Part shown: one piece after another, positions 1 through 64,000 of the stretch
Layout of the letters: each line of letters starts with the position of its first letter
Numbering within the stretch: position 1 is the first letter of the stretch
NCBI GenBank assembly: GCA_029262895.1
Contig: JAJCYM010000066.1
Location: 1 to 64,000, forward strand
Length of the DNA: 64,000 nucleotides
Direction: 5' to 3'
From: Roseivirga sp.
Lineage (GTDB): Bacteria; Bacteroidota; Bacteroidia; Cytophagales; Cyclobacteriaceae
Translations under genes and position numbers: made by a program
Notes under the pieces: model-generated
Told to the model about the DNA's origin: nothing
Databases searched by the model: none
What the model saw: only the letters and a program-made list of their open reading frames with translations

Positions 1-61
1 ATTGGATAAATGTTGGCAGGTCTTAAAAAAATTAAAAGGTCAAAACAAAAACAACAAGGTC

Positions 62-436
62 ATGAAAAGCATAAAGATCAAAACTCAAAAAACACTAAGC
101 GCAATATTAGGTCTAGCGCTTGCAGCAGCAATACTTCTTCAAGTTGGTGATGCTCAGTCTAAAGAGTCAGCTTCCCACTTTGTTTCGATCGAAGAAGCTG
201 AAATTCTCGCAGACATTGAAGAAATGTTGATTGAAGATGAGGAATTAATGATTGACGAGATCATTGAGGAAATCACCTCTGAAGAATTGCAAAATGAAGT
301 TAAGGTTTTCAACAGTAACAACGAGTTGGTCGCTCAAGGAAAAACTGAAGGAAATGAGGAACTAAGATTGCTAGTCAATCAAGCCGAGTTGCTAAGTGTT
401 AACGGAGACACACAATATTTCAGAATATCACAATAG
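62..436 (+). CDS. small exported acidic protein, function unknown
   Basis: About 124 residues from the ATG at 62. The frame stays open back to a TTG at 2, but the ATG at 62 is preferred because it directly starts a signal peptide: MKSIKIK, then a hydrophobic stretch (LSAILGLALAAAILL) and a likely cleavage site after GDAQS. The mature part is strongly acidic around residues 42-75 (many Glu/Asp, few aromatics). It ends in a short domain with a TQYFRIS tail. I recognise no family. It is followed directly by a strong intrinsic terminator, so it ends its transcript. What lies upstream is outside the window. Export is well supported; function is not assignable. Confidence 0.7.
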   Translation: MKSIKIKTQKTLSAILGLALAAAILLQVGDAQSKESASHFVSIEEAEILADIEEMLIEDEELMIDEIIEEITSEELQNEVKVFNSNNELVAQGKTEGNEELRLLVNQAELLSVNGDTQYFRISQ

Positions 437-462
437 TTTATAGTTAGGGTTAATTTTGGTGA

Positions 463-495
463 GGAAGCCGGTCAGTAGACCGGCTTCCTTTTTTT
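463..495 (+). terminator. intrinsic terminator after the small exported protein
   Basis: Perfect 11-bp inverted repeat (463-473 with 478-488; arms GGAAGCCGGTC/GACCGGCTTCC), 4-nt loop AGTA, then seven T residues at 489-495. It lies 26 bp after the stop codon at 436. This is a classic plus-strand rho-independent terminator. Confidence 0.92.
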
Positions 496-618
496 ACCAT
501 ATCAAGGAGATTGTATCAGTCAACTCATTATTCCATCTCAGCTTCTCATACTTTCAGAAAGACCTCAAAATAGCTTGATTCAAAAGCCAATCATTATCTT
601 CAATCCGGATAATGCAAA

Positions 619-1008
619 TTAACCTCCCAAGCGATCCTTGACATATTCAATCTGAGTTTTACCATGAGGTGCAGGAGCACCATCCACACCCAAATTCACC
701 ATTACAATTTGTTCGATTGCCAGAATGTCCTGATGAGTTAGCTTATTGCGGACTTCACACCTCAATGTAATTGAACTCCTACCAAACTTAGTGGCTTCAA
801 TCCCCAACTCAATAATGTCTCCCTGAACAGGTGCATTAATGAAATTGATCTCGGACATAAACTTCGTGACTATGTGTTTATTGTCTAGCTGCACTATAGT
901 ATAGAGTGCAGCTTCTTCATCAATCCATTCGAGGAGTCTCCCTCCAAACAATGTTCCATTCGGGTTCAGGTCTTCGGGCTTTACCCATTTGCGCGTATGA
1001 AAATTCAT
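619..1008 (-). CDS. acyl-CoA thioesterase (hotdog fold)
   Basis: About 129 residues from the ATG at 1008. It resembles the YciA/acyl-CoA hydrolase type of single hotdog domain: a helix with NPNGTLFGGRLLEWIDEEAA (the 'G-G-x-L-L-x-W-I-D' hotdog helix with its acidic residue), then FMSEINFINAPVQGDIIELG, typical of beta-strand 2-3 in this family. It would hydrolyse acyl-CoA thioesters in the cytoplasm. An alternative start at 1098 adds 30 residues (MQLLGEELHP...) unlike the family N-terminus, so the shorter form beginning MNFHTRKW is chosen. It is divergent from the permease that begins at 1127. The family call is firm; the substrate chain length is not predictable. Confidence 0.8.
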   Translation of the reverse strand: MNFHTRKWVKPEDLNPNGTLFGGRLLEWIDEEAALYTIVQLDNKHIVTKFMSEINFINAPVQGDIIELGIEATKFGRSSITLRCEVRNKLTHQDILAIEQIVMVNLGVDGAPAPHGKTQIEYVKDRLGG

Positions 1009-1126
1009 TGCGCTAAGATAGTTCAAGAAAATTCTTAACATCCAATTTTGTTTCTCTCGTTGACCAATCGGGTGCAACTCTTCACCCAAGAGTTGCATCT
1101 AATCCTTAAACTCAACAACCAACAAC

Positions 1127-3490
1127 ATGTTAAAAAGCTACATCAAAACCACGCTTCGGGTCATCCGAAGAAGCCCCCTATCGTCCTTTATCAATATTTT
1201 TGGCCTGGCCATGGCCATTGGTTGTAGTATCATGGTTTACACCTTTGTAGACTACGATTTGACAACCGATCAATATCACGAGAACAAAGACAATATCTTC
1301 TTGTCAACAATGAAAATTGACAGGAACGGGAGGGTAATGCGTTTTGGCATCACCCCTATTGCTTATGGAGAACAACTACTCACCGATTTCCCTCAGATCG
1401 ACCGAATGGTAAGACTTGAGAGCAGAAGTGGTGTTGTTAAAAGTGGGGCTCATGTATTCAATGAGAGAATCTCCTTTACTGATGATGGATTCTTTGACAT
1501 GTTTAGTTTTCCATTGAAGTGGGGTAATAAAGATGCGCTAAGTGACCCATCCAAAATTATCATTAGTGAAAACGTCTCTATCAAATACTTTGGTCAGGAA
1601 AATCCCATTGGAGAAACCATGACTTTTGATTTCGGCAACGACACCAGGAAAAGTTATGAAATAGCAGGTGTAGCACAAAAATTCAACTATAAGGCCAGTT
1701 TACGATTTAATATCCTCACTAATTTTGAGAACATCCAAACGGCAGACCTGAACTTTGATGTGGCCGATTGGTCGAATTTTTTGGATGCCACATTCCTACA
1801 ACTTAAAAACCCAGAAAACATCCACACCATTGCCGGACAGCTCGATAAATACGTCCCTATTCAAAATGAAGTACAGAAAGATTGGCCAGCTCAATCGTTT
1901 GGTTTTGAGCCCTGGACAACCCTCTACCTCAATGGAGAAGACATCAATAATAATATCAACGGTGATTCGGACCCACTTGCCAGAATGGTCCTGACCATCA
2001 TTGGCATCTTCATTATGACACTTGCCATATTCAATTACATTAACATTGCAATCGTTTCTGCTACTAAGAGGCTTAAAGAGATTGGTGTAAGAAAAGTGAT
2101 GGGAGGAAAACGGAAATCTCTCATATTTCAATTTTTAGCAGAAAATGTGATACTAACACTTTTTGCTCTTGTAATTGGTTTCATCACAGCCATCACGTTC
2201 TTCGTTCCCGGCTTTGATGCCTTGTTTACCATTGGATTGGAATTTCCATATCAGGACCCCAGGCTCTGGATGTTTCTTGCTGTTTTGGTGATTTTTGTTG
2301 GACTGGCCTCGGGCGCCTACCCTGCCATTTATATTTCCAGCTTTAATGCCGTCAATATTTTTCGAGGAAGTTTGAGGTTTGGAAAGAAAAATCCAATGAC
2401 TAAAATCTTCTTAACCATTCAGTTCATATTGTCATGTATTACTGTTGCAGGCGGTATAATGTTCACCCAAAACTCGAATTACCAAAAGGAACGTGATTGG
2501 GGCTATACCCAAGAGCAGGTCCTTGTGGCGCAAGCACCCGATGCCGTAACGTTTGAGCGACTCAAAAATGTAATGGTTCAGGACCCGAATGTGATCATGC
2601 ATTCCGGTTCACAAGGCCATCTAACAAGGGGGATGAACTCGCGCATTATAGAACTTCTGGACCGAAAGGTGGAAGTGAGAAGTATGGATATCGATCACAA
2701 CTATATCACAACACTTGGTATTCGAATGAAATCGGGTCGTGATTTTGAAGAGAACCGTGAGACCGATAAAACCAGGGTAATTGTGAATGAAATGATGGCT
2801 AAAATCTTAGATCCAAATGATGCCCTGGACAAAACCTTTAAACTCGACTCTATAGAATATACCGTGATTGGCGTTGTTCAAAACTACCACCATTGGTCTT
2901 TTAATAATGACATTGAGCCCACCTTCCTAAGGCTTGTGGATGATAAAAATCAGCGTTACCTATCGCTAAAGGTTCGAGAAGGCAGCGCGGCTCAGACTTT
3001 TGAAAAACTAGAGGCTGAATGGGCGGGTATTCTACCGCAGACACCCTTTAATGGTTTCTTTCAGGATCAGAGATTTGACAACTATTTTGAAGAGATTAAG
3101 GGACATGGTAAGATACTCAGTGCAGTAGCGATATTGGCTGTGATTCTGTCATGCCTGGGGTTATACGGCCTAGTTTCACTTAACCTGACCAGTAGGATCA
3201 AAGAGTTTAGCATTAGGAAGGTACTCGGAGCACAGTTTGGAAATATTGTGAAGGTGATCAATAAGCAGTTTATGCTATTTCTGATCATTGCTCTGATTAT
3301 TGGTGGGCCAGTCAGTTTTTATTTGATGAAGTCTCTGATGGATGAAATATATTCGTTCTATATGCCATTAACCGCTGCACCCATCATGCTGACGTTTGGT
3401 GTGGTCATTTTCATGGTGGTGATCACAATTTCGTCTCAGGTGAGAAAAGTCGTAAAGGCCAACCCGACAGATGGATTGAGAAGTCAATAG
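1127..3490 (+). CDS. orphan FtsX/MacB-type ABC permease
   Basis: 787 residues with the duplicated MacB-like plan. There is an N-terminal membrane segment (about 20-41), a large extracytoplasmic MacB_PCD-type domain, and three membrane helices (about 285-405) with the FtsX cytoplasmic signature KEIGVRKVMGG. A second periplasmic domain follows, then three more helices with KEFSIRKVLGA near residue 700, and the tail KANPTDGLRSQ. Such proteins normally pair with a MacB/LolD-type ATPase to move lipoproteins, peptides or signals mechanically across the envelope. No ATPase gene is adjacent, so it is an orphan that either shares a distant ATPase or works without one. It is convergent with the glycosyltransferase, with only 4 bp between the stops. 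Confidence 0.88.
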   Translation: MLKSYIKTTLRVIRRSPLSSFINIFGLAMAIGCSIMVYTFVDYDLTTDQYHENKDNIFLSTMKIDRNGRVMRFGITPIAYGEQLLTDFPQIDRMVRLESRSGVVKSGAHVFNERISFTDDGFFDMFSFPLKWGNKDALSDPSKIIISENVSIKYFGQENPIGETMTFDFGNDTRKSYEIAGVAQKFNYKASLRFNILTNFENIQTADLNFDVADWSNFLDATFLQLKNPENIHTIAGQLDKYVPIQNEVQKDWPAQSFGFEPWTTLYLNGEDINNNINGDSDPLARMVLTIIGIFIMTLAIFNYINIAIVSATKRLKEIGVRKVMGGKRKSLIFQFLAENVILTLFALVIGFITAITFFVPGFDALFTIGLEFPYQDPRLWMFLAVLVIFVGLASGAYPAIYISSFNAVNIFRGSLRFGKKNPMTKIFLTIQFILSCITVAGGIMFTQNSNYQKERDWGYTQEQVLVAQAPDAVTFERLKNVMVQDPNVIMHSGSQGHLTRGMNSRIIELLDRKVEVRSMDIDHNYITTLGIRMKSGRDFEENRETDKTRVIVNEMMAKILDPNDALDKTFKLDSIEYTVIGVVQNYHHWSFNNDIEPTFLRLVDDKNQRYLSLKVREGSAAQTFEKLEAEWAGILPQTPFNGFFQDQRFDNYFEEIKGHGKILSAVAILAVILSCLGLYGLVSLNLTSRIKEFSIRKVLGAQFGNIVKVINKQFMLFLIIALIIGGPVSFYLMKSLMDEIYSFYMPLTAAPIMLTFGVVIFMVVITISSQVRKVVKANPTDGLRSQ

Positions 3491-3494
3491 TAAA

Positions 3495-4448
3495 TTAAAC
3501 GAGACCTTTTTTTCTTTTCTTGTTAAGAAACTGGTAGTTCATTTTCCAAGCAAGAAGCGTTTTATAGATCAAGAGCCTGAGGGAATTTTCTTTCAGGCTT
3601 TTTAGTAAGTCATAGAACCCCTCTCCAATATCAAATACTTTTGAAGTCAGACATTGACCAAGCTCATACCTCACTCGCTCGATCAAGGCCTTATGCTCAG
3701 CCTGGGTTTTGCATAAGTGTAATGCCTTTCGACAAACTTTAAGCGTGGCTTCCAATTGTTGGTTCTCTTGGCTTTTATATTGCTGAGCAGACATGGAACT
3801 GGTCAGCTTTCGTTTATGGATCAATGTCTTGTCGATGTAAGCATATCCGATAAAACGGCTCGACCTTACCCAAAAGTCAAAATCCTCATAGGCCAAATTT
3901 TCATCATACCCCCCAAGTCTATCCAAGACAGATTTGCGAATTATCATGCTTGGTGTGCAAATAAAATATCGTTTAAGCACCATTTCGAAGATATCACCTT
4001 GAGGGACCTTATTCAGCAATCCCTTGCCTCTCAATATTTCATTGTGATTTCCAATCAGCTCAGATTCCTGATTGATATAATTGGCATTACTAAAAGTTAC
4101 TCCAAAGGAGTTACCGGCCTCTTCGAATCTATTTATACCCGATTCGATGAAATCCGGTTCCATCACATCGTCCAGAGCAAAGTCAACAATAAAATCTCCT
4201 GTGGCCTTGACAAATGCTTCATTGAAAGTTCTGGTATATCCTAAATTCGTTTGGTGTGCAATCAGTTGAATTTGCTCCTTCCCTTGAATATAATTTTTAA
4301 TGTGCTCCTGACTTAGATCCGTGCTGGCATCATCAGCAATAATGATCTCCAGGTTGTCATATGTCTGATTAAACAAGCTTTCCAGCGCCTCCTTGATATA
4401 GGGAGCATGGTTATACGAAATACAAATTACGGTAACCACAGGTCTCAT
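3495..4448 (-). CDS. GT2 family glycosyltransferase
   Basis: 317 residues with a GT-A fold. The N-terminus VVTVICISYNHAPYIKEAL is typical of family 2, ADDAS at 38-42 supplies the nucleotide-binding aspartates, and LDD at 92-94 is the DXD-like metal site. YEDFDFWVR near residue 190 is the catalytic-base region. It should transfer a sugar from a nucleotide donor to a surface polysaccharide or lipid-linked acceptor at the inner membrane face. Its ATG overlaps the flippase stop by 4 nt (ATGA), so it is translationally coupled as the last gene of the sugar operon. Donor and acceptor cannot be told from sequence. Confidence 0.87.
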   Translation of the reverse strand: MRPVVTVICISYNHAPYIKEALESLFNQTYDNLEIIIADDASTDLSQEHIKNYIQGKEQIQLIAHQTNLGYTRTFNEAFVKATGDFIVDFALDDVMEPDFIESGINRFEEAGNSFGVTFSNANYINQESELIGNHNEILRGKGLLNKVPQGDIFEMVLKRYFICTPSMIIRKSVLDRLGGYDENLAYEDFDFWVRSSRFIGYAYIDKTLIHKRKLTSSMSAQQYKSQENQQLEATLKVCRKALHLCKTQAEHKALIERVRYELGQCLTSKVFDIGEGFYDLLKSLKENSLRLLIYKTLLAWKMNYQFLNKKRKKGLV

Positions 4449-5761
4449 TTGAAAAGCAATTTTCTATTAAAAATCACCAAAATCAGGAAGAACCCAATAT
4501 ACCTCCACATATGCGCCATGGTCAGTGCCTCAAGATTGTATTGACCAAGCAAAAGGCTAATCAAACCCAAGTATATAATAGCTGAGAAAAGTTGTGCCTT
4601 AATGTACTTCCAGGTTTGAACCCTTGCCGACAAGAGATAGGCCAATAAATAAGACAGGATAGCAAAAAAGTCTCCAATTACTTGATATTGCACTAGGTAG
4701 GCCGCCTTATCAAAACCCTTGGCAAAAAACAGTTGTAGAAAGAATGATCGATTGAAATAGTAAATGCCCAGGCACAAAACGGTCACGAAAGCCACAAAGC
4801 CCATTACTTTTGACACGTAATCCTTTAAGGCCTTATTGTCATGAATGAGCGAGGCCATTTTCGGATAATAAACCACTCCCACCGTACCCGTAAAAACAAG
4901 TAGATAGCTATTGGACATTTTAACAACAGACTGCCACAAACCTGTCCTATCGGTACCAAATTCGTTTATAATATAATCCCTCACCCCAAAGTCCAGCAGT
5001 TTGCCAAAGACAATTGAGCTTAGGGCCATAAACACAAAGCTCCAAATCATTCTGGCCGATTTCTTGTCTGGCGCCTTGAAACTCAGCTGGATGGTTTTGC
5101 GCTTCTTAAAAAAGTAAAAGAGCGCACAGAAAAACATCAGCCCATAGCCCACTGGAAAACTCAGTAGTGCCTGATCTATATTTCCTTGGGTCACTCCAAA
5201 ATAAACTGTCCCGGTCAGAAGGACTACACCCGCTATACTGATTATTGCATAACTCTTCACATCCCTGTAAGACAGGATCACGGCATTGAGCATGGCTGTC
5301 ATTAAAGTCAGAAAAACAGCCGGAACGAAAATGATTAAAAATTGGGTGGTTGAAAGTTGATCGATAAAGCGGTCAAAGAAAAAGTCCTTATACCAAAGTA
5401 ATACCGCCAATACCACAAGCATCATCAAGATGCTTATCCAGAAGCCGGTTCTGAAGAGGCTCTTTTTTTGGCCTTCCTCCACTTGGGGGTCGGACCAAAA
5501 CTTCATGATGCCACGATTTACACCTTCTGATGGAAGCAAGGTGAAAAGAGATATCAGGTTTTGAAAATGAGAAAGTAGGGTAATGCCACTGGTGCCCAGA
5601 AAAACTGCAAAAAGCTTGTTAATCGTCAGCCCACCCAATGCCCTAAAAACCACAGCACTAAATGACCAGGATGAACTTTTAAAGAACTGCGATTTCAACT
5701 TTTTAGATTTACCGCGAAGATAGGGCTTTTCGAAATACGAGGGCCCTGGATTCTTCGCCAC
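4445..5761 (-). CDS. Wzx-like O-antigen/polysaccharide flippase
   Basis: Up to 438 residues with about 12 hydrophobic helices. The N-terminal SSWSFSAVVFRALGGLTINKLFAVFLGTSG region resembles WzxE/O-antigen translocases of the MATE/MOP superfamily. These flip lipid-linked oligosaccharides across the inner membrane. The start is uncertain: the GTG at 5761 overlaps the upstream gene by 53 nt, while a TTG at about 5698 (residue 22, in KKLKSQFF) would begin just after the upstream stop. No ATG is available in this region. It lies between the FemAB-like gene and GT2, which fits assembly and export of one surface glycan. Confidence 0.85.
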   Translation of the reverse strand: MAKNPGPSYFEKPYLRGKSKKLKSQFFKSSSWSFSAVVFRALGGLTINKLFAVFLGTSGITLLSHFQNLISLFTLLPSEGVNRGIMKFWSDPQVEEGQKKSLFRTGFWISILMMLVVLAVLLWYKDFFFDRFIDQLSTTQFLIIFVPAVFLTLMTAMLNAVILSYRDVKSYAIISIAGVVLLTGTVYFGVTQGNIDQALLSFPVGYGLMFFCALFYFFKKRKTIQLSFKAPDKKSARMIWSFVFMALSSIVFGKLLDFGVRDYIINEFGTDRTGLWQSVVKMSNSYLLVFTGTVGVVYYPKMASLIHDNKALKDYVSKVMGFVAFVTVLCLGIYYFNRSFFLQLFFAKGFDKAAYLVQYQVIGDFFAILSYLLAYLLSARVQTWKYIKAQLFSAIIYLGLISLLLGQYNLEALTMAHMWRYIGFFLILVIFNRKLLFK

Positions 5762-6644
5762 CTACATGAGATTTAAAACGAAATAGGGACTTGCTCATTT
5801 TACCATCAACATACGAACTGCCAAGGTCGATTAGATCGATACCAGCAGATTGACTCCAGGCATAAAGTCCATTAATAAGCATCACCATAGGACTGAATTT
5901 TTGATAATCAGGATTGTGGGCTGGGTAAAAGTTATATAGAATCGATTCACTCACCTGTATGGCAATTGTTGCGGCTACCAGCTTATCACCATCAAGAATG
6001 GCAAATGGCAAATAGGCATTTGGGTTCGCTTTGCGACTATCCACAATCTCTTGCCATGACATAGAGAGGGGTTTATGCGCTGCATTTCTCCAACCATTTA
6101 TGACATCATATGTCTTCGAAAGCCTGTGCTGCCCTAAAGCTTTAAATTCGAATCCGGCTTTTTCACACTTGCGTAGCCTGCGTTGCTCCATATTGGCCAT
6201 TTTAGGAGATAATTGGCCTTCTTCTATCGGAATACCCTGAAAGATTCTCTCCTCTTTGATTTTGTAACTCAAATCAGACAAGGTCTTATTTAAGACTACT
6301 TGATTTTGATGATTTTCAGGAGGTTGGCCAAACCTGAGGAACTTGACTTTTCTTTCTTGCAAGTCTTTCTCAAAGAAAATAATGAAGGTGTAGAGGTCCT
6401 GAACCGGCAATTCATTTGAAAACTCAATTCCTCCAAAAGGAGCCTTTGCTGGAGAAATGGCCTCTCCTTCTTCCAAGGCAAATGCTACGTGAGCCAAGGC
6501 GCTGTTCGATTTAGTATCGAACCAATAATAATGAAGGTGAGGAAGGTCATTATTGGTTTTGAGAAAAGTTGATTGGCTGTAAAGAAATGAGGTATACTTT
6601 ATTTGGCAGCCTTTGGGCAAGACATTCAACAACTTGAAACCCAT
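5709..6644 (-). CDS. FemAB/GNAT-fold acyl- or aminoacyl-transferase
   Basis: 311 residues. The C-terminal half fits a GNAT/FemAB-like (Acetyltransf_6) domain: LPFAILDGDKLVAATIAI (beta-strands 2-4 of the fold), then LYNFYPAHNPDYQKFSPM and a terminal IDLIDLGSS. The N-terminal half is a degenerate copy of the fold, as in FemAB-like proteins. It plausibly modifies an amino sugar or lipid-linked sugar, which fits the adjacent 3,4-ketoisomerase (the usual route to 3-amino-3,6-dideoxyhexoses, which are then N-acylated). Its ATG shares one base with the upstream TAA. The family is moderately sure; the substrate is inferred from context. Confidence 0.72.
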   Translation of the reverse strand: MGFKLLNVLPKGCQIKYTSFLYSQSTFLKTNNDLPHLHYYWFDTKSNSALAHVAFALEEGEAISPAKAPFGGIEFSNELPVQDLYTFIIFFEKDLQERKVKFLRFGQPPENHQNQVVLNKTLSDLSYKIKEERIFQGIPIEEGQLSPKMANMEQRRLRKCEKAGFEFKALGQHRLSKTYDVINGWRNAAHKPLSMSWQEIVDSRKANPNAYLPFAILDGDKLVAATIAIQVSESILYNFYPAHNPDYQKFSPMVMLINGLYAWSQSAGIDLIDLGSSYVDGKMSKSLFRFKSHVGGEESRALVFRKALSSR

Positions 6645-7027
6645 TAAAAGTCCTCCCTTCTTCTAATGTAATCTTGCTCATTAAATTCATCCGAAGCCAG
6701 GCCAATCATCATGGCCTGATCATGAAAAATCATCCTTCCCCACCAAAGCGGTGGTATGTACAGGCCCTTGGAAGGGTCATCCAACAGATAATTCAGGCGT
6801 TCGCCTTGCTGTGATTCCAGGACTACCTGTATCTGCCCTTTTGTGCAGATAATCACCTGCTCAGAGGTCTTGTGAGCATGATCACCTCTGGCTTGCTGTT
6901 CAGGCACATCATAAAGCCAGTAGACACGCTTCACTTCAAAAGGGACATCTTTCAGTTCTTCCAAATACCCCAAATTACCTCTGGGGTCTACCTTTTTATC
7001 AAATATATAGAGCTCAGGTTTTTTCAA
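6644..7027 (-). CDS. FdtA/QdtA-like dTDP-4-keto-6-deoxyglucose 3,4-ketoisomerase (cupin)
   Basis: 127 residues, a single cupin domain of the FdtA/WxcM type. The motif RGDHAHK at 47-53 supplies the active-site histidines, and VPFEVKRVYWLYDVP and GLYIPPLWWGRM are characteristic. Known members isomerise dTDP-4-keto-6-deoxy-D-glucose to the 3-keto sugar, the precursor of Fuc3NAc or Qui3NAc. The start codon appears to be TTG at 7027, because no in-frame ATG exists back to the TAA about 24 nt upstream. No aminotransferase or dTDP-glucose genes (rmlA/B) are in the window, so the pathway must be completed elsewhere. It starts 8 bp after the AAA ATPase stop. Confidence 0.84.
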   Translation of the reverse strand: MKKPELYIFDKKVDPRGNLGYLEELKDVPFEVKRVYWLYDVPEQQARGDHAHKTSEQVIICTKGQIQVVLESQQGERLNYLLDDPSKGLYIPPLWWGRMIFHDQAMMIGLASDEFNEQDYIRRREDF

Positions 7028-7035
7028 AAGTCGCT

Positions 7036-8151
7036 TTATGAATTGAATTTAAGATAATGCTCTAAAAAGACATCGTATAAACGATAGAATGACCCGTCTT
7101 TAATTATTATTTGCTTTTTCAACAAGGCTTGTACTCCCCTGCGCATGCTGCTTGAATTGGTGAAACCCACTTTTTTTAAGAACTCATTACCCTGTGGATT
7201 GGTCACTTTTCCGGCCTTTGCAAAAGCCTTAGTGATAACAAACTGTTGAGGAGTCATTCTATCTGGCAGCTCGCTATAAAAAACTCCTTTTTCCATTATA
7301 AATTCATAATAGATGGATTCAAAACCTGCCCAATCCTTTGGCTGTTTTGACAAGCCAAAAAGATGGTTGAATATTGCTTGAACATAATAGGTGTGCCGGT
7401 ATGTGCTGTCCAGTATCTGATCCACCAATTCATGGCTCATTTCCTTTTTGCCTTTTTTGAAATGGCTTAGGATAAATTTCTTATAAGTATCATGATCGAT
7501 GCTGTTGAGTTGCATCATTCTGGTACTTTGGTAAAAGGGGCGATTGTAGGTGTTAAACATTTCATTTATCAGGTGAAATTCACTTCCACTATAAATAAAC
7601 CGGATATTTTGACTCTGCTGGGTAAGCTTACGAAGAGTGGCCTCCAGGGGCACTTGTACCGAATCATATTTTTTTATCTCTTGAAATTCATCTATGGCTA
7701 AAACCACTGGTTTTTCCTGGTGTTCAAGAAAAAACATAAGCTCTTCTAAACCCCTGAAAGTGGTGTTTCTGTCGTGGTACATCAAATCAATGGAGGGCCT
7801 GCCATCAGGGCTTATTGAAAATGATGTGCCTAGCGATTTAATAAAGTCTTTAAGTTTATTTCCGATACTACGTTGAGAAAAGATGGTACTTCGAATCACG
7901 GCATTGGCCAATTCTCGAGTCAACTCGCTTAATGAATTTGTCCCCCATATATCGGCATAGATAAAATGATAGTCCCTTGAAAGTTGACTTGAAATATGCT
8001 GTATCAGTGCAGATTTACCCAACCTCCTATAAGCGTAAATGGTAATATCTTGCTGATTCTTAATGGAATCGATGATATTCTTAGTCTCTATCTCACGGTC
8101 ACAAAAGTATTCCGGTCCAACATAGCCTTTCAACAAAAATGGGTTCATCAT
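7036..8151 (-). CDS. AAA+ ATPase of the archaeal-type (ATPase_2) family
   Basis: 371 residues. Residues 40-48 (AYRRLGKSA) form the Walker A loop, 149-155 (VVLAIDE) Walker B, and RFIYSGSE near 184-191 the sensor-1 strand. The C-terminal 80 residues (TNPQGNEFLKKVGFTNSSSMRRGVQALLKKQII) look like a winged helix. The family (MJ/ATPase_2, STAND-related) binds ATP; its clients are mostly unknown. It is the promoter-proximal gene of the surface-sugar operon, which suggests co-expression with it or chance linkage. Upstream lie two tandem 13-15 bp repeats that look like an operator, so the winged helix may mediate self-regulation (inference). Confidence 0.82.
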   Translation of the reverse strand: MMNPFLLKGYVGPEYFCDREIETKNIIDSIKNQQDITIYAYRRLGKSALIQHISSQLSRDYHFIYADIWGTNSLSELTRELANAVIRSTIFSQRSIGNKLKDFIKSLGTSFSISPDGRPSIDLMYHDRNTTFRGLEELMFFLEHQEKPVVLAIDEFQEIKKYDSVQVPLEATLRKLTQQSQNIRFIYSGSEFHLINEMFNTYNRPFYQSTRMMQLNSIDHDTYKKFILSHFKKGKKEMSHELVDQILDSTYRHTYYVQAIFNHLFGLSKQPKDWAGFESIYYEFIMEKGVFYSELPDRMTPQQFVITKAFAKAGKVTNPQGNEFLKKVGFTNSSSMRRGVQALLKKQIIIKDGSFYRLYDVFLEHYLKFNS

Positions 8152-8176
8152 TCAGGATTTATAGCATAAATATAAC

Positions 8177-8205
8177 ATTACAAGTTGTACATTACAAGTT
8201 GTAAT
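8177..8205. promoter_or_regulatory. tandem palindromic operator candidate upstream of the AAA ATPase
   Basis: Two directly abutting copies of ATTACAAGTTGTA lie at 8177-8189 and 8191-8203, with a 14-bp period. The second is a perfect 7-1-7 palindrome (ATTACAA-G-TTGTAAT, 8191-8205). The first is the same except that its last base pair is C rather than part of TAAT. The pair lies 26-54 bp upstream of the ATPase start, where a regulator would block or recruit polymerase. Which protein binds is unknown. Confidence 0.6.
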
Positions 8206-8278
8206 ATATTTACCCAATGAAAATACAGATTAGATTGATTAGTAAGCAATATCTGATCTTTCCCTAAATTCGCAGCGA

Positions 8279-9178
8279 ATGATTTTCCTCCTGTTCACAA
8301 TTCTCGCCAATGTGGCCATTTTCATGGCCTTCAGGTCATTCACCAAGTTCAAAGTCAATACGTTCCCCGCCATTATTATTAACTATTTAGTTTGTGTGAT
8401 CACAGGAACACTTTATGTGGGGCCAGCCAATGTTTTTGCCACGGTTCGTGTTGATGAACCTTGGTTTCCGAGTGCGATCTTTATGGGAATTGTGTTCGTT
8501 TCCACTTTCTACTTAATGGCAAGAACTACACAACTCAGAGGTGTTGCAGTGGCCACGGTGGCCAGCAAAATGTCATTGGCCATCCCTGTGGTTTTCAGTC
8601 TGTTCATCTTTAAAATAGGCACCAATTCACTGGACATTTGGAATTACCTCGGTATTCTTATGGCATTTGCTGCCATCATCCTTGTATCCCGAAAGAAAGA
8701 AAGTATCATCACTAACCAACCCGCAACCCTAAAGTTCTTTCTACTACCATTTGCAGTTTTCCTTTTAGGAGGCGTGATTGATACCTCTCTAAACTACATC
8801 AATCATCGTTGGCTCAGCGAAGGCCTTGACGCCATATTCACTATCCTCATATTCGGTTTTGCCTTTATTATTGGATTGGGGATCATTTTGATCAGGAAAA
8901 TCAAGATCACGAAGAGGGATATTTTGGCTGGTCTCGTCTTGGGTATTCCAAATTACTTTTCGATCTATCTACAACTCAAAGCGCTCTCAGCTTTTGATAA
9001 TAATGGCGCTCTGCTCTACCCATCATTGAATATTGGGATCATCATAGTTTCAACCTTAGCTGCGATTCTCTTTTTCAAAGAGCATCTCGCCAGAATTAAC
9101 AAGGTAGGAATTGCCATAGCCATTGTGGCAATTCTGCTCTTGAGTCATCAGGGCATTATTACCTATTTCGAATTCTAA
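8279..9178 (+). CDS. EamA/DMT-superfamily transporter
   Basis: 299 residues made almost wholly of about ten hydrophobic helices in two five-helix halves. The first half includes VAVATVASKMSLAIPVVFSLF, and the second includes GALLYPSLNIGIIIVSTLAAILFFKEHLAR, the EamA repeat with the acidic residue before the last helix pair. It is an inner-membrane drug/metabolite transporter of unknown substrate. The stop overlaps the next ATG (TAATG), so it is coupled to yigZ. A weak TAAATTCG box precedes the ATG. The family is firm. Confidence 0.85.
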   Translation: MIFLLFTILANVAIFMAFRSFTKFKVNTFPAIIINYLVCVITGTLYVGPANVFATVRVDEPWFPSAIFMGIVFVSTFYLMARTTQLRGVAVATVASKMSLAIPVVFSLFIFKIGTNSLDIWNYLGILMAFAAIILVSRKKESIITNQPATLKFFLLPFAVFLLGGVIDTSLNYINHRWLSEGLDAIFTILIFGFAFIIGLGIILIRKIKITKRDILAGLVLGIPNYFSIYLQLKALSAFDNNGALLYPSLNIGIIIVSTLAAILFFKEHLARINKVGIAIAIVAILLLSHQGIITYFEF

Positions 9179-9795
9179 TGCAGGATTCATTTCTCACCAT
9201 AGCAAAGTATTCCGAAGGCCTTTACAAGGAAAAAGGAAGTAAGTTCCTGGCCTTTGCCTGTCCGGTTTCTTCAGAAGAAGAAATCAAGGCCAGACTGGAT
9301 GAGCTAAGAAAGAAATACTATGATGCCCGGCATTATTGCTATGCCTATATCTATGGCAATGGTTATGAGCATTTCAGAGCCAATGATGATGGTGAGCCGA
9401 ATCACTCTGCAGGCGATCCAATTCTCGGACAAATCAAATCGAAGGAGTTAACCAATGTTCTGGTTGTGGTGATACGCTATTTCGGAGGCACCAAGCTGGG
9501 TGTAAGCGGACTCATCAACGCCTACAAAACAGCGGCAGCCAAGGCTTTGAACGCAAACAAGATTATTGAATGTGCAATCACCAAGTCGTTCCGCTTTGTA
9601 TTTCCCTATGATGAAATGAACGAAGTAATGAAGCTGGTAAAAGACCTGGGCTTAAAAATTACCAATCAGGGTTTTGAGAATCAATGCACTTTAGATGTTG
9701 AAGTAATTGTAAGCAAGGTTGACCATTTACACACCAAACTTCAACTTCTTCAGGATTTAGGTCGCTCAATCAAACTTCGTTCTCAATTTGATTGA
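9178..9795 (+). CDS. yigZ: YigZ/IMPACT family protein
   Basis: 205 residues. The N-terminal UPF0029/Impact domain carries the family signatures KEKGSKFLAFA, DARHYCYAY, DDGEPNHSAGDPILGQI and VVIRYFGGTKLGVSGL. The C-terminal DUF1949-like alpha/beta domain follows from about residue 140. Bacterial YigZ is a conserved cytoplasmic protein without a settled reaction. The eukaryotic homologue IMPACT acts in translation-stress signalling. Length matches the family (about 200). It is coupled to the upstream DMT transporter by a one-base overlap. Confidence 0.92.
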   Translation: MQDSFLTIAKYSEGLYKEKGSKFLAFACPVSSEEEIKARLDELRKKYYDARHYCYAYIYGNGYEHFRANDDGEPNHSAGDPILGQIKSKELTNVLVVVIRYFGGTKLGVSGLINAYKTAAAKALNANKIIECAITKSFRFVFPYDEMNEVMKLVKDLGLKITNQGFENQCTLDVEVIVSKVDHLHTKLQLLQDLGRSIKLRSQFD

Positions 9796-9918
9796 CGAAA
9801 ATCAACCCTTTTAATTCATGTTTTCAGTAGTGTGTTCAAGCACTTCAAGAATTTAGAACATTCTGGAATTCTTTCCGTTTATTTGTTTTACAAATGGGTA
9901 AATATTATAATCAGGTCT

Positions 9919-12549
9919 ATGCCGAAAGCTGACAGAAAGCCTCCCCGGTGGGCCAATAAGTTCTTTAAATGGTATTGCCGACAAGAGCTAGTGGAATCTA
10001 TAGAAGGTGATCTTTTAGAAAGATTCCATGATCATTTAAAAAACGAAGGTCTTTGGATTGCCCGTATCAGATATTATTGGAACGTAATCAAATTCATGAA
10101 TAAGTACACACTGCGTAAACCTTCTCCAGAAAAATCAAGTTACTCAAATAGTCTATTTACCTTAACTCACCTCCTTTCCACATCCGTCAAATATTTCAGA
10201 CGCCACAAATTCTACACATTTCTCAACATTCTTGGACTGTCCCTGGGTCTGGCCTCTATCCTTTTAATCTACTTTTTTATTAACCATGAACTTTCCTTTG
10301 ACAAATTTCATACACAAGGTGACCGCGTATATAGAATTACGAATCATTACATCTTTGACAACGGAGGAGAATTTCGACTGGCTAACTCCGCTCCCGCCCT
10401 CGCTCCTGAATTACTTGAAGCTATTCCTGAATTTGAAAAAGTAGCCAGACTGAGGTATGCGATGAGAACTTTGATCAGGCAAGGAGATTTAAGTTTTTAT
10501 GAAGATTATGGCTACTATGCTGACTCGTCCTTTCTCGAAATCATGAGTTTTGACATGGTTTCAGGAAATGCAGAAAATGCCTTGGACGAACCAAACTCAA
10601 TAGTCATTACGGAGGACCTGGAAGAAAAGTACTTTGGTCCTGATCAGGCATTAGGCAATTTTTTGGAAGTCAATGGACAATTAGTAGAGGTGACGGGTGT
10701 ACTAAAAGCTATTCCTAAAAACTCGCATCTGAATTTCAATTTTCTATTATCCTTTACGACTTATGAAGTTCCTGATGGCTACGCATCAGATTTAAATAGC
10801 TGGTCATGGGCTGGGTTTCTGACCTACGGATTGGTCAGACTAAATCCCAATATCGAAATGATAACCGGAAAGGTCAATAGGTTAATCAAGGAGAAAATTG
10901 CTTCACGAAATGTGACCATTGAAGCAGAGTTACAATTACTCCAACACATTTATTTAGGTTCGTCAAATCTTCCTGATGACCTCAACAGCAACTTGCGTTC
11001 CGGGAGCCAATTTAGCCTCTATGCCTTAGGAGTCGTTTCATTCTTAATACTGCTAATTGCATGTTTTAATTTCATGAATCTTGCAGTAGCCATTTCTTTT
11101 CATCGAATCCGTGAAATGGGTATCAGAAAAATTCTAGGTGCTCAACGTAGAACCGTGGTTGCTCAACTGCTATCAGACTCAGTGTTAATCACGCTTTTAG
11201 CATTGTCTTTAGGGTTCGCATTGGTTTTCCTCACCTCTCCCTTCATGATGAATCAGCTCGACTCAGACTTTGAATTGACTGTCACTTTATTGATCGATCA
11301 TTTGCCGATTATTTTTACTGGGACCTTATTCTTAGCTCTGATGTCTGGCAGCTACCCTGCATTTCTCCTTTCAAAGGCTGATGCAAATAATGCGCTTAAA
11401 GGTCATAATCATGGAACTGCGGGGAAAGGCTTGAAATACGGCCTCAATACTTTCCAGTTCTTCATTTCTATCACCTTGTTGTCTTCAACCATTATAGTGT
11501 CTCAACAACTCAAGCATCTGAGGAATCAGAATTTGGGCCTGGATCAGGAAAACGTGTTAATGGTAAGGCTTTTACCAGAAGACATGTCCAGATTCTATGA
11601 CCTTTTCAAAGATCAGCTCATTCAACAACCCGGTGTGCTTAGCATGAGTCGAAGCGAGCGCTTGGTGGGAGATCCATGGCCAAACAACGGCATTCGGATC
11701 ACTGGATCATCGGATGCCGAAACCAAAGAAGTCATTGGGAACTTAGTTGGTTATGATTATTTAGAGACTCTGGGCATTAAAATAAAACAAGGCAGATCAT
11801 TCTCCGAAGAATTTAAAACTGATAGCCTGAATTCCATTATTCTGAATGAATCTGCTGTGAAACATTTGGGCCTAACAGATCCCATCGGCACAAAACTTGA
11901 ATTTTTCTCATTGAATGGCCCTAGAACCGTCATTGGTGTCATGGAAGATTTCAATTTTTCTTCATTACACGAAGCCATTGGCCCGGTGGTATTGGTCATG
12001 CCTTTCATCGACCTGGAATATGCTATGATACGTATCGCACCCGGCATGCTTCCCGAAAGACTTGCGAGCATTGAGAATACCTGGAGAAATGTAGCACCAG
12101 ACATACCACTTGATATGAAATTCATGGATGGCCACCTGAATGACCTCTACGAGTCAGAAAAACAACTTTCTATGTTGATTTCCGCATTTTCGGCACTTGG
12201 AATTCTGTTAGCCTGTTTTGGGTTATACGGCCTGATAAGTTTCACCATTAATAGTAGGATAAAGGAAATTGGAATCAGAAAAGTACTGGGCGCTAACGAT
12301 TTCTCAATTCTTGGTCTGGTTTCTCGCCAATACCTCATTACCGTGGCATTGGGATTCTTATTCGCTTTACCAATTGGATTCTATCTTATGACCTCTTGGT
12401 TGGAGACTTTTGCGTATCGAATCGATATAACCTTTTCCTATTTCATATTTTCGGGAGTGACACTTGGCCTGTTAAGCATGTTTGTAATTGGTAAAAAAGT
12501 ACATGCCACGTTAAAAACAAATCCGGCTTTGATTTTAAGGGATGAATAA
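9919..12549 (+). CDS. orphan FtsX/MacB-type ABC permease with N-terminal 'permease prefix' domain
   Basis: About 876 residues from the ATG at 9919. A GTG at 9832 would add 29 residues without family support. The first 75 residues are a cytosolic prefix (RKPPRWANKFFKWYCRQELVES, then EGDLLERFHDHLK). I recognise this as the prefix type 2 found on many Bacteroidota permeases. The duplicated permease core follows: first helix around FLNILGLSLGLASILLIYFF, cytoplasmic motifs REMGIRKILGA and KEIGIRKVLGA, and the tail KTNPALILRDE. No ATPase is adjacent. The prefix may dock a partner or substitute for a missing ATPase contact (inference). It is downstream of yigZ on the same strand. Confidence 0.87.
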   Translation: MPKADRKPPRWANKFFKWYCRQELVESIEGDLLERFHDHLKNEGLWIARIRYYWNVIKFMNKYTLRKPSPEKSSYSNSLFTLTHLLSTSVKYFRRHKFYTFLNILGLSLGLASILLIYFFINHELSFDKFHTQGDRVYRITNHYIFDNGGEFRLANSAPALAPELLEAIPEFEKVARLRYAMRTLIRQGDLSFYEDYGYYADSSFLEIMSFDMVSGNAENALDEPNSIVITEDLEEKYFGPDQALGNFLEVNGQLVEVTGVLKAIPKNSHLNFNFLLSFTTYEVPDGYASDLNSWSWAGFLTYGLVRLNPNIEMITGKVNRLIKEKIASRNVTIEAELQLLQHIYLGSSNLPDDLNSNLRSGSQFSLYALGVVSFLILLIACFNFMNLAVAISFHRIREMGIRKILGAQRRTVVAQLLSDSVLITLLALSLGFALVFLTSPFMMNQLDSDFELTVTLLIDHLPIIFTGTLFLALMSGSYPAFLLSKADANNALKGHNHGTAGKGLKYGLNTFQFFISITLLSSTIIVSQQLKHLRNQNLGLDQENVLMVRLLPEDMSRFYDLFKDQLIQQPGVLSMSRSERLVGDPWPNNGIRITGSSDAETKEVIGNLVGYDYLETLGIKIKQGRSFSEEFKTDSLNSIILNESAVKHLGLTDPIGTKLEFFSLNGPRTVIGVMEDFNFSSLHEAIGPVVLVMPFIDLEYAMIRIAPGMLPERLASIENTWRNVAPDIPLDMKFMDGHLNDLYESEKQLSMLISAFSALGILLACFGLYGLISFTINSRIKEIGIRKVLGANDFSILGLVSRQYLITVALGFLFALPIGFYLMTSWLETFAYRIDITFSYFIFSGVTLGLLSMFVIGKKVHATLKTNPALILRDE

Positions 12550-12738
12550 ACCTATGTTAGACTAAGAAGATTATCAGCTCAAAACATCAAGAAACCAAGC
12601 TAACGCCTCCATGAATAATAAATCCTGAACTAGTGGTGTCTATATCACTCTTTTTTAAAAAAGGACAACTAAGCACTTTTACCAAAAACTTCTCGGCAGC
12701 TCTGCTAAAAAAAGACAGCAACTTTCTAACTTCATTTT

Positions 12739-13323
12739 ATGGATGGCAAACCAACATTTTTCTCTACCTCTACTGACTTCAGAAAGTGGATGGAGGCTCA
12801 TTCTGAGAGGGAAACTGAACTTTGGGTAGGCTACTATAAAAAATCCACAAAGAAGGCCAGCATTGATTGGCCTCAGTCGGTAGATGTTGGCCTTTGCTTT
12901 GGCTGGATTGACGGCATTCGCAAAAGCATCAATGAGGAGAGCTACAAAATCCGATTTACTCCCAGGAAGCAAAAAAGCCATTGGAGTGATGTCAATATTC
13001 GCAGGATCGCTGAGCTTAAAAAAGAAGGGCTTGTTACCAAAGCCGGTTTGGAGGCCTATGCCAGACGCACGGAGGAAAACTCAAGAAGAGCATCGTTTGA
13101 ACAGGACAATGTTGAATTGATCAAAGCTTATGAGAGTAAATTCAAAGCCAACAAGAAGGCATGGGCTTTTTTCCAGACCCTCCCACCCTCAACCAGAAAG
13201 CCATCGATTTGGTGGGTAGTTAGCGCAAAGCAAGAAGTAACTCGAGAACGCAGGTTAGACCTCTTAATAAAACATTCAGAAAACGAGGAGAGAATTCCTC
13301 AGTTGAGAAAATCAGGAAAGTAA
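12739..13323 (+). CDS. YdeI/OmpD-associated family protein
   Basis: 194 residues of the YdeI-like family (bacteriocin-protection-like, DUF1905 relatives). It has FRKWMEAHSERETELWVGYYKKST at the N-terminus, the strongly conserved VDVGLCFGWIDGIRKSI segment, RFTPRKQKSHWSDVN, and a C-terminal YdeI segment LPPSTRKPSIWWVVSAKQEVTRERRL. It is cytoplasmic. In related bacteria it has been linked to peptide stress, but the biochemistry is unclear. It begins 189 bp after the permease and ends 6 bp before the GNAT gene, with which it is probably co-transcribed. Confidence 0.85.
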   Translation: MDGKPTFFSTSTDFRKWMEAHSERETELWVGYYKKSTKKASIDWPQSVDVGLCFGWIDGIRKSINEESYKIRFTPRKQKSHWSDVNIRRIAELKKEGLVTKAGLEAYARRTEENSRRASFEQDNVELIKAYESKFKANKKAWAFFQTLPPSTRKPSIWWVVSAKQEVTRERRLDLLIKHSENEERIPQLRKSGK

Positions 13324-13329
13324 TACCAA

Positions 13330-13851
13330 ATGAAATATAAATTTCCAATTGAAACCGCTCGCCTTGAAATGCGTGTCCTCACACCCAATGATTTGGAGGC
13401 TTGGTCAGTGTTCTTTGTCGACAACCCTCAACTACACTATGTAGGGGTTACGGAAAAGGCTCCTCCGCTTGAACATGCCAAGACCTGGATGGATCGCCAA
13501 TTGGCACGATATGATGAATATGGCTTGGGGATGCTGGCTATGATTGAAAAAACTTCAGGTCAGCTGATCGGGCAGGTAGGCATTATCCAAAGAGATATCA
13601 ATGATGAGCTTTACCATGAGGTTGGCTATGCAGTTATCCCATCAAAATGGGGTCAGGGATTTGCCACCGAGGCCGCTATCCGGATGAAAGAATACATCCT
13701 TGAGCACAAAATAGACACCAGGGTGATCTCTATGATTCATGTCGATAACATTGGATCTCAAACCGTAGCGACAAAAAACGGCATGCACAGGGCTTTTGAA
13801 TGGAATCTTAAGGGAGACCCCTGCTATATCTACCAGCAGGATTTAGCGTAA
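13330..13851 (+). CDS. GNAT N-acetyltransferase (RimJ/RimL type)
   Basis: 173 residues with the GNAT order: ETARLEMRVLTPNDLEAW (strand 1), GMLAMIEKTSGQLIGQVGI (strands 2-3), HEVGYAVIPSKWGQGFATEAA (strand 4 and the acetyl-CoA loop Q/R-x-x-G-x-G/A variant WGQGFATEA) and VDNIGSQTVATKNGM (strand 5-helix 4, the typical RimJ/RimL 'N-x-x-S' segment). It acetylates an amine with acetyl-CoA in the cytoplasm; the acceptor is unknown. It begins 6 bp after the YdeI-like gene. Confidence 0.88.
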   Translation: MKYKFPIETARLEMRVLTPNDLEAWSVFFVDNPQLHYVGVTEKAPPLEHAKTWMDRQLARYDEYGLGMLAMIEKTSGQLIGQVGIIQRDINDELYHEVGYAVIPSKWGQGFATEAAIRMKEYILEHKIDTRVISMIHVDNIGSQTVATKNGMHRAFEWNLKGDPCYIYQQDLA

Positions 13852-13925
13852 ACACCGTTCGTAGAGATTCGAAAGGCTGAGTTGAGCGAAATTGCTATAT
13901 TTCTAAGGTACAACCTTAACTCTCT

Positions 13926-16160
13926 ATGCGCGATTTTTTCAGAAGAATCCTACACTCCATTAGGCCACCCAAAGGAGATACAATTTCGGAACCTCAACTT
14001 TTTTGGAGAGGTGTTTTTTATGGGCTGCTAGTCCTTAGTTTATTTGTCACCTTCCTCAGTGGTTTCTTTTTTAGAACCGGTTTGCCCCCCTATTTGATGG
14101 CCGCTGCAACCCTACTTATTGGCTTTGTTGGTTTTTGGGTGTTTCGATTTATGGCGAGTTTATTACATGTAGCAATAAACAGCATCCCCACCTTTGTCTT
14201 TTCTTTGATATTAGGCACGATAGCCATTTTTAGTTTGGCCAGAGAAATGCGCTTCGGTTGGCCAAGTGCTGTAATGACTGACTCCATCATTGTTGCCATG
14301 CTCAGCTTCGGGGCATTTACCGGCTCTTTGTTGGTCTTAATCTCGCGAAGAAGTAAGCTCAAGATTTTACACTTTGTCCTGATCCTCTTCTCACTGGTTT
14401 TAGTGGTAAGTTCAGTGCTATGGATTAAAAACGAGGGCAAAGACCCCTTCCCTATTACCTTTGAGCAAACCCCTGCACCCCTTCTTTCGGCTCAAGGTAT
14501 AGACAACCCTGGCGTCAAGGGCTCATACCCTGTTGACTATTTTACCTATGGCAACGGCACCGATATCCGTAGGGATGAATACGCTGATGTGAAATACAAA
14601 ACAGAGACTGTTGATGCAACCAAAATCATCACAGACTGGAAAGGAAAAAAGGCCAAGTGGCGCAAAAGATATTGGGGGTTTTCTAATGAAGAATTTCCAA
14701 TCAATGGCCGGGTTTGGATGCCGCGTGAAGCAGGCACATACCCTTTGATACTGATTGTTCATGGTAACCATGGTATGGAACATCACTCCGATCCTGGTTA
14801 TGCCTATTTAGGTGAGTTATTGGCTAGTCGCGGCTTTATCACCGTTTCAGTAGATGAGAATTTTATCAATGGTACCTGGTCGGGTGATTTCAGGGGCAAA
14901 GAAATGCCGGCTCGTGGTTGGTTGCTTCTCAAACATCTGGAGCAATGGAAAGCATGGTCTGAAGACCAGAGTCACGAGCTTTTTCAAAAAGCTGACTTAG
15001 ACAATGTGATGCTAATGGGACATTCCAGGGGGGGAGAAGCTATGCCAATTGCAGTCGCTTACAACCAGCTTTCTCACTTTCCTGATGATGCCAATGTGAA
15101 ATTCGATTTTAATTTTGGAATTAAGGGCGTGGCAGCCATCGCTCCTACAGATGCCCGATATTTCAGAAGACTTGATCTTCAGGATGTCAACTACTTTTCG
15201 ATTCAAGGCTCCTATGATAGTGACGAAGCTAGTTTCTTTGGGCTGAGACAATACCAGCGGGTAAGTTTTTCAGATAGCTCAAGTGCATTTAAGGCCGGAC
15301 TGTATGTCCATCAAGCGAATCATGGTCAATTCAATAGCATATGGGGAAGAAGAGATGCCGGTCTTCCCTATGGTTGGTTTCTCAATACTGCTCCAATGAT
15401 GTCTGGTGAGGAACAACGTCAAATTGCAAAAGTTTACTTAGGTGCTTATGCTGAAACGCTGCTTCACGGTGATCTCTCCTATACTCCTCTTTTCAAAAAT
15501 GCTGCGGTTGCCAGAGATTGGTTACCAGATGCTTTTATGGTTAACAATTACAAGGATGGGGCGAGTGAGAATGTGCTCAACTTTGAAGAAGATATTGACT
15601 TGATCACCGGCACACCACCAAAAAGTACAATAGTGGGTAACAACCTCAAAATCTGGCGAGAAGAGCCTTTGAAATTTCGCGATGGCGATTTGCAAGGCAC
15701 AACAGTCGCTATTCTAGGTTGGGAAAATGGTGCTGACAGCACCTCCTATGCACTCAATCTCGACACACCCATTGAGAGGATCGGTTCTTCGGGGCTTCTA
15801 CTCTCCATGGCCAGAGGCAATTTCAAAGATTTAAAAACGAAGGAGGAAGAAGCCGATGATCTTGATTTTACAATTGAGCTAACCGATGCTTCTGGCAATA
15901 CGGCCATCACTACAATAAGCTCCTTGAAAAAAATAGCACCGCGAATTCAGGTTCGCTATACCAAACTGGATGACATGAATGGCCGCTTTGGCAGTACCTG
16001 GGAAGCCACTTTGGAGACCTTTGAATTCCCTTGGAGTGTGTTTGATGGCTTTTCCAACATTGGTGCTATTCAAAAAATAAGATTGGTCTTTGATCAAACC
16101 AAAAATGGTGTGCTCATTTTGGACGATATAGGTATTGCCAAAAACAAGAACAATGAATAA
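13926..16160 (+). CDS. membrane-anchored alpha/beta hydrolase (dienelactone/chlorophyllase-like)
   Basis: 744 residues. The first 170 hold about five membrane helices. A soluble domain follows with LILIVHGNHGMEHH (oxyanion region, about 274-287), the nucleophile elbow GHSRGG with Ser367, a QGSYDSDEAS segment near 427-436 that may give the acid, and HQANHGQFN near 462-470 with the likely catalytic His. From about residue 560 a C-terminal beta-rich region resembles a carbohydrate-binding-like sandwich (inference). It is an esterase-type hydrolase facing the periplasm. Its stop overlaps the start of the amidohydrolase by 8 nt, so the two are coupled. Confidence 0.8.
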   Translation: MRDFFRRILHSIRPPKGDTISEPQLFWRGVFYGLLVLSLFVTFLSGFFFRTGLPPYLMAAATLLIGFVGFWVFRFMASLLHVAINSIPTFVFSLILGTIAIFSLAREMRFGWPSAVMTDSIIVAMLSFGAFTGSLLVLISRRSKLKILHFVLILFSLVLVVSSVLWIKNEGKDPFPITFEQTPAPLLSAQGIDNPGVKGSYPVDYFTYGNGTDIRRDEYADVKYKTETVDATKIITDWKGKKAKWRKRYWGFSNEEFPINGRVWMPREAGTYPLILIVHGNHGMEHHSDPGYAYLGELLASRGFITVSVDENFINGTWSGDFRGKEMPARGWLLLKHLEQWKAWSEDQSHELFQKADLDNVMLMGHSRGGEAMPIAVAYNQLSHFPDDANVKFDFNFGIKGVAAIAPTDARYFRRLDLQDVNYFSIQGSYDSDEASFFGLRQYQRVSFSDSSSAFKAGLYVHQANHGQFNSIWGRRDAGLPYGWFLNTAPMMSGEEQRQIAKVYLGAYAETLLHGDLSYTPLFKNAAVARDWLPDAFMVNNYKDGASENVLNFEEDIDLITGTPPKSTIVGNNLKIWREEPLKFRDGDLQGTTVAILGWENGADSTSYALNLDTPIERIGSSGLLLSMARGNFKDLKTKEEEADDLDFTIELTDASGNTAITTISSLKKIAPRIQVRYTKLDDMNGRFGSTWEATLETFEFPWSVFDGFSNIGAIQKIRLVFDQTKNGVLILDDIGIAKNKNNE

Positions 16161-17565
16161 ATCTAAATTCCTGATTGTCGGGCTCATTGTACTCTTTGGC
16201 TGCTCAACAGGAGAACCGCTTCGATTTGATTTGCTCATTAGCAATGTCAATATAATAGACGTGGAGTCAGGAACGCTTCTCCAAAATCAGCAGATTGGGA
16301 TTAGAGGGGATACCATTCAGTGGATAGCCAGCATGAAAAGTCGTCAGTCTTATGAGGCTAATGAAACCATAGATGCTCAAGATAAATATGTATTGCCGGC
16401 ACTTTGGGACATGCATGTGCACTTCAGAGGAGGTGAATCACTGATTGACGAGAATAAGAATTTACTACCTCTGTATACCGCTTATGGTATCAGTGGAGTT
16501 CGCGATGCCGGAGGCGACCTCACTCCTTCTGTTTTGGAATGGAAAAGGCAAATCACAGCGGGAAATTTGACCGGTCCGCAGATTTTCACTTCGGGGCCTA
16601 AGCTGGATGGCCCAAGGGCTACCTGGGCCGGTTCTATTCCTGTGGTAACACCTGAGGACATTGTTTCCGCAATCGACTCCATTGAATCGATCGGTGCGGA
16701 TTACATTAAAATTTATGATAGCCGAATTTCGAAGGAAGCCTACCTGGGAATTATAAAAGAAGCTACCAGACGAGGCATTACCACATCTGGTCATATGCCT
16801 TTTACGGTAATGCTTGAAGATGCTATCGATGCTGGCCTCGGCTCCATAGAACATTTGTACTATGTACTTAAGGGCTGTTCTTCGAGAGAAGCTGAAATCA
16901 CCCAAGCTGTAATCAATGGCGAATTAGGTTTCTGGAGCTCATTTGAGCAGCTGATGGATAGCTATGACGAGAACATTGCTGCAGCAACTTTTGAGCGCCT
17001 GAAGGCCAATAATACTTTCGTGGTGCCTACCCTGCACATTGGCAGTATCCTGACCTTGATGAAAGATCAGTCACATGAAAATGATGAACTGCTTGGCTAT
17101 ATAGGTGATGGCATTATTCAAACCTATGCCGGCCGGGTTCGGGGAGCCCTTAGGGCTTCAGAAAGTACCACAGCCAGAAATAAAAGGCTGAGAGGGATGT
17201 TTAGAGACCTCGTACCTAAGCTAGAGCAAGCTGGAGTCTTGTTATTGGCGGGTTCAGATGGAGGTGCTTCCAATTCCTATGTCTACCCCGGTTTTTCACT
17301 TCACAAGGAGTTAGAAGAGATGGTGGCCACTGGCCTTTCTACCGCGGCAGCGTTAAGGACAGCTACTATAAATGGTGCCAGATTTATGAAAACGGATGAT
17401 TTTACTGGTTCCATCACTGTTGGAAAAAAAGGTGACCTGCTGCTATTGAATCACAATCCATTAGATGAGATTCGGAACACCCAGGACGTCTACATGATGA
17501 TTTCAAATGGGCAAGTGTTAAGTAGGCCGGATTTGGATCAATTGAAGGAGAGCGTGAGGAAGTAG
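16153..17565 (+). CDS. amidohydrolase-family lipoprotein
   Basis: About 470 residues from the ATG at 16153. An ATG at 16135 would place six extra residues before the signal sequence. The lipoprotein signal (LIVGLIVLFGC, Cys17) predicts an envelope location. The amidohydrolase TIM barrel shows DMHVH (His88, His90), a candidate carbamylated lysine in ADYIKIYDS (Lys186), SGHMP (His214), SIEHLYY (His234) and the late aspartate in LLAGSDGG. The tail GSITVGKKGDLLLLNHNPL is the usual composite-domain end. It hydrolyses an amide, peptide or ring substrate, probably a dipeptidase or imidazolonepropionase-like activity. It is coupled to the alpha/beta hydrolase. Confidence 0.88.
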   Translation: MNKSKFLIVGLIVLFGCSTGEPLRFDLLISNVNIIDVESGTLLQNQQIGIRGDTIQWIASMKSRQSYEANETIDAQDKYVLPALWDMHVHFRGGESLIDENKNLLPLYTAYGISGVRDAGGDLTPSVLEWKRQITAGNLTGPQIFTSGPKLDGPRATWAGSIPVVTPEDIVSAIDSIESIGADYIKIYDSRISKEAYLGIIKEATRRGITTSGHMPFTVMLEDAIDAGLGSIEHLYYVLKGCSSREAEITQAVINGELGFWSSFEQLMDSYDENIAAATFERLKANNTFVVPTLHIGSILTLMKDQSHENDELLGYIGDGIIQTYAGRVRGALRASESTTARNKRLRGMFRDLVPKLEQAGVLLLAGSDGGASNSYVYPGFSLHKELEEMVATGLSTAAALRTATINGARFMKTDDFTGSITVGKKGDLLLLNHNPLDEIRNTQDVYMMISNGQVLSRPDLDQLKESVRK

Positions 17566-17598
17566 CTCAAGCTATTTTATTATAGCACACATCTGTCG

Positions 17599-17615
17599 CA
17601 GGTTCTCTGAACCTG
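17599..17615. repeat. short intergenic hairpin
   Basis: A 6-bp inverted repeat (CAGGTT/AACCTG) with the loop CTCTG lies 34 bp after the amidohydrolase stop. There is no T tract, so it is probably a repeat rather than a terminator. The following 17660-17720 segment (GCGGATTCTTC, later TTCAGAATGACAG) resembles the dispersed GATGAC-ended repeats described elsewhere in this window. Confidence 0.4.
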
Positions 17616-17742
17616 TGACCTCTATGGCCATTAGGACTCTGTCCGTATTCAAGGCCTGCAACTTTAAACGGGCGGATTCTTCATCTCCGCTCGCCTTAGC
17701 AGGCGGCTCTGATTCAGAATGACAGTTAAGGGAGGGAAACTA

Positions 17743-17771
17743 AAGAGCCATGGGTTAAACCCATGGCTCTT
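17743..17771. terminator. bidirectional hairpin terminator between convergent genes
   Basis: Perfect 13-bp inverted repeat (17743-17755 with 17759-17771; arm AAGAGCCATGGGT) with a 3-nt loop. A/T-rich sequence follows on both sides (ATTATTTTTG on plus, TTTAGTTT on minus). It sits between the amidohydrolase (plus) and the third permease (minus) and can serve both. Confidence 0.75.
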
Positions 17772-17819
17772 CATAATTATTTTTGTGCTAAGGCTCGTCT
17801 AACCTGTCGTGCTGACCTA

Positions 17820-20186
17820 TTATTCGCTTCTTAAAGACCTGGCCGGGTTGGTTTTTGCCGCTCTTAACGCTTGATTCGAGACAATACTCAAAGCAAATAC
17901 CAAAGCAATCAAACCCGTTAATGGGAATATCCACCAGGCAATTTCAACCCTTAGCGGGTAACGCTCCAAATAGTTATTCAACATAAACCAGGCCACAGGT
18001 GTCGCTAAAACAAAGGCGATAATCACCAGTGCTGAAAAGCTTTTAGATACTAGTGCCATTAAGCTTGGTACTGTGGCACCCAAAACTTTTCTGATTCCAA
18101 TTTCCTTGATTCTTTGCTGGGCCGAAAAAGCAGCCAGTCCGAACAATCCCAATCCCGTGATAAAAATGGTGAGTATCGAAAAAATACTTGCCAGTTTCTT
18201 AGTCAGGTTGATTGTGGTGAATTTCCTTTGAAAGGCTACATCCACAAAGCTATAATCGAACGGATAGGCAGGATTATACTGTTCAAATACCTCTTGTACC
18301 TTGGCTAGAGAAGCCTGCAAGTCGTTGGTGGCGCTTAGACGGATTGAAACCGGACCTCCCCAATTGGGATCTTTGATCATAAATGTTGGGCGGGTTTCCT
18401 CATATGGCGACCCCATTAATACATTGTCAATTACTCCGATGAGGTTCATTTTACTACCCCATAAATCCAGCTGCGTCCCAATTGGGTCTTCCAGTCCCAT
18501 CAAATCTAAAGCGGCCTTATTGATTATTATGGATGAAGAGTCTGTGGCAAACTCCCTTGAAAAGTCTCTACCATAGAGCATTTCAACCCCCATGGTTTTG
18601 GCGTAATCATATTCGGTGGCAATGGTCACGAACATCACTCTCTGCGATTCCGGCTTGCCTGGCCAGCCCAAAAAATTGTTGGAATTGACCTGAGTAATCG
18701 AACTATTTGATCTTGTCATGGCTTCAACTGCACCTGTGCGCAAGAGTGCTTGGTTAATCACCTCAAAATTGTCAGAAATAGCGTCTGTTGATGGCAATGT
18801 GATCAGGTTTTCCTGATTATAACCCAGTTCTCTCTTTTGTGCCATCTCTATCTGTTGAAAAATCACTACAGTACTTATGATCAATAGTATTGAAAAGAAG
18901 AACTGAAGGACAACCAGAACCTTCCTTGGCGTATTACCAGCCTTGCCCACTGCAATATTTCCTTTCAAGGTTTTAACCGGATTAAAAGAAGATAGATAAA
19001 GCGAAGGGTAGCTTCCCGAGAGAATACCAGTGGCAAATATAATTACCGCGGAGAAAACCCAGAATTGGGAAGATGAAAAGTCAATAAATAGTTGCTTGCC
19101 TACAAGATCATTGTAGGAAGGCAAAGCCACCAATGTCAAAAGAATGGCAACGGCAAAGGAGATTATTGAGATCAGAATTGACTCTCCATAGAATTGCATA
19201 ATAAGCTGACCACGCCTTGATCCAAGGGTTTTTCTAATACCTACTTCCTTTGCTCTGCGTTCTGACCGCGCGGTAGAAAGGTTCATAAAATTAATGCAGG
19301 CAATCACCAAAATGAACATGGCTATGGCAGTAAATAGCTGTACATAGTCGCTCATTCCACCTTGAGCCACTCCATTTTCGAAATTGGAGTGTAGCCTCCA
19401 TTTTTCCATGGGATGCAAGAAAAACCACCTTGGCACATCATTTTGTCCCTTTTCAGTGAGAATATCATGTATGCCCTCATTCACTTCTGCTTCTTTGCTT
19501 GCATCTGTGAGTTCTACAAAAATTTGAAAAGAATTATTTCCCCAATTGGTTTTGTTTCTTACCACCCAGGGGTTGATTGATTCTCTATGCTTCCAGGGAA
19601 TCAAATAATCAAATTCGAAAGAAGAATTGTCAGGCACATCCTCTACTATTCCTGTCACCTTCAATAGGCTCTTATCATCAACCTTCACAATTTGGCCCAT
19701 AGGATCTGAATCCTTAAAGAGGATTTCGGCCAGAGATTCTGAGATAACGATAGAAGATGGGTCGTCCAATACTTCACTGGCATTACCCCTGATCAAAGAA
19801 AACTCGAACATTTCCAGGAACTCTTCACTCACGAAGTATCCATCCTGCATAATTCTGGTTTCATCCACCGTCATCAGCCTGGAACCTCCCCAGCCAGTAA
19901 CTGCCGAGTTGGCAATGTTGCTATGCGCAATTTTCATCTCATCATAGGTTGGCAATGGGACCGAGCGCCAGGAGGTAATCTGACCATCAAATTCAGCGCT
20001 CCCCCAAACTTGATAAAGCTTCTCCGACTTAGGAATGAACTTGTCAAAAGAGGTTTCATCATTGACCCAAAGGAGAATGAGAATACTGCAGGCAATGCCA
20101 ATAGACAGTCCTGATATGTTAATGAGCGAATAAGTACTGTGCCTTCTGAGGTTGCGAAGGGCGATTACAATGAAATTCTTAAGCAT
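17820..20186 (-). CDS. orphan FtsX/MacB-type ABC permease
   Basis: 788 residues, duplicated MacB-like architecture without an N-terminal prefix (starts MLKNFIVIALRNLRRHSTYS directly at the first helix). The cytoplasmic motifs KEVGIRKTLGS and KEIGIRKVLGA follow the fourth and last helix groups. The C-terminus AAKTNPARSLRSE shares the NPxxxLR(S)E tail of the other permeases here. Two extracytoplasmic domains lie at about 42-280 and 430-665. No ATPase is adjacent. The DUF4097 gene lies 102 bp upstream on the same strand and could be co-transcribed. The cargo is unknown. Confidence 0.88.
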   Translation of the reverse strand: MLKNFIVIALRNLRRHSTYSLINISGLSIGIACSILILLWVNDETSFDKFIPKSEKLYQVWGSAEFDGQITSWRSVPLPTYDEMKIAHSNIANSAVTGWGGSRLMTVDETRIMQDGYFVSEEFLEMFEFSLIRGNASEVLDDPSSIVISESLAEILFKDSDPMGQIVKVDDKSLLKVTGIVEDVPDNSSFEFDYLIPWKHRESINPWVVRNKTNWGNNSFQIFVELTDASKEAEVNEGIHDILTEKGQNDVPRWFFLHPMEKWRLHSNFENGVAQGGMSDYVQLFTAIAMFILVIACINFMNLSTARSERRAKEVGIRKTLGSRRGQLIMQFYGESILISIISFAVAILLTLVALPSYNDLVGKQLFIDFSSSQFWVFSAVIIFATGILSGSYPSLYLSSFNPVKTLKGNIAVGKAGNTPRKVLVVLQFFFSILLIISTVVIFQQIEMAQKRELGYNQENLITLPSTDAISDNFEVINQALLRTGAVEAMTRSNSSITQVNSNNFLGWPGKPESQRVMFVTIATEYDYAKTMGVEMLYGRDFSREFATDSSSIIINKAALDLMGLEDPIGTQLDLWGSKMNLIGVIDNVLMGSPYEETRPTFMIKDPNWGGPVSIRLSATNDLQASLAKVQEVFEQYNPAYPFDYSFVDVAFQRKFTTINLTKKLASIFSILTIFITGLGLFGLAAFSAQQRIKEIGIRKVLGATVPSLMALVSKSFSALVIIAFVLATPVAWFMLNNYLERYPLRVEIAWWIFPLTGLIALVFALSIVSNQALRAAKTNPARSLRSE

Positions 20187-20288
20187 GAGGTTATATTTTG
20201 AGTTTTCGACCTAATGCATAGACTGCTAACCTTCGTTTTCGTTACACGAAGTCTATGACTTTTTAACCTGACCGATTTATGCTGTTGC

Positions 20289-21260
20289 CTAGTTCCTAAT
20301 TCGGATATCTCCTGAACCAGTTTGCACCGTTACTTTGATGTCTTTTGAACCAATTTTAGCCTCTTTTACAATTCGGACATCACGGTCTCTCCAACCTCTG
20401 CCATCCTCTTCGTATTCCTTATCAAAGCTGAACGGGGCTCTGATATCGCTTCTTTTATTCGTTTTCAGATAAAATTCTCCCTCAATCTTATTCCCGTTGT
20501 AGTCGAGAGTAGCACTCCCTGATCCGGTACTAATATCCAGATCATCGCTTAATTCAGCGGCTAGTTCTACCTGAATACTTCCTGAACCAGTGTTCAACTC
20601 TGAAGGACCTGTCAGCGTCACCATGCTGGCCTCAATACGCCCACTACCTGTATTTATGTCCAATTCACCTTCAGCTCTGTCCAATGTAATTGAACCTGAA
20701 CCGGTGTTTAATTCAACATTACCCTTTGCGTTTCTCACTCTGATACTTCCAGAGCCAGTGTTGGCATCCATACGCCCTTCTATATCTGTGAAACGAATGC
20801 TTCCTGAACCTGTATTGACACGCATATCTCCATTGGCTTCTATTACCTCGATGCTGCCTGAGCCGGTACTCACGTTAAGTTCTACATTCACCCCGTCTAT
20901 TTCTATGCTTCCTGAGCCTGAGCGATAGTCCAATTCTATTCCGTCAGGAACTTCAAGAGTCCATTCTGCCCTTCCTCTATTTCCCCAGGATGATCTTCTC
21001 CTGTTTCCGAAATCTTCATCAATAATCAAACGATCACCTCTTTGCTCAAAAGTTGGCTTGTAGTCGTCTTCATCGTAGGTGTATTCCAAAGTGACTTTTA
21101 CTTCATTCGAGCTGCTCTTTTTGATTATCCCACTTCCAGATGCTGTCTCCAAGCGAATGCTTTTAACACCTGAGTAAGTTTTGTTGACGGTCTTTTGGCC
21201 GTATGCTGTGGTTGCAATGAGAATAGCGGCCAGAATTAAAGTTGTTTTGAGTTTGTTCAT
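20289..21260 (-). CDS. exported DUF4097-type beta-solenoid repeat protein
   Basis: 323 residues with a clear signal peptide (LILAAILIATTAYGQ). The body is built of the motif (N/S)TGSGSI. It recurs at residues 132, 150, 168, 186 and 204 with an exact 18-residue period, then at 224 and 245, with flanking copies near 114 and 313. Each unit alternates a GSGS turn with two short beta-strands, as expected for a DUF4097/head-GIN-like beta-solenoid. Such proteins are exported in Bacteroidota, often beside anti-sigma factors or permeases. The function is unknown. The start ATG at 21260 follows directly after a purine-poor leader. The permease gene is 102 bp downstream. Confidence 0.85.
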   Translation of the reverse strand: MNKLKTTLILAAILIATTAYGQKTVNKTYSGVKSIRLETASGSGIIKKSSSNEVKVTLEYTYDEDDYKPTFEQRGDRLIIDEDFGNRRRSSWGNRGRAEWTLEVPDGIELDYRSGSGSIEIDGVNVELNVSTGSGSIEVIEANGDMRVNTGSGSIRFTDIEGRMDANTGSGSIRVRNAKGNVELNTGSGSITLDRAEGELDINTGSGRIEASMVTLTGPSELNTGSGSIQVELAAELSDDLDISTGSGSATLDYNGNKIEGEFYLKTNKRSDIRAPFSFDKEYEEDGRGWRDRDVRIVKEAKIGSKDIKVTVQTGSGDIRIRN

Positions 21261-21332
21261 GGTTGTTAAGTTTCCCTAAAGATGTAGACGAAAGGGCAAG
21301 GGATGCATTACTCGTAAAAAATTATTTGCGGT

Positions 21333-21370
21333 CTTTCCTCAGAGTCCCTTTCAGGTGACTCTGAGGAAAG
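21333..21370. repeat. CAGAGTC-family hairpin repeat, copy 1
   Basis: Perfect 14-bp inverted repeat (CTTTCCTCAGAGTC at 21333-21346 with its complement at 21357-21370), 10-nt loop. It lies in the divergent gap before the methyltransferase gene, so it is not a terminator. The core CAGAGTC-N10-GACTCTG is shared with copies at 22673, 28387 and 28435. Confidence 0.8.
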
Positions 21371-21475
21371 GGGGAAAGGGTGGGTGACTCGGAGGATAAA
21401 GTAGAGAGAGGTTGGTAACTCGGGCATAATCACTTGAGATTTGTCATCCTTAAAGAAATTATCTAACATTCGACC

Positions 21476-22168
21476 ATGGCAAAGATTGATTATGGGCAAG
21501 GGATGGATGAAGAAACCGCTAAGGGCATAGCAAAGCTATTAAGAAAGCCTGAAGGAGAATATGCCATTGAGGTGGGAGAAAAGATGAATGAAGGGAACCG
21601 CTACATTAATCATCGAACGATTGGACTGATACCTATTAAGACCAAGGACCGATTACTTGAAATTGGAATGGGCAATGGGTTTTTCGTCAAAGATATTTTT
21701 GATAGGGACAGATCAATCCAATATATGGGCTGCGATTATTCTCAGGAGATGGTCGATCAGGCCTGTATCTTGAATTCAGAACTTATAAAGTCTGGGTCGG
21801 TGGAATTTCATTTGGCCGAGGCAAATCAACTCCCCGTTGGAGACGAAACTATAGACCATGTCTTTACCATCAACACCGTTTATTTTTGGGAAGACCATGT
21901 CAAAGTATTAACCGAAATCAAAAGAGTACTAAAGGCCAAAGGCACCTTGACACTTTCGTTGAGGCCAAAGGCCAGCATGGCAACCTATGCCTTTACTAAA
22001 TATGGCTTTGATATGTTTTCAAAAGATGACCTGGCAGATTTACTTGAAAGGAATGGGTTCAAGGTCATTTCGTCTCTGGAAGAGCAAGAACCGGAACAGG
22101 AAATTGATGGTTCCAAAACGAAAGTAGAGACACTCATTCTATGCACAGAAAAAACCAGCCATGAATAG
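21476..22168 (+). CDS. class I SAM-dependent methyltransferase
   Basis: 230 residues. The Methyltransf_11-type fold shows motif I as RLLEIGMGNGFFVKDIF (SAM-binding E-x-G-x-G-x-G), motif II as YMGCDYSQEMVDQA, the acidic loop AEANQLPVGDETIDHVFTINTVYFW, and the post-III strand AKGTLTLSLRPK. It transfers methyl from SAM to an unknown small molecule in the cytoplasm. The stop is 8 nt beyond the next ATG, so it is translationally coupled to the DinB-family gene. Confidence 0.85.
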   Translation: MAKIDYGQGMDEETAKGIAKLLRKPEGEYAIEVGEKMNEGNRYINHRTIGLIPIKTKDRLLEIGMGNGFFVKDIFDRDRSIQYMGCDYSQEMVDQACILNSELIKSGSVEFHLAEANQLPVGDETIDHVFTINTVYFWEDHVKVLTEIKRVLKAKGTLTLSLRPKASMATYAFTKYGFDMFSKDDLADLLERNGFKVISSLEEQEPEQEIDGSKTKVETLILCTEKTSHE

Positions 22169-22670
22169 CGACTATATATTTACACAGCTTGAGAACAACA
22201 AACTTGTCTTTGAGCAATTGCTTAAAACAGCCAGTCCGGATGAATATCTATGGAAACCAGCTCACAACAAATGGTGCCTACTGGAAATTGTTTGTCACTT
22301 GGTTGATGAAGAGGTATTTGACTTTAGGGCCAGGGTAAAAACAGCTTTGGATGAAAAGAAATATCCATTTTTTGCAATAGACCCCTTAGGTTGGGTTACT
22401 TCTAAGAAATATATGGAGCAAGATTATCAGGCTAAGGTTGATGAATGGATTGCCGAACGAAGCGAGTCTATCAGTTGGTTAAAGACACTTAAAAATCCTG
22501 ATTGGGAAAGTAGCTTTCAGCATGTAGACTTTGGAGCTGTGAGTGCCGGACATTTTTTGGCCAATTGGTTAGCGCACGATCATATACACATCCGCCAAAT
22601 CAACAGAACCAAAAGGGCGTATCTGGACTCTATTTCAAAAGAGAATTTAGATTATGCTGGAAAATGGTGA
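22161..22670 (+). CDS. DinB-family protein
   Basis: 169 residues forming the DinB/YfiT-like four-helix bundle: KLVFEQLLKTASPDEYLWKPAHNKWCLLEIVCHLVDEE contains His-site 1 (CHLVDEE), and LANWLAHDHIHIRQINR gives the second metal-binding H-D-x-x-H cluster. Members bind divalent metal and act as thiol-dependent transferases or stress proteins. It overlaps the methyltransferase gene by 8 nt. A CAGAGTC-type hairpin repeat follows immediately after the stop. Confidence 0.82.
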   Translation: MNSDYIFTQLENNKLVFEQLLKTASPDEYLWKPAHNKWCLLEIVCHLVDEEVFDFRARVKTALDEKKYPFFAIDPLGWVTSKKYMEQDYQAKVDEWIAERSESISWLKTLKNPDWESSFQHVDFGAVSAGHFLANWLAHDHIHIRQINRTKRAYLDSISKENLDYAGKW

Positions 22671-22672
22671 TT

Positions 22673-22702
22673 CATCAGAGTCCTCGAAGAGTGACTCTGA
22701 TG
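22673..22702. repeat. CAGAGTC-family hairpin repeat, copy 2
   Basis: Perfect 10-bp inverted repeat CATCAGAGTC/GACTCTGATG with a 10-nt loop, beginning 3 bp after the DinB stop codon. There is no T tract follow-up. It may nonetheless stabilise the 3' end of the transcript. Confidence 0.75.
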
Positions 22703-22832
22703 GCCGAAATCAGATATGATAACTAGATTAAATAGTGTATCAGTAGATGCCGTACCAAAACGGATATTGGTCTTGGAAAATTGATACCTTGCATGGTAAA
22801 AACATTCATTCAAGCTCTCTCCTTAATCATCA

Positions 22833-23612
22833 ATGCGAAAAACACTTGCTCTCCTCAATTTTTTAGTTCTTGTCGCTGTAATCTTCTGGAACTACATCGC
22901 CAATGCTCAAGGGATCAACGAAAACTCTGTTGGTTCGCTTAGTTTCGAATATGCTAACCTCTTTACGCCAGCCAGCTATGCTTTTTCTATTTGGGGTATT
23001 ATCTATTTGAGTTTGACCGCCAATAGCATCTATCAATTAAAGGTGGCTTTCTCTTCAGATAAAGATGAGTTTATTTCGAAACTGGGCCCATGGTTAATGT
23101 TGGCCAACATCGGCAACGCTGTATGGATCTGGCTTTGGTTGACCGAGAGAACAGGCCTCAGTGTTTTGGCCATGATTGTTATCTTAATCAGTCTACTCAA
23201 AGTTGTCCTCTCCCTTGGGATCGGTGTTGAGAATCAATCCAGGCCGGTAAAAATCTGGATCTGGTTTCCGGCAAGTATTTATGCAGGATGGATCACTGTG
23301 GCTACGGTAGCTAATGTTTCTGCATACCTGGCAAAAATCGGTTGGCAGGGACCATTCTCAGAAGTGACCTGGACGGTCATCATGCTATTGATCGCTACGC
23401 TTATCTATATTTTTGTTTTAAGAAGTAGAGGAATGATTGCTTATACAACTGTTGGCATATGGGCCATAATTGCCATTATGATAAAACACTGGAACAGTAT
23501 ACCTGAAATCCGGGCATTCGCCCTACTTTGTATTATGGCTTTGTCCATCGGAATCGTAAGACAGTTAGCTAAGAGCCCTAATCACTCAGTTGATCATGTC
23601 CAAGGGCCTTAA
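22833..23612 (+). CDS. TspO-like tryptophan-rich membrane protein
   Basis: 259 residues with about seven to eight hydrophobic helices. The N-terminal region has FTPASYAFSIWGIIYLSLTANSIYQ, the counterpart of the TspO/MBR 'P-x-W-x-F-x-x-x-W-x-x-L-Y' motif. ANIGNAVWIWLWLTER and the many tryptophans (KIWIWFPASIYAGWI) fit a distant TspO relative. TspO proteins bind porphyrins and influence tetrapyrrole or light responses. This is a larger, divergent form, so ligand and role are uncertain. It starts 162 bp after the DinB gene and ends 57 bp before a dispersed repeat. Confidence 0.72.
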   Translation: MRKTLALLNFLVLVAVIFWNYIANAQGINENSVGSLSFEYANLFTPASYAFSIWGIIYLSLTANSIYQLKVAFSSDKDEFISKLGPWLMLANIGNAVWIWLWLTERTGLSVLAMIVILISLLKVVLSLGIGVENQSRPVKIWIWFPASIYAGWITVATVANVSAYLAKIGWQGPFSEVTWTVIMLLIATLIYIFVLRSRGMIAYTTVGIWAIIAIMIKHWNSIPEIRAFALLCIMALSIGIVRQLAKSPNHSVDHVQGP

Positions 23613-23669
23613 GCGATTCTTTGTCTAGCTAAAGTAGGACGTCTATTACATAAATCGGGTTTAAGAAGC

Positions 23670-23778
23670 GTCATCCTGTGGTCATTTCGCAGTTCCGAGT
23701 TTTAGGGACGGAGAAATCTTTTCACGTTTAATGAGTAAATCTGACTTTTACTGCTGAAAAAGATCCCTCCGGGATGAC
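23670..23778. repeat. dispersed GTCATCC...GGATGAC repeat, element B
   Basis: A 109-bp intergenic element bounded by GTCATCC (23670-23676) and GGATGAC (23772-23778). Internal sequence includes GGACGGAGAAATCTTTT and AAAAAGATCCCTCCGGGATGAC. It lies between two converging genes. Size and short inverted ends suggest a non-autonomous palindromic repeat of the kind scattered in Bacteroidota genomes (family identity inferred). Confidence 0.6.
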
Positions 23779-23842
23779 CGATAATTGTTACTACAATGAA
23801 AACCAGTTGATGAACAAATTAATTTTCCCCAACTCACGCTAT

Positions 23843-25381
23843 TTATTTCAAAATCATACTCGCCCCTAAATACCCAGGCATGCAGGTGATACCTCCTCCT
23901 GGATGTGAACCACTTCCGCAGAGGTATAGTCCAGAAACGGGAGTAGTATATCTGGCACAGGAAGGAATAGGCCGTGTGACCAATTGATCTACAAAGTGTT
24001 CACCATGAAAGATGTGGCCTTCCGTCAAAGTATATCGTTCCTCGAAATCTGCAGGGGTCAGGATTTCCATACCGACCACTGCTGAGGATATACCTGGGGA
24101 ATATATTTCAAGTTCCTTGAGTACATCGTCACCTAATTGCTTCTTGGCATCTGCAGACCATCCTGCTTCAAAATCATATGGAATCTGGTGTACCAGAATT
24201 GACACCACACTATGGCCCTCAGGAGCTAATGAAGGATTTGAAACTGTTGGAATATGAATATCGAGAAATGGGGCACCGGTTACCTCCCGGTATTTCACAG
24301 GATCAAAGGCCTTTTCCATTTCATCAAAGGAGTTTCCTGTTCTGGCATACTCAACCGTTTTGCCATTGAGTTGGACCGATTTGTTGATGGCCAGGTTTAC
24401 TTTAGCCGTAGTTCCTCTGCTTCTAATTTTATCGATCCAATAGTCAAGCTCATATTCAATTTCGAAATCATCAAATAAATTCAGGAAGGTTTCTTTTGGT
24501 GTACAAGAAGCCGCAACTTTCTTTGCATGAATTTCTTCGCCTCCTTTTAACCTTACACCACTAACTGCTCCTTCATTGTCCAATAAGATTTTTTCAACTT
24601 CTGCACCCGTCCGAATTTCAACTCCTGCCTGCTCTGCCGCCTTTTGTAATGCATCAACCAATGCCTGAGGCCCACCTTTAACATTACTTTTTGAAGCACA
24701 CTCCCAAAGCAATAGGTTAATGGTTGAATATGCTGACCAGGGACCGGCATAGGAACCGTATAAGGCCGGGGCAGCCAGGCCTGCTTTGAGAAAATCTGTT
24801 TCAAATTTCTCATTCAGAAAATCAGCTACACACATGGGCGCCACCTTGAGCAATTCCATCATGGTCTTATTCCCTAACCCCTTCAACAGCATTCCTTTTT
24901 TAGCCAATACCACCAAACTCGCCATGGTCAAATGCTCTACATCAATATCCGGGGGTGGGTTGTCCATCAAATTGTCGAAAACTTTACCCACCTTTTTGAT
25001 AAATGCCTGATATTCCCGGTAGGCACCTGCGTCTTTTTCGGAAAATTCTTTAATAGCTGTTGCCGTACTATCAACATCGGACTGAATATTAATACTCTTT
25101 CCATCTTTGGACAACAGCATTACATCGGCACGTGCATTTTCAAATTCCAGCCCATGATTTTCAAGCTGAAGTTTTTTAATCGCTTCTGTGCGCACACCAC
25201 TGGTATCGTGCAGCAGGCCCGTGGTTGAATAACCCGGATGAAACTCTTCTCCAGCGGCAATACCACCAAGCACATCTCTTTTCTCGACAACAAGGACTTT
25301 CTTTCCTTTTTTTGCAAGAATGGCGGCTGTAGTCAGTCCATTGTGGCCACCACCAATTACGATTATATCATATTGGCTCAT
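23843..25381 (-). CDS. PYROXD2-like FAD-dependent oxidoreductase (second of pair)
   Basis: 512 residues. The N-terminus YDIIVIGGGHNGLTTAAILAKKGKKVLVVEKRD is the FAD dinucleotide fold with the G-G-G-H-N-G variant seen in PYROXD2/CrtI-like proteins. The C-terminus shows the second FAD contact YLCGSGSHPGGGITCMPG. PYROXD2-like enzymes are phytoene-desaturase-related. Their physiological substrates are mostly unsettled. It is about one third identical by eye to the neighbour at 25378-26970, so the pair arose by duplication. Its ATG overlaps the neighbour's stop by 4 nt, indicating tight coupling. Confidence 0.85.
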   Translation of the reverse strand: MSQYDIIVIGGGHNGLTTAAILAKKGKKVLVVEKRDVLGGIAAGEEFHPGYSTTGLLHDTSGVRTEAIKKLQLENHGLEFENARADVMLLSKDGKSINIQSDVDSTATAIKEFSEKDAGAYREYQAFIKKVGKVFDNLMDNPPPDIDVEHLTMASLVVLAKKGMLLKGLGNKTMMELLKVAPMCVADFLNEKFETDFLKAGLAAPALYGSYAGPWSAYSTINLLLWECASKSNVKGGPQALVDALQKAAEQAGVEIRTGAEVEKILLDNEGAVSGVRLKGGEEIHAKKVAASCTPKETFLNLFDDFEIEYELDYWIDKIRSRGTTAKVNLAINKSVQLNGKTVEYARTGNSFDEMEKAFDPVKYREVTGAPFLDIHIPTVSNPSLAPEGHSVVSILVHQIPYDFEAGWSADAKKQLGDDVLKELEIYSPGISSAVVGMEILTPADFEERYTLTEGHIFHGEHFVDQLVTRPIPSCARYTTPVSGLYLCGSGSHPGGGITCMPGYLGASMILK

Positions 25382-26970
25382 ATTACTCTTTCTTTTAAGA
25401 TTGACTTAGCAGACAATTCACCCCCAGACCCCATGATTCCACCTCCAGGGTGCGTACCTGAACCGGACATCCATAAATTATCTATAGGGGTTTTATATTT
25501 TGCATATCCAGAAATGGGGCGTTGGAATAATAGCTGCTCCAGGGTAAGCTCTCCCTGAAATATATTGCCCTCCGTTAATCCGAATGTCTCTTGCAAATCC
25601 CATGGTGTTACGACTTGTCTATGCTCCACCAAACTATCAATATCTGGCACGTATTCCTTAATGGTATTTTGGACGGCATCACCGAATTTTTCAGCCAATT
25701 TTGGCCAGTGTTCTGCCCCTTCTTTGATGTCGAAAGGCGCATACTGAACAAAGCACGACATCACATGTTTGCCAGGAGGTGCCAAGGTTGGATCAGTCAG
25801 CGATGGCACAACAATATTGATATAAGGCCTTTCGGAAAACTCTCCGTACTTGGCCTGATCGTAGGCTTTTTCAACATAGTCAACATTTGGGACTACAGCA
25901 ATATCCCCCTTCATATGATCAAGTCCTTCCCTTTTCTTGCAAAAATTAGGAACTCCGCTAAGCGCAAAGTTCACTTTGCCAGAACTGCCTCGCATTTTAA
26001 ATCTCTTGATCTCCGTGGTGATATTCGGAGAAAGGTTGTCTTCCCCAATCATTTTGAGATAGGTTCGATTTGGATCAAGGTTAGAAACTACAATTTTGGA
26101 ATCGATCTCATCCCCATTGGCCAAAACTACCCCCGTGGCTTTTCCATTTTTAATTTTTACATGGGCCACATTTACATTGGTTCTTATTTCTGCGCCAAAG
26201 CTTTTGGCAGCGCTGGCGCAGGCATCGCTTACGCCACCTGTCCCCCCTTTTGAAAAACCCCATGAACGGAAAGCACCATCCAACTCACCCATATAATGGT
26301 GAAGAAGGACATAGGCTGTTCCGGGCGAGCGCACGCCTAAAAAGGTTCCAATAATCCCACTCACAGCCATTGGCCCCTTCAGCACTTCCGACTCAAACCA
26401 GAGGTCCAGAAAATCTGCGCTACTCATGGTCAACAGCTTGGTGTTCATTTGAAGCATCTCAGGTCCGAGATTTTTAAACACCTTACCCATTCTCAATAGA
26501 GAGGCAAGTTCTTTTGGGTTGATAGAGGCTACATCGGGTGCAGGATGATCAATGACCTCTTTAGCTAGTTTAGCCATATGGGTCATCACTTTGCTAAACT
26601 CTCCGTATACCTCCGAGTCCTTTTTACTGAATCGCGCAATCTCTCTTCTGGATCGAGACCCATCTCCCCATCTGCATAAGCCATAATCATCATCCGGAAG
26701 GGGTTGGAATGAGGCATCCATTGGAATAATATCGTATCCATGTTTCGCCAAATTCAACTCTCTAATGATATGTGGCCGGAATAAGCTGACCACATAACTA
26801 CACACCGAAAAAGTGAATCCTGGAAAAATCTCTTCTGACACTGCAGCTCCTCCAAGAACGTGTCTCTTTTCTAAAACCAATACCTCTTTTCCCGCCTTGG
26901 CCAGGTAGGCCGCGTTGATCAATCCATTATGACCTCCACCTATTATTATTGCATCGTATTTTTTGCTCAT
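25378..26970 (-). CDS. PYROXD2-like FAD-dependent oxidoreductase (first of pair)
   Basis: 530 residues of the same family: KYDAIIIGGGHNGLINAAYLAKAGKEVLVLEKRHVLGG at the N-terminus, and WMSGSGTHPGGGIMGSGG near the C-terminus for the FAD isoalloxazine side. It is 18 residues longer than the downstream copy, with insertions in the substrate half. It starts 4 bp after the GcvT-like gene, so the three genes form one operon. The pair probably works as a heterodimer or on consecutive steps (inference). Confidence 0.85.
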   Translation of the reverse strand: MSKKYDAIIIGGGHNGLINAAYLAKAGKEVLVLEKRHVLGGAAVSEEIFPGFTFSVCSYVVSLFRPHIIRELNLAKHGYDIIPMDASFQPLPDDDYGLCRWGDGSRSRREIARFSKKDSEVYGEFSKVMTHMAKLAKEVIDHPAPDVASINPKELASLLRMGKVFKNLGPEMLQMNTKLLTMSSADFLDLWFESEVLKGPMAVSGIIGTFLGVRSPGTAYVLLHHYMGELDGAFRSWGFSKGGTGGVSDACASAAKSFGAEIRTNVNVAHVKIKNGKATGVVLANGDEIDSKIVVSNLDPNRTYLKMIGEDNLSPNITTEIKRFKMRGSSGKVNFALSGVPNFCKKREGLDHMKGDIAVVPNVDYVEKAYDQAKYGEFSERPYINIVVPSLTDPTLAPPGKHVMSCFVQYAPFDIKEGAEHWPKLAEKFGDAVQNTIKEYVPDIDSLVEHRQVVTPWDLQETFGLTEGNIFQGELTLEQLLFQRPISGYAKYKTPIDNLWMSGSGTHPGGGIMGSGGELSAKSILKERVI

Positions 26971-26974
26971 CGTA

Positions 26975-28183
26975 TTATTTGTTCAGGATTGATCTTTTTC
27001 TTTCTGGGTTGAAAAATTGTGGTTTTCCCACAATTGCTCTGACTGTTTCTCTATGGTGTTCCACCATCACCTCAAAGTTGACCTCGGTTCCTGGCTTGAC
27101 ATAATCTATCTCAAGTGTAGCCATAGCTATATTCTTTTTTAAAGCGGGTGACCAGGTTCCACTAGTGGCATACCCAATTTGCTTGGATAAGTCATCACGG
27201 TCATAGATAGGTACAGAATGCCTCCATGCACCCGGATCAGTGTGCGGTGGAAGGCCATGCTTTTTGAATAAGGCCTCTAAATCCGGCCAGTTGATATCAA
27301 TTCCAACAGTTCCCCATCTCGACCCATTTTTATTTTCTGCCTTCAGAGCCTTTTGTCCCATGAAAGGCTCTCGCTCCAAATTGACTGTCCAACCCAATCC
27401 AAGTTCGTAGGGCGTACTCATTTGTGCTGGGGTTAAAGCATGCAGGGCGCTATGATAATCAACTCCATTCATTACCAAACCGGCCTCTATCCTGGCGATA
27501 TCCAATGCCGCAATTCCCGACATTCTTATGTTGTAGTTTTGGCCTGCGCTCCATACAGCATCAAACAGCTTCAGAGCATCTTCATTTTTGGCCCAGAGCT
27601 CATAGCCCAAATCCCCGGTGTATCCAGTCCGTGAAATTTTAAACTCAAATCCATCACCGTTGGCACTTGTTGTCCAGAAAAATTTCAGGCTATCCAAATC
27701 TGCATTACACATATTCTTGAGAATATCCCTGGATGTAGGACCTTGCAGCGCCAGGGCACAATGGGTATCGGTAAGATCTTCAATATGGACGTCAAGTTTT
27801 TTAATCAACCTTGAAAACCATGAATAGGAAGGGTCCGCAGCAGTCACGAAATATTCATTCTCCCCAAACCGCATTACAGTGCCATCATCTATGACCATAC
27901 CTCGATCATCGCACCAGCAACAGTAAGTAGCCTGATTGAGCTTCAATTTGCTGATGTCTTTAACGATAAGTCTTGACAAAAACAGAGATGCGTCATTACC
28001 GGTTACTCGATATTTAAAGAGCGGTGTGACATCAACCAATCCTGCCGAATGCCTGAATGCATAATATTCGAAGTCATTGACCACATCGTAAGAATTTGCA
28101 GCGAAGTAGCCACCCCAATCTTTCCAATCAAGGTTATGATTGAGTTCCGAGGTTCTCGGATGAAATGGTGTTGGTAAAGGCAT
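26975..28183 (-). CDS. GcvT-like aminomethyltransferase (folate-binding family)
   Basis: 402 residues. It has the T-protein/YgfZ fold: HSAGLVDVTPLFKYRVTGNDASLFL near the N-terminus, ALQGPTSRD, ISRTGYTGDLGYELWAKNEDALKLFDAVW and LDIARIEAGLVMNGVDY. The last two are the folate-binding signatures of glycine-cleavage T-protein and of the C-terminal folate domain of dimethylglycine/sarcosine dehydrogenases. It lies first in an operon with two flavoproteins. This suggests a THF-dependent demethylation or C1 transfer from an oxidised amine rather than the housekeeping glycine cleavage system (no gcvH or gcvP nearby). A TAAATTTT box sits 6-14 bp before its ATG. Confidence 0.84.
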   Translation of the reverse strand: MPLPTPFHPRTSELNHNLDWKDWGGYFAANSYDVVNDFEYYAFRHSAGLVDVTPLFKYRVTGNDASLFLSRLIVKDISKLKLNQATYCCWCDDRGMVIDDGTVMRFGENEYFVTAADPSYSWFSRLIKKLDVHIEDLTDTHCALALQGPTSRDILKNMCNADLDSLKFFWTTSANGDGFEFKISRTGYTGDLGYELWAKNEDALKLFDAVWSAGQNYNIRMSGIAALDIARIEAGLVMNGVDYHSALHALTPAQMSTPYELGLGWTVNLEREPFMGQKALKAENKNGSRWGTVGIDINWPDLEALFKKHGLPPHTDPGAWRHSVPIYDRDDLSKQIGYATSGTWSPALKKNIAMATLEIDYVKPGTEVNFEVMVEHHRETVRAIVGKPQFFNPERKRSILNK

Positions 28184-28386
28184 GTGTGTAAAATTTAATG
28201 GAAGAGAGCCTCATAATCGATCATAGGATTATTGAGAAGGCGATAAAACTAGTGCGTGTAAAGCCGTGTGTTGACAGAATAATTATAATCCTGGGATCAG
28301 GATCCAGGGAAATTTAGAGGTGTCAACGGTTGTAGTATTCATGTCCTCTCAAGGTATGCATTCCGATGGTGAGTTCAAAACTGCTT

Positions 28387-28415
28387 ATCAGAGTCTTCTA
28401 TGGAATGACTCTGAT
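28387..28415. repeat. CAGAGTC-family hairpin repeat, copy 3
   Basis: Inverted repeat ATCAGAGTC (28387-28395) with GACTCTGAT (28407-28415), loop of 11 nt. It is part of the 315-bp intergenic stretch (28184-28498) between the GcvT-like start and the M28 peptidase stop, which otherwise shows no gene. Confidence 0.75.
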
Positions 28416-28434
28416 TGAGGGTCTCTTCTCTGTT

Positions 28435-28485
28435 CATCAGAGTCTCCTATCGGATGACTCTGAGAGAGGAGTAATGACTCTGATG
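28435..28485. repeat. CAGAGTC-family compound repeat, copy 4
   Basis: CATCAGAGTC at 28435-28444 can pair either with GACTCTGA at 28456-28463 (loop 11 nt) or with GACTCTGATG at 28476-28485 (10 bp, loop 31 nt). So the element holds an inner and an outer hairpin. It ends 13 bp before the M28 stop. Confidence 0.7.
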
Positions 28486-28498
28486 GGCTATCATTATG

Positions 28499-30211
28499 TC
28501 ATTTTTTCAAATCCGTGAGTATTCTGTCTACTTTGAGATTAAGGGTGCTCAATTTCTCATTCATGGCCTTAAGGAACTCAGCATTGGTTGTACCACCAAT
28601 ATCTGTGGTCGCCTGGATGGCCTTTCTGTACCAGTCTGCCCAGGTTTTAAGAATATCATCTTCTGTAGCCAAATCGCTCCCCGACCCCAAGGCCTTAGTA
28701 CTTAAATCATACTCTTCTTCCAGTCGATTGTAGGCAGACTCCGCCACTTCGTTGAGAATAAAGTAGGGCATTTCGGTCTTGTTCTCCGTGAGAATCAATG
28801 CCGTAATTAATGCCCCTGTTCCTACATTTTTCAGAGTGGTCGCAGACACATTATCAATCCGATCATTATTGGTGTGGTAAAACTGATCAGTAAAATGCCA
28901 TAGCAACAGCCCTGGGATATCAGCTCTCAAAAAAGGAACATGGTCACTCCCTCCTTCATAAGGATTAAATTTTACCGTCCAGTTTTTGGCTTTGCCCTGC
29001 TCTAAAAATCGATTGATTACAAAGTCGTTGAAATAATGTGGCTTCATCTGCTCCTTCTTCATTGGGCTACCACCCCATTCTGAGTGTTTTTCCTTACCTC
29101 TTGTCCAAATAGCAGCCGGATCGGGCATTTTTTCTATTAGGAACGTGCCGCCTGTAACAGCCGTGTTTTCTCCTACCATATCCAGGCTCATACCCCATTT
29201 AATGTTGGCTGCCCGCTCCTTGTCTTCTTCAATAAATCTTCTGGTAGCCGATATCTCGTCACCAAATAGGTAGGTGATGGTTCTTTCCGGATTGATTTTA
29301 CCTGCTGCCAACAATTTCGCACTTGTAGCAGCTACTTCCTGCAGAGCCCCTACTCCACTGGCGTTATCATTAGCACCTGGCTCCTGAACATGAGCACTGA
29401 ACACAAAGCGCTCATTGGGCAGCTTACTGCCTCTCAGTTCTGCAACAAGTGTGAGCTCATCGGCAGTATATATTTTAGTCTCTAGCTTTACCTTCACCTT
29501 GTTGTTGCCCGCCTTTAAAGCGGCATCCAACTTTTGCTTGGCCTCATAGGAAAGCAGCAACCCAAAGCCCTTCTGTTCTTCATTTCTTCTTATGCTTCCG
29601 AATTGAATCGAGGTGATGTTCTTTTCCGGTTGCAGATATGAAGGAAGTGAATAACCAATGGCACCCACCGCACCATTTCGTTCAACACCCAACTGATGAA
29701 TTCGGCCGACACTGCCTTCACCATAAGCAATCTTTCCTTTGACATTGCTGAAATCCATGTTTCTGCCTGACCCCACCTGCACAATCTCATATTCCTGCTC
29801 GCCATCAGTACTGTGGGAGTTAATGGCCATCATATGCCGATTGGTTTTGAAATCAAGTAGCACCTCTCCGTTCGACAATTTGATATATCCTGAAACAGGC
29901 TCCCAAGTCGAAACTCGCATGGGTCTCTTTTCTATTCTATAGGTCAACCGATCCGTTGAATCAGCGTCTTCCTCCTTTTTAAAGCCAGCCTTCTCTAGTT
30001 GTTCAGCGACACGGTAAATGCTCTGATCAAAGCCGGAATTTCCGGGCAGGCGCCAAAACTTCTCAACAAACCTGACGGTTTCGAAAGCGGCATTGGCATT
30101 GTAGGTTTCATCTACCATATCAAAATATGGTTTTACAAACTCCTTGTGTTGAAAAGCAAAAGCTTTTGGTGACAGGACTAACAAGCAAAGACCTAGAATG
30201 AAATTTCGCAT
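28499..30211 (-). CDS. exported M28-family zinc peptidase
   Basis: About 570 residues from the ATG at 30211. A second ATG at 30220 would add MPH before the signal peptide RNFILGLCLLVLSPKAFAF. M28 zinc signatures are FSAHVQEPGANDNASG (His and bridging Asp), FGDEISATRRFIEEDKE (catalytic/ligand Glu), SLDMVGENTAV (Asp) and YEGGSDHVPF (last His). The domain is preceded by a PA-like insertion, typical of aminopeptidase-Y/carboxypeptidase relatives. It acts in the periplasm or outside the cell. Its neighbours do not define a pathway. Confidence 0.9.
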   Translation of the reverse strand: MRNFILGLCLLVLSPKAFAFQHKEFVKPYFDMVDETYNANAAFETVRFVEKFWRLPGNSGFDQSIYRVAEQLEKAGFKKEEDADSTDRLTYRIEKRPMRVSTWEPVSGYIKLSNGEVLLDFKTNRHMMAINSHSTDGEQEYEIVQVGSGRNMDFSNVKGKIAYGEGSVGRIHQLGVERNGAVGAIGYSLPSYLQPEKNITSIQFGSIRRNEEQKGFGLLLSYEAKQKLDAALKAGNNKVKVKLETKIYTADELTLVAELRGSKLPNERFVFSAHVQEPGANDNASGVGALQEVAATSAKLLAAGKINPERTITYLFGDEISATRRFIEEDKERAANIKWGMSLDMVGENTAVTGGTFLIEKMPDPAAIWTRGKEKHSEWGGSPMKKEQMKPHYFNDFVINRFLEQGKAKNWTVKFNPYEGGSDHVPFLRADIPGLLLWHFTDQFYHTNNDRIDNVSATTLKNVGTGALITALILTENKTEMPYFILNEVAESAYNRLEEEYDLSTKALGSGSDLATEDDILKTWADWYRKAIQATTDIGGTTNAEFLKAMNEKLSTLNLKVDRILTDLKK

Positions 30212-30310
30212 ATGGGGCATAACGCTAATATTGTGCCATGAATATAGTTGAAGCAGGGGTAATTAGTCGCTAACGAGCAGGTAAAATAATGGCATTTTGA
30301 TCAATAAAAA

Positions 30311-30895
30311 TTACAAGTACCCCCAACCTAAGAGCTTCTTGTATATCTCTATACAAATCCAGGCATCCGTTGCGGCATACTGAACTTGCTTGTTAGAGAG
30401 TATCTCATTTTCCCAGTTTGAGGTTTGGGCAGATTTGGAAATCCTTATCTCAAGAATCATAGCAGCCAGGTTTCGTGCCCCTATGCTTTCTGCCCCAATT
30501 TCTTTCATCTCCTTGTTAAGATCAAAGAAATTACCAGGATTGAAGCGAGCAAGCTTATTTAACAACTGGACATCATCTTCCAAACCAATGCCCACTTTCC
30601 TAATAGTCTCAGACTCCAAAAATCTCACTATTGAGGGTAAAAGGCCTGTTTCTTTTATTCTCAATAGAAATACCTCATCATCGGTGCCAATTTGAATTAG
30701 GGAAATTTTTCGAATCTGGCCTTTTTTAAACGTAGGTCGTGCCTCCGTGTCAAAGCCTACAAATGGATAATCATTGATCTTGGACATCGCGTTGTTAATG
30801 TCTCCCTTGGTCGAAAGCACATGCACTTCGCCTGGATAGGAGGCCAAAGGCCGTTCCATTACTTCATCTTTTGTGATTGCAACAGGAAACATCAT
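30311..30895 (-). CDS. 3'-5' exonuclease, RNase D/DnaQ-like (DEDDy)
   Basis: 194 residues. All four DEDDy residues are visible: FVGFDTEAR (Asp49, Glu51), GLEDDVQLL (Asp107) and YAATDAW (Tyr173, Asp177). No HRDC domain follows, unlike full RNase D (about 375 residues), so it belongs to the short Bacteroidota family of single-domain exonucleases. It trims 3' ends of RNA or DNA in the cytoplasm. Its ATG overlaps the nhaC stop by 4 nt. Confidence 0.9.
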   Translation of the reverse strand: MMFPVAITKDEVMERPLASYPGEVHVLSTKGDINNAMSKINDYPFVGFDTEARPTFKKGQIRKISLIQIGTDDEVFLLRIKETGLLPSIVRFLESETIRKVGIGLEDDVQLLNKLARFNPGNFFDLNKEMKEIGAESIGARNLAAMILEIRISKSAQTSNWENEILSNKQVQYAATDAWICIEIYKKLLGWGYL

Positions 30896-32358
30896 TCGGC
30901 CACTTCCATTTCAGGTTTCTTGTCTTTCAACTTTCTAATCTTGATGTTTAAGTAGGCGAATGTAATGGTCATAATAGGGCTTATGATATTAAAGAAGGCA
31001 TAGGGCAAGTAGGCACCTGTAGCCACTCCCAAGACATTAGAATGGTAAGCACCGCAGGTATTCCATGGCACCAGCACCGAGGTCACCGTGCCCGCATCCT
31101 CAAGTGTTCGACTGAGGTTTTCAGGTGCAAGGCCTTTTTCTTTATAAACATCTGCATACATTCTTCCCGGTACAACAATAGACAGGTATTGGTCGGATGC
31201 AGTTGCGTTAAAAAACATTGTAGTGCCTGCTGTCGAAGCTACTAATGAACCTGTGGACTTCACTTTTGACATTACTGACTCGGCAATTCTCTTTAATAAA
31301 CCGGTAGCTTCCATTACCCCGCCAAAAGTCATGGCTGATAATATTAACCAAACAGTACCAAGCATTCCTGCCATTCCACTCGAAGAAAGTAATTCATCCA
31401 CAACTCCATTTCCAGTGACTATGTTGATGTCTCCATACATGGACTTCATTAATCCAACGAAGGTCAGCTCCCAGCCAGCACCATCCCAATTCGCCACGCT
31501 CTGCACAACTTCGGGTTGGAATATCAAAGCAAAAACACCACCCAATAATGCTCCAATTAGAATAGCTGGAATCGCAGGCATCTTCTTAACAATGAGAAAA
31601 ACGACTATGGCTGGCACCAGAAACAGAAGTCCGGTAACGTTGAACTTGCTATCAATAGCTGCTAGCATTGCTTCTGTCTGAGTTACATCGCCACTTCCTC
31701 CTTGAGTAAACCCTAAAATCAGGAATAAAACCAAAGCAATTGATATTGAAGGTATTGTAGTGTAAGTCATATAGCGAATATGAGTAAACAAGTCTGTTCC
31801 AGCCATTGCTGGCGCCAGGTTCGTGGTATCCGAAAGAGGTGACATTTTATCTCCAAAGTAAGCGCCTGATAGCACTGCACCGGCCACCATTCCTTCGTGT
31901 ATTCCAAGTGCTGTGCCAATGCCCACCAAGGCAATACCTACCGTAGCAGCTGTGGTCCATGAACTTCCCGTGGCAATAGACACAATGGAGCATATGATAC
32001 ATGCCGCAAATAAGAATATGGTCGGATTCAGGATTTGCAATCCATAATAAATCATAGCCGGAACGATGCCGCTTAAAAGCCAGGTTCCCGCCAATGCCCC
32101 AATCAAGAGTAGAATAATAATCGAGGCCATGGCACTGCTTATGCTTTTAACTATACCCTTCTGTATTTCTTCCCATTTGTAGCCAATTTTCAATGCAACC
32201 AGAGCGGCCACTCCGGCTGACAGAATCAAAAGAATCTGGTTGGAACCATCCAAAGATGCATCACCAAATATTCTCACATTAATGAAAAGGACTATTACTA
32301 GGAAGATGATTGGAATGAATGCCTGAAAGAGCGTAGGTTTCTGGTATTTGTATGTCAT
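30892..32358 (-). CDS. nhaC: Na+/H+ antiporter, NhaC family
   Basis: 488 residues with about eleven to twelve helices. The family signatures are GAVLSGAYFGDKMSPLSDTTNLAPAMAGTDLF (ion-binding loop near residue 165-195), SIATGSSWTTAATVGIAL and GGVMEATGLLKRI. A second conserved patch is VPWNTCGAYHSNVLGVATGAYLPYAFF near 430-460. It exchanges cytoplasmic Na+ (or a dicarboxylate in the malate/Na+ type) for protons. This fits a marine or saline habitat. The exonuclease gene is downstream in the same transcript. Confidence 0.9.
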   Translation of the reverse strand: MTYKYQKPTLFQAFIPIIFLVIVLFINVRIFGDASLDGSNQILLILSAGVAALVALKIGYKWEEIQKGIVKSISSAMASIIILLLIGALAGTWLLSGIVPAMIYYGLQILNPTIFLFAACIICSIVSIATGSSWTTAATVGIALVGIGTALGIHEGMVAGAVLSGAYFGDKMSPLSDTTNLAPAMAGTDLFTHIRYMTYTTIPSISIALVLFLILGFTQGGSGDVTQTEAMLAAIDSKFNVTGLLFLVPAIVVFLIVKKMPAIPAILIGALLGGVFALIFQPEVVQSVANWDGAGWELTFVGLMKSMYGDINIVTGNGVVDELLSSSGMAGMLGTVWLILSAMTFGGVMEATGLLKRIAESVMSKVKSTGSLVASTAGTTMFFNATASDQYLSIVVPGRMYADVYKEKGLAPENLSRTLEDAGTVTSVLVPWNTCGAYHSNVLGVATGAYLPYAFFNIISPIMTITFAYLNIKIRKLKDKKPEMEVAE

Positions 32359-32690
32359 AGAGTCTGATGTTATTTCATCAATTTGAAAGATAAGGATTTC
32401 TTTTTAGTTCGCTGAAGAAGTTCGACCAAGGCTTGATAAAATGCATCTCGCTCTTCCTTAAGCACATCCTGCCTTGATCAAAACCGAGTCGCTCCAAAGC
32501 TCATTTCCTCCATCCAATAATATTAACTCACCGTTTCGAACACCAATTGCCCCTAACAAGAAAATAGCATAGAATATTTGTTTTATATTTAATATCTCAG
32601 ACCTACAGGATTGATAGCAGTTAAAACGTGATTTGACGTGTTAAATCCGTGCCAGCAAGCCAATCGTTATACAAAAACTTTTATTCAATA
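32359..32690. other. 332-bp divergent intergenic region, no gene supported
   Basis: The region between the nhaC start and the DUF4442 start. It must hold promoters for both genes, but I see no exact TAnnTTTG box. On the minus strand an open stretch of about 40 codons (roughly 32590-32470, ending LWSDSVLIKAGCA) has no good start codon. I treat it as non-coding or decayed. Confidence 0.5.
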
Positions 32691-33200
32691 ATGTTCAATC
32701 CTGCTCAACTACTGGAAAAAGCCAAAACCTCTCAAAGACATCTTAAACTCTTGAATTTCGGGCTGGCAAGGATGATTCCTTTTAATAAGCCACACGGCTT
32801 CAGAATCATTGAAATTAAAGACAGGTGTGTGACTACACTCCTACCCTATAAAAGGATGAATTGGAATCATATCAAAGGGCTTCATGCCTGCGCTTTGGCC
32901 ACAATTTCTGAATTCACAACAGGCATTGTTCTTCTCTCGAGTCTGGACCCTAATCAGTATCGTATTATTATGCAGCGCATGGAAATGGACTACCATTACC
33001 AGGGCAAAATGAATGTTACTGCCAAATTTGAAGTGACAGAAGAATGGTTGAAGCAAGAAGTCATTGACCCCTTAAAACAAGAAGATGCCGTTGTGGTAAA
33101 GTGTGAGATAAAGACCATTGATCTTGATGGGAATCATATCACTACGGGGAATATCTACTGGCAGGTAAAAGACTGGAAAAAGGTAAAGACCAAGGCCTGA
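32691..33200 (+). CDS. DUF4442 hotdog-fold protein (thioesterase-like)
   Basis: About 169 residues from the ATG at 32691. A GTG/ATG-less extension to 32649 is not supported. It has the hotdog layout of DUF4442: FGLARMIPFNKPHGFRIIEIKDRCVTTLLPYKRMNWNHIKGLHACALATISEFTTGIVL, with the conserved NWNHIKGLHACALAT helix that replaces the usual hotdog acidic helix. It is related to PaaI-like thioesterases, but enzyme activity is unproven. A 13-bp inverted repeat starts right at its stop codon. Confidence 0.8.
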   Translation: MFNPAQLLEKAKTSQRHLKLLNFGLARMIPFNKPHGFRIIEIKDRCVTTLLPYKRMNWNHIKGLHACALATISEFTTGIVLLSSLDPNQYRIIMQRMEMDYHYQGKMNVTAKFEVTEEWLKQEVIDPLKQEDAVVVKCEIKTIDLDGNHITTGNIYWQVKDWKKVKTKA

Positions 33201-33255
33201 TACCAAATCAACCATAACATGACGTATACAAATCATTTTATAGTTGAATTGGTAT
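33200..33255 (+). repeat. long-loop inverted repeat after the DUF4442 gene
   Basis: ATACCAAATCAAC (33200-33212) pairs with GTTGAATTGGTAT (33243-33255) over 12 of 13 bases, around a 30-nt A/T-rich loop. It begins at the stop codon. It lacks a T tract. It may act as a weak terminator or be a dispersed repeat. Confidence 0.45.
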
Positions 33256-33305
33256 AACACCGATCACGTAATTGTAATTTTCATTCCATCCAGACTTGGT
33301 TAGTT

Positions 33306-33313
33306 TAGGTTTG
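33306..33313 (+). promoter_or_regulatory. Bacteroidota -7 box before the DUF2911 lipoprotein
   Basis: TAGGTTTG matches the TAnnTTTG consensus exactly, 16 nt upstream of the ATG at 33330. No convincing -33 TTTG is found at the usual 19-21 bp, so the promoter call rests on the -7 box alone. Confidence 0.5.
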
Positions 33314-33329
33314 ATTAACCTTATCTACG

Positions 33330-34505
33330 ATGAAAAAGAACGCACTATTCCTTCTACTGATAGCTGCAACTAGCATTGGTTGCGATTCAGAAAATTCAAG
33401 CGTTGACTCAAACAAGGGATACTTTGTAACCCTCCTCGGCAACGATACCCTGGCGGTAGAACGTTTTGAAAAGTCAGAAAACGGAATTAAGGCAGAGGTC
33501 TTGCTGAGAAGCCCAAGGACAGTTTATTATGAGTATGACCTGTCACTCAATTCGGAAGGCGGAATGACAAAAATGACTCGTTTCAGTCAGGATCCACGGC
33601 AGGCTTTCACAGATGAAGGAAAACGCATTACCCAGGAAATTGGTCTTAATGGTGATTCACTGGTGTCAGAAACTCCAACCAACAATGGCACAAGAAGATT
33701 GACCGCGTTGAATAGCAGCGGCAGTTTACCCTTTATAGATATGGTACACTGGCCTTACGAATTGGCGTTTAATGCTGCCGCAAAAGCCTCCTCTGACAGT
33801 ATTCACCAGATGCTTTTTACTGGAAGAAGACTATCTGATTTTATCATTCATAAAGAAAGTGCTGATTCCATGACCATTCGCCATCCCTCCAGAGGAGTGA
33901 TGGGGGTAGATGTGGATGATCATGGTAATCTCCTAAAACTTGATGCAGCCCTAACCACCAGAAAGCTTATTGTCAAGAGAGTAAATGAGATGGATTTTGA
34001 AGGAGTCATAAGAGATTTTGCGGAGCGCGACAAAAACGGAAGCCCTTTTAGTGGCAACCTATCCGGGGCTGTGGAAGAGGAGTTCTCTTTTGGAGGAGCC
34101 AACTTCAAAGTGACCTACGGATCTCCAAAAAAGCGAGGAAGAAAGATTTTTGGGGGTATCGTTTCTTATGGTCAGCGATGGAGGACAGGCGCAAACAGAG
34201 CCACACACTTTAGTACAACCAAAGACCTGGTGATTGATGGTTTGGATGTGCCAGCTGGAGATTATACGCTTTTCTCCATTCCCGAAGCAAACGGAGGCAC
34301 TTTGATCATCAACAAGCAGACAGGTCAAAATGGCCAATCCTACGATGAATCAAGAGACTTAGGAAGAGTAAGTATGAGTATGGGCTCTCAATCAGAAGTC
34401 ACAGAAAACTTCACCATCAAGGTGGTAGAAGGTGAAGGCTCGGCTGGAACCATACAATTGATTTGGGATCAATCGGTATTATCGATTGGTTTTTCTATCA
34501 AATAA
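33330..34505 (+). CDS. DUF2911 domain lipoprotein
   Basis: 391 residues. Lipoprotein signal MKKNALFLLLIAATSIGC with Cys18. The C-terminal third matches DUF2911: VTYGSPKKRGRKIFGG, SYGQRWRTGANRATHFSTT, DLVIDGLDVPAGDYTLFSIPE and GGTLIINKQTGQNG. The N-terminal half is a separate beta-rich region of unknown family. DUF2911 proteins are envelope lipoproteins found almost only in this phylum, with no known reaction. It stands as a single gene with its own promoter box, followed 154 bp later by the LanC-like gene on the same strand. Confidence 0.86.
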   Translation: MKKNALFLLLIAATSIGCDSENSSVDSNKGYFVTLLGNDTLAVERFEKSENGIKAEVLLRSPRTVYYEYDLSLNSEGGMTKMTRFSQDPRQAFTDEGKRITQEIGLNGDSLVSETPTNNGTRRLTALNSSGSLPFIDMVHWPYELAFNAAAKASSDSIHQMLFTGRRLSDFIIHKESADSMTIRHPSRGVMGVDVDDHGNLLKLDAALTTRKLIVKRVNEMDFEGVIRDFAERDKNGSPFSGNLSGAVEEEFSFGGANFKVTYGSPKKRGRKIFGGIVSYGQRWRTGANRATHFSTTKDLVIDGLDVPAGDYTLFSIPEANGGTLIINKQTGQNGQSYDESRDLGRVSMSMGSQSEVTENFTIKVVEGEGSAGTIQLIWDQSVLSIGFSIK

Positions 34506-34625
34506 CATTGATGAATTTTCAGACTGCCTGAAAAGTCACCTCAATCGATATCAAGACGGAGAGTGTATAAGTCTCTGCCAATTATAAGTTCAAAATCAGT
34601 CTCTTGCCACATATGGACTTTCAGA

Positions 34626-34656
34626 TTGGGTTTGCTCACTGAATTGGTTAATTTTC
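34626..34656 (+). promoter_or_regulatory. promoter candidate for the LanC-like gene
   Basis: TTG at 34626-34628, then 20 bp, then TAATTTTC at 34649-34656 (one mismatch to TAnnTTTG), only 3 nt before the GTG start at 34660. If this is used, the mRNA would be almost leaderless. Confidence 0.4.
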
Positions 34657-34659
34657 TCT

Positions 34660-35991
34660 GTGCGTAAACCTATTCTATCTTTTCTTTTAGTCTTTGTCAT
34701 AACAGCCGGATGCGGTGACAAAAGAAATTCTGAGACTGGTGAGCAGTATTTGAGCCTCGCCATCCAAGTAGCCAACTGGCTTGAACAACAAAAAGTAATA
34801 AAGGAAGAAGGCGTCATTTGGCGTTCTTCAGATGAACAGGAAAGCTTCCCGGTTTTCAATTCTGGCCTTTATAATGGAAGTGGTGGCGTGGTCCTCTTTT
34901 ATCTGGAGTTATATCATCAAACTGATAATGAGCAATTCCTGACAGAAGCCAAGCTTGGTGCAGATTATCTTTTGGCAGCTATTCCTGATAGCCTAAGTCA
35001 AAATGCTCCTCCAGGCCTTTACATCGGTACGTCCGGCCTCGGTTTTGTGCTGGGTGAAGTATATAAACTGACCAACGAAGATAAATATCTTGACGGGGTG
35101 AAGGCATGCGTAAAATTACTTGATGATCAAAAGGTTGCAGATGAGGCTGGGTTCAACTGGGGAGCAAACACAGATATTATTTCCGGCAATACAGGCATCG
35201 GTCTATTTCTGCTTTACGCCTATCAGGATTTGCAAATAGACATGGCTTTGGATTTAGCCATAGGTGCTGGCAGGAGTTTGACAATAATGAGCGATGATGC
35301 TGTTGGAGGAAAAAAGTGGATGATGCTACAAACCTTCCCAAGGTATATGCCCAACTTTTCTCATGGAACTGCCGGAACATCCTACTTCCTTGCCGCTCTT
35401 TACGAGCAAACACAAGAGGCCTTATTTAAAGATGCCTCATTAGAGGGGGCTGAACACTTATTAAGTATTGCTAACGACAATGGTTTAATAGATCATCACG
35501 AGCCAGACACCACTGGTTTGGTGTACTACGGTTGGTGTCATGGGCCAACCGGCACAGGAAGGCTTTATCAAAAGCTTTCGGTGCTAGACGACAAGAACAG
35601 CAAATGGAATGATGCGCTCATCTCAGCCAACACCACTATGATTAACGCCAACCTGACTGAAGAGCACCCTGATGGTTTCTGGCAAAATGTTGGACAGTGT
35701 TGTGGTTCGGCAGGTGTGGCGGATTACTTTCTTTCTCTGCACAAAATCACTTCCGACCCCGACTACCTGGAAATGTCTCTAAATATGACTCAGGATATTA
35801 TTGGTCATTTAACAACTGAGAACGATGGCATTAAATGGATTCATGCTGAAAATCGTTCACAACCTGACTTTCTTCAAGCCCAAACTGGATACATGCAAGG
35901 AAGTTCAGGAATAGGCATGCACCTTTTAAGACTAAACGCATTTTATAAAGGGAAATCTCCTTTAATCAAGTTTCCTGACTCTCCTTTCTAA
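34660..35991 (+). CDS. LanC-like cyclase-fold lipoprotein with CCG zinc motif
   Basis: 443 residues, GTG start. Signal with lipobox ITAGC (Cys18), so exported and lipid-anchored. The body is an alpha/alpha-barrel with seven G-x-x-G repeats: near residues 73, 122, 176, 236, 295, 349 and 414. The LanC active-site pattern is present: SHG (His235), WCHGPTGTG (Cys293) and QCCGSAG (Cys347 and Cys348). In classical LanC the zinc ligands are Cys-Cys-His; here the last is Cys, as in ProcM-like CCG cyclases. Classical LanC enzymes add cysteine thiols to dehydroamino acids in the cytoplasm; an exported stand-alone form is unusual. No lantibiotic precursor or LanB/LanM gene is nearby. Confidence 0.82.
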   Translation: MRKPILSFLLVFVITAGCGDKRNSETGEQYLSLAIQVANWLEQQKVIKEEGVIWRSSDEQESFPVFNSGLYNGSGGVVLFYLELYHQTDNEQFLTEAKLGADYLLAAIPDSLSQNAPPGLYIGTSGLGFVLGEVYKLTNEDKYLDGVKACVKLLDDQKVADEAGFNWGANTDIISGNTGIGLFLLYAYQDLQIDMALDLAIGAGRSLTIMSDDAVGGKKWMMLQTFPRYMPNFSHGTAGTSYFLAALYEQTQEALFKDASLEGAEHLLSIANDNGLIDHHEPDTTGLVYYGWCHGPTGTGRLYQKLSVLDDKNSKWNDALISANTTMINANLTEEHPDGFWQNVGQCCGSAGVADYFLSLHKITSDPDYLEMSLNMTQDIIGHLTTENDGIKWIHAENRSQPDFLQAQTGYMQGSSGIGMHLLRLNAFYKGKSPLIKFPDSPF

Positions 35992-36012
35992 AAAAATGCT
36001 TTTTTTTTAGAA
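35986..36012 (+). terminator. A/T-stem intrinsic terminator after the LanC-like gene
   Basis: The 11-bp inverted repeat TTCTAAAAAAA/TTTTTTTAGAA overlaps the stop codon. The right arm contains nine consecutive T residues. It is an unusual all-A/T stem but well placed for a plus-strand terminator. Confidence 0.55.
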
Positions 36013-36195
36013 TTTTTATGCATACATAATTGTGCATTTCAAAGCAGCGTTTGTGCTTGAAAGTGCCTATATGGGCGAAAAGAGCATTTTGTAATGCCTG
36101 GAAAAGTCAAAATAATTTGATTTTTCGTATAGTTCTTTGTTAACTTGAGTCAAGAATCCTCTAAGGATTCCGACCGAACCTAAACACTTGCGTAA

Positions 36196-36834
36196 ATGAC
36201 TAGAGCGACAGTTTTCAACTGGTTTCGTTTACCTGTCTATTCTGAAAAGGGCCAATCGTATGGTCAGACGAAGAGGGACTTCTACGAATCCAGAGTTTAT
36301 TTGCAAAACCGCGGTAGGCTCTCCAGTACCTTTAACCTCAACTTAAATGGTTTATCCACGGACAGAACCATTTCCTTTTATGGTATTGATTTCGGTTATT
36401 CTGTAAAGGCTACCATTAAAAAGCTGGGTAAGCCCAACTACAGAACTACTGAAAAGCGATTATTTCAGGATCATCAGATTGTTTTTTATCGATTGAAAAT
36501 CTCGACTGTCAACTGTATCATTCAGTTGCACTTTCACAATGACTCCTTTTTCCTTGGTGTCATGGAGATGAGAACCGGAGATAAAACCCTGAAAGACCGA
36601 CTGTTTGATCTGATCAAACAGAAATACAAGATTGACGATTCAATCATCGACAATCATATCCTAGATGAATTAGGCAATAGTATTAGGGTGCGCGAGGATG
36701 TAATTCCCTATGTTGTCTATACCACTGGAGATCAGAAGTTGAAACAAGAATTACTTGACACAGCAAAACGACCTCTCGAAGAAATGAGCAGAGCAAAATT
36801 TGATAACCAAGCCCTTTTGCTTGATATGATATAA
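36196..36834 (+). CDS. unknown protein, no recognised domain
   Basis: 212 residues with ATG at 36196. No signal peptide or membrane helix. The N-terminal NWFRLPVYSEKGQSYGQTKRDFYESRVY region is followed by FNLNLNGLSTDRTISFYGIDFGYSVKATIKKLGKPNYRT, which gives a beta-rich appearance. The C-terminal half is helical (KDRLFDLIKQKYKIDDSI). I do not recognise a family. It is transcribed alone: a T-rich hairpin precedes it and an intrinsic terminator follows at 36878. It is probably cytoplasmic and is a real gene given its length and coding pattern. Confidence 0.6.
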   Translation: MTRATVFNWFRLPVYSEKGQSYGQTKRDFYESRVYLQNRGRLSSTFNLNLNGLSTDRTISFYGIDFGYSVKATIKKLGKPNYRTTEKRLFQDHQIVFYRLKISTVNCIIQLHFHNDSFFLGVMEMRTGDKTLKDRLFDLIKQKYKIDDSIIDNHILDELGNSIRVREDVIPYVVYTTGDQKLKQELLDTAKRPLEEMSRAKFDNQALLLDMI

Positions 36835-36877
36835 CATTAATACTCCCTTACACCTAAACACCCTGGCATGGGTACAC

Positions 36878-36912
36878 AAAACCGGCTCTACTCAAGTCGG
36901 TTTTTGTTTGTT
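36878..36912 (+). terminator. intrinsic terminator between the unknown gene and DUF3667
   Basis: Stem AAAACCGGCT (36878-36887) with AGTCGGTTTT (36895-36904), ten pairs including one G-U, 7-nt loop, followed by TGTTTGTTTT. It shows that the downstream gene should not start at 36868, which would read through it. Confidence 0.7.
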
Positions 36913-36975
36913 TTAAGGTTGTTGGCAGGATTCAACCTAAACCTTATCTTTAGCCTTGAATTTTTTGCATCATTT

Positions 36976-38157
36976 ATGAAGCCCAAGAAACGTAAAAGTC
37001 AAGTTTGTCACAATTGTGACACCACGCTTAGCGAGGATTTCAATTTTTGTCCAAGCTGTGGACAATCAAACACTGACAACAATGTGACTTTCTGGGTACT
37101 GATCAAAGAGTTCGTAGACAACTACCTTGGCATTGACTCTAAAATGGCTCATAGTTTTATGCCATTTTTGCTACGGCCTGGTAAGCTGACCAATAGGTTT
37201 CAAGCTGGTCAAATCAAAAATTTTATTCATCCAATAAGGCTCTATTTTGTACTAAGTCTATTTTACTTTTTCATCATTTCTTATCTTCTGGGAGGTATTA
37301 ATTTTAGTGCCTTGGATGATGAACAAGCTAATTTTGGTGGCGATGCCAAGCTGGAGAGCTTTCTAGATAATGATCGACTTAAGCTATTAAGTGATTCCGT
37401 AAAAATTGCGCTTGTACCGGATTCTTTGAAAAACAGCTTCAGTTCTATTAAAAACTTTAGGCAGCTCTATGATTCACTCGAAAGGCAATTTGACGATAAC
37501 GATGATGAGATAGACGATTTTCGAGTCAGCTTGCAAGGAGTCCCCGTTCCTGAAAGTGAAGGTGAAACGTTTTTTGAAAAAGCACATAGGCTTGCCCGGG
37601 ATAAGCGCAACATTACCGACCAGCAGTTTATGGATTCCTTGAGTAACAGCGGGAACAATTTCGATGGCGACTTCTTTAGTGGACAAAATCGGGATCATAT
37701 CAATCAGCAAGTCCGAAAGATTTTTGAAAATGATGAGGGTTTCAAAAGTTTCGTGCTGGGAAATCTTCCTTTGATGATGTTCGTCCTTATTCCTTTATTC
37801 GCAGGTGTGCTTAAACTAATTTATATAAGAAGGAAACATCTGTATATCAAGCACGTGGTTCACGCACTGCATGTCCATGCTTTTGCTTATTTTATGTATG
37901 GTATTGCCCTATTAATTATGTTTAAACTCTTTACCCCGGAGGTATTTCCTAATATGGACCACACCACCTGGCGATGGATTTTAATGATCATCTTTTTTGT
38001 AGGGGTCAGTACTTACGTTTATGTGTCTTTCCTGAAGGTGTACCAGCAGCATTGGTTTAAGACCCTGCTCAAATTCAACATTGTGGGCGTGATCTATGGC
38101 TTTTTCCTTAATGCCTTTTTCTTTATTGAATTATATATCAGCTTCTGGTATTATTAG
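36976..38157 (+). CDS. DUF3667 membrane protein with N-terminal zinc ribbon
   Basis: About 393 residues from the ATG at 36976. An upstream ATG at 36868 reads through a terminator and adds a non-family hydrophobic stretch. The start MKPKKRKSQ is followed by a zinc ribbon (Cys11, Cys14, Cys25, Cys28; CHNC and CPSC). DUF3667 follows: KEFVDNYLGIDSKMAHSFMPFLLRPGKLTNRFQAGQIKNFIHPIRLYFVLSLFYFF. A charged middle region (about 110-260) and four to five C-terminal helices complete it. The family is typical of Bacteroidota inner membranes, function unknown. Its stop overlaps that of hemL by 4 bp on the opposite strand. Confidence 0.85.
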   Translation: MKPKKRKSQVCHNCDTTLSEDFNFCPSCGQSNTDNNVTFWVLIKEFVDNYLGIDSKMAHSFMPFLLRPGKLTNRFQAGQIKNFIHPIRLYFVLSLFYFFIISYLLGGINFSALDDEQANFGGDAKLESFLDNDRLKLLSDSVKIALVPDSLKNSFSSIKNFRQLYDSLERQFDDNDDEIDDFRVSLQGVPVPESEGETFFEKAHRLARDKRNITDQQFMDSLSNSGNNFDGDFFSGQNRDHINQQVRKIFENDEGFKSFVLGNLPLMMFVLIPLFAGVLKLIYIRRKHLYIKHVVHALHVHAFAYFMYGIALLIMFKLFTPEVFPNMDHTTWRWILMIIFFVGVSTYVYVSFLKVYQQHWFKTLLKFNIVGVIYGFFLNAFFFIELYISFWYY

Positions 38158-39443
38158 TGAATGGCTATCAAAGACGCTCTGTTAGCCCTAATAATTTCAT
38201 CTGCAAGTTCGCGTGTGATAGCCGTTGAAATAAACAGGGTTTCGTATTGCGATGGAGCCAGGTAGACTCCCCTATTCAGCATTTCCCTAAAGTACCTGCC
38301 AAACAAGTCTGTGTTGGTAGTTTTCGCAGATTCAAAATCAACTACTTTATTGTCTGTAAAGAAGAGGCTAATCATTGAACCAACCTTGTTCATAGTGTAA
38401 TTCAGTCCAAGTTCATCAAGGTTCTTTTGAAAGCCCTTTTCCAAATAGGCACTCATGTCTGAAAGTTTGACGTAAATCTCAGGATCGGCCTTAAGCTGTT
38501 TAAGCATAGCCAACCCAGAAGACATAGCGACAGGGTTGCCTGATAAGGTGCCAGCTTGATATACTGGACCTTGAGGTGAAACGTAATCCATGAGTTCCTT
38601 CTTACCACCATAGGCTCCAACAGGCATTCCTCCTCCAATTATTTTGCCTAGCGTTGTAAGGTCGGGCATTACTCCATAAAGTTCCTGAGCACCCCCAAGT
38701 GATAGCCTGAAACCGGTCATTACTTCATCAAAAATCAACACAATTCCAGCTTGATCACACAGCTGCCTCAAGCCTTTCAGATATCCTTCGGCTGGTAAGA
38801 CACATCCCATATTACCTGCTACAGGTTCTATAATAATAGCTGCAATCTGGTCAGTATGGGCTGCGATTACCTCCTCAACTTTTTCCAGATTGTTGAAAGG
38901 TAAGGTTATGGTATCTTTAGCTACCCCTTCCGTCACCCCAGGGCTGTCGGGAGTGCCTAAGGTAATGGCTCCACTCCCTGCAGCAATAAGAAAAGAATCT
39001 CCATGCCCGTGATAACACCCTTCAAACTTGATGATCTTATCTCTGCCTGTAAAGCCTCTGGCCAATCGTATGGCAGACATAGTAGCTTCTGTTCCAGAAT
39101 TAACCATCCTAACCTTGTCAATTGATGGCACTAGTTCACAAATCGTTTGAGCCATCTCAACTTCTAAGCCCGTTGGTGCTCCAAAAGAAAGAGAGGTCTT
39201 TATAGCCTCGGCCACAGCTTCCTCAATGACCTGGTTACCATGCCCCAATATCATTGGGCCCCAGGAGTTAATCAACTCAATGTATTGATTGTCGTCTTCA
39301 TCAATCATATAAGCCCCACTCGCTGATTTGATGAACAAGGGATCTCCGCCAACAGCTTTAAAAGCTCGAACTGGTGAATTCACGCCTCCTGGTATAAAGT
39401 CTTGTGCTTCATTGAAGAGGCGCTTGCTTCGAGATGTATTCAT
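38154..39443 (-). CDS. hemL: glutamate-1-semialdehyde 2,1-aminomutase
   Basis: 429 residues, the usual length for HemL (about 425-430). It opens with FIPGGVNSPVRAFKAVGGDPLFI. PLP contacts include SGTEATMSAIRLARG, FEGCYHGHGDSFL, FDEVMTGFR and the Schiff-base lysine Lys267 in TTLGKIIGGGMPVGAYGG. It converts glutamate-1-semialdehyde to 5-aminolevulinate, the first committed precursor of heme in the C5 pathway. It is the last gene of a guaA - periplasmic-binding-like - hemL cluster, 6 bp after its neighbour. Confidence 0.96.
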   Translation of the reverse strand: MNTSRSKRLFNEAQDFIPGGVNSPVRAFKAVGGDPLFIKSASGAYMIDEDDNQYIELINSWGPMILGHGNQVIEEAVAEAIKTSLSFGAPTGLEVEMAQTICELVPSIDKVRMVNSGTEATMSAIRLARGFTGRDKIIKFEGCYHGHGDSFLIAAGSGAITLGTPDSPGVTEGVAKDTITLPFNNLEKVEEVIAAHTDQIAAIIIEPVAGNMGCVLPAEGYLKGLRQLCDQAGIVLIFDEVMTGFRLSLGGAQELYGVMPDLTTLGKIIGGGMPVGAYGGKKELMDYVSPQGPVYQAGTLSGNPVAMSSGLAMLKQLKADPEIYVKLSDMSAYLEKGFQKNLDELGLNYTMNKVGSMISLFFTDNKVVDFESAKTTNTDLFGRYFREMLNRGVYLAPSQYETLFISTAITRELADEIIRANRASLIAIH

Positions 39444-39449
39444 GATGTT

Positions 39450-41276
39450 TTAGTCTTTGAACTTCTCAATTTGAGAATTTCGAATCTTAAGTATGGGGAT
39501 GTACCGATTGTCGTTGGTCAGCTTGTAATCGAATGCCTCTGTCAGTTCTCCATCAATACTGGCTTTTCTCTTCAAGCCTATTTGAAAGTATTTGCCATAT
39601 TGATTCATTAGACGGCCAAAGGTTACAATGATATCATAGCCAATATAAGCATCACCAAAACGCACATCCTTCTTGGGATAGGCGCCTAACTTCTGCTCAT
39701 AACGTTGACGGAAGTTCTGAACTTCTTCGGTATTGTAATCGATTAAATTAGCTCCGGTAAAGGTCGCATCAATATTTTCCAACAGGTCAAAGGAAATAGA
39801 CTGCTCTGCTGAAAGCCATCTGGAAGAACCAATAAATCCAATAGAATCCGGCCTAGAAGCGATACCACTAATTGCACTGGCAGATAAGGAAGCATCATCC
39901 GAGGCAATAAAAATGTGCCCGATACTATCCGGCAGTACCTTAAGCGTATCATAAACAAAATCTCTTTCGTCATAAATTTCCCAATCATCTACCTCAGCCT
40001 CCCTGAGAGAGTCCATTTCAGCAATCATGGTTTCCACAACCAGAGAGTCTCTGTCCAGTTCTTCTTCATCGGTGAGTATCAATTGAATTTTAACCGATTC
40101 CGCAGAGGTTACTCTTTCGAAAAGCACCACATTAAATGAATCTTCTTCAATCAGACTCTTGTAAAAGTCAGCTCGGGGTTTGTCTGCCCTACCACTATAA
40201 AAAATCGCTGCATTTTTATTTTTGGTAAAGTGCTTTTTGGCGTAATCCGCTGCTTCCAAGGCCAAAGATTCGTTGGAAGGATAGTATAAAAATGCATAAG
40301 CGTTGTCGTCAATTACCCCACTTGTTGAACTCAGTGGATTGACCATATTGATCTTCTTGTTCTTGGAGAAATCAGACACTTCCTGTACAGCTCCGGTGAA
40401 AACCGGCCCTACAATCAGGTCCAGTTCATTAGCCTCCGGGGTGTTCAGGATATTCCGAGTTGATGCACCGCTACCTTGCGTATCAAAAGTGGCCATGTTA
40501 ATATTGATTCCTTCTGACGCCAGCTTTTCCACTCCCAATTGTACACCTTCGTAGAAATGTACCGGCCAGGTTTTTTGAATATTCTCCAATGAGACAGAAT
40601 CCTCTCTGTACCTAAATGGAAGAAATAGTCCAACATTGTATACGGCCTTCTTTGGAGAACTCTCAATATCCTCGAAACCCACATTCACTGCAATTTCATA
40701 TTTAGTCGACAGCTCATTAATCAAATCGATATCCTGATCTTGCACATCCATTGCTAAAATAGCATTGACCAAATTATTGGCCAGAACAGATTCTTCAGGA
40801 TACAATGCCAGCAGTGTCTTCAGTTGAGTGATCTCCGAAATTTTTGAAAGATGATAGAGTTTCAGGTTATCGATGTCCTCTGCGTATTTAGCACCTGATA
40901 TTCTACTTAGATTGGTCATGGCGAGCTGATAGTTTTCAGCTTCAAAATTCAACTGTGCCAACCAATAATAAACTTCTTGTCTTTCTGACCAATTCGGAAA
41001 CCTTTGGTCAATTTGAAGAAACATATTCTTGGCGGTTTCCTTATCGCCAGAATTGTAGGCCGAAACCGCGTAATAGTAAGAGGCATAGGTTACCACCTCA
41101 TTCTCACCTTCCAGCGAGGTAATCGGGCCTAGTTTCACCAGGGCCAGGGCATAGTCTTTCTGATCAAAAAGTGCTTTGCCCTCATTGAATATTTTATTGA
41201 CATTTTGGCTCCAGGCTAAACTGCCTAATGCACCCATCAATAATGATGTAATCAAGACCCTTCTAAGCAAAATCAT
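39450..41276 (-). CDS. exported two-domain protein: TPR-like N-terminus plus type 1 periplasmic-binding fold
   Basis: 608 residues. Signal peptide LITSLLMGALGSLAWSQ. Residues about 25-190 are helical repeats of TPR type (FDQKDYALALVKL, SAYNSGDKETAKNMFLQIDQRFPNW, LAQLNFEAENYQLAMTNL). From about 210 (KKAVYNVGLFLPFRYRE) onward it resembles periplasmic-binding fold I proteins (LIVGPVFTGAVQEVSDFSKNKKINMVNPLSST, SAISGIASRPDSIGFIGSS), similar in plan to LpoA-type penicillin-binding-protein activators and amino-acid binding proteins. An envelope role is likely; a peptidoglycan role is inference. It starts 1 nt after guaA. Confidence 0.82.
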   Translation of the reverse strand: MILLRRVLITSLLMGALGSLAWSQNVNKIFNEGKALFDQKDYALALVKLGPITSLEGENEVVTYASYYYAVSAYNSGDKETAKNMFLQIDQRFPNWSERQEVYYWLAQLNFEAENYQLAMTNLSRISGAKYAEDIDNLKLYHLSKISEITQLKTLLALYPEESVLANNLVNAILAMDVQDQDIDLINELSTKYEIAVNVGFEDIESSPKKAVYNVGLFLPFRYREDSVSLENIQKTWPVHFYEGVQLGVEKLASEGININMATFDTQGSGASTRNILNTPEANELDLIVGPVFTGAVQEVSDFSKNKKINMVNPLSSTSGVIDDNAYAFLYYPSNESLALEAADYAKKHFTKNKNAAIFYSGRADKPRADFYKSLIEEDSFNVVLFERVTSAESVKIQLILTDEEELDRDSLVVETMIAEMDSLREAEVDDWEIYDERDFVYDTLKVLPDSIGHIFIASDDASLSASAISGIASRPDSIGFIGSSRWLSAEQSISFDLLENIDATFTGANLIDYNTEEVQNFRQRYEQKLGAYPKKDVRFGDAYIGYDIIVTFGRLMNQYGKYFQIGLKRKASIDGELTEAFDYKLTNDNRYIPILKIRNSQIEKFKD

Positions 41277-41277
41277 A

Positions 41278-42807
41278 CTATTCCCATTCTATAGTTGCAG
41301 GAGGTTTTGAGCTGATATCATATACCACCCTGTTTACTCCCTTTACTTTATTAATGATTTCGTTCGATACGTCCTGTAAAAAATCGTAAGGCAAATGGCT
41401 CCAATCAGCGGTCATTCCATCCACACTCCCTACTGCTCTTAATGCTACAACCCTTTCATAGGTTCTTTCATCACCCATAACGCCAACTGACTGTATGGGC
41501 AATAACATTGCACCTGCTTGCCAAACATCGTCATAAAGGCCCTTCTCCTTTAATCCGTTGATAAAAATGTGATCCACTTCCTGAAGGATCGCAACTTTAT
41601 CTGGAGTAACGTCCCCCAAGATTCTAATTCCAAGGCCTGGTCCAGGAAAAGGGTGTCTACCTAAAATATTGGAATCTATTTGCAAAGCCTTTCCAACTCT
41701 CCTCACCTCGTCCTTAAACAAAGTATTCAGCGGCTCCACCACTTTAAGGTTCATCTTCTCAGGTAATCCTCCAACGTTGTGGTGAGATTTTATTGTGGCC
41801 GAAGGTCCCTTCACCGAAACAGATTCAATAATATCCGGGTAAATAGTGCCTTGACCAAGCCATTTCACATTTTCAATCTTCTGAGCTTCCTGATCAAAAA
41901 TTTCTATGAATACGCGTCCAATCGCCTTTCTTTTAGCTTCTGGTTCGGTGATCCCTTTTAAGGCCTCATAAAATTCTTTTTTGGCATCAACTCCTTTAAC
42001 ATTCAATCCCATTCCCTGATAAGAGTCTAAGACGCCATTAAATTCATTTTTCCTCAGGAGGCCATTATCAACAAAAATACAATGTAAGCTCTCTCCGATT
42101 GCCTTGTGAATAAGGACTGCCGCCACTGATGAATCAACTCCTCCGGATAGGCCCAAGACTACTTTGTCATTACCCAATTTATCCTTTAGATTTTGAATTG
42201 TAGATTCTGCAAAAAGATCGGACGTCCAACCCTGAGAACAGCCACAAATATCTACCACAAAGTTTTTGAGCAATGTCTTTCCTTGCTCTGTATGTGTTAC
42301 TTCAGGGTGAAACTGAATACCATAGGTTTTCTCGTCCTTAACTTTGAATGCCGCCATTTCCACACTTGAGGTACTGGCAATTATTTCGAAATTTTCAGGC
42401 AAATCAGAAATAGTATCTGCATGCGACATCCAAACCTGAGAGTCCAGACTCATTCCTTTTAGCAATTCAAACTGAGTATCAACATGACTTAGCCTCGCTC
42501 GCCCATACTCTCGAATCTCTGAAGGCATCACGTTACCACCATACTTTTGTGCCATAAGCTGAGCACCATAACAAACACCAAGAACGGGTATGGAGCCTCT
42601 GAACTGATCCAGGTTTAAGTCTGGTGCATCATCTTCGCGCACTGAACAAGGGCTGCCTGAAAGTATCAGACCTTTATAGCCCTCCAAGTTTTCCGGGAGA
42701 TGATTAAACGGGTGTATTTCACAGTACACATTTAACTCTCTAACACGCCTGGCAATGAGCTGTGTATACTGAGAACCAAAATCGAGAATAAGGATTTTTT
42801 CCGTCAT
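41278..42807 (-). CDS. guaA: GMP synthase (glutamine-hydrolysing)
   Basis: 509 residues. The class I glutamine amidotransferase domain has the nucleophile Cys79 in [10 protein letters not shown], and His167/Glu169 in FHPEV. The ATP pyrophosphatase domain follows with the SGGVDSS P-loop at 221-227, and the dimerisation domain with [13 protein letters not shown] and KPPATIEWE at the C-terminus. It converts XMP to GMP using ATP and glutamine. An exact TAnnTTTGC box lies only 4 nt before its ATG, suggesting a (nearly) leaderless mRNA. It is the first gene of a three-gene cluster with the exported protein and hemL. Confidence 0.97.
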
Positions 42808-42810
42808 GGC

Positions 42811-42819
42811 GCAAAATTA
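42811..42819 (-). promoter_or_regulatory. -7 box TAATTTTGC of guaA
   Basis: On the minus strand TAATTTTGC matches TAnnTTTGC exactly, ending 4 nt before the guaA ATG at 42807. No strong -33 TTTG is present at the standard distance. If used, transcription starts at or within a few bases of the start codon. Confidence 0.5.
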
Positions 42820-42929
42820 ACATTACTCATGACTATTCACTAGATATAGAGTCAAATTCTACCACCTCAAATTAAGGTCGGGATAATCGAAAATTTTGCA
42901 AATCAAATTATCAGGTCATTTTATATATT

Positions 42930-42960
42930 CTTGATAATCAGATATATATATATTATCAAG
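42930..42960. promoter_or_regulatory. 9-bp inverted repeat around an AT dinucleotide run
   Basis: CTTGATAAT (42930-42938) and ATTATCAAG (42952-42960) are exact complements around a 13-nt AT-rich loop. It lies about 120-150 bp upstream of the guaA start. It could be a DNA operator or an RNA hairpin. Confidence 0.5.
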
Positions 42961-43010
42961 GCTTATTACCTGAACAGAATTATATTTTGTTTTTTTATAT
43001 ATATAAAATT

Positions 43011-43041
43011 ATATTCGGAATATGAAACATATTCGGAATAT
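43011..43041. promoter_or_regulatory. two 13-bp palindromes ATATTCGGAATAT
   Basis: Identical copies at 43011-43023 and 43029-43041 (18-bp spacing). Each is a perfect 6-1-6 palindrome (ATATTC-G-GAATAT). Paired, evenly spaced palindromes look like a dimeric-repressor operator on one DNA face. The regulated gene may be guaA (minus) or the SPFH gene (plus). Confidence 0.55.
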
Positions 43042-43090
43042 AATTCGTATATATAGTTGTGAGTTGCCCAATTATGGCAATATCTTCTGA

Positions 43091-43153
43091 AAGAACTCAA
43101 CAAAGTTCTTCTAACCCGAAAAATGGGAATCACTTCCCTTTAACATACGGGTT
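43091..43153. other. nested inverted repeats, possible structured RNA
   Basis: Hairpin AAGAAC/GTTCTT (43091-43096 with 43105-43110). Directly next is AACCCG (43113-43118) pairing with CGGGTT (43148-43153), enclosing a GGGAA/TTCCC hairpin (43125-43129 with 43134-43138). Adjacent and nested stems suggest a folded transcript, but no known RNA family is recognised. Confidence 0.4.
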
Positions 43154-43562
43154 GTAAAATTTTCAGAAATAGATAAAACACCAATAATTGCGGTCGACAA
43201 ATTAGCTCCGATGAGCGGGTCTGAACAGACTGTCTGACACAAGAATAAGTCTGCAAAACCTTGGTAGACTCTCGGACTAATAATACTGCTTGCCAGATGT
43301 GAGATGTTTTATTTCCAGCCCGAAGAAAACATAACAAGCAGTTCCTGAAATCCCTCATATGATTATCAGAAACCGGGCTTCATTATCGGACTGTTGATGT
43401 GATATGTGAGGTTGGTGAGTTCTGATCGATTGACTCTTATTAATTAATAGCAAGCGGGCAACAAGCTCTTCCTACATCATTCCATAAATACACTTTCGAT
43501 TTATAAAATTCAGGCCTTGGCCTGGGATGGAAAACTATTATTCACTTTTAAACCTTATCGCT

Positions 43563-44930
43563 ATGAAATTTTTAGGAATTGTTCTAATCATTCTAGGCAT
43601 TCTGACGCTCTTGCTTCGTCCTCAACTTTCGGAGGAAGAAGAATTCGAGAAGGATGACCTGGGACACCTTATCAAGAAAAAATCGAAAGCTCCTCCATGG
43701 TTACTCATGTTCACAAGACGAATTTCGCTAATTGTAATACTAGCCGGAGGTCTGGTGGTAGCTGTACCCTACCTGTTTTTTTGGGCCGAACCCGGATATC
43801 AATACTTTGTGGTCTACCCAAACGGTAAAAAAGATGCCGTTATGTCCGAAGGAATTAAGTTTCGCGGATTTGCACAAATCACACCCTGGCAAAAGTTCAT
43901 TGATGTCAAAGTCATTGACCCCGGTGAAATCCTTGATGAAATCGAGGGGAAAATGGATCCAATCCCAATCCGATTCATCGACCAGGTCACTGCCACTACA
44001 AAGCTTAGTACACGTTTCCAGCTCCCAGCTGACAAGCAATCATTTATTGAGTTGGCGATTGAGTTTCGTTCTTTACAAAACCTTGTTCAAAACACACTCA
44101 TCCCAACCGTAAGAGAGGTAGTCTCGAACACGGGGTATATGTTTGCCGCTCAGGACTATATTTCAGGATCGGCCTCGGATTTTAGGGTGGCCATTGATGA
44201 GCAGCTTAAGGATGGTACGTTCAGCGTGGTGAAAAACGAGTATCGAGATACTGTACTCACCTCAATTGAGCAAGACAATCGGGCCATTAGTGAAATCCAA
44301 ACGCGCTACGAGGTCAACAAACGTCTGGATGAAACAGGTAAGTCTATTCGTATTCCACATGATATTAATGAGAACAATATCATTGTTGCTCAGGTGATTG
44401 TTGATGATGTGTCCCTAGAGGAAGTCTTTAAACAAAGGCTGGAGGCACAACGCGATGAATCGGCCAAAAGGCAGCTTGAGCAACAAAAAATCAAAACTGC
44501 CAGGGATGCACAAGCACGTATTATTGCCGAGGGTGAAAGAGATAAAGCAGGAGAAAGGGTAACTCAGGAAAAAGAACAGGTGAAAGCTCTGATCTCTATT
44601 GAGACCAAGTTGAAGCAGGAAGAAACCAATAAGAAGTTAGCTTCTATTCAGCTTGAAACTGAGCGATTGAAAGCTCAAGCTCAAAAGGTAAAGGCAGATG
44701 CTGAAGCTTATCAAAACGCCAAGTTGGTTACCGCTGGATTGACTCCTCAAGAAAAGGCTAAGATTGAAAAGGAGATAGCTATAGGAGTAGCCAAGGAGTT
44801 TGCAAAAATCAAATTTCCCCAGATGATGTTTATGGGAAATGACAAAGGAGGTGGCACTCCTCTAGAAGCGCTCATTGGAGCGGCAATGGCAAAACAGATC
44901 ACCTTCCAAACTGGAAAAGGTGGTGGATAA
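43563..44930 (+). CDS. SPFH/band-7 membrane protein
   Basis: About 455 residues from the ATG at 43563. The ATG at 43527 would put 12 residues before the membrane anchor. One N-terminal helix (FLGIVLIILGILTLLL), a second hydrophobic segment (about 55-80, ISLIVILAGGLVVAVPYLFFW), then an SPFH domain (YFVVYPNGKKDAVMSEGIKFRGFAQITPWQKFIDVKVIDPG). A long charged coiled coil follows (about 300-400, ERDKAGERVTQEKEQVKALISIETKLKQEE), and an oligomerisation tail with KGGGTPLEALIGAAM. It is a flotillin/prohibitin-like scaffold of the inner membrane. It is followed by a bidirectional terminator. Confidence 0.85.
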   Translation: MKFLGIVLIILGILTLLLRPQLSEEEEFEKDDLGHLIKKKSKAPPWLLMFTRRISLIVILAGGLVVAVPYLFFWAEPGYQYFVVYPNGKKDAVMSEGIKFRGFAQITPWQKFIDVKVIDPGEILDEIEGKMDPIPIRFIDQVTATTKLSTRFQLPADKQSFIELAIEFRSLQNLVQNTLIPTVREVVSNTGYMFAAQDYISGSASDFRVAIDEQLKDGTFSVVKNEYRDTVLTSIEQDNRAISEIQTRYEVNKRLDETGKSIRIPHDINENNIIVAQVIVDDVSLEEVFKQRLEAQRDESAKRQLEQQKIKTARDAQARIIAEGERDKAGERVTQEKEQVKALISIETKLKQEETNKKLASIQLETERLKAQAQKVKADAEAYQNAKLVTAGLTPQEKAKIEKEIAIGVAKEFAKIKFPQMMFMGNDKGGGTPLEALIGAAMAKQITFQTGKGGG

Positions 44931-44933
44931 GCC

Positions 44934-44957
44934 GGAAGCGAGTGAAAGCTCGCTTTC
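44934..44957. terminator. bidirectional terminator between the SPFH and permease genes
   Basis: GGAAGCGAG (44934-44942) pairs with CTCGCTTTCC's first nine bases (44949-44957), one G-U, loop TGAAAG. CTTTATTC follows on plus. It lies between two converging genes (stops at 44930 and 44960). Confidence 0.72.
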
Positions 44958-44959
44958 CT

Positions 44960-47593
44960 TTATTCTGATCTCAAGGAATCAACCGGATTTGCTTTAGCCG
45001 CTTTTAAGGAGATGTAGCTTACCGATACCCAGGAAATGATTATAGTTGAAATAAGGCCAATGGCAAAGGTCCAATAGCTAACCTCAATTCTGTATTCAAA
45101 TCCCTGTAGCCAATTTTGAGAGAAAAAATAGGCCGAAGGAATCGCAACGACAGCACCAACGGCAATCAATTTGACAAAATCTCTCGAAATCAGACTGAGT
45201 ATCTTGGCAACCGTAGCACCAAGCACTTTTCGAATTCCAATTTCCTTTGATCTTCTCTGGGTTGTGAACGCCACCAGCCCTATCAAACCAAGGCAAGAAA
45301 CCGAAATAGCCAGCATTGAAAAAACGCTAAACATGGTTGCAAAATCTTTATCTGACTTATAGTATGCCTCTACCTTCTGATCTAAAAATTCAAACTTAAA
45401 TGGAACATCCGGCACAACGGATTGCCATGTTGCCTCAAGCTGTGCAAGTGACTCAACTGCATTTGTCGGACTCAATCGAACGGCCATATTCCAATAGGCA
45501 AAATCATCACGGGGAGCCATATGCATTACCAATGGTTCGATCGAATGCCTCATGGATTTAAAGTGAAAATCTCCTACCACTCCAACGATTTTTCCTTCAC
45601 TGCCATTTCTGGAAAGCCTTACACCAATAGGATCGGTAAGGCCAAAATGTTTCACAAGTGCTTCATTAACCACATAACCCTCTTTTCGGTCAGTGCCAAA
45701 ATCCTCAGAAAACCATCTTCCGTTCGTAAGTTCAAGTCGCAAAGCTGAAAGGTATTCATAATCTACAGCCAGTACTTGGTGCATTTCTCCATCTTCAATG
45801 GCCGTCTCACCTACGGCAACACCATTCCCAGACATACTACCATCCCCAAGTGAGTTTCCGGTTAAAGAGGTGGCCACCACCCCAGGGAGTTTTTCAATCT
45901 CTGACAACAATGTTTCCCCATACTTTTTAGACTCATCAGAACCCATTTTAATATAGATTACTTCCTCTTTCTCAAAGCCAAGATCTTGCTTGCTCATAAA
46001 ACGCAATTGATCCAGGATTATAAGAGTGGCTATCACCAACGCAATGGAAGTAGCATATTGTAAGGCAACAAGCACTTTTCTAAAAAACCCACCTCCTGAT
46101 TTTGATGCTCCACTGGACCTTAGCAAATGTGATGGGCTGAGCCGGGAAAGATAAAACCCTGGATAAACACCACATAGCACACTCACAAGGAACATAAGCA
46201 GGAAGAAACCTATGAGGGCAGCCACATCACTCCCAAGTGACAATCCCAGATTAAGAGAGAAGTTTGAGTTAATGATGGGGATCATGAAATTGACCAGAAC
46301 AGCCGCCAAAACCATGGACAGTCCACTCAAGAGACTCGCCTCCACTAAAAATTGGGTTACAAATTGCTTTCTCTTTGCTCCAATAACTTTGCGAATACCA
46401 ACCTCCTTCAGTCTAACCGAGGCCTGGGCAGTGGTCAAGTTGATGTAATTAATACAGGCGATAAGTAAAATTAGCACTCCGATGATTGCGAAAACATAAA
46501 GCTGCTTGAGATCGCCTTCGGACTCAATTTGATAGCCATCCTGGTTTAGGTGAATATTACGAACGGGCTGGGCATAGTGCTCATACCAGATATCTTCACC
46601 AGCCCTACGCTTGAGCATCTCATTGATTTTGGCATTCAAGGTTTCTTGGTCTATAGGCGACTTTAATTTGATATACGCAGGGCCCCAAGTGGACCTCCAG
46701 TTACCCGCTCCATGCACAGACTGATGACTTTCCATTGAGGTCAATAAATCAAAGCGTTGAGACCTTTTGTCAAAATGAGAGTTAGAAGGTAGGTCGGCAT
46801 AAATTCCGATTACTTTGAATTGATGATCCTTGTCGTTTGAGTTTATCGTAATTATCTCGTCCAGCGGGTCCTCATTGCCAAAAATCTTATCAGACATTGA
46901 TTCTGACACTAATACATTGTTAAGACCATTACTAAGGCCACTGGCATCACCTTTTAGAATAGTAAGATCAAACATATCAACGAACGCCTGATGCACGCCC
47001 GACATTCTGTATTCGAAAAATGCCTTTTCTCTCCATTTCAAAGGTTTGTTTAGGATATTCACCATAAGACTCGTAGCTGATTCTACCTCCGGAATATCTT
47101 CCAAAACGGCAGGCACCAATTGTGGGGCTGTAGAATACATATGTCTTGGGGTCTGTCCCATATGAGAAATGGTATTGACCCGGTACAGTCTGTCCACATC
47201 AGCATGCATATTGTCGTAAGAAAATTCATGCTTGAGGTACAGACCAATAATTATTGCTGCACTAAGGCTCAATACAAGACCAAAAACATTGATTGCGGAG
47301 TTTGCCTTGTACTTCGTAAAATTTCTCAAGGCAATTTTTAAGTAGTTCTGGAACATATCAACACTATTAGGTTTTCTTAAAATTGGATTTGAATTGTGGA
47401 TTTTGGTGAGTGGCTGAGCTTCTAATTCAGCCATTGCGCTATTCAAGGCATGATTGAAAGATTCACCCATTGCAGTTCTTTCCTGCACCTTACAGGCCAC
47501 AAAATCAATAAGCTCATCTTCGACTGCAAAGCTCTTCAGCCGTTGCTTTCTTATTTGAGTTGCTATTTGATGAATTTGATCTTTGCTCAGCAT
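44960..47593 (-). CDS. orphan FtsX/MacB-type permease with prefix domain (second of PadR operon)
   Basis: 877 residues. The first 70 are a cytosolic prefix (MLSKDQIHQIATQIRKQRLKS...VEDELIDFVACKVQERTAMGESFNHALNSAMAELEAQP), a 'delta-subunit-like' helical prefix similar in plan to the permease prefix type 1 seen beside PadR regulators. The duplicated core follows (KEVGIRKVIGA; KEIGIRKVLGA) and the tail AAKANPVDSLRSE. It starts 4 nt after the sister permease. It is about one third identical by eye to that neighbour over its full length, so the two are paralogues. No ATPase is nearby. Confidence 0.88.
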   Translation of the reverse strand: MLSKDQIHQIATQIRKQRLKSFAVEDELIDFVACKVQERTAMGESFNHALNSAMAELEAQPLTKIHNSNPILRKPNSVDMFQNYLKIALRNFTKYKANSAINVFGLVLSLSAAIIIGLYLKHEFSYDNMHADVDRLYRVNTISHMGQTPRHMYSTAPQLVPAVLEDIPEVESATSLMVNILNKPLKWREKAFFEYRMSGVHQAFVDMFDLTILKGDASGLSNGLNNVLVSESMSDKIFGNEDPLDEIITINSNDKDHQFKVIGIYADLPSNSHFDKRSQRFDLLTSMESHQSVHGAGNWRSTWGPAYIKLKSPIDQETLNAKINEMLKRRAGEDIWYEHYAQPVRNIHLNQDGYQIESEGDLKQLYVFAIIGVLILLIACINYINLTTAQASVRLKEVGIRKVIGAKRKQFVTQFLVEASLLSGLSMVLAAVLVNFMIPIINSNFSLNLGLSLGSDVAALIGFFLLMFLVSVLCGVYPGFYLSRLSPSHLLRSSGASKSGGGFFRKVLVALQYATSIALVIATLIILDQLRFMSKQDLGFEKEEVIYIKMGSDESKKYGETLLSEIEKLPGVVATSLTGNSLGDGSMSGNGVAVGETAIEDGEMHQVLAVDYEYLSALRLELTNGRWFSEDFGTDRKEGYVVNEALVKHFGLTDPIGVRLSRNGSEGKIVGVVGDFHFKSMRHSIEPLVMHMAPRDDFAYWNMAVRLSPTNAVESLAQLEATWQSVVPDVPFKFEFLDQKVEAYYKSDKDFATMFSVFSMLAISVSCLGLIGLVAFTTQRRSKEIGIRKVLGATVAKILSLISRDFVKLIAVGAVVAIPSAYFFSQNWLQGFEYRIEVSYWTFAIGLISTIIISWVSVSYISLKAAKANPVDSLRSE

Positions 47594-47597
47594 TGGG

Positions 47598-50234
47598 CTA
47601 TTCTTGTTTTAAAGCATCTACAGGATTAGACTTTGCCGCTCTCACTGAGATATAGCTTATCGTCAGCCAGGCAATTGCTAGTATGAGCACACCTGCCCAA
47701 ACAAAAGAGGAATAGCCAATATCAATGTGGTATTTAAAATCATCAAGCCATCCGGATAAAAAGAAATAAGCTGCTGGAATTGAGATTAAAAAACCGACAA
47801 TCACCAGTTTAGAAAACTCCTTAGTCACCAAAGACAAAATGTTCGAAATAGAAGCCCCTAGCACTTTCCTTATTCCTATTTCTCTTGATCTCCTTTCCAC
47901 CGAGAAGGAAACCAAGCCCAAGAGCCCCAAGCACGAAACCGCAATAGCGATAAGCGCAAAGGCTTTAAAAATTCCACCAAAAACTACCTCCTTGCGATAA
48001 AGGGTTTCCAGCTGCGTATCTAAAAATGACCATTCGAAGGGTCGATTAGGAAATACGGTTGACCAACTTTCCTCAAGTTGTACCATAGTATTTTCGACTT
48101 TTCCTGCATTCAACTTCAGCGCCATGTTCGTGTAGTTCCAGGAATAGTCCCTGGTCATGTGCATCACAAGAGGTTCAATGTCATTATAGAGCGATGAGAA
48201 ATGGAAATCCTTGACAACCCCGATAATGGTTCCAGGCTGTTCAGCTCTGTCCATTGTAAAACCTATTGGATTTTCAATCTTGAAGTATTTCACAAAGGCT
48301 TCGTTCACTACTAGTCCTTGGTCGAGATCAGTTGCCAGACTCTGATCAAACCATCTCCCTGTTTGCATTTCCATGCTCATTGTATTGGCATAGTCAAAAT
48401 CCACCGGTAAGGTCAGCTGAAAGCTGTCATCATACTCTCCTCCCATTTGGATGTGCTGCGCCATTGCCCGACCGGCACCCAAGGCAAAGCCCGTAAATGA
48501 AGCTGATTTGACTTCGGAAATTTTGTTAAAGGCATCTTTAAGGAGGTTTGCCTTCTCACCCATTTCCCGATGTGGCAATGCCACATAAACGACACTCTCC
48601 TTATCAAAACCCAATTCTATGTTTCTAATGAAATTAAGCTGGTTTACGATCACCAAAGTGCACACAATGATGGCAGCGGAAATACCGAACTGGAATACAA
48701 CCAGAATCCTTCTGAAAGAAATCTTGCTATTCCTAATTGTAATGGCAGACTTTAGAAGGTTAACGGATGAAAATTTTGAGAGATAGAATCCCGGAAAACC
48801 TCCTGACATTAGACTGACAAGCGTCAACAACAGAACCAGACCGATCATTAAGTCTGTATTCTCGAAAAAGGTGAATTGCAAATTGAGATCTAAAACGTTG
48901 TTCGCGTAGGGCAATAAAAACCCGACTACAAGAAGCGATAAAATCAGGGCAGCAAAACTTAGCAAAAAGGCTTCGACAATAAACTGGACCAAGAACTGTC
49001 TTTTTCGAGCACCCAATACTTTTCTAACCCCCACTTCCTTGGTGCGCATAGCAACTTTGGCGGTTGTCAGGTTGATGTAGTTAATACAGGCAATGGCCAG
49101 AATTAGTAATCCTATCAGCGAGAAAGTATACACCTGAGCCATATCTCCCTCAGAATCTATCTCCGAACCCCTGGTATTCAAATAGATATCTTGTATCGGC
49201 TGTAGGTCATGTTCATAATTGAGTTCTTCCCCAACCTTCCGCTTCAATAGCTCATTGATTTCATTTACAACTTCTTTCTCGTCAGCACCTGCTCTCAATT
49301 TGACATAGGTCGGGTCATTCATATCATTGATATCCCAGGCGAGCACGTAATTGTACATGCTTCTATAAGTCTCCATAGAGGAGATCATGTCAATTCCATC
49401 CCATTTATTGTTAAGGTGAGTGTTCTCCGGTAAATCTGCCAACACGCCTACTACGGTCAATCTATAAGTCTTCCCTCCTCTTTCTGTGGAAATAATCTGG
49501 CCAACGGGATCTTCCATATCAAAAATCCTGGCGGCAAAGCTGGATGAGATTAGAACATTAAAAGGACCGTTGAAAAACCCCTCGGCATTCCCTTCAATAA
49601 CCGGGAAATTGAATAACTCAAAAAACTCCTTTTGTACACATGAAAAGCGGTAGTTATAATGGAATTTATCACTGGCTTTAAGCGGTTCATTGGTAGATAA
49701 ACTTCGCTTATAGACAGCGGCCTCTACCTGAGGAATTTCATCCAGAATTGCCTGTCTGAGCATCAGCGAAGTACCACTGAAGGTCACAGGCTCGTCCATA
49801 AAATAGGCTGTTGTGTTCACACGATAAAGCCTATCAGCATCCGGGTGAAAGTCATCGTAAGAGAGCTCGTTTTGAACATAGAGCACTATAACGAGCACTG
49901 AGGCCAAGCCCAATACCAGGCCGGCTAAATTCACAAATGAATTTGCGCGGTGCCTGGCCAGGTTTCTGGTGGCGATCTTGAAATAAGTTTGTAGCATTTG
50001 AATTTGTAGGCGGTTCCGGATTATTCCGGAAATGGTTTGAATTGGGATAACTCCATCAGGTTCTAGCTCAAGAACAGCAAGTCTAAAGGCTTCCTCGAAG
50101 GACAATGTCTCTGCCAATTTGCTTTCGACCGAGCAAGAAATAAAATCGATCAGTTCCTCTTCCAAAGAAAAACTTCCAAGTCCTCTTCGCTTAACCGATC
50201 TCCTGATTTTTGCTATTTGATCTTTGGTAAGCAT
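47598..50234 (-). CDS. orphan FtsX/MacB-type permease with prefix domain (first of PadR operon)
   Basis: 878 residues. Prefix MLTKDQIAKIRRSVKRRGLGS...EEELIDFISCSVESKLAETLSFEEAFRLAVLELEPD closely matches that of the downstream sister. The core has KEVGVRKVLGA and REIGIRKVLGA, and the tail is AAKSNPVDALKQE. Its ATG overlaps the padR stop as TGATG, so it is translationally coupled to the regulator. This points to a regulated two-permease unit, possibly a heterodimer, that answers an envelope signal (inference). Confidence 0.88.
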   Translation of the reverse strand: MLTKDQIAKIRRSVKRRGLGSFSLEEELIDFISCSVESKLAETLSFEEAFRLAVLELEPDGVIPIQTISGIIRNRLQIQMLQTYFKIATRNLARHRANSFVNLAGLVLGLASVLVIVLYVQNELSYDDFHPDADRLYRVNTTAYFMDEPVTFSGTSLMLRQAILDEIPQVEAAVYKRSLSTNEPLKASDKFHYNYRFSCVQKEFFELFNFPVIEGNAEGFFNGPFNVLISSSFAARIFDMEDPVGQIISTERGGKTYRLTVVGVLADLPENTHLNNKWDGIDMISSMETYRSMYNYVLAWDINDMNDPTYVKLRAGADEKEVVNEINELLKRKVGEELNYEHDLQPIQDIYLNTRGSEIDSEGDMAQVYTFSLIGLLILAIACINYINLTTAKVAMRTKEVGVRKVLGARKRQFLVQFIVEAFLLSFAALILSLLVVGFLLPYANNVLDLNLQFTFFENTDLMIGLVLLLTLVSLMSGGFPGFYLSKFSSVNLLKSAITIRNSKISFRRILVVFQFGISAAIIVCTLVIVNQLNFIRNIELGFDKESVVYVALPHREMGEKANLLKDAFNKISEVKSASFTGFALGAGRAMAQHIQMGGEYDDSFQLTLPVDFDYANTMSMEMQTGRWFDQSLATDLDQGLVVNEAFVKYFKIENPIGFTMDRAEQPGTIIGVVKDFHFSSLYNDIEPLVMHMTRDYSWNYTNMALKLNAGKVENTMVQLEESWSTVFPNRPFEWSFLDTQLETLYRKEVVFGGIFKAFALIAIAVSCLGLLGLVSFSVERRSREIGIRKVLGASISNILSLVTKEFSKLVIVGFLISIPAAYFFLSGWLDDFKYHIDIGYSSFVWAGVLILAIAWLTISYISVRAAKSNPVDALKQE

Positions 50235-50557
50235 CAGCTAGACATAATCAAATTCATGGTTCTGGAAAAGTCAAAGTATTCCCGAATCTTAACCTGAGCG
50301 GCTTCATTACCTTTTTTTGTCAGTGTGTAATATTTCCGGGTACGATGATCAACTTCTTCAGAAGCAGTTGTAACCACTCCCTCTTTTTCCAGCTTATGTA
50401 GTGTCGGATAAAGCGCTCCGAAAGTAAGCGTGATCTCGTCTGAAGAAAGCTCTTTCACCTTCTGGGTAATTTCGTACCCATACATTCTTCCATTTTCCGA
50501 AAGCAATTTGAGCACTATGGTACGCAGGGTACCCCTGATTAGTTCTTTTGAATACAT
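50234..50557 (-). CDS. PadR-family transcriptional regulator
   Basis: 107 residues. Winged-helix region KELIRGTLRTIVLKLLSENGRMYGYEITQKVKELSSDEITLTFGALYPTLHKLEKEGVVTTASEEVDHRTRKYYTLTKKG, the classic PadR motif set, including the wing (TRKYYTLTKKG). The short C-terminal helix (about 85-107) mediates dimerisation, giving a PadR-s1 sized protein. PadR proteins usually repress neighbouring permease genes and lose DNA binding on sensing a ligand. Its upstream gap holds two palindromic sites, and its stop overlaps the next ATG. Confidence 0.93.
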   Translation of the reverse strand: MYSKELIRGTLRTIVLKLLSENGRMYGYEITQKVKELSSDEITLTFGALYPTLHKLEKEGVVTTASEEVDHRTRKYYTLTKKGNEAAQVKIREYFDFSRTMNLIMSS

Positions 50558-50559
50558 AG

Positions 50560-50601
50560 CTTATATATAAGAAACTTAAATATATAGATAAACTCTATAT
50601 A
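50560..50601 (-). promoter_or_regulatory. palindromic operator candidates for the PadR operon
   Basis: A perfect 12-bp palindrome CTTATATATAAG at 50560-50571, then an inverted repeat TATATAG (50581-50587) with CTATATA (50595-50601), spacer 7 nt. Both are within 45 bp upstream of padR. PadR proteins bind such A/T-rich dyads, so autoregulation is plausible. Confidence 0.5.
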
Positions 50602-50646
50602 AAATACTCAGGGGGAATAAAAAGGTTACCTAAAATTTGGAACGGG

Positions 50647-51570
50647 CTAGTCGATGGTTTTGAAAAAGTGACGGTAGCCGATCGTCACGGTATTCCAATC
50701 CCACTTCTTTAAACCAATGTTCACATTACTGTAAAGGGCAATGTGTTTGGAAATCCGATAGGAGAACTGGTTTCTCCAAAAGGTTGGGTAATCCCGGTTA
50801 GATATATATCCATGATAACCAGAAACGTCTGACCCCACTTTAAATTTTCCTTTGGTCCATTCAATACCAACACCGTACACCCCGGCATCATTTTGAATTT
50901 GATCTGAACCATTAGGTAAAAAATTGCGGTTGGTTTGCCAGGTATAAAACCCAATCATTCCTTTAATCAGGAGTGAACTGGTTTCCGTTTTTGCGATGGT
51001 TTTGCTAATGGTACTCTCCCAAAAGAACATGCTTCCGTCTGTAGATCGGGCATTTGTAATGTTGCCTCCTGTGGTGGTTTTGGAGTGTGCTCTGAAAGTG
51101 ATATTGGGCAATTTTCCCTTTTCCTCATTGGCCAGTCTTAGTATTATTCCAAATGCCAAGTCACCTGAATTCCAGCCCTGCCCACTTTGGCGTTGCATCC
51201 TTCTTTCATCCCGTGTTTCCTCAGTAACCCACCACCATTCTAAAGGGATACTTGTTACATAGAGTACTGCCTTATCCTTAGCCAAAGGAATGTTGAATTG
51301 TGACCAGATGTCCAGAGTTTGATCACCATTTCCGGAATGGTACTCCACCGTGTTTTCTGTCCACAGTTCATTATCTATGATACCATTGGTTAATGCCGGA
51401 ACCCGCAGTGCATTAGGCCCCATAAAACCAGGGGAAATACTGACATATCTGCTTCTGTCTGGTCCCGCAGCATTAGGATAATCATGCAAAGCATCCCACC
51501 AATTCAGGTTTTGAGCCTGTAAAGAAAATGTCATCAGGCAGGTAAGAAGGGCAAAATAACTCCGTCTCAT
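50647..51570 (-). CDS. exported outer-membrane-like beta-barrel protein, unknown family
   Basis: About 308 residues from the ATG at 51570. An ATG at 51636 would add an unlikely 22-residue leader overlapping the hisB end. Signal peptide MRRSYFALLTCLMTFSLQAQ. The body alternates short aromatic strands (VGIEWTKGKFKVGSDVSGYHGYISN, RISKHIALYSNVNIGLKKWDWNTVTIGYRHFFKTID) and reads like an outer-membrane barrel of unknown family. It starts 25 bp after hisB, so it may be co-transcribed with the his operon although it has no biosynthetic role that I can see. Confidence 0.72.
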   Translation of the reverse strand: MRRSYFALLTCLMTFSLQAQNLNWWDALHDYPNAAGPDRSRYVSISPGFMGPNALRVPALTNGIIDNELWTENTVEYHSGNGDQTLDIWSQFNIPLAKDKAVLYVTSIPLEWWWVTEETRDERRMQRQSGQGWNSGDLAFGIILRLANEEKGKLPNITFRAHSKTTTGGNITNARSTDGSMFFWESTISKTIAKTETSSLLIKGMIGFYTWQTNRNFLPNGSDQIQNDAGVYGVGIEWTKGKFKVGSDVSGYHGYISNRDYPTFWRNQFSYRISKHIALYSNVNIGLKKWDWNTVTIGYRHFFKTID

Positions 51571-51595
51571 AAACGTGCTCAACCCATCTTGAGGG

Positions 51596-52693
51596 TTACA
51601 AAGTTCCTTTGGTACTCGGCAAGATATTGATTTCATTAGAATTTCTGTTCACCGCCATTTTTATTGCTTTGGCAAAGGCCTTAAAAATAGCCTCAATTTT
51701 ATGATGTTCATTGCCTCCCTTGACCCTAATATTCAGGTTGCACCTTGCTGCATCAGAAAAAGATTTGAAGAAGTGCATAAACATTTCAGTTGGCATGTCT
51801 CCTACTTTTTCCCGCCTGAATTCAGCCTCCCAAACCAGCCAGGGCCTGCCACTAAAATCTATGGCTACCTGTGCCAAAGCATCGTCCATAGGCAAAAGAA
51901 AGCCATACCTACTGATGCCTCTTTTCTCCCCAAGTGCCTGTAAAAAGGCTTCGCCTAAGGCCAAAGCCGTGTCTTCGATAGTATGATGTTCATCGATCTC
52001 CAGATCCCCTTTAACTCTCACCTCTAAATCAGAACCCGAGTGCTTGCCTAATTGATCCAGCATATGATCGAAGAAACCCAGACCTGTTTGATTTTGGCAT
52101 TGTCCGGAGCCATCGAGGTTTAACCGAACTAGAATACCTGTTTCGTTGGTTTTCCTATACACTTCAGCATTTCTCGGAGGCATTTGTAAAAATTCAAAAA
52201 TCTCAGACCAACTTGTTGTTGTTAATGAAGCCTTCGGATTCTTCTCCTCTCCAATAAATATGGCATGACTACCAAGATTTTCTGCCAATTGAACATCGGT
52301 CTTTCTATCTCCGATAACATATGAATTGGCGAGGTCATAATCCCCCGAGATATAAGCTTCAAGTAACCCTATCCCTGGTTTTCTTGTTGGGGACTTTTCA
52401 GATTCGAATGTTCTGTCAATCAATATATCATCGAACACCACCCCTTCGCCCTCCAATATTTTGAGCATCTTATTTTGCGCTGGCCAAAAGGTGTCCTCAG
52501 GAAAGGAATCTGTTCCAAGCCCGTCTTGGTTGGTCACCATTACCAACTCAAAATCCAGCAGCTCAACAATCTTTTTCAGGTTTGAAATGACTCCCGGAAC
52601 AAACTCAAGTTTCTCCAAAGAATCCACTTGAAAATCTTCGGGTGGCTCAACAATTATGGTCCCGTCTCTATCTATAAATAATACCTTTTTCAT
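51596..52693 (-). CDS. hisB: bifunctional histidinol-phosphatase / imidazoleglycerol-phosphate dehydratase
   Basis: 365 residues, the fused enterobacterial-type arrangement. Residues 1-165 are a HAD phosphatase (FIDRDGT, nucleophile Asp8 and Asp10; [13 protein letters not shown]). Residues about 175-365 are the IGP dehydratase with manganese-binding motifs [17 protein letters not shown] and [18 protein letters not shown]. It performs the dehydration and the dephosphorylation in histidine synthesis. Its ATG overlaps the hisC stop by 4 nt. Confidence 0.96.
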
Positions 52694-53739
52694 TTTTCTG
52701 TTTTTTTAAGTTCCTCAACAAGTCGTGCGTTTTCTTGTTTTGTCCCAACCGTAATTCTTAAAGCATCATTGCATAAAATCACTCCTGACCTGTCTCGAAC
52801 AATGACTCCCTGCTCAACCAAATTCTGATAACGGCTATGCGCATCTTCCATTTCTACTAGAAGAAAATTCGCATCCGATGGGTAAATCTTCATGACTGAA
52901 TCAATCTTTGACAAGTCTTCCCTCAGCTTTTCTCTATTCTCCAGAATTCGCTTAACCATTTCATCCTTCTGTTTCCACTTATCTAAAGCCTCCATAGCCA
53001 CTTCCTGAGTTAATCCACTCAAATTATAAGGGGCTTTTATTTTTTTCAAAATCACCATGATCTCCTCAGAACAGTAGGCCACTCCCAGCCTCAATCCTGC
53101 CAAGCCCCAAGCCTTGCTAAAGGTCTGCAGAACCACCAGGTTGGGAAACTCTTCGAGCATCTCGACAAAGCTTGCCCGACTACAAAAATCGATATAGGCT
53201 TCATCTACAATTACGATTCCTCGAAAGCCTCCAATGACCTCCCGAATCGCATCCAAAGAGAGGTCATTGCCTGTGGGATTATTGGGGCTACAGATAAATA
53301 TGAGCTTCGTCTTATCACCAATGGAACTGAAAATTTGATTCACGTCCAATTCAAAATGTTCAGTCAGTAAAACTTCTCTAACCTCCACGTTATTTATATC
53401 TGCACTCACCTTATACATGCCATAAGTCGGTGGATTTATAATCACATTGTCCAGGCCTGGCTCACAGAAGGCTCTGAGCAGTAGATCAATGGGTTCATCA
53501 CTACCATTTCCCAGGTAGATGTTTTGGGCACTGATTCCTCTTATTCCAGCAAGCTTCTCCTTCAGCTTTCTCTGATAAGGATCAGGGTAGCGATTCCAAT
53601 CCTGGTCTGTAATTGAGCCAAAGGGATTTTCGTTGGCATCTAAGAACACACCCTGAGTGCCTTGATAGTCATCTCTGGCTGAAGAATATGGCACCAAAGT
53701 CCTCAAATGGGGTCGCAATAATTGCTCAAGGTCAAACAT
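52690..53739 (-). CDS. hisC: histidinol-phosphate aminotransferase
   Basis: 349 residues, class I/II PLP aminotransferase. It shows [50 protein letters not shown] and the PLP lysine Lys209 in [14 protein letters not shown]. It makes histidinol phosphate from imidazole acetol phosphate using glutamate. It overlaps hisD by 8 nt at its start and hisB by 4 nt at its end. Confidence 0.95.
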
Positions 53740-55018
53740 CGTTGAGGCTTTTTAGTCTTATAGAAACGGCATTCTTATGGCCATCCAACCGTTCAGCAGC
53801 TGCCATGGCTTCGATAACGGGACCAATTTTTAACAACCCACTTTGTGTAATTTCCTGATAGGTGATTTTCTTGACAAAACTGTCCAGTGACACTCCACTG
53901 TATGCCTTGGCGAAACCATTGGTTGGCAAGGTGTGATTGGTGCCAGAAGCATAGTCACCGGCAGATTCAGGTGTGTAATTCCCTATAAATACAGAACCAG
54001 CATTGGTAATCTGGTCGGCAATTTCCCATGGTGCTTTGACGGAAAGAATCAGGTGCTCAGGGGCATACTCATTGAGTAAATCAACAGCCTCTTCTATGTT
54101 CAATACCAGAGCCACACTATTTTCCAGTGCGCTTTGAGCAATCTCCCTTCGTGTAAGCTGAGACAGTTGGATTTGTATTTCGGTTCGAACTGCCGATAAA
54201 ATCTTTTCGCTGCTTGCCACCAATAACACTTGACTATCCACTCCATGCTCGGCTTGTGACAGCAGGTCTGCCGCAACAAATTCGGGCATTGCCGTCTCAT
54301 CCGCATAAACCGCCACTTCCGAAGGTCCGGCAGGCATATCTATTGCCACACCAAATCTGGAGGCCAGTTGTTTAGCCATCGTAACATATTGATTTCCAGG
54401 GCCAAAAATCTTGTCAACCCTTGATATGCTCTCGGTACCAAAGCACATTGCGGCAATAGCCTGTGCACCTCCAACCTTAAAAACACGTTTGATTCCGACT
54501 AAATCTGCCGTGTATAAAATAGCAGGATTGACACTACCACTTTTATCCGGAGGAGTACACAAAATCACCTCTTTACAACCCGAAATACCAGCAGGAACCC
54601 CCAACATTAACACTGTAGAAAATAAGGGGGCAGTGCCTCCAGGAATATATAAACCCACTTTTTCTATTGGGACTGATCTACGATAACAGTTTACTCCCGG
54701 CATGGTCTCAACCTTCAGATCACTTGTCTTCTGAGCCTTGTGAAACTGCTCAATATTGGATTTTGCAACCTGAATGGCAGCCTTCAGCTCGGTACTGACC
54801 AACTGTTTGGCTGCTTCAATTTCTCTCTCCGTTACTTCAAAAGATTTCAGTCTCACCCCATCAAATCGCTCCGTAAATTCAAACAAAGCCTGATCTCCCT
54901 TGCTCTTTACTCTATCCATGATAAGCCCTGTCCTAGATTCTATTTCTTCGAAATTCTGAACCGGTCTGGCTAGTATTGCACCCCATTCTTTTCGAGGTGG
55001 ATTAATGAACGTTTTCAT
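53732..55018 (-). CDS. hisD: histidinol dehydrogenase
   Basis: 428 residues, the usual length. The zinc-dependent NAD enzyme shows VGLYIPGGTAPLFSTVLMLGVPA, SGCKEVILCTPP, VFKVGGAQAIAAMCFGTES, KIFGPGNQYVTMAKQ, AGPSEVAVYADE, SQAEHGVDSQ and EHLIL. It oxidises histidinol to histidine in two steps. Its start overlaps the hisG stop by 4 nt. Confidence 0.96.
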   Translation of the reverse strand: MKTFINPPRKEWGAILARPVQNFEEIESRTGLIMDRVKSKGDQALFEFTERFDGVRLKSFEVTEREIEAAKQLVSTELKAAIQVAKSNIEQFHKAQKTSDLKVETMPGVNCYRRSVPIEKVGLYIPGGTAPLFSTVLMLGVPAGISGCKEVILCTPPDKSGSVNPAILYTADLVGIKRVFKVGGAQAIAAMCFGTESISRVDKIFGPGNQYVTMAKQLASRFGVAIDMPAGPSEVAVYADETAMPEFVAADLLSQAEHGVDSQVLLVASSEKILSAVRTEIQIQLSQLTRREIAQSALENSVALVLNIEEAVDLLNEYAPEHLILSVKAPWEIADQITNAGSVFIGNYTPESAGDYASGTNHTLPTNGFAKAYSGVSLDSFVKKITYQEITQSGLLKIGPVIEAMAAAERLDGHKNAVSIRLKSLNDV

Positions 55019-55875
55019 ACAATCATCTTTTCTATTGGTACTACCAGAATGCCCTCCGCTCCCGCTTCCCGAAGATTTTCGATTACTCCCCAGAAATCAT
55101 CTTCGTTAATCACAGAGTGGATTGAAGACCAGTTTTCCTGGGCAAGGGGCAACACCGTAGGGCTGCGCATGCCAGGGAGAATATCAATGATCTTATCAAT
55201 GGCCTCATTAGGCGCATTGAGCAAAATATACTTGCTGCTACGGGCTGCCTGAACAGCGTCAATCCTGAAAAGCAGCCTCTTCAAAATGGTTCTCTTTTCA
55301 TCTGACAGTTGCTTGTTGGCAATCAAAACCGCCTCAGACCTAAAAATTACTTCCACTTCTTTCAGCCCATTGCTCATCAGTGTACTGCCTGAACTCACAA
55401 TGTCGCATATGCCATAGGCAAGGCCAATGCTTGGAGCAATTTCCACAGATCCACTGATCTCATGGATATCAGCTTCAACATTATTGGCGGCCAGGAAATC
55501 TCCAAGAATTTTGGGATAGGAAGTAGCGAGGCGCTTGCCCTGAAAGTCTCCCAACCCTGAATAGGGTTCGTTTTTGTCTATTGCCAGAGATAATCGGCAC
55601 TTCGAAAAACCAAGTTTTTGAGTCCAATCAACGGCTTTATCTTTTTCTTCTGCCTCGTTGGCACCCACAATGCCTATATCAGCAATGCCATCCTGTACAT
55701 AACCGGGTATATCATCGTCCCGAAGGAATAGAAATTCAAGTGGAAAGTTAGTAGCAACCGACTTCAGCTTACCGGTACCATTGCTGAATTTAATGCCACA
55801 CTCTTTAATGAGCTTTAATGATTCATCGCTGAGTCTTCCACTTTTTTGCACAGCAATGCGTAATATATTGTCCAT
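55015..55875 (-). CDS. hisG: ATP phosphoribosyltransferase, long form
   Basis: 286 residues, so it includes the C-terminal regulatory (histidine-binding) domain and does not need HisZ. Signatures are VQKSGRLSDESLKLIKECGI, LRDDDIPGYVQDGIADIGIVGAN, and SGSVEIAPSIGLAYGICDIVSSGSTL. The C-terminal domain ends with LREAGAEGILVVPIEKMIV. It condenses ATP and PRPP, the first and feedback-regulated step of histidine synthesis. The gene is preceded by a His-rich leader peptide and terminator, so its operon is probably controlled by attenuation as well as by feedback. Confidence 0.96.
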   Translation of the reverse strand: MDNILRIAVQKSGRLSDESLKLIKECGIKFSNGTGKLKSVATNFPLEFLFLRDDDIPGYVQDGIADIGIVGANEAEEKDKAVDWTQKLGFSKCRLSLAIDKNEPYSGLGDFQGKRLATSYPKILGDFLAANNVEADIHEISGSVEIAPSIGLAYGICDIVSSGSTLMSNGLKEVEVIFRSEAVLIANKQLSDEKRTILKRLLFRIDAVQAARSSKYILLNAPNEAIDKIIDILPGMRSPTVLPLAQENWSSIHSVINEDDFWGVIENLREAGAEGILVVPIEKMIV

Positions 55876-55917
55876 AGATTTACTCTACTTTTATTAGAAT
55901 TGGAAAGGATTTGCAAG

Positions 55918-55937
55918 AAAAACTGGCTTATCGCCAG
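55918..55937 (-). terminator. attenuator terminator of the his operon
   Basis: On the minus strand CTGGC-GATAA-GCCAG is followed by TTTTTC (the T5 run is 55922-55918). It lies after the leader peptide stop and 43 bp before hisG. The stem is short (5 bp, GC-rich). It fits a conditional terminator. Confidence 0.65.
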
Positions 55938-55954
55938 GACGGAATAATTATGTG

Positions 55955-55973
55955 CATCTCTCTAAGAGAGATG
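55955..55973 (-). promoter_or_regulatory. hairpin in his leader: CATCTCTC/GAGAGATG
   Basis: A perfect 8-bp stem with 3-nt loop spans the leader peptide stop. Two further competing stems exist: ATGCAC (55999-55994) with GTGCAT (55988-55983), and GTGCATC (55988-55982) with GATGCAC (55958-55952). Mutually exclusive 1:2 and 2:3 type pairings are as expected for an attenuator. Confidence 0.6.
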
Positions 55974-56033
55974 ATGGAAATGATGCACGTGATGTGCATT
56001 GCCAGGGTAGTATGTGTTGATCAATTCGATCAT
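55962..56033 (-). CDS. histidine operon leader peptide
   Basis: 23 codons plus stop TAG (ATG at 56033-56031). Near its end come A-H-H-V-H-H-F-H-H-L, that is six histidine codons out of nine in a row, followed by Leu-Ser-stop. In enterobacterial his operons a leader with consecutive His codons makes ribosome stalling sense charged tRNA-His. Placement between a promoter box and a terminator just before hisG fits this role. No family database is needed, and chance is unlikely. The -7 box TATATTTGC ends 7 nt before the ATG, implying a very short 5' leader. Confidence 0.85.
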   Translation of the reverse strand: MIELINTYYPGNAHHVHHFHHLS

Positions 56034-56039
56034 GAGGTC

Positions 56040-56070
56040 GCAAATATACAGGGGCTGTTAGTTTAAACAA
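56040..56070 (-). promoter_or_regulatory. his operon promoter (-33 TTG / -7 TATATTTGC)
   Basis: On the minus strand TTG (56070-56068), a 19-bp spacer, then TATATTTGC (56048-56040), an exact match to TAnnTTTG plus C. Spacing and sequence fit the Bacteroidota sigma-A consensus. The box lies 6-7 nt upstream of the leader peptide ATG. Confidence 0.75.
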
Positions 56071-56124
56071 GTCATGACCACGTCAATTATAAATTAATTT
56101 GACGTCAGTTCAATTTAGGGAAGT

Positions 56125-56229
56125 CGTCAGATCGGTGAAATTCCGGATCTGCCTGCGCGGAGCCGCTTCGGCAAAGGCTGGTATTTTTCTTCTTTTTTGA
56201 AATTTTGGAAGAAAAATTCCGGAATGACG
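56125..56229. repeat. dispersed CGTCA...TGACG repeat, element C
   Basis: A 105-bp intergenic element bounded by CGTCA (56125-56129) and TGACG (56225-56229), with internal TTCCGGA near both ends (56141-56147 and 56218-56223). It ends TTCCGGAATGACG, like the GGATGAC ends elsewhere. It lies between the his promoter and the divergent GH113-like gene. Confidence 0.5.
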
Positions 56230-56348
56230 TTCTTCCTGCCGATAACGTTATATCTGATGAAATACCCCTTTAGCAGCGAAAAAAGCCAATTGACACTATT
56301 TTATTTTAGCTACTGAAAAACTATTTCGTATTTATCCGTACTAAATTA

Positions 56349-57737
56349 GTGTCCAAACACAACTCATTGTCAAGAACTCCTCTTAAAAGTAAAATCCGAA
56401 CCTTCCTGGTTTGGTACGGTGCCACAGTATTGGGTTTTATACTTATTATACTGGTTGTCCTTCTGACCGATAAGGACATTCAAAGTGAACGAATCCTGAA
56501 CATCTTTTGGCTATCAATCAAAGGACTTTTGAGTGCTACTTCATTTTACCTTGTATCCCTAATTCCTTACATCATTTTTGTTCTCCTCAAAAGTCTCTTT
56601 AAGGATTTCAAGAACAGAGGTTGGCCCGGGTTACTCAAGGGAGTCTCTCTCAAAACGATCACCCCGGTCATATTTATTTGGGGGTCTCTGCAGTTGATTG
56701 ATGAGTACCGCTTCGGAGAACAATTTGAATACGAATGGGATCGTAGCGTAGAAAACCGTTCTGACAGCATACGCAATAGTTTTGCGCTGGATCAGAAACA
56801 ACGGGGTATGCATGTGATGGACTTGGAGTCAGATACCACTGATTTAGAAATTCTCAAAGTCAATAATGTGGAATGGCTCACCTTTGTTCCTTTTATCTCT
56901 CAGCAAGACTATGATACGCCAAGCCTGTCAGGCAACTCTGGACCTCGTGGCATAAAACGCAGATTAAGGCGATGGCAAAACACTATAGAGCTGGCAGACA
57001 AGTATGGTTTTAAGGTTATGGTCAAGCCCCATATTTGGCTCAATAATCGGCCTGGGAATGTTTGGCGATCGAGTATCCGAATGACCAATGAAGAAGATTG
57101 GCAAAAATGGTTTAACCAATACAGCACATTCATATTGGCCCATGCACGAATTGCTGAAACCGTGGGTGCCGAGCAATTTTGTGTGGGTACTGAGTTGAAC
57201 GTTTCTGTAATGGAAAAACCTGAGCTATGGTTAGAATTAATCAAGGAAGTCAGGAAGGTTTATTCAGGTAAGCTTACCTATGCAGCCAACTGGGACGATG
57301 ACCTTGAGGACATTCAACTATGGGATGCCCTCGATTTTATTGGCATTCAGGCCTACTTCCCTGTGGCCAAACGTTCAGCACCCGATTTGGAGGAACTTGA
57401 AGCTGGTTGGAAAAGTCATTATCCATTGTTGGAGGCCCTAAATCAAAAATTCAACAAGCCCATTCTATTTACCGAAATTGGATATAAAACTACACGCAAT
57501 GCCGGAAAAGAACCCTGGGAGTGGGATACTTTCAATCATCGGTTTTACAAACGCATCTCTCACAAAACACAAGCCCTATGCTACGAGGCCTTCTTTAATA
57601 CCGTCTGGCAACAACCCTGGTTTGCCGGTGCACATGTTTGGGAATGGCAAGCTCGAGGGACAAGTGATGGCAACAACAACTCGTTTACATTGGAAGGCAA
57701 ACCTGCATTGAATGTGCTGGCCAAGGGATATCGATAA
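56349..57737 (+). CDS. membrane-anchored GH113-like glycoside hydrolase (TIM barrel)
   Basis: 462 residues, start GTG at 56349. Three helices near residues 18-38, 55-80 and 101-117. A TIM barrel from about 153 follows: RGMHVMDLESDTTDLEILKVNNVEWLTFVPF, GFKVMVKPHIWL, AEQFCVGTELN with acid/base Glu282, and ILFTEIGYK with nucleophile Glu376. The C-terminus AGAHVWEWQARG closes the barrel. It resembles GH113 (beta-mannanase clan). Likely cell-associated glycan hydrolysis; the exact linkage is unknown. No polysaccharide utilisation locus genes are adjacent. Confidence 0.82.
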   Translation: MSKHNSLSRTPLKSKIRTFLVWYGATVLGFILIILVVLLTDKDIQSERILNIFWLSIKGLLSATSFYLVSLIPYIIFVLLKSLFKDFKNRGWPGLLKGVSLKTITPVIFIWGSLQLIDEYRFGEQFEYEWDRSVENRSDSIRNSFALDQKQRGMHVMDLESDTTDLEILKVNNVEWLTFVPFISQQDYDTPSLSGNSGPRGIKRRLRRWQNTIELADKYGFKVMVKPHIWLNNRPGNVWRSSIRMTNEEDWQKWFNQYSTFILAHARIAETVGAEQFCVGTELNVSVMEKPELWLELIKEVRKVYSGKLTYAANWDDDLEDIQLWDALDFIGIQAYFPVAKRSAPDLEELEAGWKSHYPLLEALNQKFNKPILFTEIGYKTTRNAGKEPWEWDTFNHRFYKRISHKTQALCYEAFFNTVWQQPWFAGAHVWEWQARGTSDGNNNSFTLEGKPALNVLAKGYR

Positions 57738-57781
57738 GTTTCTTCTTCTTTGAAGGCTAGAGTATCTCGCTCGTCTACCGC

Positions 57782-58303
57782 CTAACCCTCGCTTGCAAGT
57801 CTCCCTAACTCCCTTTCAAAGCCCTCGGCATTGAACCAACCCTGTTCCTCTACTTCATCCAATATATCATTTAGGCGTTTCCAAAAAGAGGACTTCACAC
57901 CGCTCAGCTGAACGAAGTTCACAGCTTCTGTGAAGGAATTGAATATGCTTTTGTAAAAGGGCTCTTGTTTAATCTGTTTTTGGGCATTGAAACGCAGGGC
58001 CGTTTCTATATTGAATATCATCAGTTCGGCCAAAAGCAAAGGGTCGAGTTCCAAATCCTGAAAGTGACGAATGGCCTTTTGGGCTACCGACCTACGCGCC
58101 TTTGGTTTTCGACCATTGACAGGAAAGTACTCTTTAGAGATTTTGAACTTAGCCTCTTCTAATAGTTTTTCCTCCTTTGGGTTAAAGACAAAGTTATAAT
58201 AGGTGCGAACGGGCTTAAATTTGGCATACAACTCCAACACCTGTGTCTCCAACTCGTCCTTTTTTAAGGACTGTAGGTATTTAACTAAGGCGCGTTTGCT
58301 CAT
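57782..58303 (-). CDS. DUF6155 family protein
   Basis: 173 residues, cytoplasmic, helical. It opens with MSKRALVKYLQSLKKDELETQVLELYAKFKPVRTYYNFVFNP, then KEEKLLEEAKFKISKEYFPVNGRKPKARRSVAQKAIRHF. The charged start and the conserved PKEEKLLEEAKFKI segment are typical of the DUF6155 family of this phylum. Function unknown. A TAGTTTTG box lies about 20 bp upstream of its ATG and may be its promoter. Confidence 0.8.
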   Translation of the reverse strand: MSKRALVKYLQSLKKDELETQVLELYAKFKPVRTYYNFVFNPKEEKLLEEAKFKISKEYFPVNGRKPKARRSVAQKAIRHFQDLELDPLLLAELMIFNIETALRFNAQKQIKQEPFYKSIFNSFTEAVNFVQLSGVKSSFWKRLNDILDEVEEQGWFNAEGFERELGRLASEG

Positions 58304-58322
58304 CTTAAAATTTTGGATTACC

Positions 58323-58330
58323 CAAAACTA
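58323..58330 (-). promoter_or_regulatory. -7 box of the DUF6155 gene
   Basis: On the minus strand TAGTTTTG matches TAnnTTTG exactly, 19 nt before the ATG. A TTG lies 23 bp further upstream. The spacing is at the long end of what the consensus allows. Confidence 0.5.
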
Positions 58331-58404
58331 CATCCTTAACATTAATCTGTAGCCAAGTGGATGGATTTTTTCTAAGATCAATTAATGCCGAAAGGGATAA
58401 GACA

Positions 58405-58458
58405 GTTGCCATGCCTGCCTTTGTCGGCAGACAGGCCGGAAAACTCCGGGATGACAAC
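58405..58458. repeat. dispersed repeat, element D
   Basis: GTTGCCAT (58405-58412) pairs with ATGACAAC (58451-58458) over seven of eight bases. A GC-rich TGCCTGCC...GGCAGACAGGC hairpin lies between. It shares the CCGGGATGAC end with element B. It lies in the 180-bp gap between the ABC permease and DUF6155 genes. Confidence 0.5.
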
Positions 58459-58482
58459 TCAGTGCGTTAAAACGAGCCATTT

Positions 58483-59292
58483 TTACAAATCTCGCTTGAC
58501 CGTTAGTCTCACGGTGCCCAAATAAAAGACTACCATATAGACCAGTACTAGCACCAATTCTTTCAGCTTTACATAGTCCTGAATTTCCTGAAAGGCATAT
58601 TTAGTAAAGGGTACGCTATTGAGCTTATTAATAGTAAGCACCGGTAGAAAATCCTGAGCCCATTGAAAATCAAACATCTGTGATCTTACGAAAATAACCG
58701 CCTCCACAATAGCTATAAAGAACATCAGCGCCATTGTTAATAGCGGCTTCTTGATCAAAGTGGCCAGCATCATCACAAAAAGAAGGTAAGTAAAGAGCTG
58801 CAAAAAGAACACCCCTAAAAAGAAGACATCTTCGAAAATCACCGATATAGAAGTGTCGTAGGAATAAATCAATCCTGTAATCATTCCAAAGACAAATAGC
58901 GTCACTGTAGATGCTAAACTTAGAAAGCCAGCCATGATAATCTTACTCCAGATAAACTCATGCTTACTGAGGCCATCAATCACATTTTGGCGGACCGTGC
59001 GGTATTGGTATTCATTGGTGATGGCATACACCAAGGCCAAGGCAAGAAATACCTTAAAATAAATAGCTACGAAGGTGAGATTCTGCCAGATGTCAGGGAA
59101 CTCATAGAAGGGTAGCATTGTCGGATCAAGTTGATCGATATCAAATTCCCCGAACTTCCTTTTAACCCATTGAAGAAAAGGCATCACTCCCATGCTGATC
59201 ACGGCAATCACAACCAGATAGATTATGGAGAGTACCTTAAATGTTCTATTGGCACCTATCTTATGCCATTCAATTTTCAATAAACGAATCAT
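58483..59292 (-). CDS. ABC-2 type transporter permease
   Basis: 269 residues with about six helices. It opens with MIRLLKIEWHKIGANRTFKVLSIIYLVVIAVISMGV. The central YAITNEYQYRTVRQNVIDGLSKHEFIWSKII is the amphipathic ABC-2 loop with the E-x-R-T-x-R signature. Together with the ATPase it forms an exporter of unknown substrate (lipid, polysaccharide or peptide). Its ATG overlaps the ATPase stop by 4 nt. Confidence 0.88.
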   Translation of the reverse strand: MIRLLKIEWHKIGANRTFKVLSIIYLVVIAVISMGVMPFLQWVKRKFGEFDIDQLDPTMLPFYEFPDIWQNLTFVAIYFKVFLALALVYAITNEYQYRTVRQNVIDGLSKHEFIWSKIIMAGFLSLASTVTLFVFGMITGLIYSYDTSISVIFEDVFFLGVFFLQLFTYLLFVMMLATLIKKPLLTMALMFFIAIVEAVIFVRSQMFDFQWAQDFLPVLTINKLNSVPFTKYAFQEIQDYVKLKELVLVLVYMVVFYLGTVRLTVKRDL

Positions 59293-60194
59293 CCGTTACC
59301 CCCTTCTTTATCAGCCAATATTTCCAAAAATTGTTGTTCGAGACTTCGAGTCTTGAGCAACAGATGACTGGCCGTTATATTATTTTCAAACAAATATTGA
59401 TTTACATCTTCTGAGGAGTAGTCTCCCTGCATGGTCATGATATATTTATCCAGTTCTCGTTTCACCTTGGAAGACATACCAGATTTTTCCAGTACCTCCT
59501 GGAGGTTATCGACCTTGGCTTTGACTTCAATCATCCGATCTCCCTTAGAAACATCGTCAACGAGTCCAGTGTGTATAAGCTTACCCCTTCTCAAAACTGC
59601 AAAGTGAGTACAAACTTTTTGGACTTCATCCAATAAATGGCTTGCCAATAGAATAGTTTTACCACTGTTTGCAATCTCCACAATCAGTTCTCGAATCTCT
59701 GCAATACCCTGTGGATCCAGGCCATTTGTAGGCTCATCCAGCAGCATTACAATCGGATCACAGAGCAAGGCCGATGCAATAGCCAGCCTTTGCTTCATTC
59801 CCAGTGAAAAGGTGGTATACTTAGTGTCCTTTCTTTCATCCAGACCCACCTGATCTATTACCTCAGGAATTCGGTCATAAGAGACTTCCTTAATGTCGCA
59901 TACAATCTTGAGGTTTTGAACGGCCGTGAGATAAGGGTAGAAAATCGGATGTTCTAAAATGGCTCCTATCTTCTTTCTGACATTCTTGTCCGGCTTTTCT
60001 CCGAACCAAAGATAATCTCCATTGGTTGGGTTAATCACATCTAGTATCATGCCCAGCGTGGTAGTTTTACCACTACCATTAGGGCCTAATATGCCGAAGA
60101 TATTGCCCCGCTTTACCTCAAGACTGAGGTCATCTACGGCTTTGATCCTCCCGTAGTGCTTCGAGAGGTTTCGAATCGTTAATACTGTTTCCAA
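59289..60194 (-). CDS. ABC transporter ATP-binding protein
   Basis: 301 residues, start TTG at 60194 because no in-frame ATG exists upstream before a stop. It has Walker A GPNGSGKT at 37-44, signature FSLGMKQ at 129-135 (SLGMKQRLAIASALL) and Walker B LLDEP at 151-155, followed by TNGLDPQG. It drives the ABC-2 permease encoded next. The last 80 residues are a C-terminal domain common in this type. It begins 48 bp after the second DUF4252 gene, so it may belong to the sigma-factor operon. Confidence 0.92.
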   Translation of the reverse strand: METVLTIRNLSKHYGRIKAVDDLSLEVKRGNIFGILGPNGSGKTTTLGMILDVINPTNGDYLWFGEKPDKNVRKKIGAILEHPIFYPYLTAVQNLKIVCDIKEVSYDRIPEVIDQVGLDERKDTKYTTFSLGMKQRLAIASALLCDPIVMLLDEPTNGLDPQGIAEIRELIVEIANSGKTILLASHLLDEVQKVCTHFAVLRRGKLIHTGLVDDVSKGDRMIEVKAKVDNLQEVLEKSGMSSKVKRELDKYIMTMQGDYSSEDVNQYLFENNITASHLLLKTRSLEQQFLEILADKEGGNG

Positions 60195-60242
60195 ATCGTG
60201 TTTTTTAAAATAATTGTGAGTAAGACCATAAAGGCCTACACA

Positions 60243-60803
60243 CTATCTAAAAGCTTCAAGCAAGCTGAAGCTCTCAGCATTGGTATTCATGAATTGAGAA
60301 AGTTGCATCAGGTTTGATAAGTCAGGCACTCCATCCAAGTCAAGCAATGACATACCTTCCTGATTCTGTATTAAAACAACAAAACCATCAGGTTTTGATC
60401 TTTTCTCCCTCATCAAAATATTGATATTCGCTCCTTTTATTCTGGCGGTCATCACACTTTCAAAGCCTTCCCCTTCCACATCAGATTGCAGTTTGTTGAA
60501 ATGCTCATTTCCAGCATTTCGAGGCTCGTAAACAAAGAACTTTACCTTATTTATTCCATCAATCAGACTACCAATATCTGGCAAAACAATCTCTGGTTGA
60601 GCTTCTTCTGACTCTGATTGAGACTCCATTGATGTCTCGGCTAGTCGCTCACTCATTCGAGCAAGCATTCTAAGTGTGCTTTTATAGAAAAAATAGGTGC
60701 CGTCAGGTTCGTAGTTCTGCCTGAAGCGTTCAATACTTCGGCTTTGTGCAAAAGCCGAAGTAGCAAACAGCACCAACACTGTGGTTAAAATTATTCTTTT
60801 CAT
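60243..60803 (-). CDS. DUF4252 family exported protein (second copy)
   Basis: 186 residues. Signal peptide ILTTVLVLFATSAFAQ. The body has the DUF4252 pattern: NYEPDGTYFFYKSTLRMLARM, INKVKFFVYEPRN, FNKLQSDVEGEGFESVMTARIKGANINILMREK and DGFVVLIQNQEGMSLLDLDGVPD. The family is found beside Bacteroidota ECF sigma factors. No function known. It is a diverged paralogue of the upstream gene. Confidence 0.85.
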   Translation of the reverse strand: MKRIILTTVLVLFATSAFAQSRSIERFRQNYEPDGTYFFYKSTLRMLARMSERLAETSMESQSESEEAQPEIVLPDIGSLIDGINKVKFFVYEPRNAGNEHFNKLQSDVEGEGFESVMTARIKGANINILMREKRSKPDGFVVLIQNQEGMSLLDLDGVPDLSNLMQLSQFMNTNAESFSLLEAFR

Positions 60804-60866
60804 ACATCCAAAATCTTAAGTAACACTGTCCCGATGGTTGTCGGGAAACCTCAAAAGAGGGACGGA

Positions 60867-61394
60867 TTAATTTCCGTCCCCAAGTCTTTCGAGTTCTCTA
60901 AAGCCTTCTACTCCAACGCTTTTTGAAAGCTTATAGAGCATATTCAAATCGATGCCATCACCTATGATACTCAAGAGACCAAACTCATTGTCGCCTCCCA
61001 TTACCATAAACAGTTCATCAATTTTATTGCCTTTTTCTTTGATCAGAAAACGTATATTCTTGTCTTCTTCTCTCACAGACATTAGTTCCTCGTAACCTTT
61101 TCCATCTACAAGGGCCAAAGCTTCCCTATACATCTTTTTTCCATCTACATCCTTTTCTGCAGCTATGGCTCTAACTCCTTTGATTTTACCAATGGACTCT
61201 TCCATGTACTTCTGCTCATCCTTATCATCCATCTCAATCGTGCTCATCATCTGAAACATCTTTGAACTGATATTAATACTCAGGAAGTTATCATCTTCCA
61301 TATACTTTGCGAAATACTTCGAAATCGCATCGTTCTGCGCACTCGCTTCGAATGCCAAAACGCTTATAAACAACATTATTACTAACCTTTTCAT
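60867..61394 (-). CDS. DUF4252 family exported protein (first copy)
   Basis: About 175 residues from the ATG at 61394 (a TTG at 61400 would add two residues). Signal peptide MLFISVLAFEASAQ. Key segments are YMEDDNFLSINISSKMFQMMSTIE, IGKIKGVRAIAAEKDVDGKKMYREALALVDGKGYEELMSVREEDKNIRFLIKEKG and ELFMVMGGDNEFGLLSIIGDGID. It lies directly after the anti-sigma gene. The two copies have similar spacing and length, suggesting a local duplication. Confidence 0.86.
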   Translation of the reverse strand: MKRLVIMLFISVLAFEASAQNDAISKYFAKYMEDDNFLSINISSKMFQMMSTIEMDDKDEQKYMEESIGKIKGVRAIAAEKDVDGKKMYREALALVDGKGYEELMSVREEDKNIRFLIKEKGNKIDELFMVMGGDNEFGLLSIIGDGIDLNMLYKLSKSVGVEGFRELERLGDGN

Positions 61395-61414
61395 ATTCAA
61401 TAATTAATCTATTT

Positions 61415-61966
61415 CTAATTTGTTCTATTTAATTCTTTTAAATGTCCGAATGTCGCATCCGAAGCCCTTTCCATTGCTCCAATGTCATTCACAACCTCTT
61501 CAAACTTGCCTAAGTTGCTCAATTCGTTAACTGTCTCGCTCCCCTTATTCATGTATTGAGAAACCAGGAGTAACTGCTTCTTTAATTCTGCATAGGCAGC
61601 TTCTGGTGTATCGAAAGTATCCTCTGGTTGAAATGAGTTTTGCTGTTGAATAAAAATATATGAGCTGATGAACAACACCGCAACGGCTGCCGCAATGCTA
61701 GAATACCTTTTCACATAATCTGAAAATTTCAACACTCTCACCTCTTCAGGAGCAGCTATCGCAGCCAAAAGTTCCGTATCGAAAGACTCATCGAGTTCCT
61801 GGCTGCTTTCATTTTCAAAATGAGCAAACAACTCCTTTACTTCAGACAACTCCTCCGAAACATCTTCATCCTGAAGTAGGCTTTTCAGCTCTTTTTCTTC
61901 TTCAACACTGGTCTCTGTATCCCAGTATTTATGAAGCAGTTTCTCTATTTTCGATTCCATAATCAT
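61415..61966 (-). CDS. single-pass anti-sigma-factor-like protein
   Basis: 183 residues. The N-terminal half is acidic and cytosolic (KIEKLLHKYWDTETSVEEEKELKSLLQDEDVSEELSEVKELF). One helix lies near residue 90-108 (YSSIAAAVAVLFISSYIFI). A short helical periplasmic tail follows. No zinc-finger HxxxCxxC is visible, so it is a non-ZAS anti-sigma candidate by position and topology. It overlaps the sigma-factor gene by 38 nt. Confidence 0.75.
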   Translation of the reverse strand: MIMESKIEKLLHKYWDTETSVEEEKELKSLLQDEDVSEELSEVKELFAHFENESSQELDESFDTELLAAIAAPEEVRVLKFSDYVKRYSSIAAAVAVLFISSYIFIQQQNSFQPEDTFDTPEAAYAELKKQLLLVSQYMNKGSETVNELSNLGKFEEVVNDIGAMERASDATFGHLKELNRTN

Positions 61967-62462
61967 TTTCTTTTGTCAAACTTTCCTTGAGCTTTCTTCT
62001 AGCTCTGAAAAGATTGGTCTTAACCAGGTTAATGTCAATCTCAAGGGTTTCGGCAATCTCTTTGTAAGTAAAACCTTCAATATCCCTAAGTTGCATTACC
62101 TCCCTTTGGCGCTCTGGCAGCTCGGCAATCAAGCCTTTGATTCTTGCCAGAACATCGTTTCGTTCCATTACCACATAAGGTGTATCTCTTTCCTTTCTGG
62201 TATCAAATTGCACCTCGAAAAGGTCTGTCCTCTTCAAATGTTTAGAACGAAGTTTGTCAAGAGCTTTATTCTTAGTCACCTGCATGCACCAGGCTTCCAG
62301 ATTGTGAATAAGATTCAGCTCATTCCGCTTCTCCCAAGCTTTAATCAGACTCTCTTGCACTATATCCTTGGCCAGGTCTTCATCCCGAACAATGTTAAGC
62401 GCAAAACGAAAAAGCTTATTCTTCAGCGGTAGTATTTCTACCTTGTACTGATCAACATCCAT
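61929..62462 (-). CDS. ECF RNA polymerase sigma factor
   Basis: About 177 residues from the ATG at 62462; upstream codons begin with a TTG at 62468. Region 2 is LKNKLFRFALNIVRDEDLAKDIVQESLIKAWEKRNELNLIHNLEAWCMQVTKNKALDKLR. Region 4 is LAELPERQREVMQLRDIEGFTYKEIAETLEIDINLVKTNLFRARRKLKESL. Typical ECF with both helix-turn-helix blocks. It likely drives its own operon with the anti-sigma and DUF4252 genes in response to an envelope signal (inference). Confidence 0.94.
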   Translation of the reverse strand: MDVDQYKVEILPLKNKLFRFALNIVRDEDLAKDIVQESLIKAWEKRNELNLIHNLEAWCMQVTKNKALDKLRSKHLKRTDLFEVQFDTRKERDTPYVVMERNDVLARIKGLIAELPERQREVMQLRDIEGFTYKEIAETLEIDINLVKTNLFRARRKLKESLTKENDYGIENRETAS

Positions 62463-62676
62463 AATCAATAAGTAGACGCCAGCACTCTTATTTAAGTTAA
62501 CAAGCGCATATATTTTTTTGTAATAGAAATTTAATGTAAGATAAATGACTCATTTTAAAGCATTTGACCATTAACTATGTAGAACTGCCAACTATAAATG
62601 CAATATACCAGTTAACAACATGACCTTGTATTACTGCAGGTTTCAGACTAAAATTAACTAATCAATCTAATTGACT

Positions 62677-63831
62677 ATGAATCAAAAGAAAAGACTAAGC
62701 TGGTTAATGCTATCAATGGTACTGCTAGCCGCCCTATCCCTGAGCTTCAATTCAAGGGATGCAAAAGATGGTTTTGAATTTGGAAAACCCGAGTACAAAT
62801 CGATCGGTACGCTAGCATTCAGCCCTGATGGCACGTTGTTTTTTGCTGACTCCAAGGGAGCAGAAATATATGCCGTGAAAATGGACCTGTCTAAAAAAGA
62901 CAATTCGAAAGAAGCACTCAACATGGTTGACGTTGATCTGAAGTTAGCAGAAATGATGGGTACAACGACTCGAGACATCAGAGTGGTGGATATGGCCACT
63001 AACCCTGTGACTAAGAGTATAGTGCTTTCCGTTTCTAAGGGAACTGGGAACAACACAGAATATGGACTGGTGTCTCTGACCAGAGACGGAGATTCGAAAA
63101 ACGGTAAGCTGGAGCACATTTCTCTGGAGGAAGTGAATTATTCCTCTTATGGTCTAAAAGATGCCCCAAGCGAAAGCGACAAGGATCGCAGAGGTAATTC
63201 CATGAGAACTTCTTCTATTACTGACATTGCTTTTTATAATGGTGAAGTCTATGTGACAGGCATCTCCAACGAAGAATTCTCTTCCACTTTTAGAAAAATC
63301 CCTTTCCCTTTTAAAGGAAAACAGGTTGGTAGCAAAATTGAGATATTCCATGCAGCTCATGGTCGATTTGAAACCAACGCACCGATCAGAACTTTTATGC
63401 CATTCAAATTGGATGGAAAAGATCACATTCTTGCCGCTTATACTTGCACTCCGCTTGTATCATTTCCTGTATCCGATGTGAAGGATGGCGGTCATGTCAT
63501 GGGAAAAACTGTGGCCGAACTAGGTTCTAATAATGTGCCAATTGATTTGGTTGCATTTGAGCGAGGTGGAAAAAGCCATATTGTATTGTCCAACAGCAAC
63601 CGATCAGCAATGAGATTTGATCCGGCAGATTTGGTAAGTCAGAAGGGCTTAAAAGATCCTGTAGAGGAGCGTTTTGTTTCTGATGGTGCTAAATATGTAC
63701 AACTTCCGCTTGTACAGGTGCTTCAGCTTGACGATCTGAATGAGGATTATATTGCTGTAATCCAAAGGTGGGGCAACGGTTCACTTCGTTTCAGATCACT
63801 ACCAAAAAGATGGATAGCTGACGAAAGATAA
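62677..63831 (+). CDS. exported protein, beta-propeller-like, function unknown
   Basis: About 384 residues from the ATG at 62677 (a TTG at 62671 is not used). Signal peptide SWLMLSMVLLAALSLSFNS. It then repeats beta-strand blades typical of a propeller: SIGTLAFSPDGTLFFADSKGAEIYAV, DIRVVDMATNPVTKSIVLSVSKGTG, SSITDIAFYNGEVYVTGIS, and FERGGKSHIVLSNSNRSAMRF. I do not assign an enzyme activity. The stop shares one base with the next ATG (TAATG), so it is translationally coupled to a lipoprotein at the window edge. It is divergent from the sigma operon. Confidence 0.75.
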   Translation: MNQKKRLSWLMLSMVLLAALSLSFNSRDAKDGFEFGKPEYKSIGTLAFSPDGTLFFADSKGAEIYAVKMDLSKKDNSKEALNMVDVDLKLAEMMGTTTRDIRVVDMATNPVTKSIVLSVSKGTGNNTEYGLVSLTRDGDSKNGKLEHISLEEVNYSSYGLKDAPSESDKDRRGNSMRTSSITDIAFYNGEVYVTGISNEEFSSTFRKIPFPFKGKQVGSKIEIFHAAHGRFETNAPIRTFMPFKLDGKDHILAAYTCTPLVSFPVSDVKDGGHVMGKTVAELGSNNVPIDLVAFERGGKSHIVLSNSNRSAMRFDPADLVSQKGLKDPVEERFVSDGAKYVQLPLVQVLQLDDLNEDYIAVIQRWGNGSLRFRSLPKRWIADER

Positions 63832-64000
63832 TGTCATTAACACTAAGACTTAAGTCAAGGCTTGCCACGCTCATTTTGCTGGCAAGTCTTTTTCTTTTTA
63901 CCATGTGCTCACCTTCTGGCGAAGGAGTTCCGCGAATTATAATCTCAGATGATTTTCAAAAAATCTCAGTAGACAATATTTCCAGCAGCGTTCTCAATGA
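63831..64000 (+). CDS. lipoprotein, N-terminal part only (runs off the window)
   Basis: Reading from the ATG at 63831 gives at least 56 residues, open to the window end. The signal is LILLASLFLFTMC with lipobox TMC (Cys26), followed by SPSGEGVPRIIISDD. It is exported and lipid-anchored. The gene is truncated by the window edge. It is coupled to the upstream gene through the overlapping TAATG, so the two probably work together at the cell surface or in the periplasm. Confidence 0.75.
   Translation, partial: MSLTLRLKSRLATLILLASLFLFTMCSPSGEGVPRIIISDDFQKISVDNISSSVLN

Follow-up and report, generated by a model that had tools for sequence, protein, structure and literature searches.

Transcription attenuation by leader peptides is taught from the Proteobacteria and rests on tight coupling between the ribosome and RNA polymerase. 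In the enterobacterial his leader (Rfam His_leader; E. coli hisL), as is general knowledge, a small ORF directly upstream of hisG contains a string of His codons and is followed by hairpins; the E. coli leader is also known for a hairpin-stabilised polymerase pause. Leader-peptide control can be Rho dependent, as at tnaC, which senses tryptophan through the nascent peptide. Outside the Proteobacteria, a comparative study by Vitreschak and colleagues in 2004 reportedly listed candidate attenuators in Bacteroidetes/Chlorobi. An excerpt of a 2010 paper describes leader-peptide systems as known only in Proteobacteria and Actinobacteria, ermC aside, and adds the Firmicutes (PMC2965389). Excerpts of later papers include the Bacteroidetes in a distance-based survey of leader genes (PMC4833913) and report Bacteroides short ORFs reminiscent of leader peptides (PMC7366714). 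In a further excerpt, a structured and conserved 5' element of hisG in Flavobacterium psychrophilum and other Flavobacteriaceae had no Rfam hit and was left unexplained, and there were clues for leader-peptide attenuation before amino-acid operons (PMC9723704). This element shares its phylum and gene with the locus studied here, and the section describing it gives no leader sequence or mechanism. The word "leader" is absent from the text searched of a paper on the his genes of this superphylum (PMC8305728).

The locus lies in the window, by which we mean the whole stretch of 64,000 nucleotides that was analysed. Its features are given below; type II is the layout class of its leader, defined further on.

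55015..55875, minus strand: hisG, first gene of hisG-hisD-hisC-hisB (TIGR00070 match)
Downstream of hisG, minus strand: the rest of the operon, hisD, hisC and a bifunctional hisB (NCBIfam TIGR00069, TIGR01141 and NF003937)
56041..56070, minus strand: Bacteroidota-type promoter, from the sequence, TTG (56070-56068), 19 nt and TATATTTG (56048-56041)
ATG 56033 to TAG 55962, minus strand: leader ORF of 23 codons, from the sequence, MIELINTYYPGNAHHVHHFHHLS, stop TAG
55971..55994, minus strand: six His codons, from the sequence, in the pattern HH-V-HH-F-HH
55955..55973, minus strand: hairpin A, CATCTCTC-TTA-GAGAGATG, around the stop codon and part of the predicted minimum-energy fold
55938..55954, minus strand: spacer, with only a trace of the CAUAUCGCCC/ACAUAACCCC block on comparison with type II members
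55923..55937, minus strand: hairpin SL-B, CTGGC-GATAA-GCCAG, from the fold and from compensatory changes in the genus
55915..55922, minus strand: TTTTTCTT tract, a possible intrinsic terminator tail, from T counts

The 23-codon minus-strand ORF with six His codons that the original prediction had placed between a promoter and hisG was confirmed at 56033-55962, 86 nt from leader stop to hisG. Like the enterobacterial leader, it clusters His codons in a small reading frame directly ahead of hisG and is followed by hairpins. Unlike in E. coli hisL, a hairpin encloses the stop, no conserved U-tract terminator or antiterminator was found, and there would be almost no 5' UTR, judging by the position of the promoter. 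The window gave no covariance-model match to Rfam His_leader at the gathering score, only a chance match to MicA (E 8.8). Divergent to the leader lies a gene at 56349-57737 on the plus strand, encoding 462 aa, with a marginal NCBIfam match to GTA_megatron (E 0.0007, residues 256-358).

We searched for hisG in 60 genomes of the same family (57 matches) and in 295 genomes of the class (127 matches) and analysed 179 upstream regions; matches at contig edges or in fragments were not included (G236, G212, G347 and one piece each of G153, G072 and G116). At 137 of the 179 loci, the 250 nt upstream of hisG contained an ORF that starts with ATG and has 4 or more His among 12 codons, compared with 0 of 179 reverse strands, 0 of 176 farther-upstream regions and 10 of 1,790 shuffled sequences; with at least 5 His in 12 codons, the shuffles gave 0 of 1,790. 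At a threshold of at least 3 His within 300 nt, a leader was present at 159 of 179 loci (54/57 in the same family and 105/122 in the others), and no leader was found by this measure at the other 20. A short leader ORF rich in operon-cognate codons, as expected of an attenuator, is present before hisG, and its translation is predicted. The recurrence of the leader fits histidine-sensing leader-peptide regulation across the class.

When 158 leaders were classified (L058 was left out), 99 were type I, 25 were type II, which is the layout of the window, and 34 were neither; the window's own family was split into 17, 20 and 17, respectively. To count as type I, a leader needed at least 3 His and, 10 nt or more beyond the stop, a hairpin with T behind it and a folding energy of -12 kcal/mol or better. 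The type II set of 25 loci was picked by eye from the leader ends and the sequence that follows, and L021 was excluded from the type II counts. The order of elements in type II is HHxHH, two codons and the stop; a hairpin enclosing that stop; often a CAUAUCGCCC-like block; and a second hairpin, usually with no clear U tract. In 22 of the 25 type II loci, a set chosen partly by leader ends, the distance from the last His to the stop is 3 codons; in 60 of the 99 type I leaders it is 6 to 9 codons. The type I layout looks classical: the leader end was more complementary to the left arm of the terminator of its own genome than to those of other genomes, with a difference of up to -1.75 kcal/mol (Z about -5). 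In 27/99 type I leaders the two could form 6 or more Watson-Crick pairs, compared with 9.3% of cross-genome pairs and 7% when a control segment was used, without correction for relatedness. Among the leaders classed as neither (L163 to L172 and others) is a group of the LHLHHHH type for which no strong terminator was found; further leader variants may be present among the 34.

A sequence pattern for type II was found 69 times, spread over 68 of 295 same-family genomes at about one copy per genome, compared with 2 hits for the reversed pattern; it also occurred in 61 stretches of named genomes, including Algoriphagus, Pontibacter, Echinicola, Rufibacter, Belliella, Indibacter and Cecembia. The pattern lay no more than 400 nt upstream of hisG in 89 of 91 loci examined (30 of the 69 hits plus the 61 stretches); of the two exceptions, L182 had no hisG and L221 was a contig end. 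It gave 0 hits in 17 genomes of the window's genus, where the arms of hairpin A differ. Algoriphagus and Pontibacter belong to the Cytophagales (NCBI taxonomy), and, as far as pattern searches go, the type II layout is common to many members of this order. In the literature searched, mostly outside subscription papers, we found no description of it.

The type II leader often keeps its length: in 48 of 101 sequences the last His is preceded by 24 codons. Across 48 leaders of one length, mean identity (self-pairs included) was 22% over codons 2 to 20 and 87% over codons 21 to 24. This agrees with the expectation that the His codons would be conserved and their flanks variable, although most of these leaders came from a pattern that itself fixes the His codons. 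The low identity of the N-terminal residues also bears on whether the product could be a functional small peptide, for instance a metal-binding one, as its His-rich sequence would allow. Such a peptide would not account for the recurrent position before hisG, nor for the same layout with Trp codons before trpE-like genes (below), and we regard this explanation as very improbable.

Next, we looked at the promoter, taking the TTG/TAnnTTTG box to be the Bacteroidota consensus. In the 45 nt that precede the leader ATG, a TAnnTTTG box was present at 23 of 25 type II loci and at 68 of 99 type I loci, compared with 14 of 615 control windows, and the length of the spacer to TTG peaked at 19 nt (34/91). 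The gap between the box and the leader ATG is 7 nt in the window, and its median is 8 nt in type II and 17 nt in type I. Because the box sits this close to the ATG, the type II transcript probably starts only a few bases 5' of the leader.

Two further observations concern the sequences around start codons. The start-codon region of type II leaders is often complementary to the codons that lead into HH, AUGAACAG to CUGUUCAU (for example, in L003, L005 and L010); in L010, AUGAAAA can pair with UUUUCAU. This stem reached a Z of -4.1 in a table that also has values up to +6.4, and relatedness is a possible cause; the pairing could block late initiation. In addition, a near-constant AAACGTATATTGC block lies directly 5' of the hisG ATG in the related loci L003, L004, L007, L008, L010 and L011.

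The leader RNA of the window folded better than its shuffles (z = -3.4; 2 of 200 shuffles were as good), and its predicted fold includes hairpin A, an element that the original prediction did not single out. A stem of at least 6 pairs spanning the stop was found in 21 of 25 type II loci, compared with 26 of 125 shuffles; the corresponding counts were 41/99 for type I (shuffles 145/495) and 12/34 for the leaders classed as neither (shuffles 43/170). In a wider set of 103 type II sequences, made up of the 25 picked by eye, 62 from patterns containing hairpin A and 16 same-genus loci with CATCTC, hairpin A forms in 102, a count that is partly by construction, since the search pattern behind most of these sequences already included the hairpin. 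For this reason, the comparison with shuffles in the 25 loci picked by eye is the fairer test. All 18 same-genus sequences picked out by CATCTC also had a stem spanning the stop, and both arms change together between groups (CUCUC:GAGAG in the window's genus and UUCCUC:GAGGAA in other type II leaders). The leader of L284, MTVAHFYAHHFHHLS, is accompanied by hairpin A as well. RNAalifold gave no structure on a mixed type II alignment, and in one of two clades hairpin A was absent from its consensus.

We rejected hairpin A as an intrinsic terminator, as neither the window nor its genus has a U tract behind it. It is the sole element found whose state would depend on the position of the ribosome, as read from the sequence. 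Taken together, the leader and the hairpin around its stop codon very probably form a gauge of the cellular histidine supply. The right arm of hairpin A often reads UAAGGAGG, which resembles a Shine-Dalgarno sequence, at the stop codon (for example, in L003). Bacteroidota are said to use Shine-Dalgarno sequences rarely, and ribosomes of this class hardly use them; UAAGGAGG may be merely part of the stem.

After hairpin A, many type II members have an A/U-rich spacer and then a CAUAUCGCCC or ACAUAACCCC block, whose invariant positions were seen in a set of 19 sequences. The strict motif was present in 55 of 103 sequences; a looser motif lay 4 to 11 nt from hairpin A (7 to 9 nt in 72 of 86) and was not found in 17 of 103. 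SL-B follows, supported by compensatory changes within one genus, where its stems read CTGGC/GCCAG, CCGGCAG/CTGCCGG and GTGGCC/GGTCGC. In two other clades, consensus stems were found with double changes at only 1 and 2 pairs. The best hairpin after the type II pattern averaged -9.2 kcal/mol, compared with -5.7 for shuffles, and a post-leader hairpin of -8 kcal/mol or better was found in 70% of type II sequences and 21% of shuffles.

The U tract that would make SL-B an intrinsic terminator is another matter. A hairpin followed by T5 is present in the window 24 nt after the leader stop, where the original prediction had put a terminator, and the window's own copy can be described as a weak terminator. 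Terminator-like sites numbered 13 in 13.5 kb, with 12.6 expected from shuffles; because they are no commoner than chance, SL-B alone is weak evidence. Among 18 same-genus sequences, the first 8 nt beyond the second hairpin included 5 or more T in 6, and the window alone had an uninterrupted T5. In type II overall, the 8 nt behind the best hairpin included 5 or more T in 16 of 101 sequences, so that no conserved intrinsic terminator was found; type I, which had been selected for a terminator, gave 77 of 99 by the same count.

These results bear on classical three-way attenuation, in which SL-B with T5 would be the terminator and the antiterminator would come from GTGCATC/GATGCAC or from CCTGGC paired with GCCAG. 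All of the named stems exist in the window, and the complementarity between leader end and terminator in type I, given above, speaks for switches of this kind in the class. Nevertheless, GTGCATC/GATGCAC was found in only 2 of 18 same-genus sequences (GCAC/GTGC in 7 of 18), and CCTGGC, proposed as the alternative partner of GCCAG, does not occur in the leader of L271, the closest relative. Moreover, SL-B has only 5 bp (-7.5 kcal/mol), and neither hairpin A nor SL-B was found to have a co-evolving partner in type II that could serve as an antiterminator. We therefore consider the classical switch an unlikely description of this locus. What stands of the original prediction is the His-rich leader with its own promoter before hisG; it was right on the sensor and is only partly supported on the switch.

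The type II leaders' lack of a conserved U tract would also be consistent with a post-transcriptional role, in which leader translation and the two hairpins set the translation of hisG or the decay of its mRNA and there is no premature termination. We think this quite unlikely: SL-B ends 47 nt upstream of hisG in the window, and a candidate interaction between hairpin A and the start of hisG was rejected, as it gave a weak signal (Z -3.3) and no consistent helix.

We also looked into whether these genomes use canonical attenuators before other operons. The genome of the window carries a Trp leader, MRNYTSHNAWWWHVTELR, with WWW, upstream of a trpE-like gene (L316, G000:C90), 8 nt after a TAnnTTTG box. 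Like the his leader, it has a run of cognate codons, a box near the ATG and a biosynthetic gene after it; it differs in being followed by a hairpin of -18.9 kcal/mol with a long U tract. Among the best 30 trpE-like loci of 60 same-family genomes (TIGR00564 matches, none above the cut-off), 26 had an ORF with at least 2 clustered Trp, mostly WWW, compared with 1 on the reverse strand. The remaining 4 showed a Trp ORF on a second look, with only two Trp in L311 and L315. A hairpin of -8 kcal/mol or better and a U tract followed 26 of 26 Trp leaders examined. Ile/Leu/Val leaders before ilvB were seen at 3 of 30 loci, none of them convincing; 2 loci were unreadable, and ilvB is perhaps not the first gene.

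A general loss of terminators was rejected as well. Canonical terminators were present at 20 of 74 gene ends in type II genomes and at 13 of 54 in type I genomes, about as often in the one as in the other, compared with 3-4% for shuffles. For the window's genus, the rejection rests on the trp leader, because gene ends in the window and its same-genus relative L294 gave only 2 of 21 (shuffles 2/63).

On balance, we lean towards reading the locus as a histidyl-tRNA-sensing leader-peptide attenuator of hisGDCB whose layout is shared by many Cytophagales, an interpretation drawn from comparisons of genomes. With transcription starting a few bases 5' of the ATG, the first ribosome would load at once. 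When charged His-tRNA is scarce, we infer that it would stall on HHxHH, 3 to 7 codons before the stop, with its footprint over the left arm of hairpin A; hairpin A would be blocked and polymerase would continue into hisG. When histidine is plentiful, the ribosome would reach the stop and leave, and hairpin A would form. It would then hold polymerase about 9 to 12 nt downstream, just before SL-B, and termination would follow either by SL-B with its short U tract, which is possible in the window, or by Rho acting on the C-rich, G-poor RNA beyond it.

For type II as a whole, pausing plus Rho is our leading guess for how transcription is stopped. By analogy with known pause hairpins, the distance from hairpin A to the motif would suit a hairpin-stabilised polymerase pause. 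A rho gene is present. For the 103 type II sequences, the C/G ratio of the interval was 1.68 and that of the RNA after SL-B was 2.2; from stop to hisG in the 25 type II loci it was 1.39, compared with 1.28 for ordinary 60-nt upstream regions of type II genomes, so the excess is modest. As at tnaC, the position of the ribosome near the leader stop would decide termination in the absence of an intrinsic terminator; unlike at tnaC, where the nascent peptide senses tryptophan, the His codons would be the sensor here, and the role of Rho is putative.

More tentatively, and with less than even confidence, we propose that type II is a distinct mode of attenuation: a nearly leaderless His leader, in many cases of constant length, in which the hairpin at the stop codon is the only element responding to the ribosome and which would act through hairpin-stabilised pausing and Rho, with no canonical terminator or antiterminator, in genomes that keep a canonical trp attenuator. 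That His and Trp leaders are found across a class that hardly uses Shine-Dalgarno sequences implies that coupling between ribosome and polymerase, or something like it, works there too. One genome holds both a textbook-looking trp version and a his version with no conserved terminator, and it therefore offers a side-by-side comparison of how a stalled ribosome may control transcription through other means.
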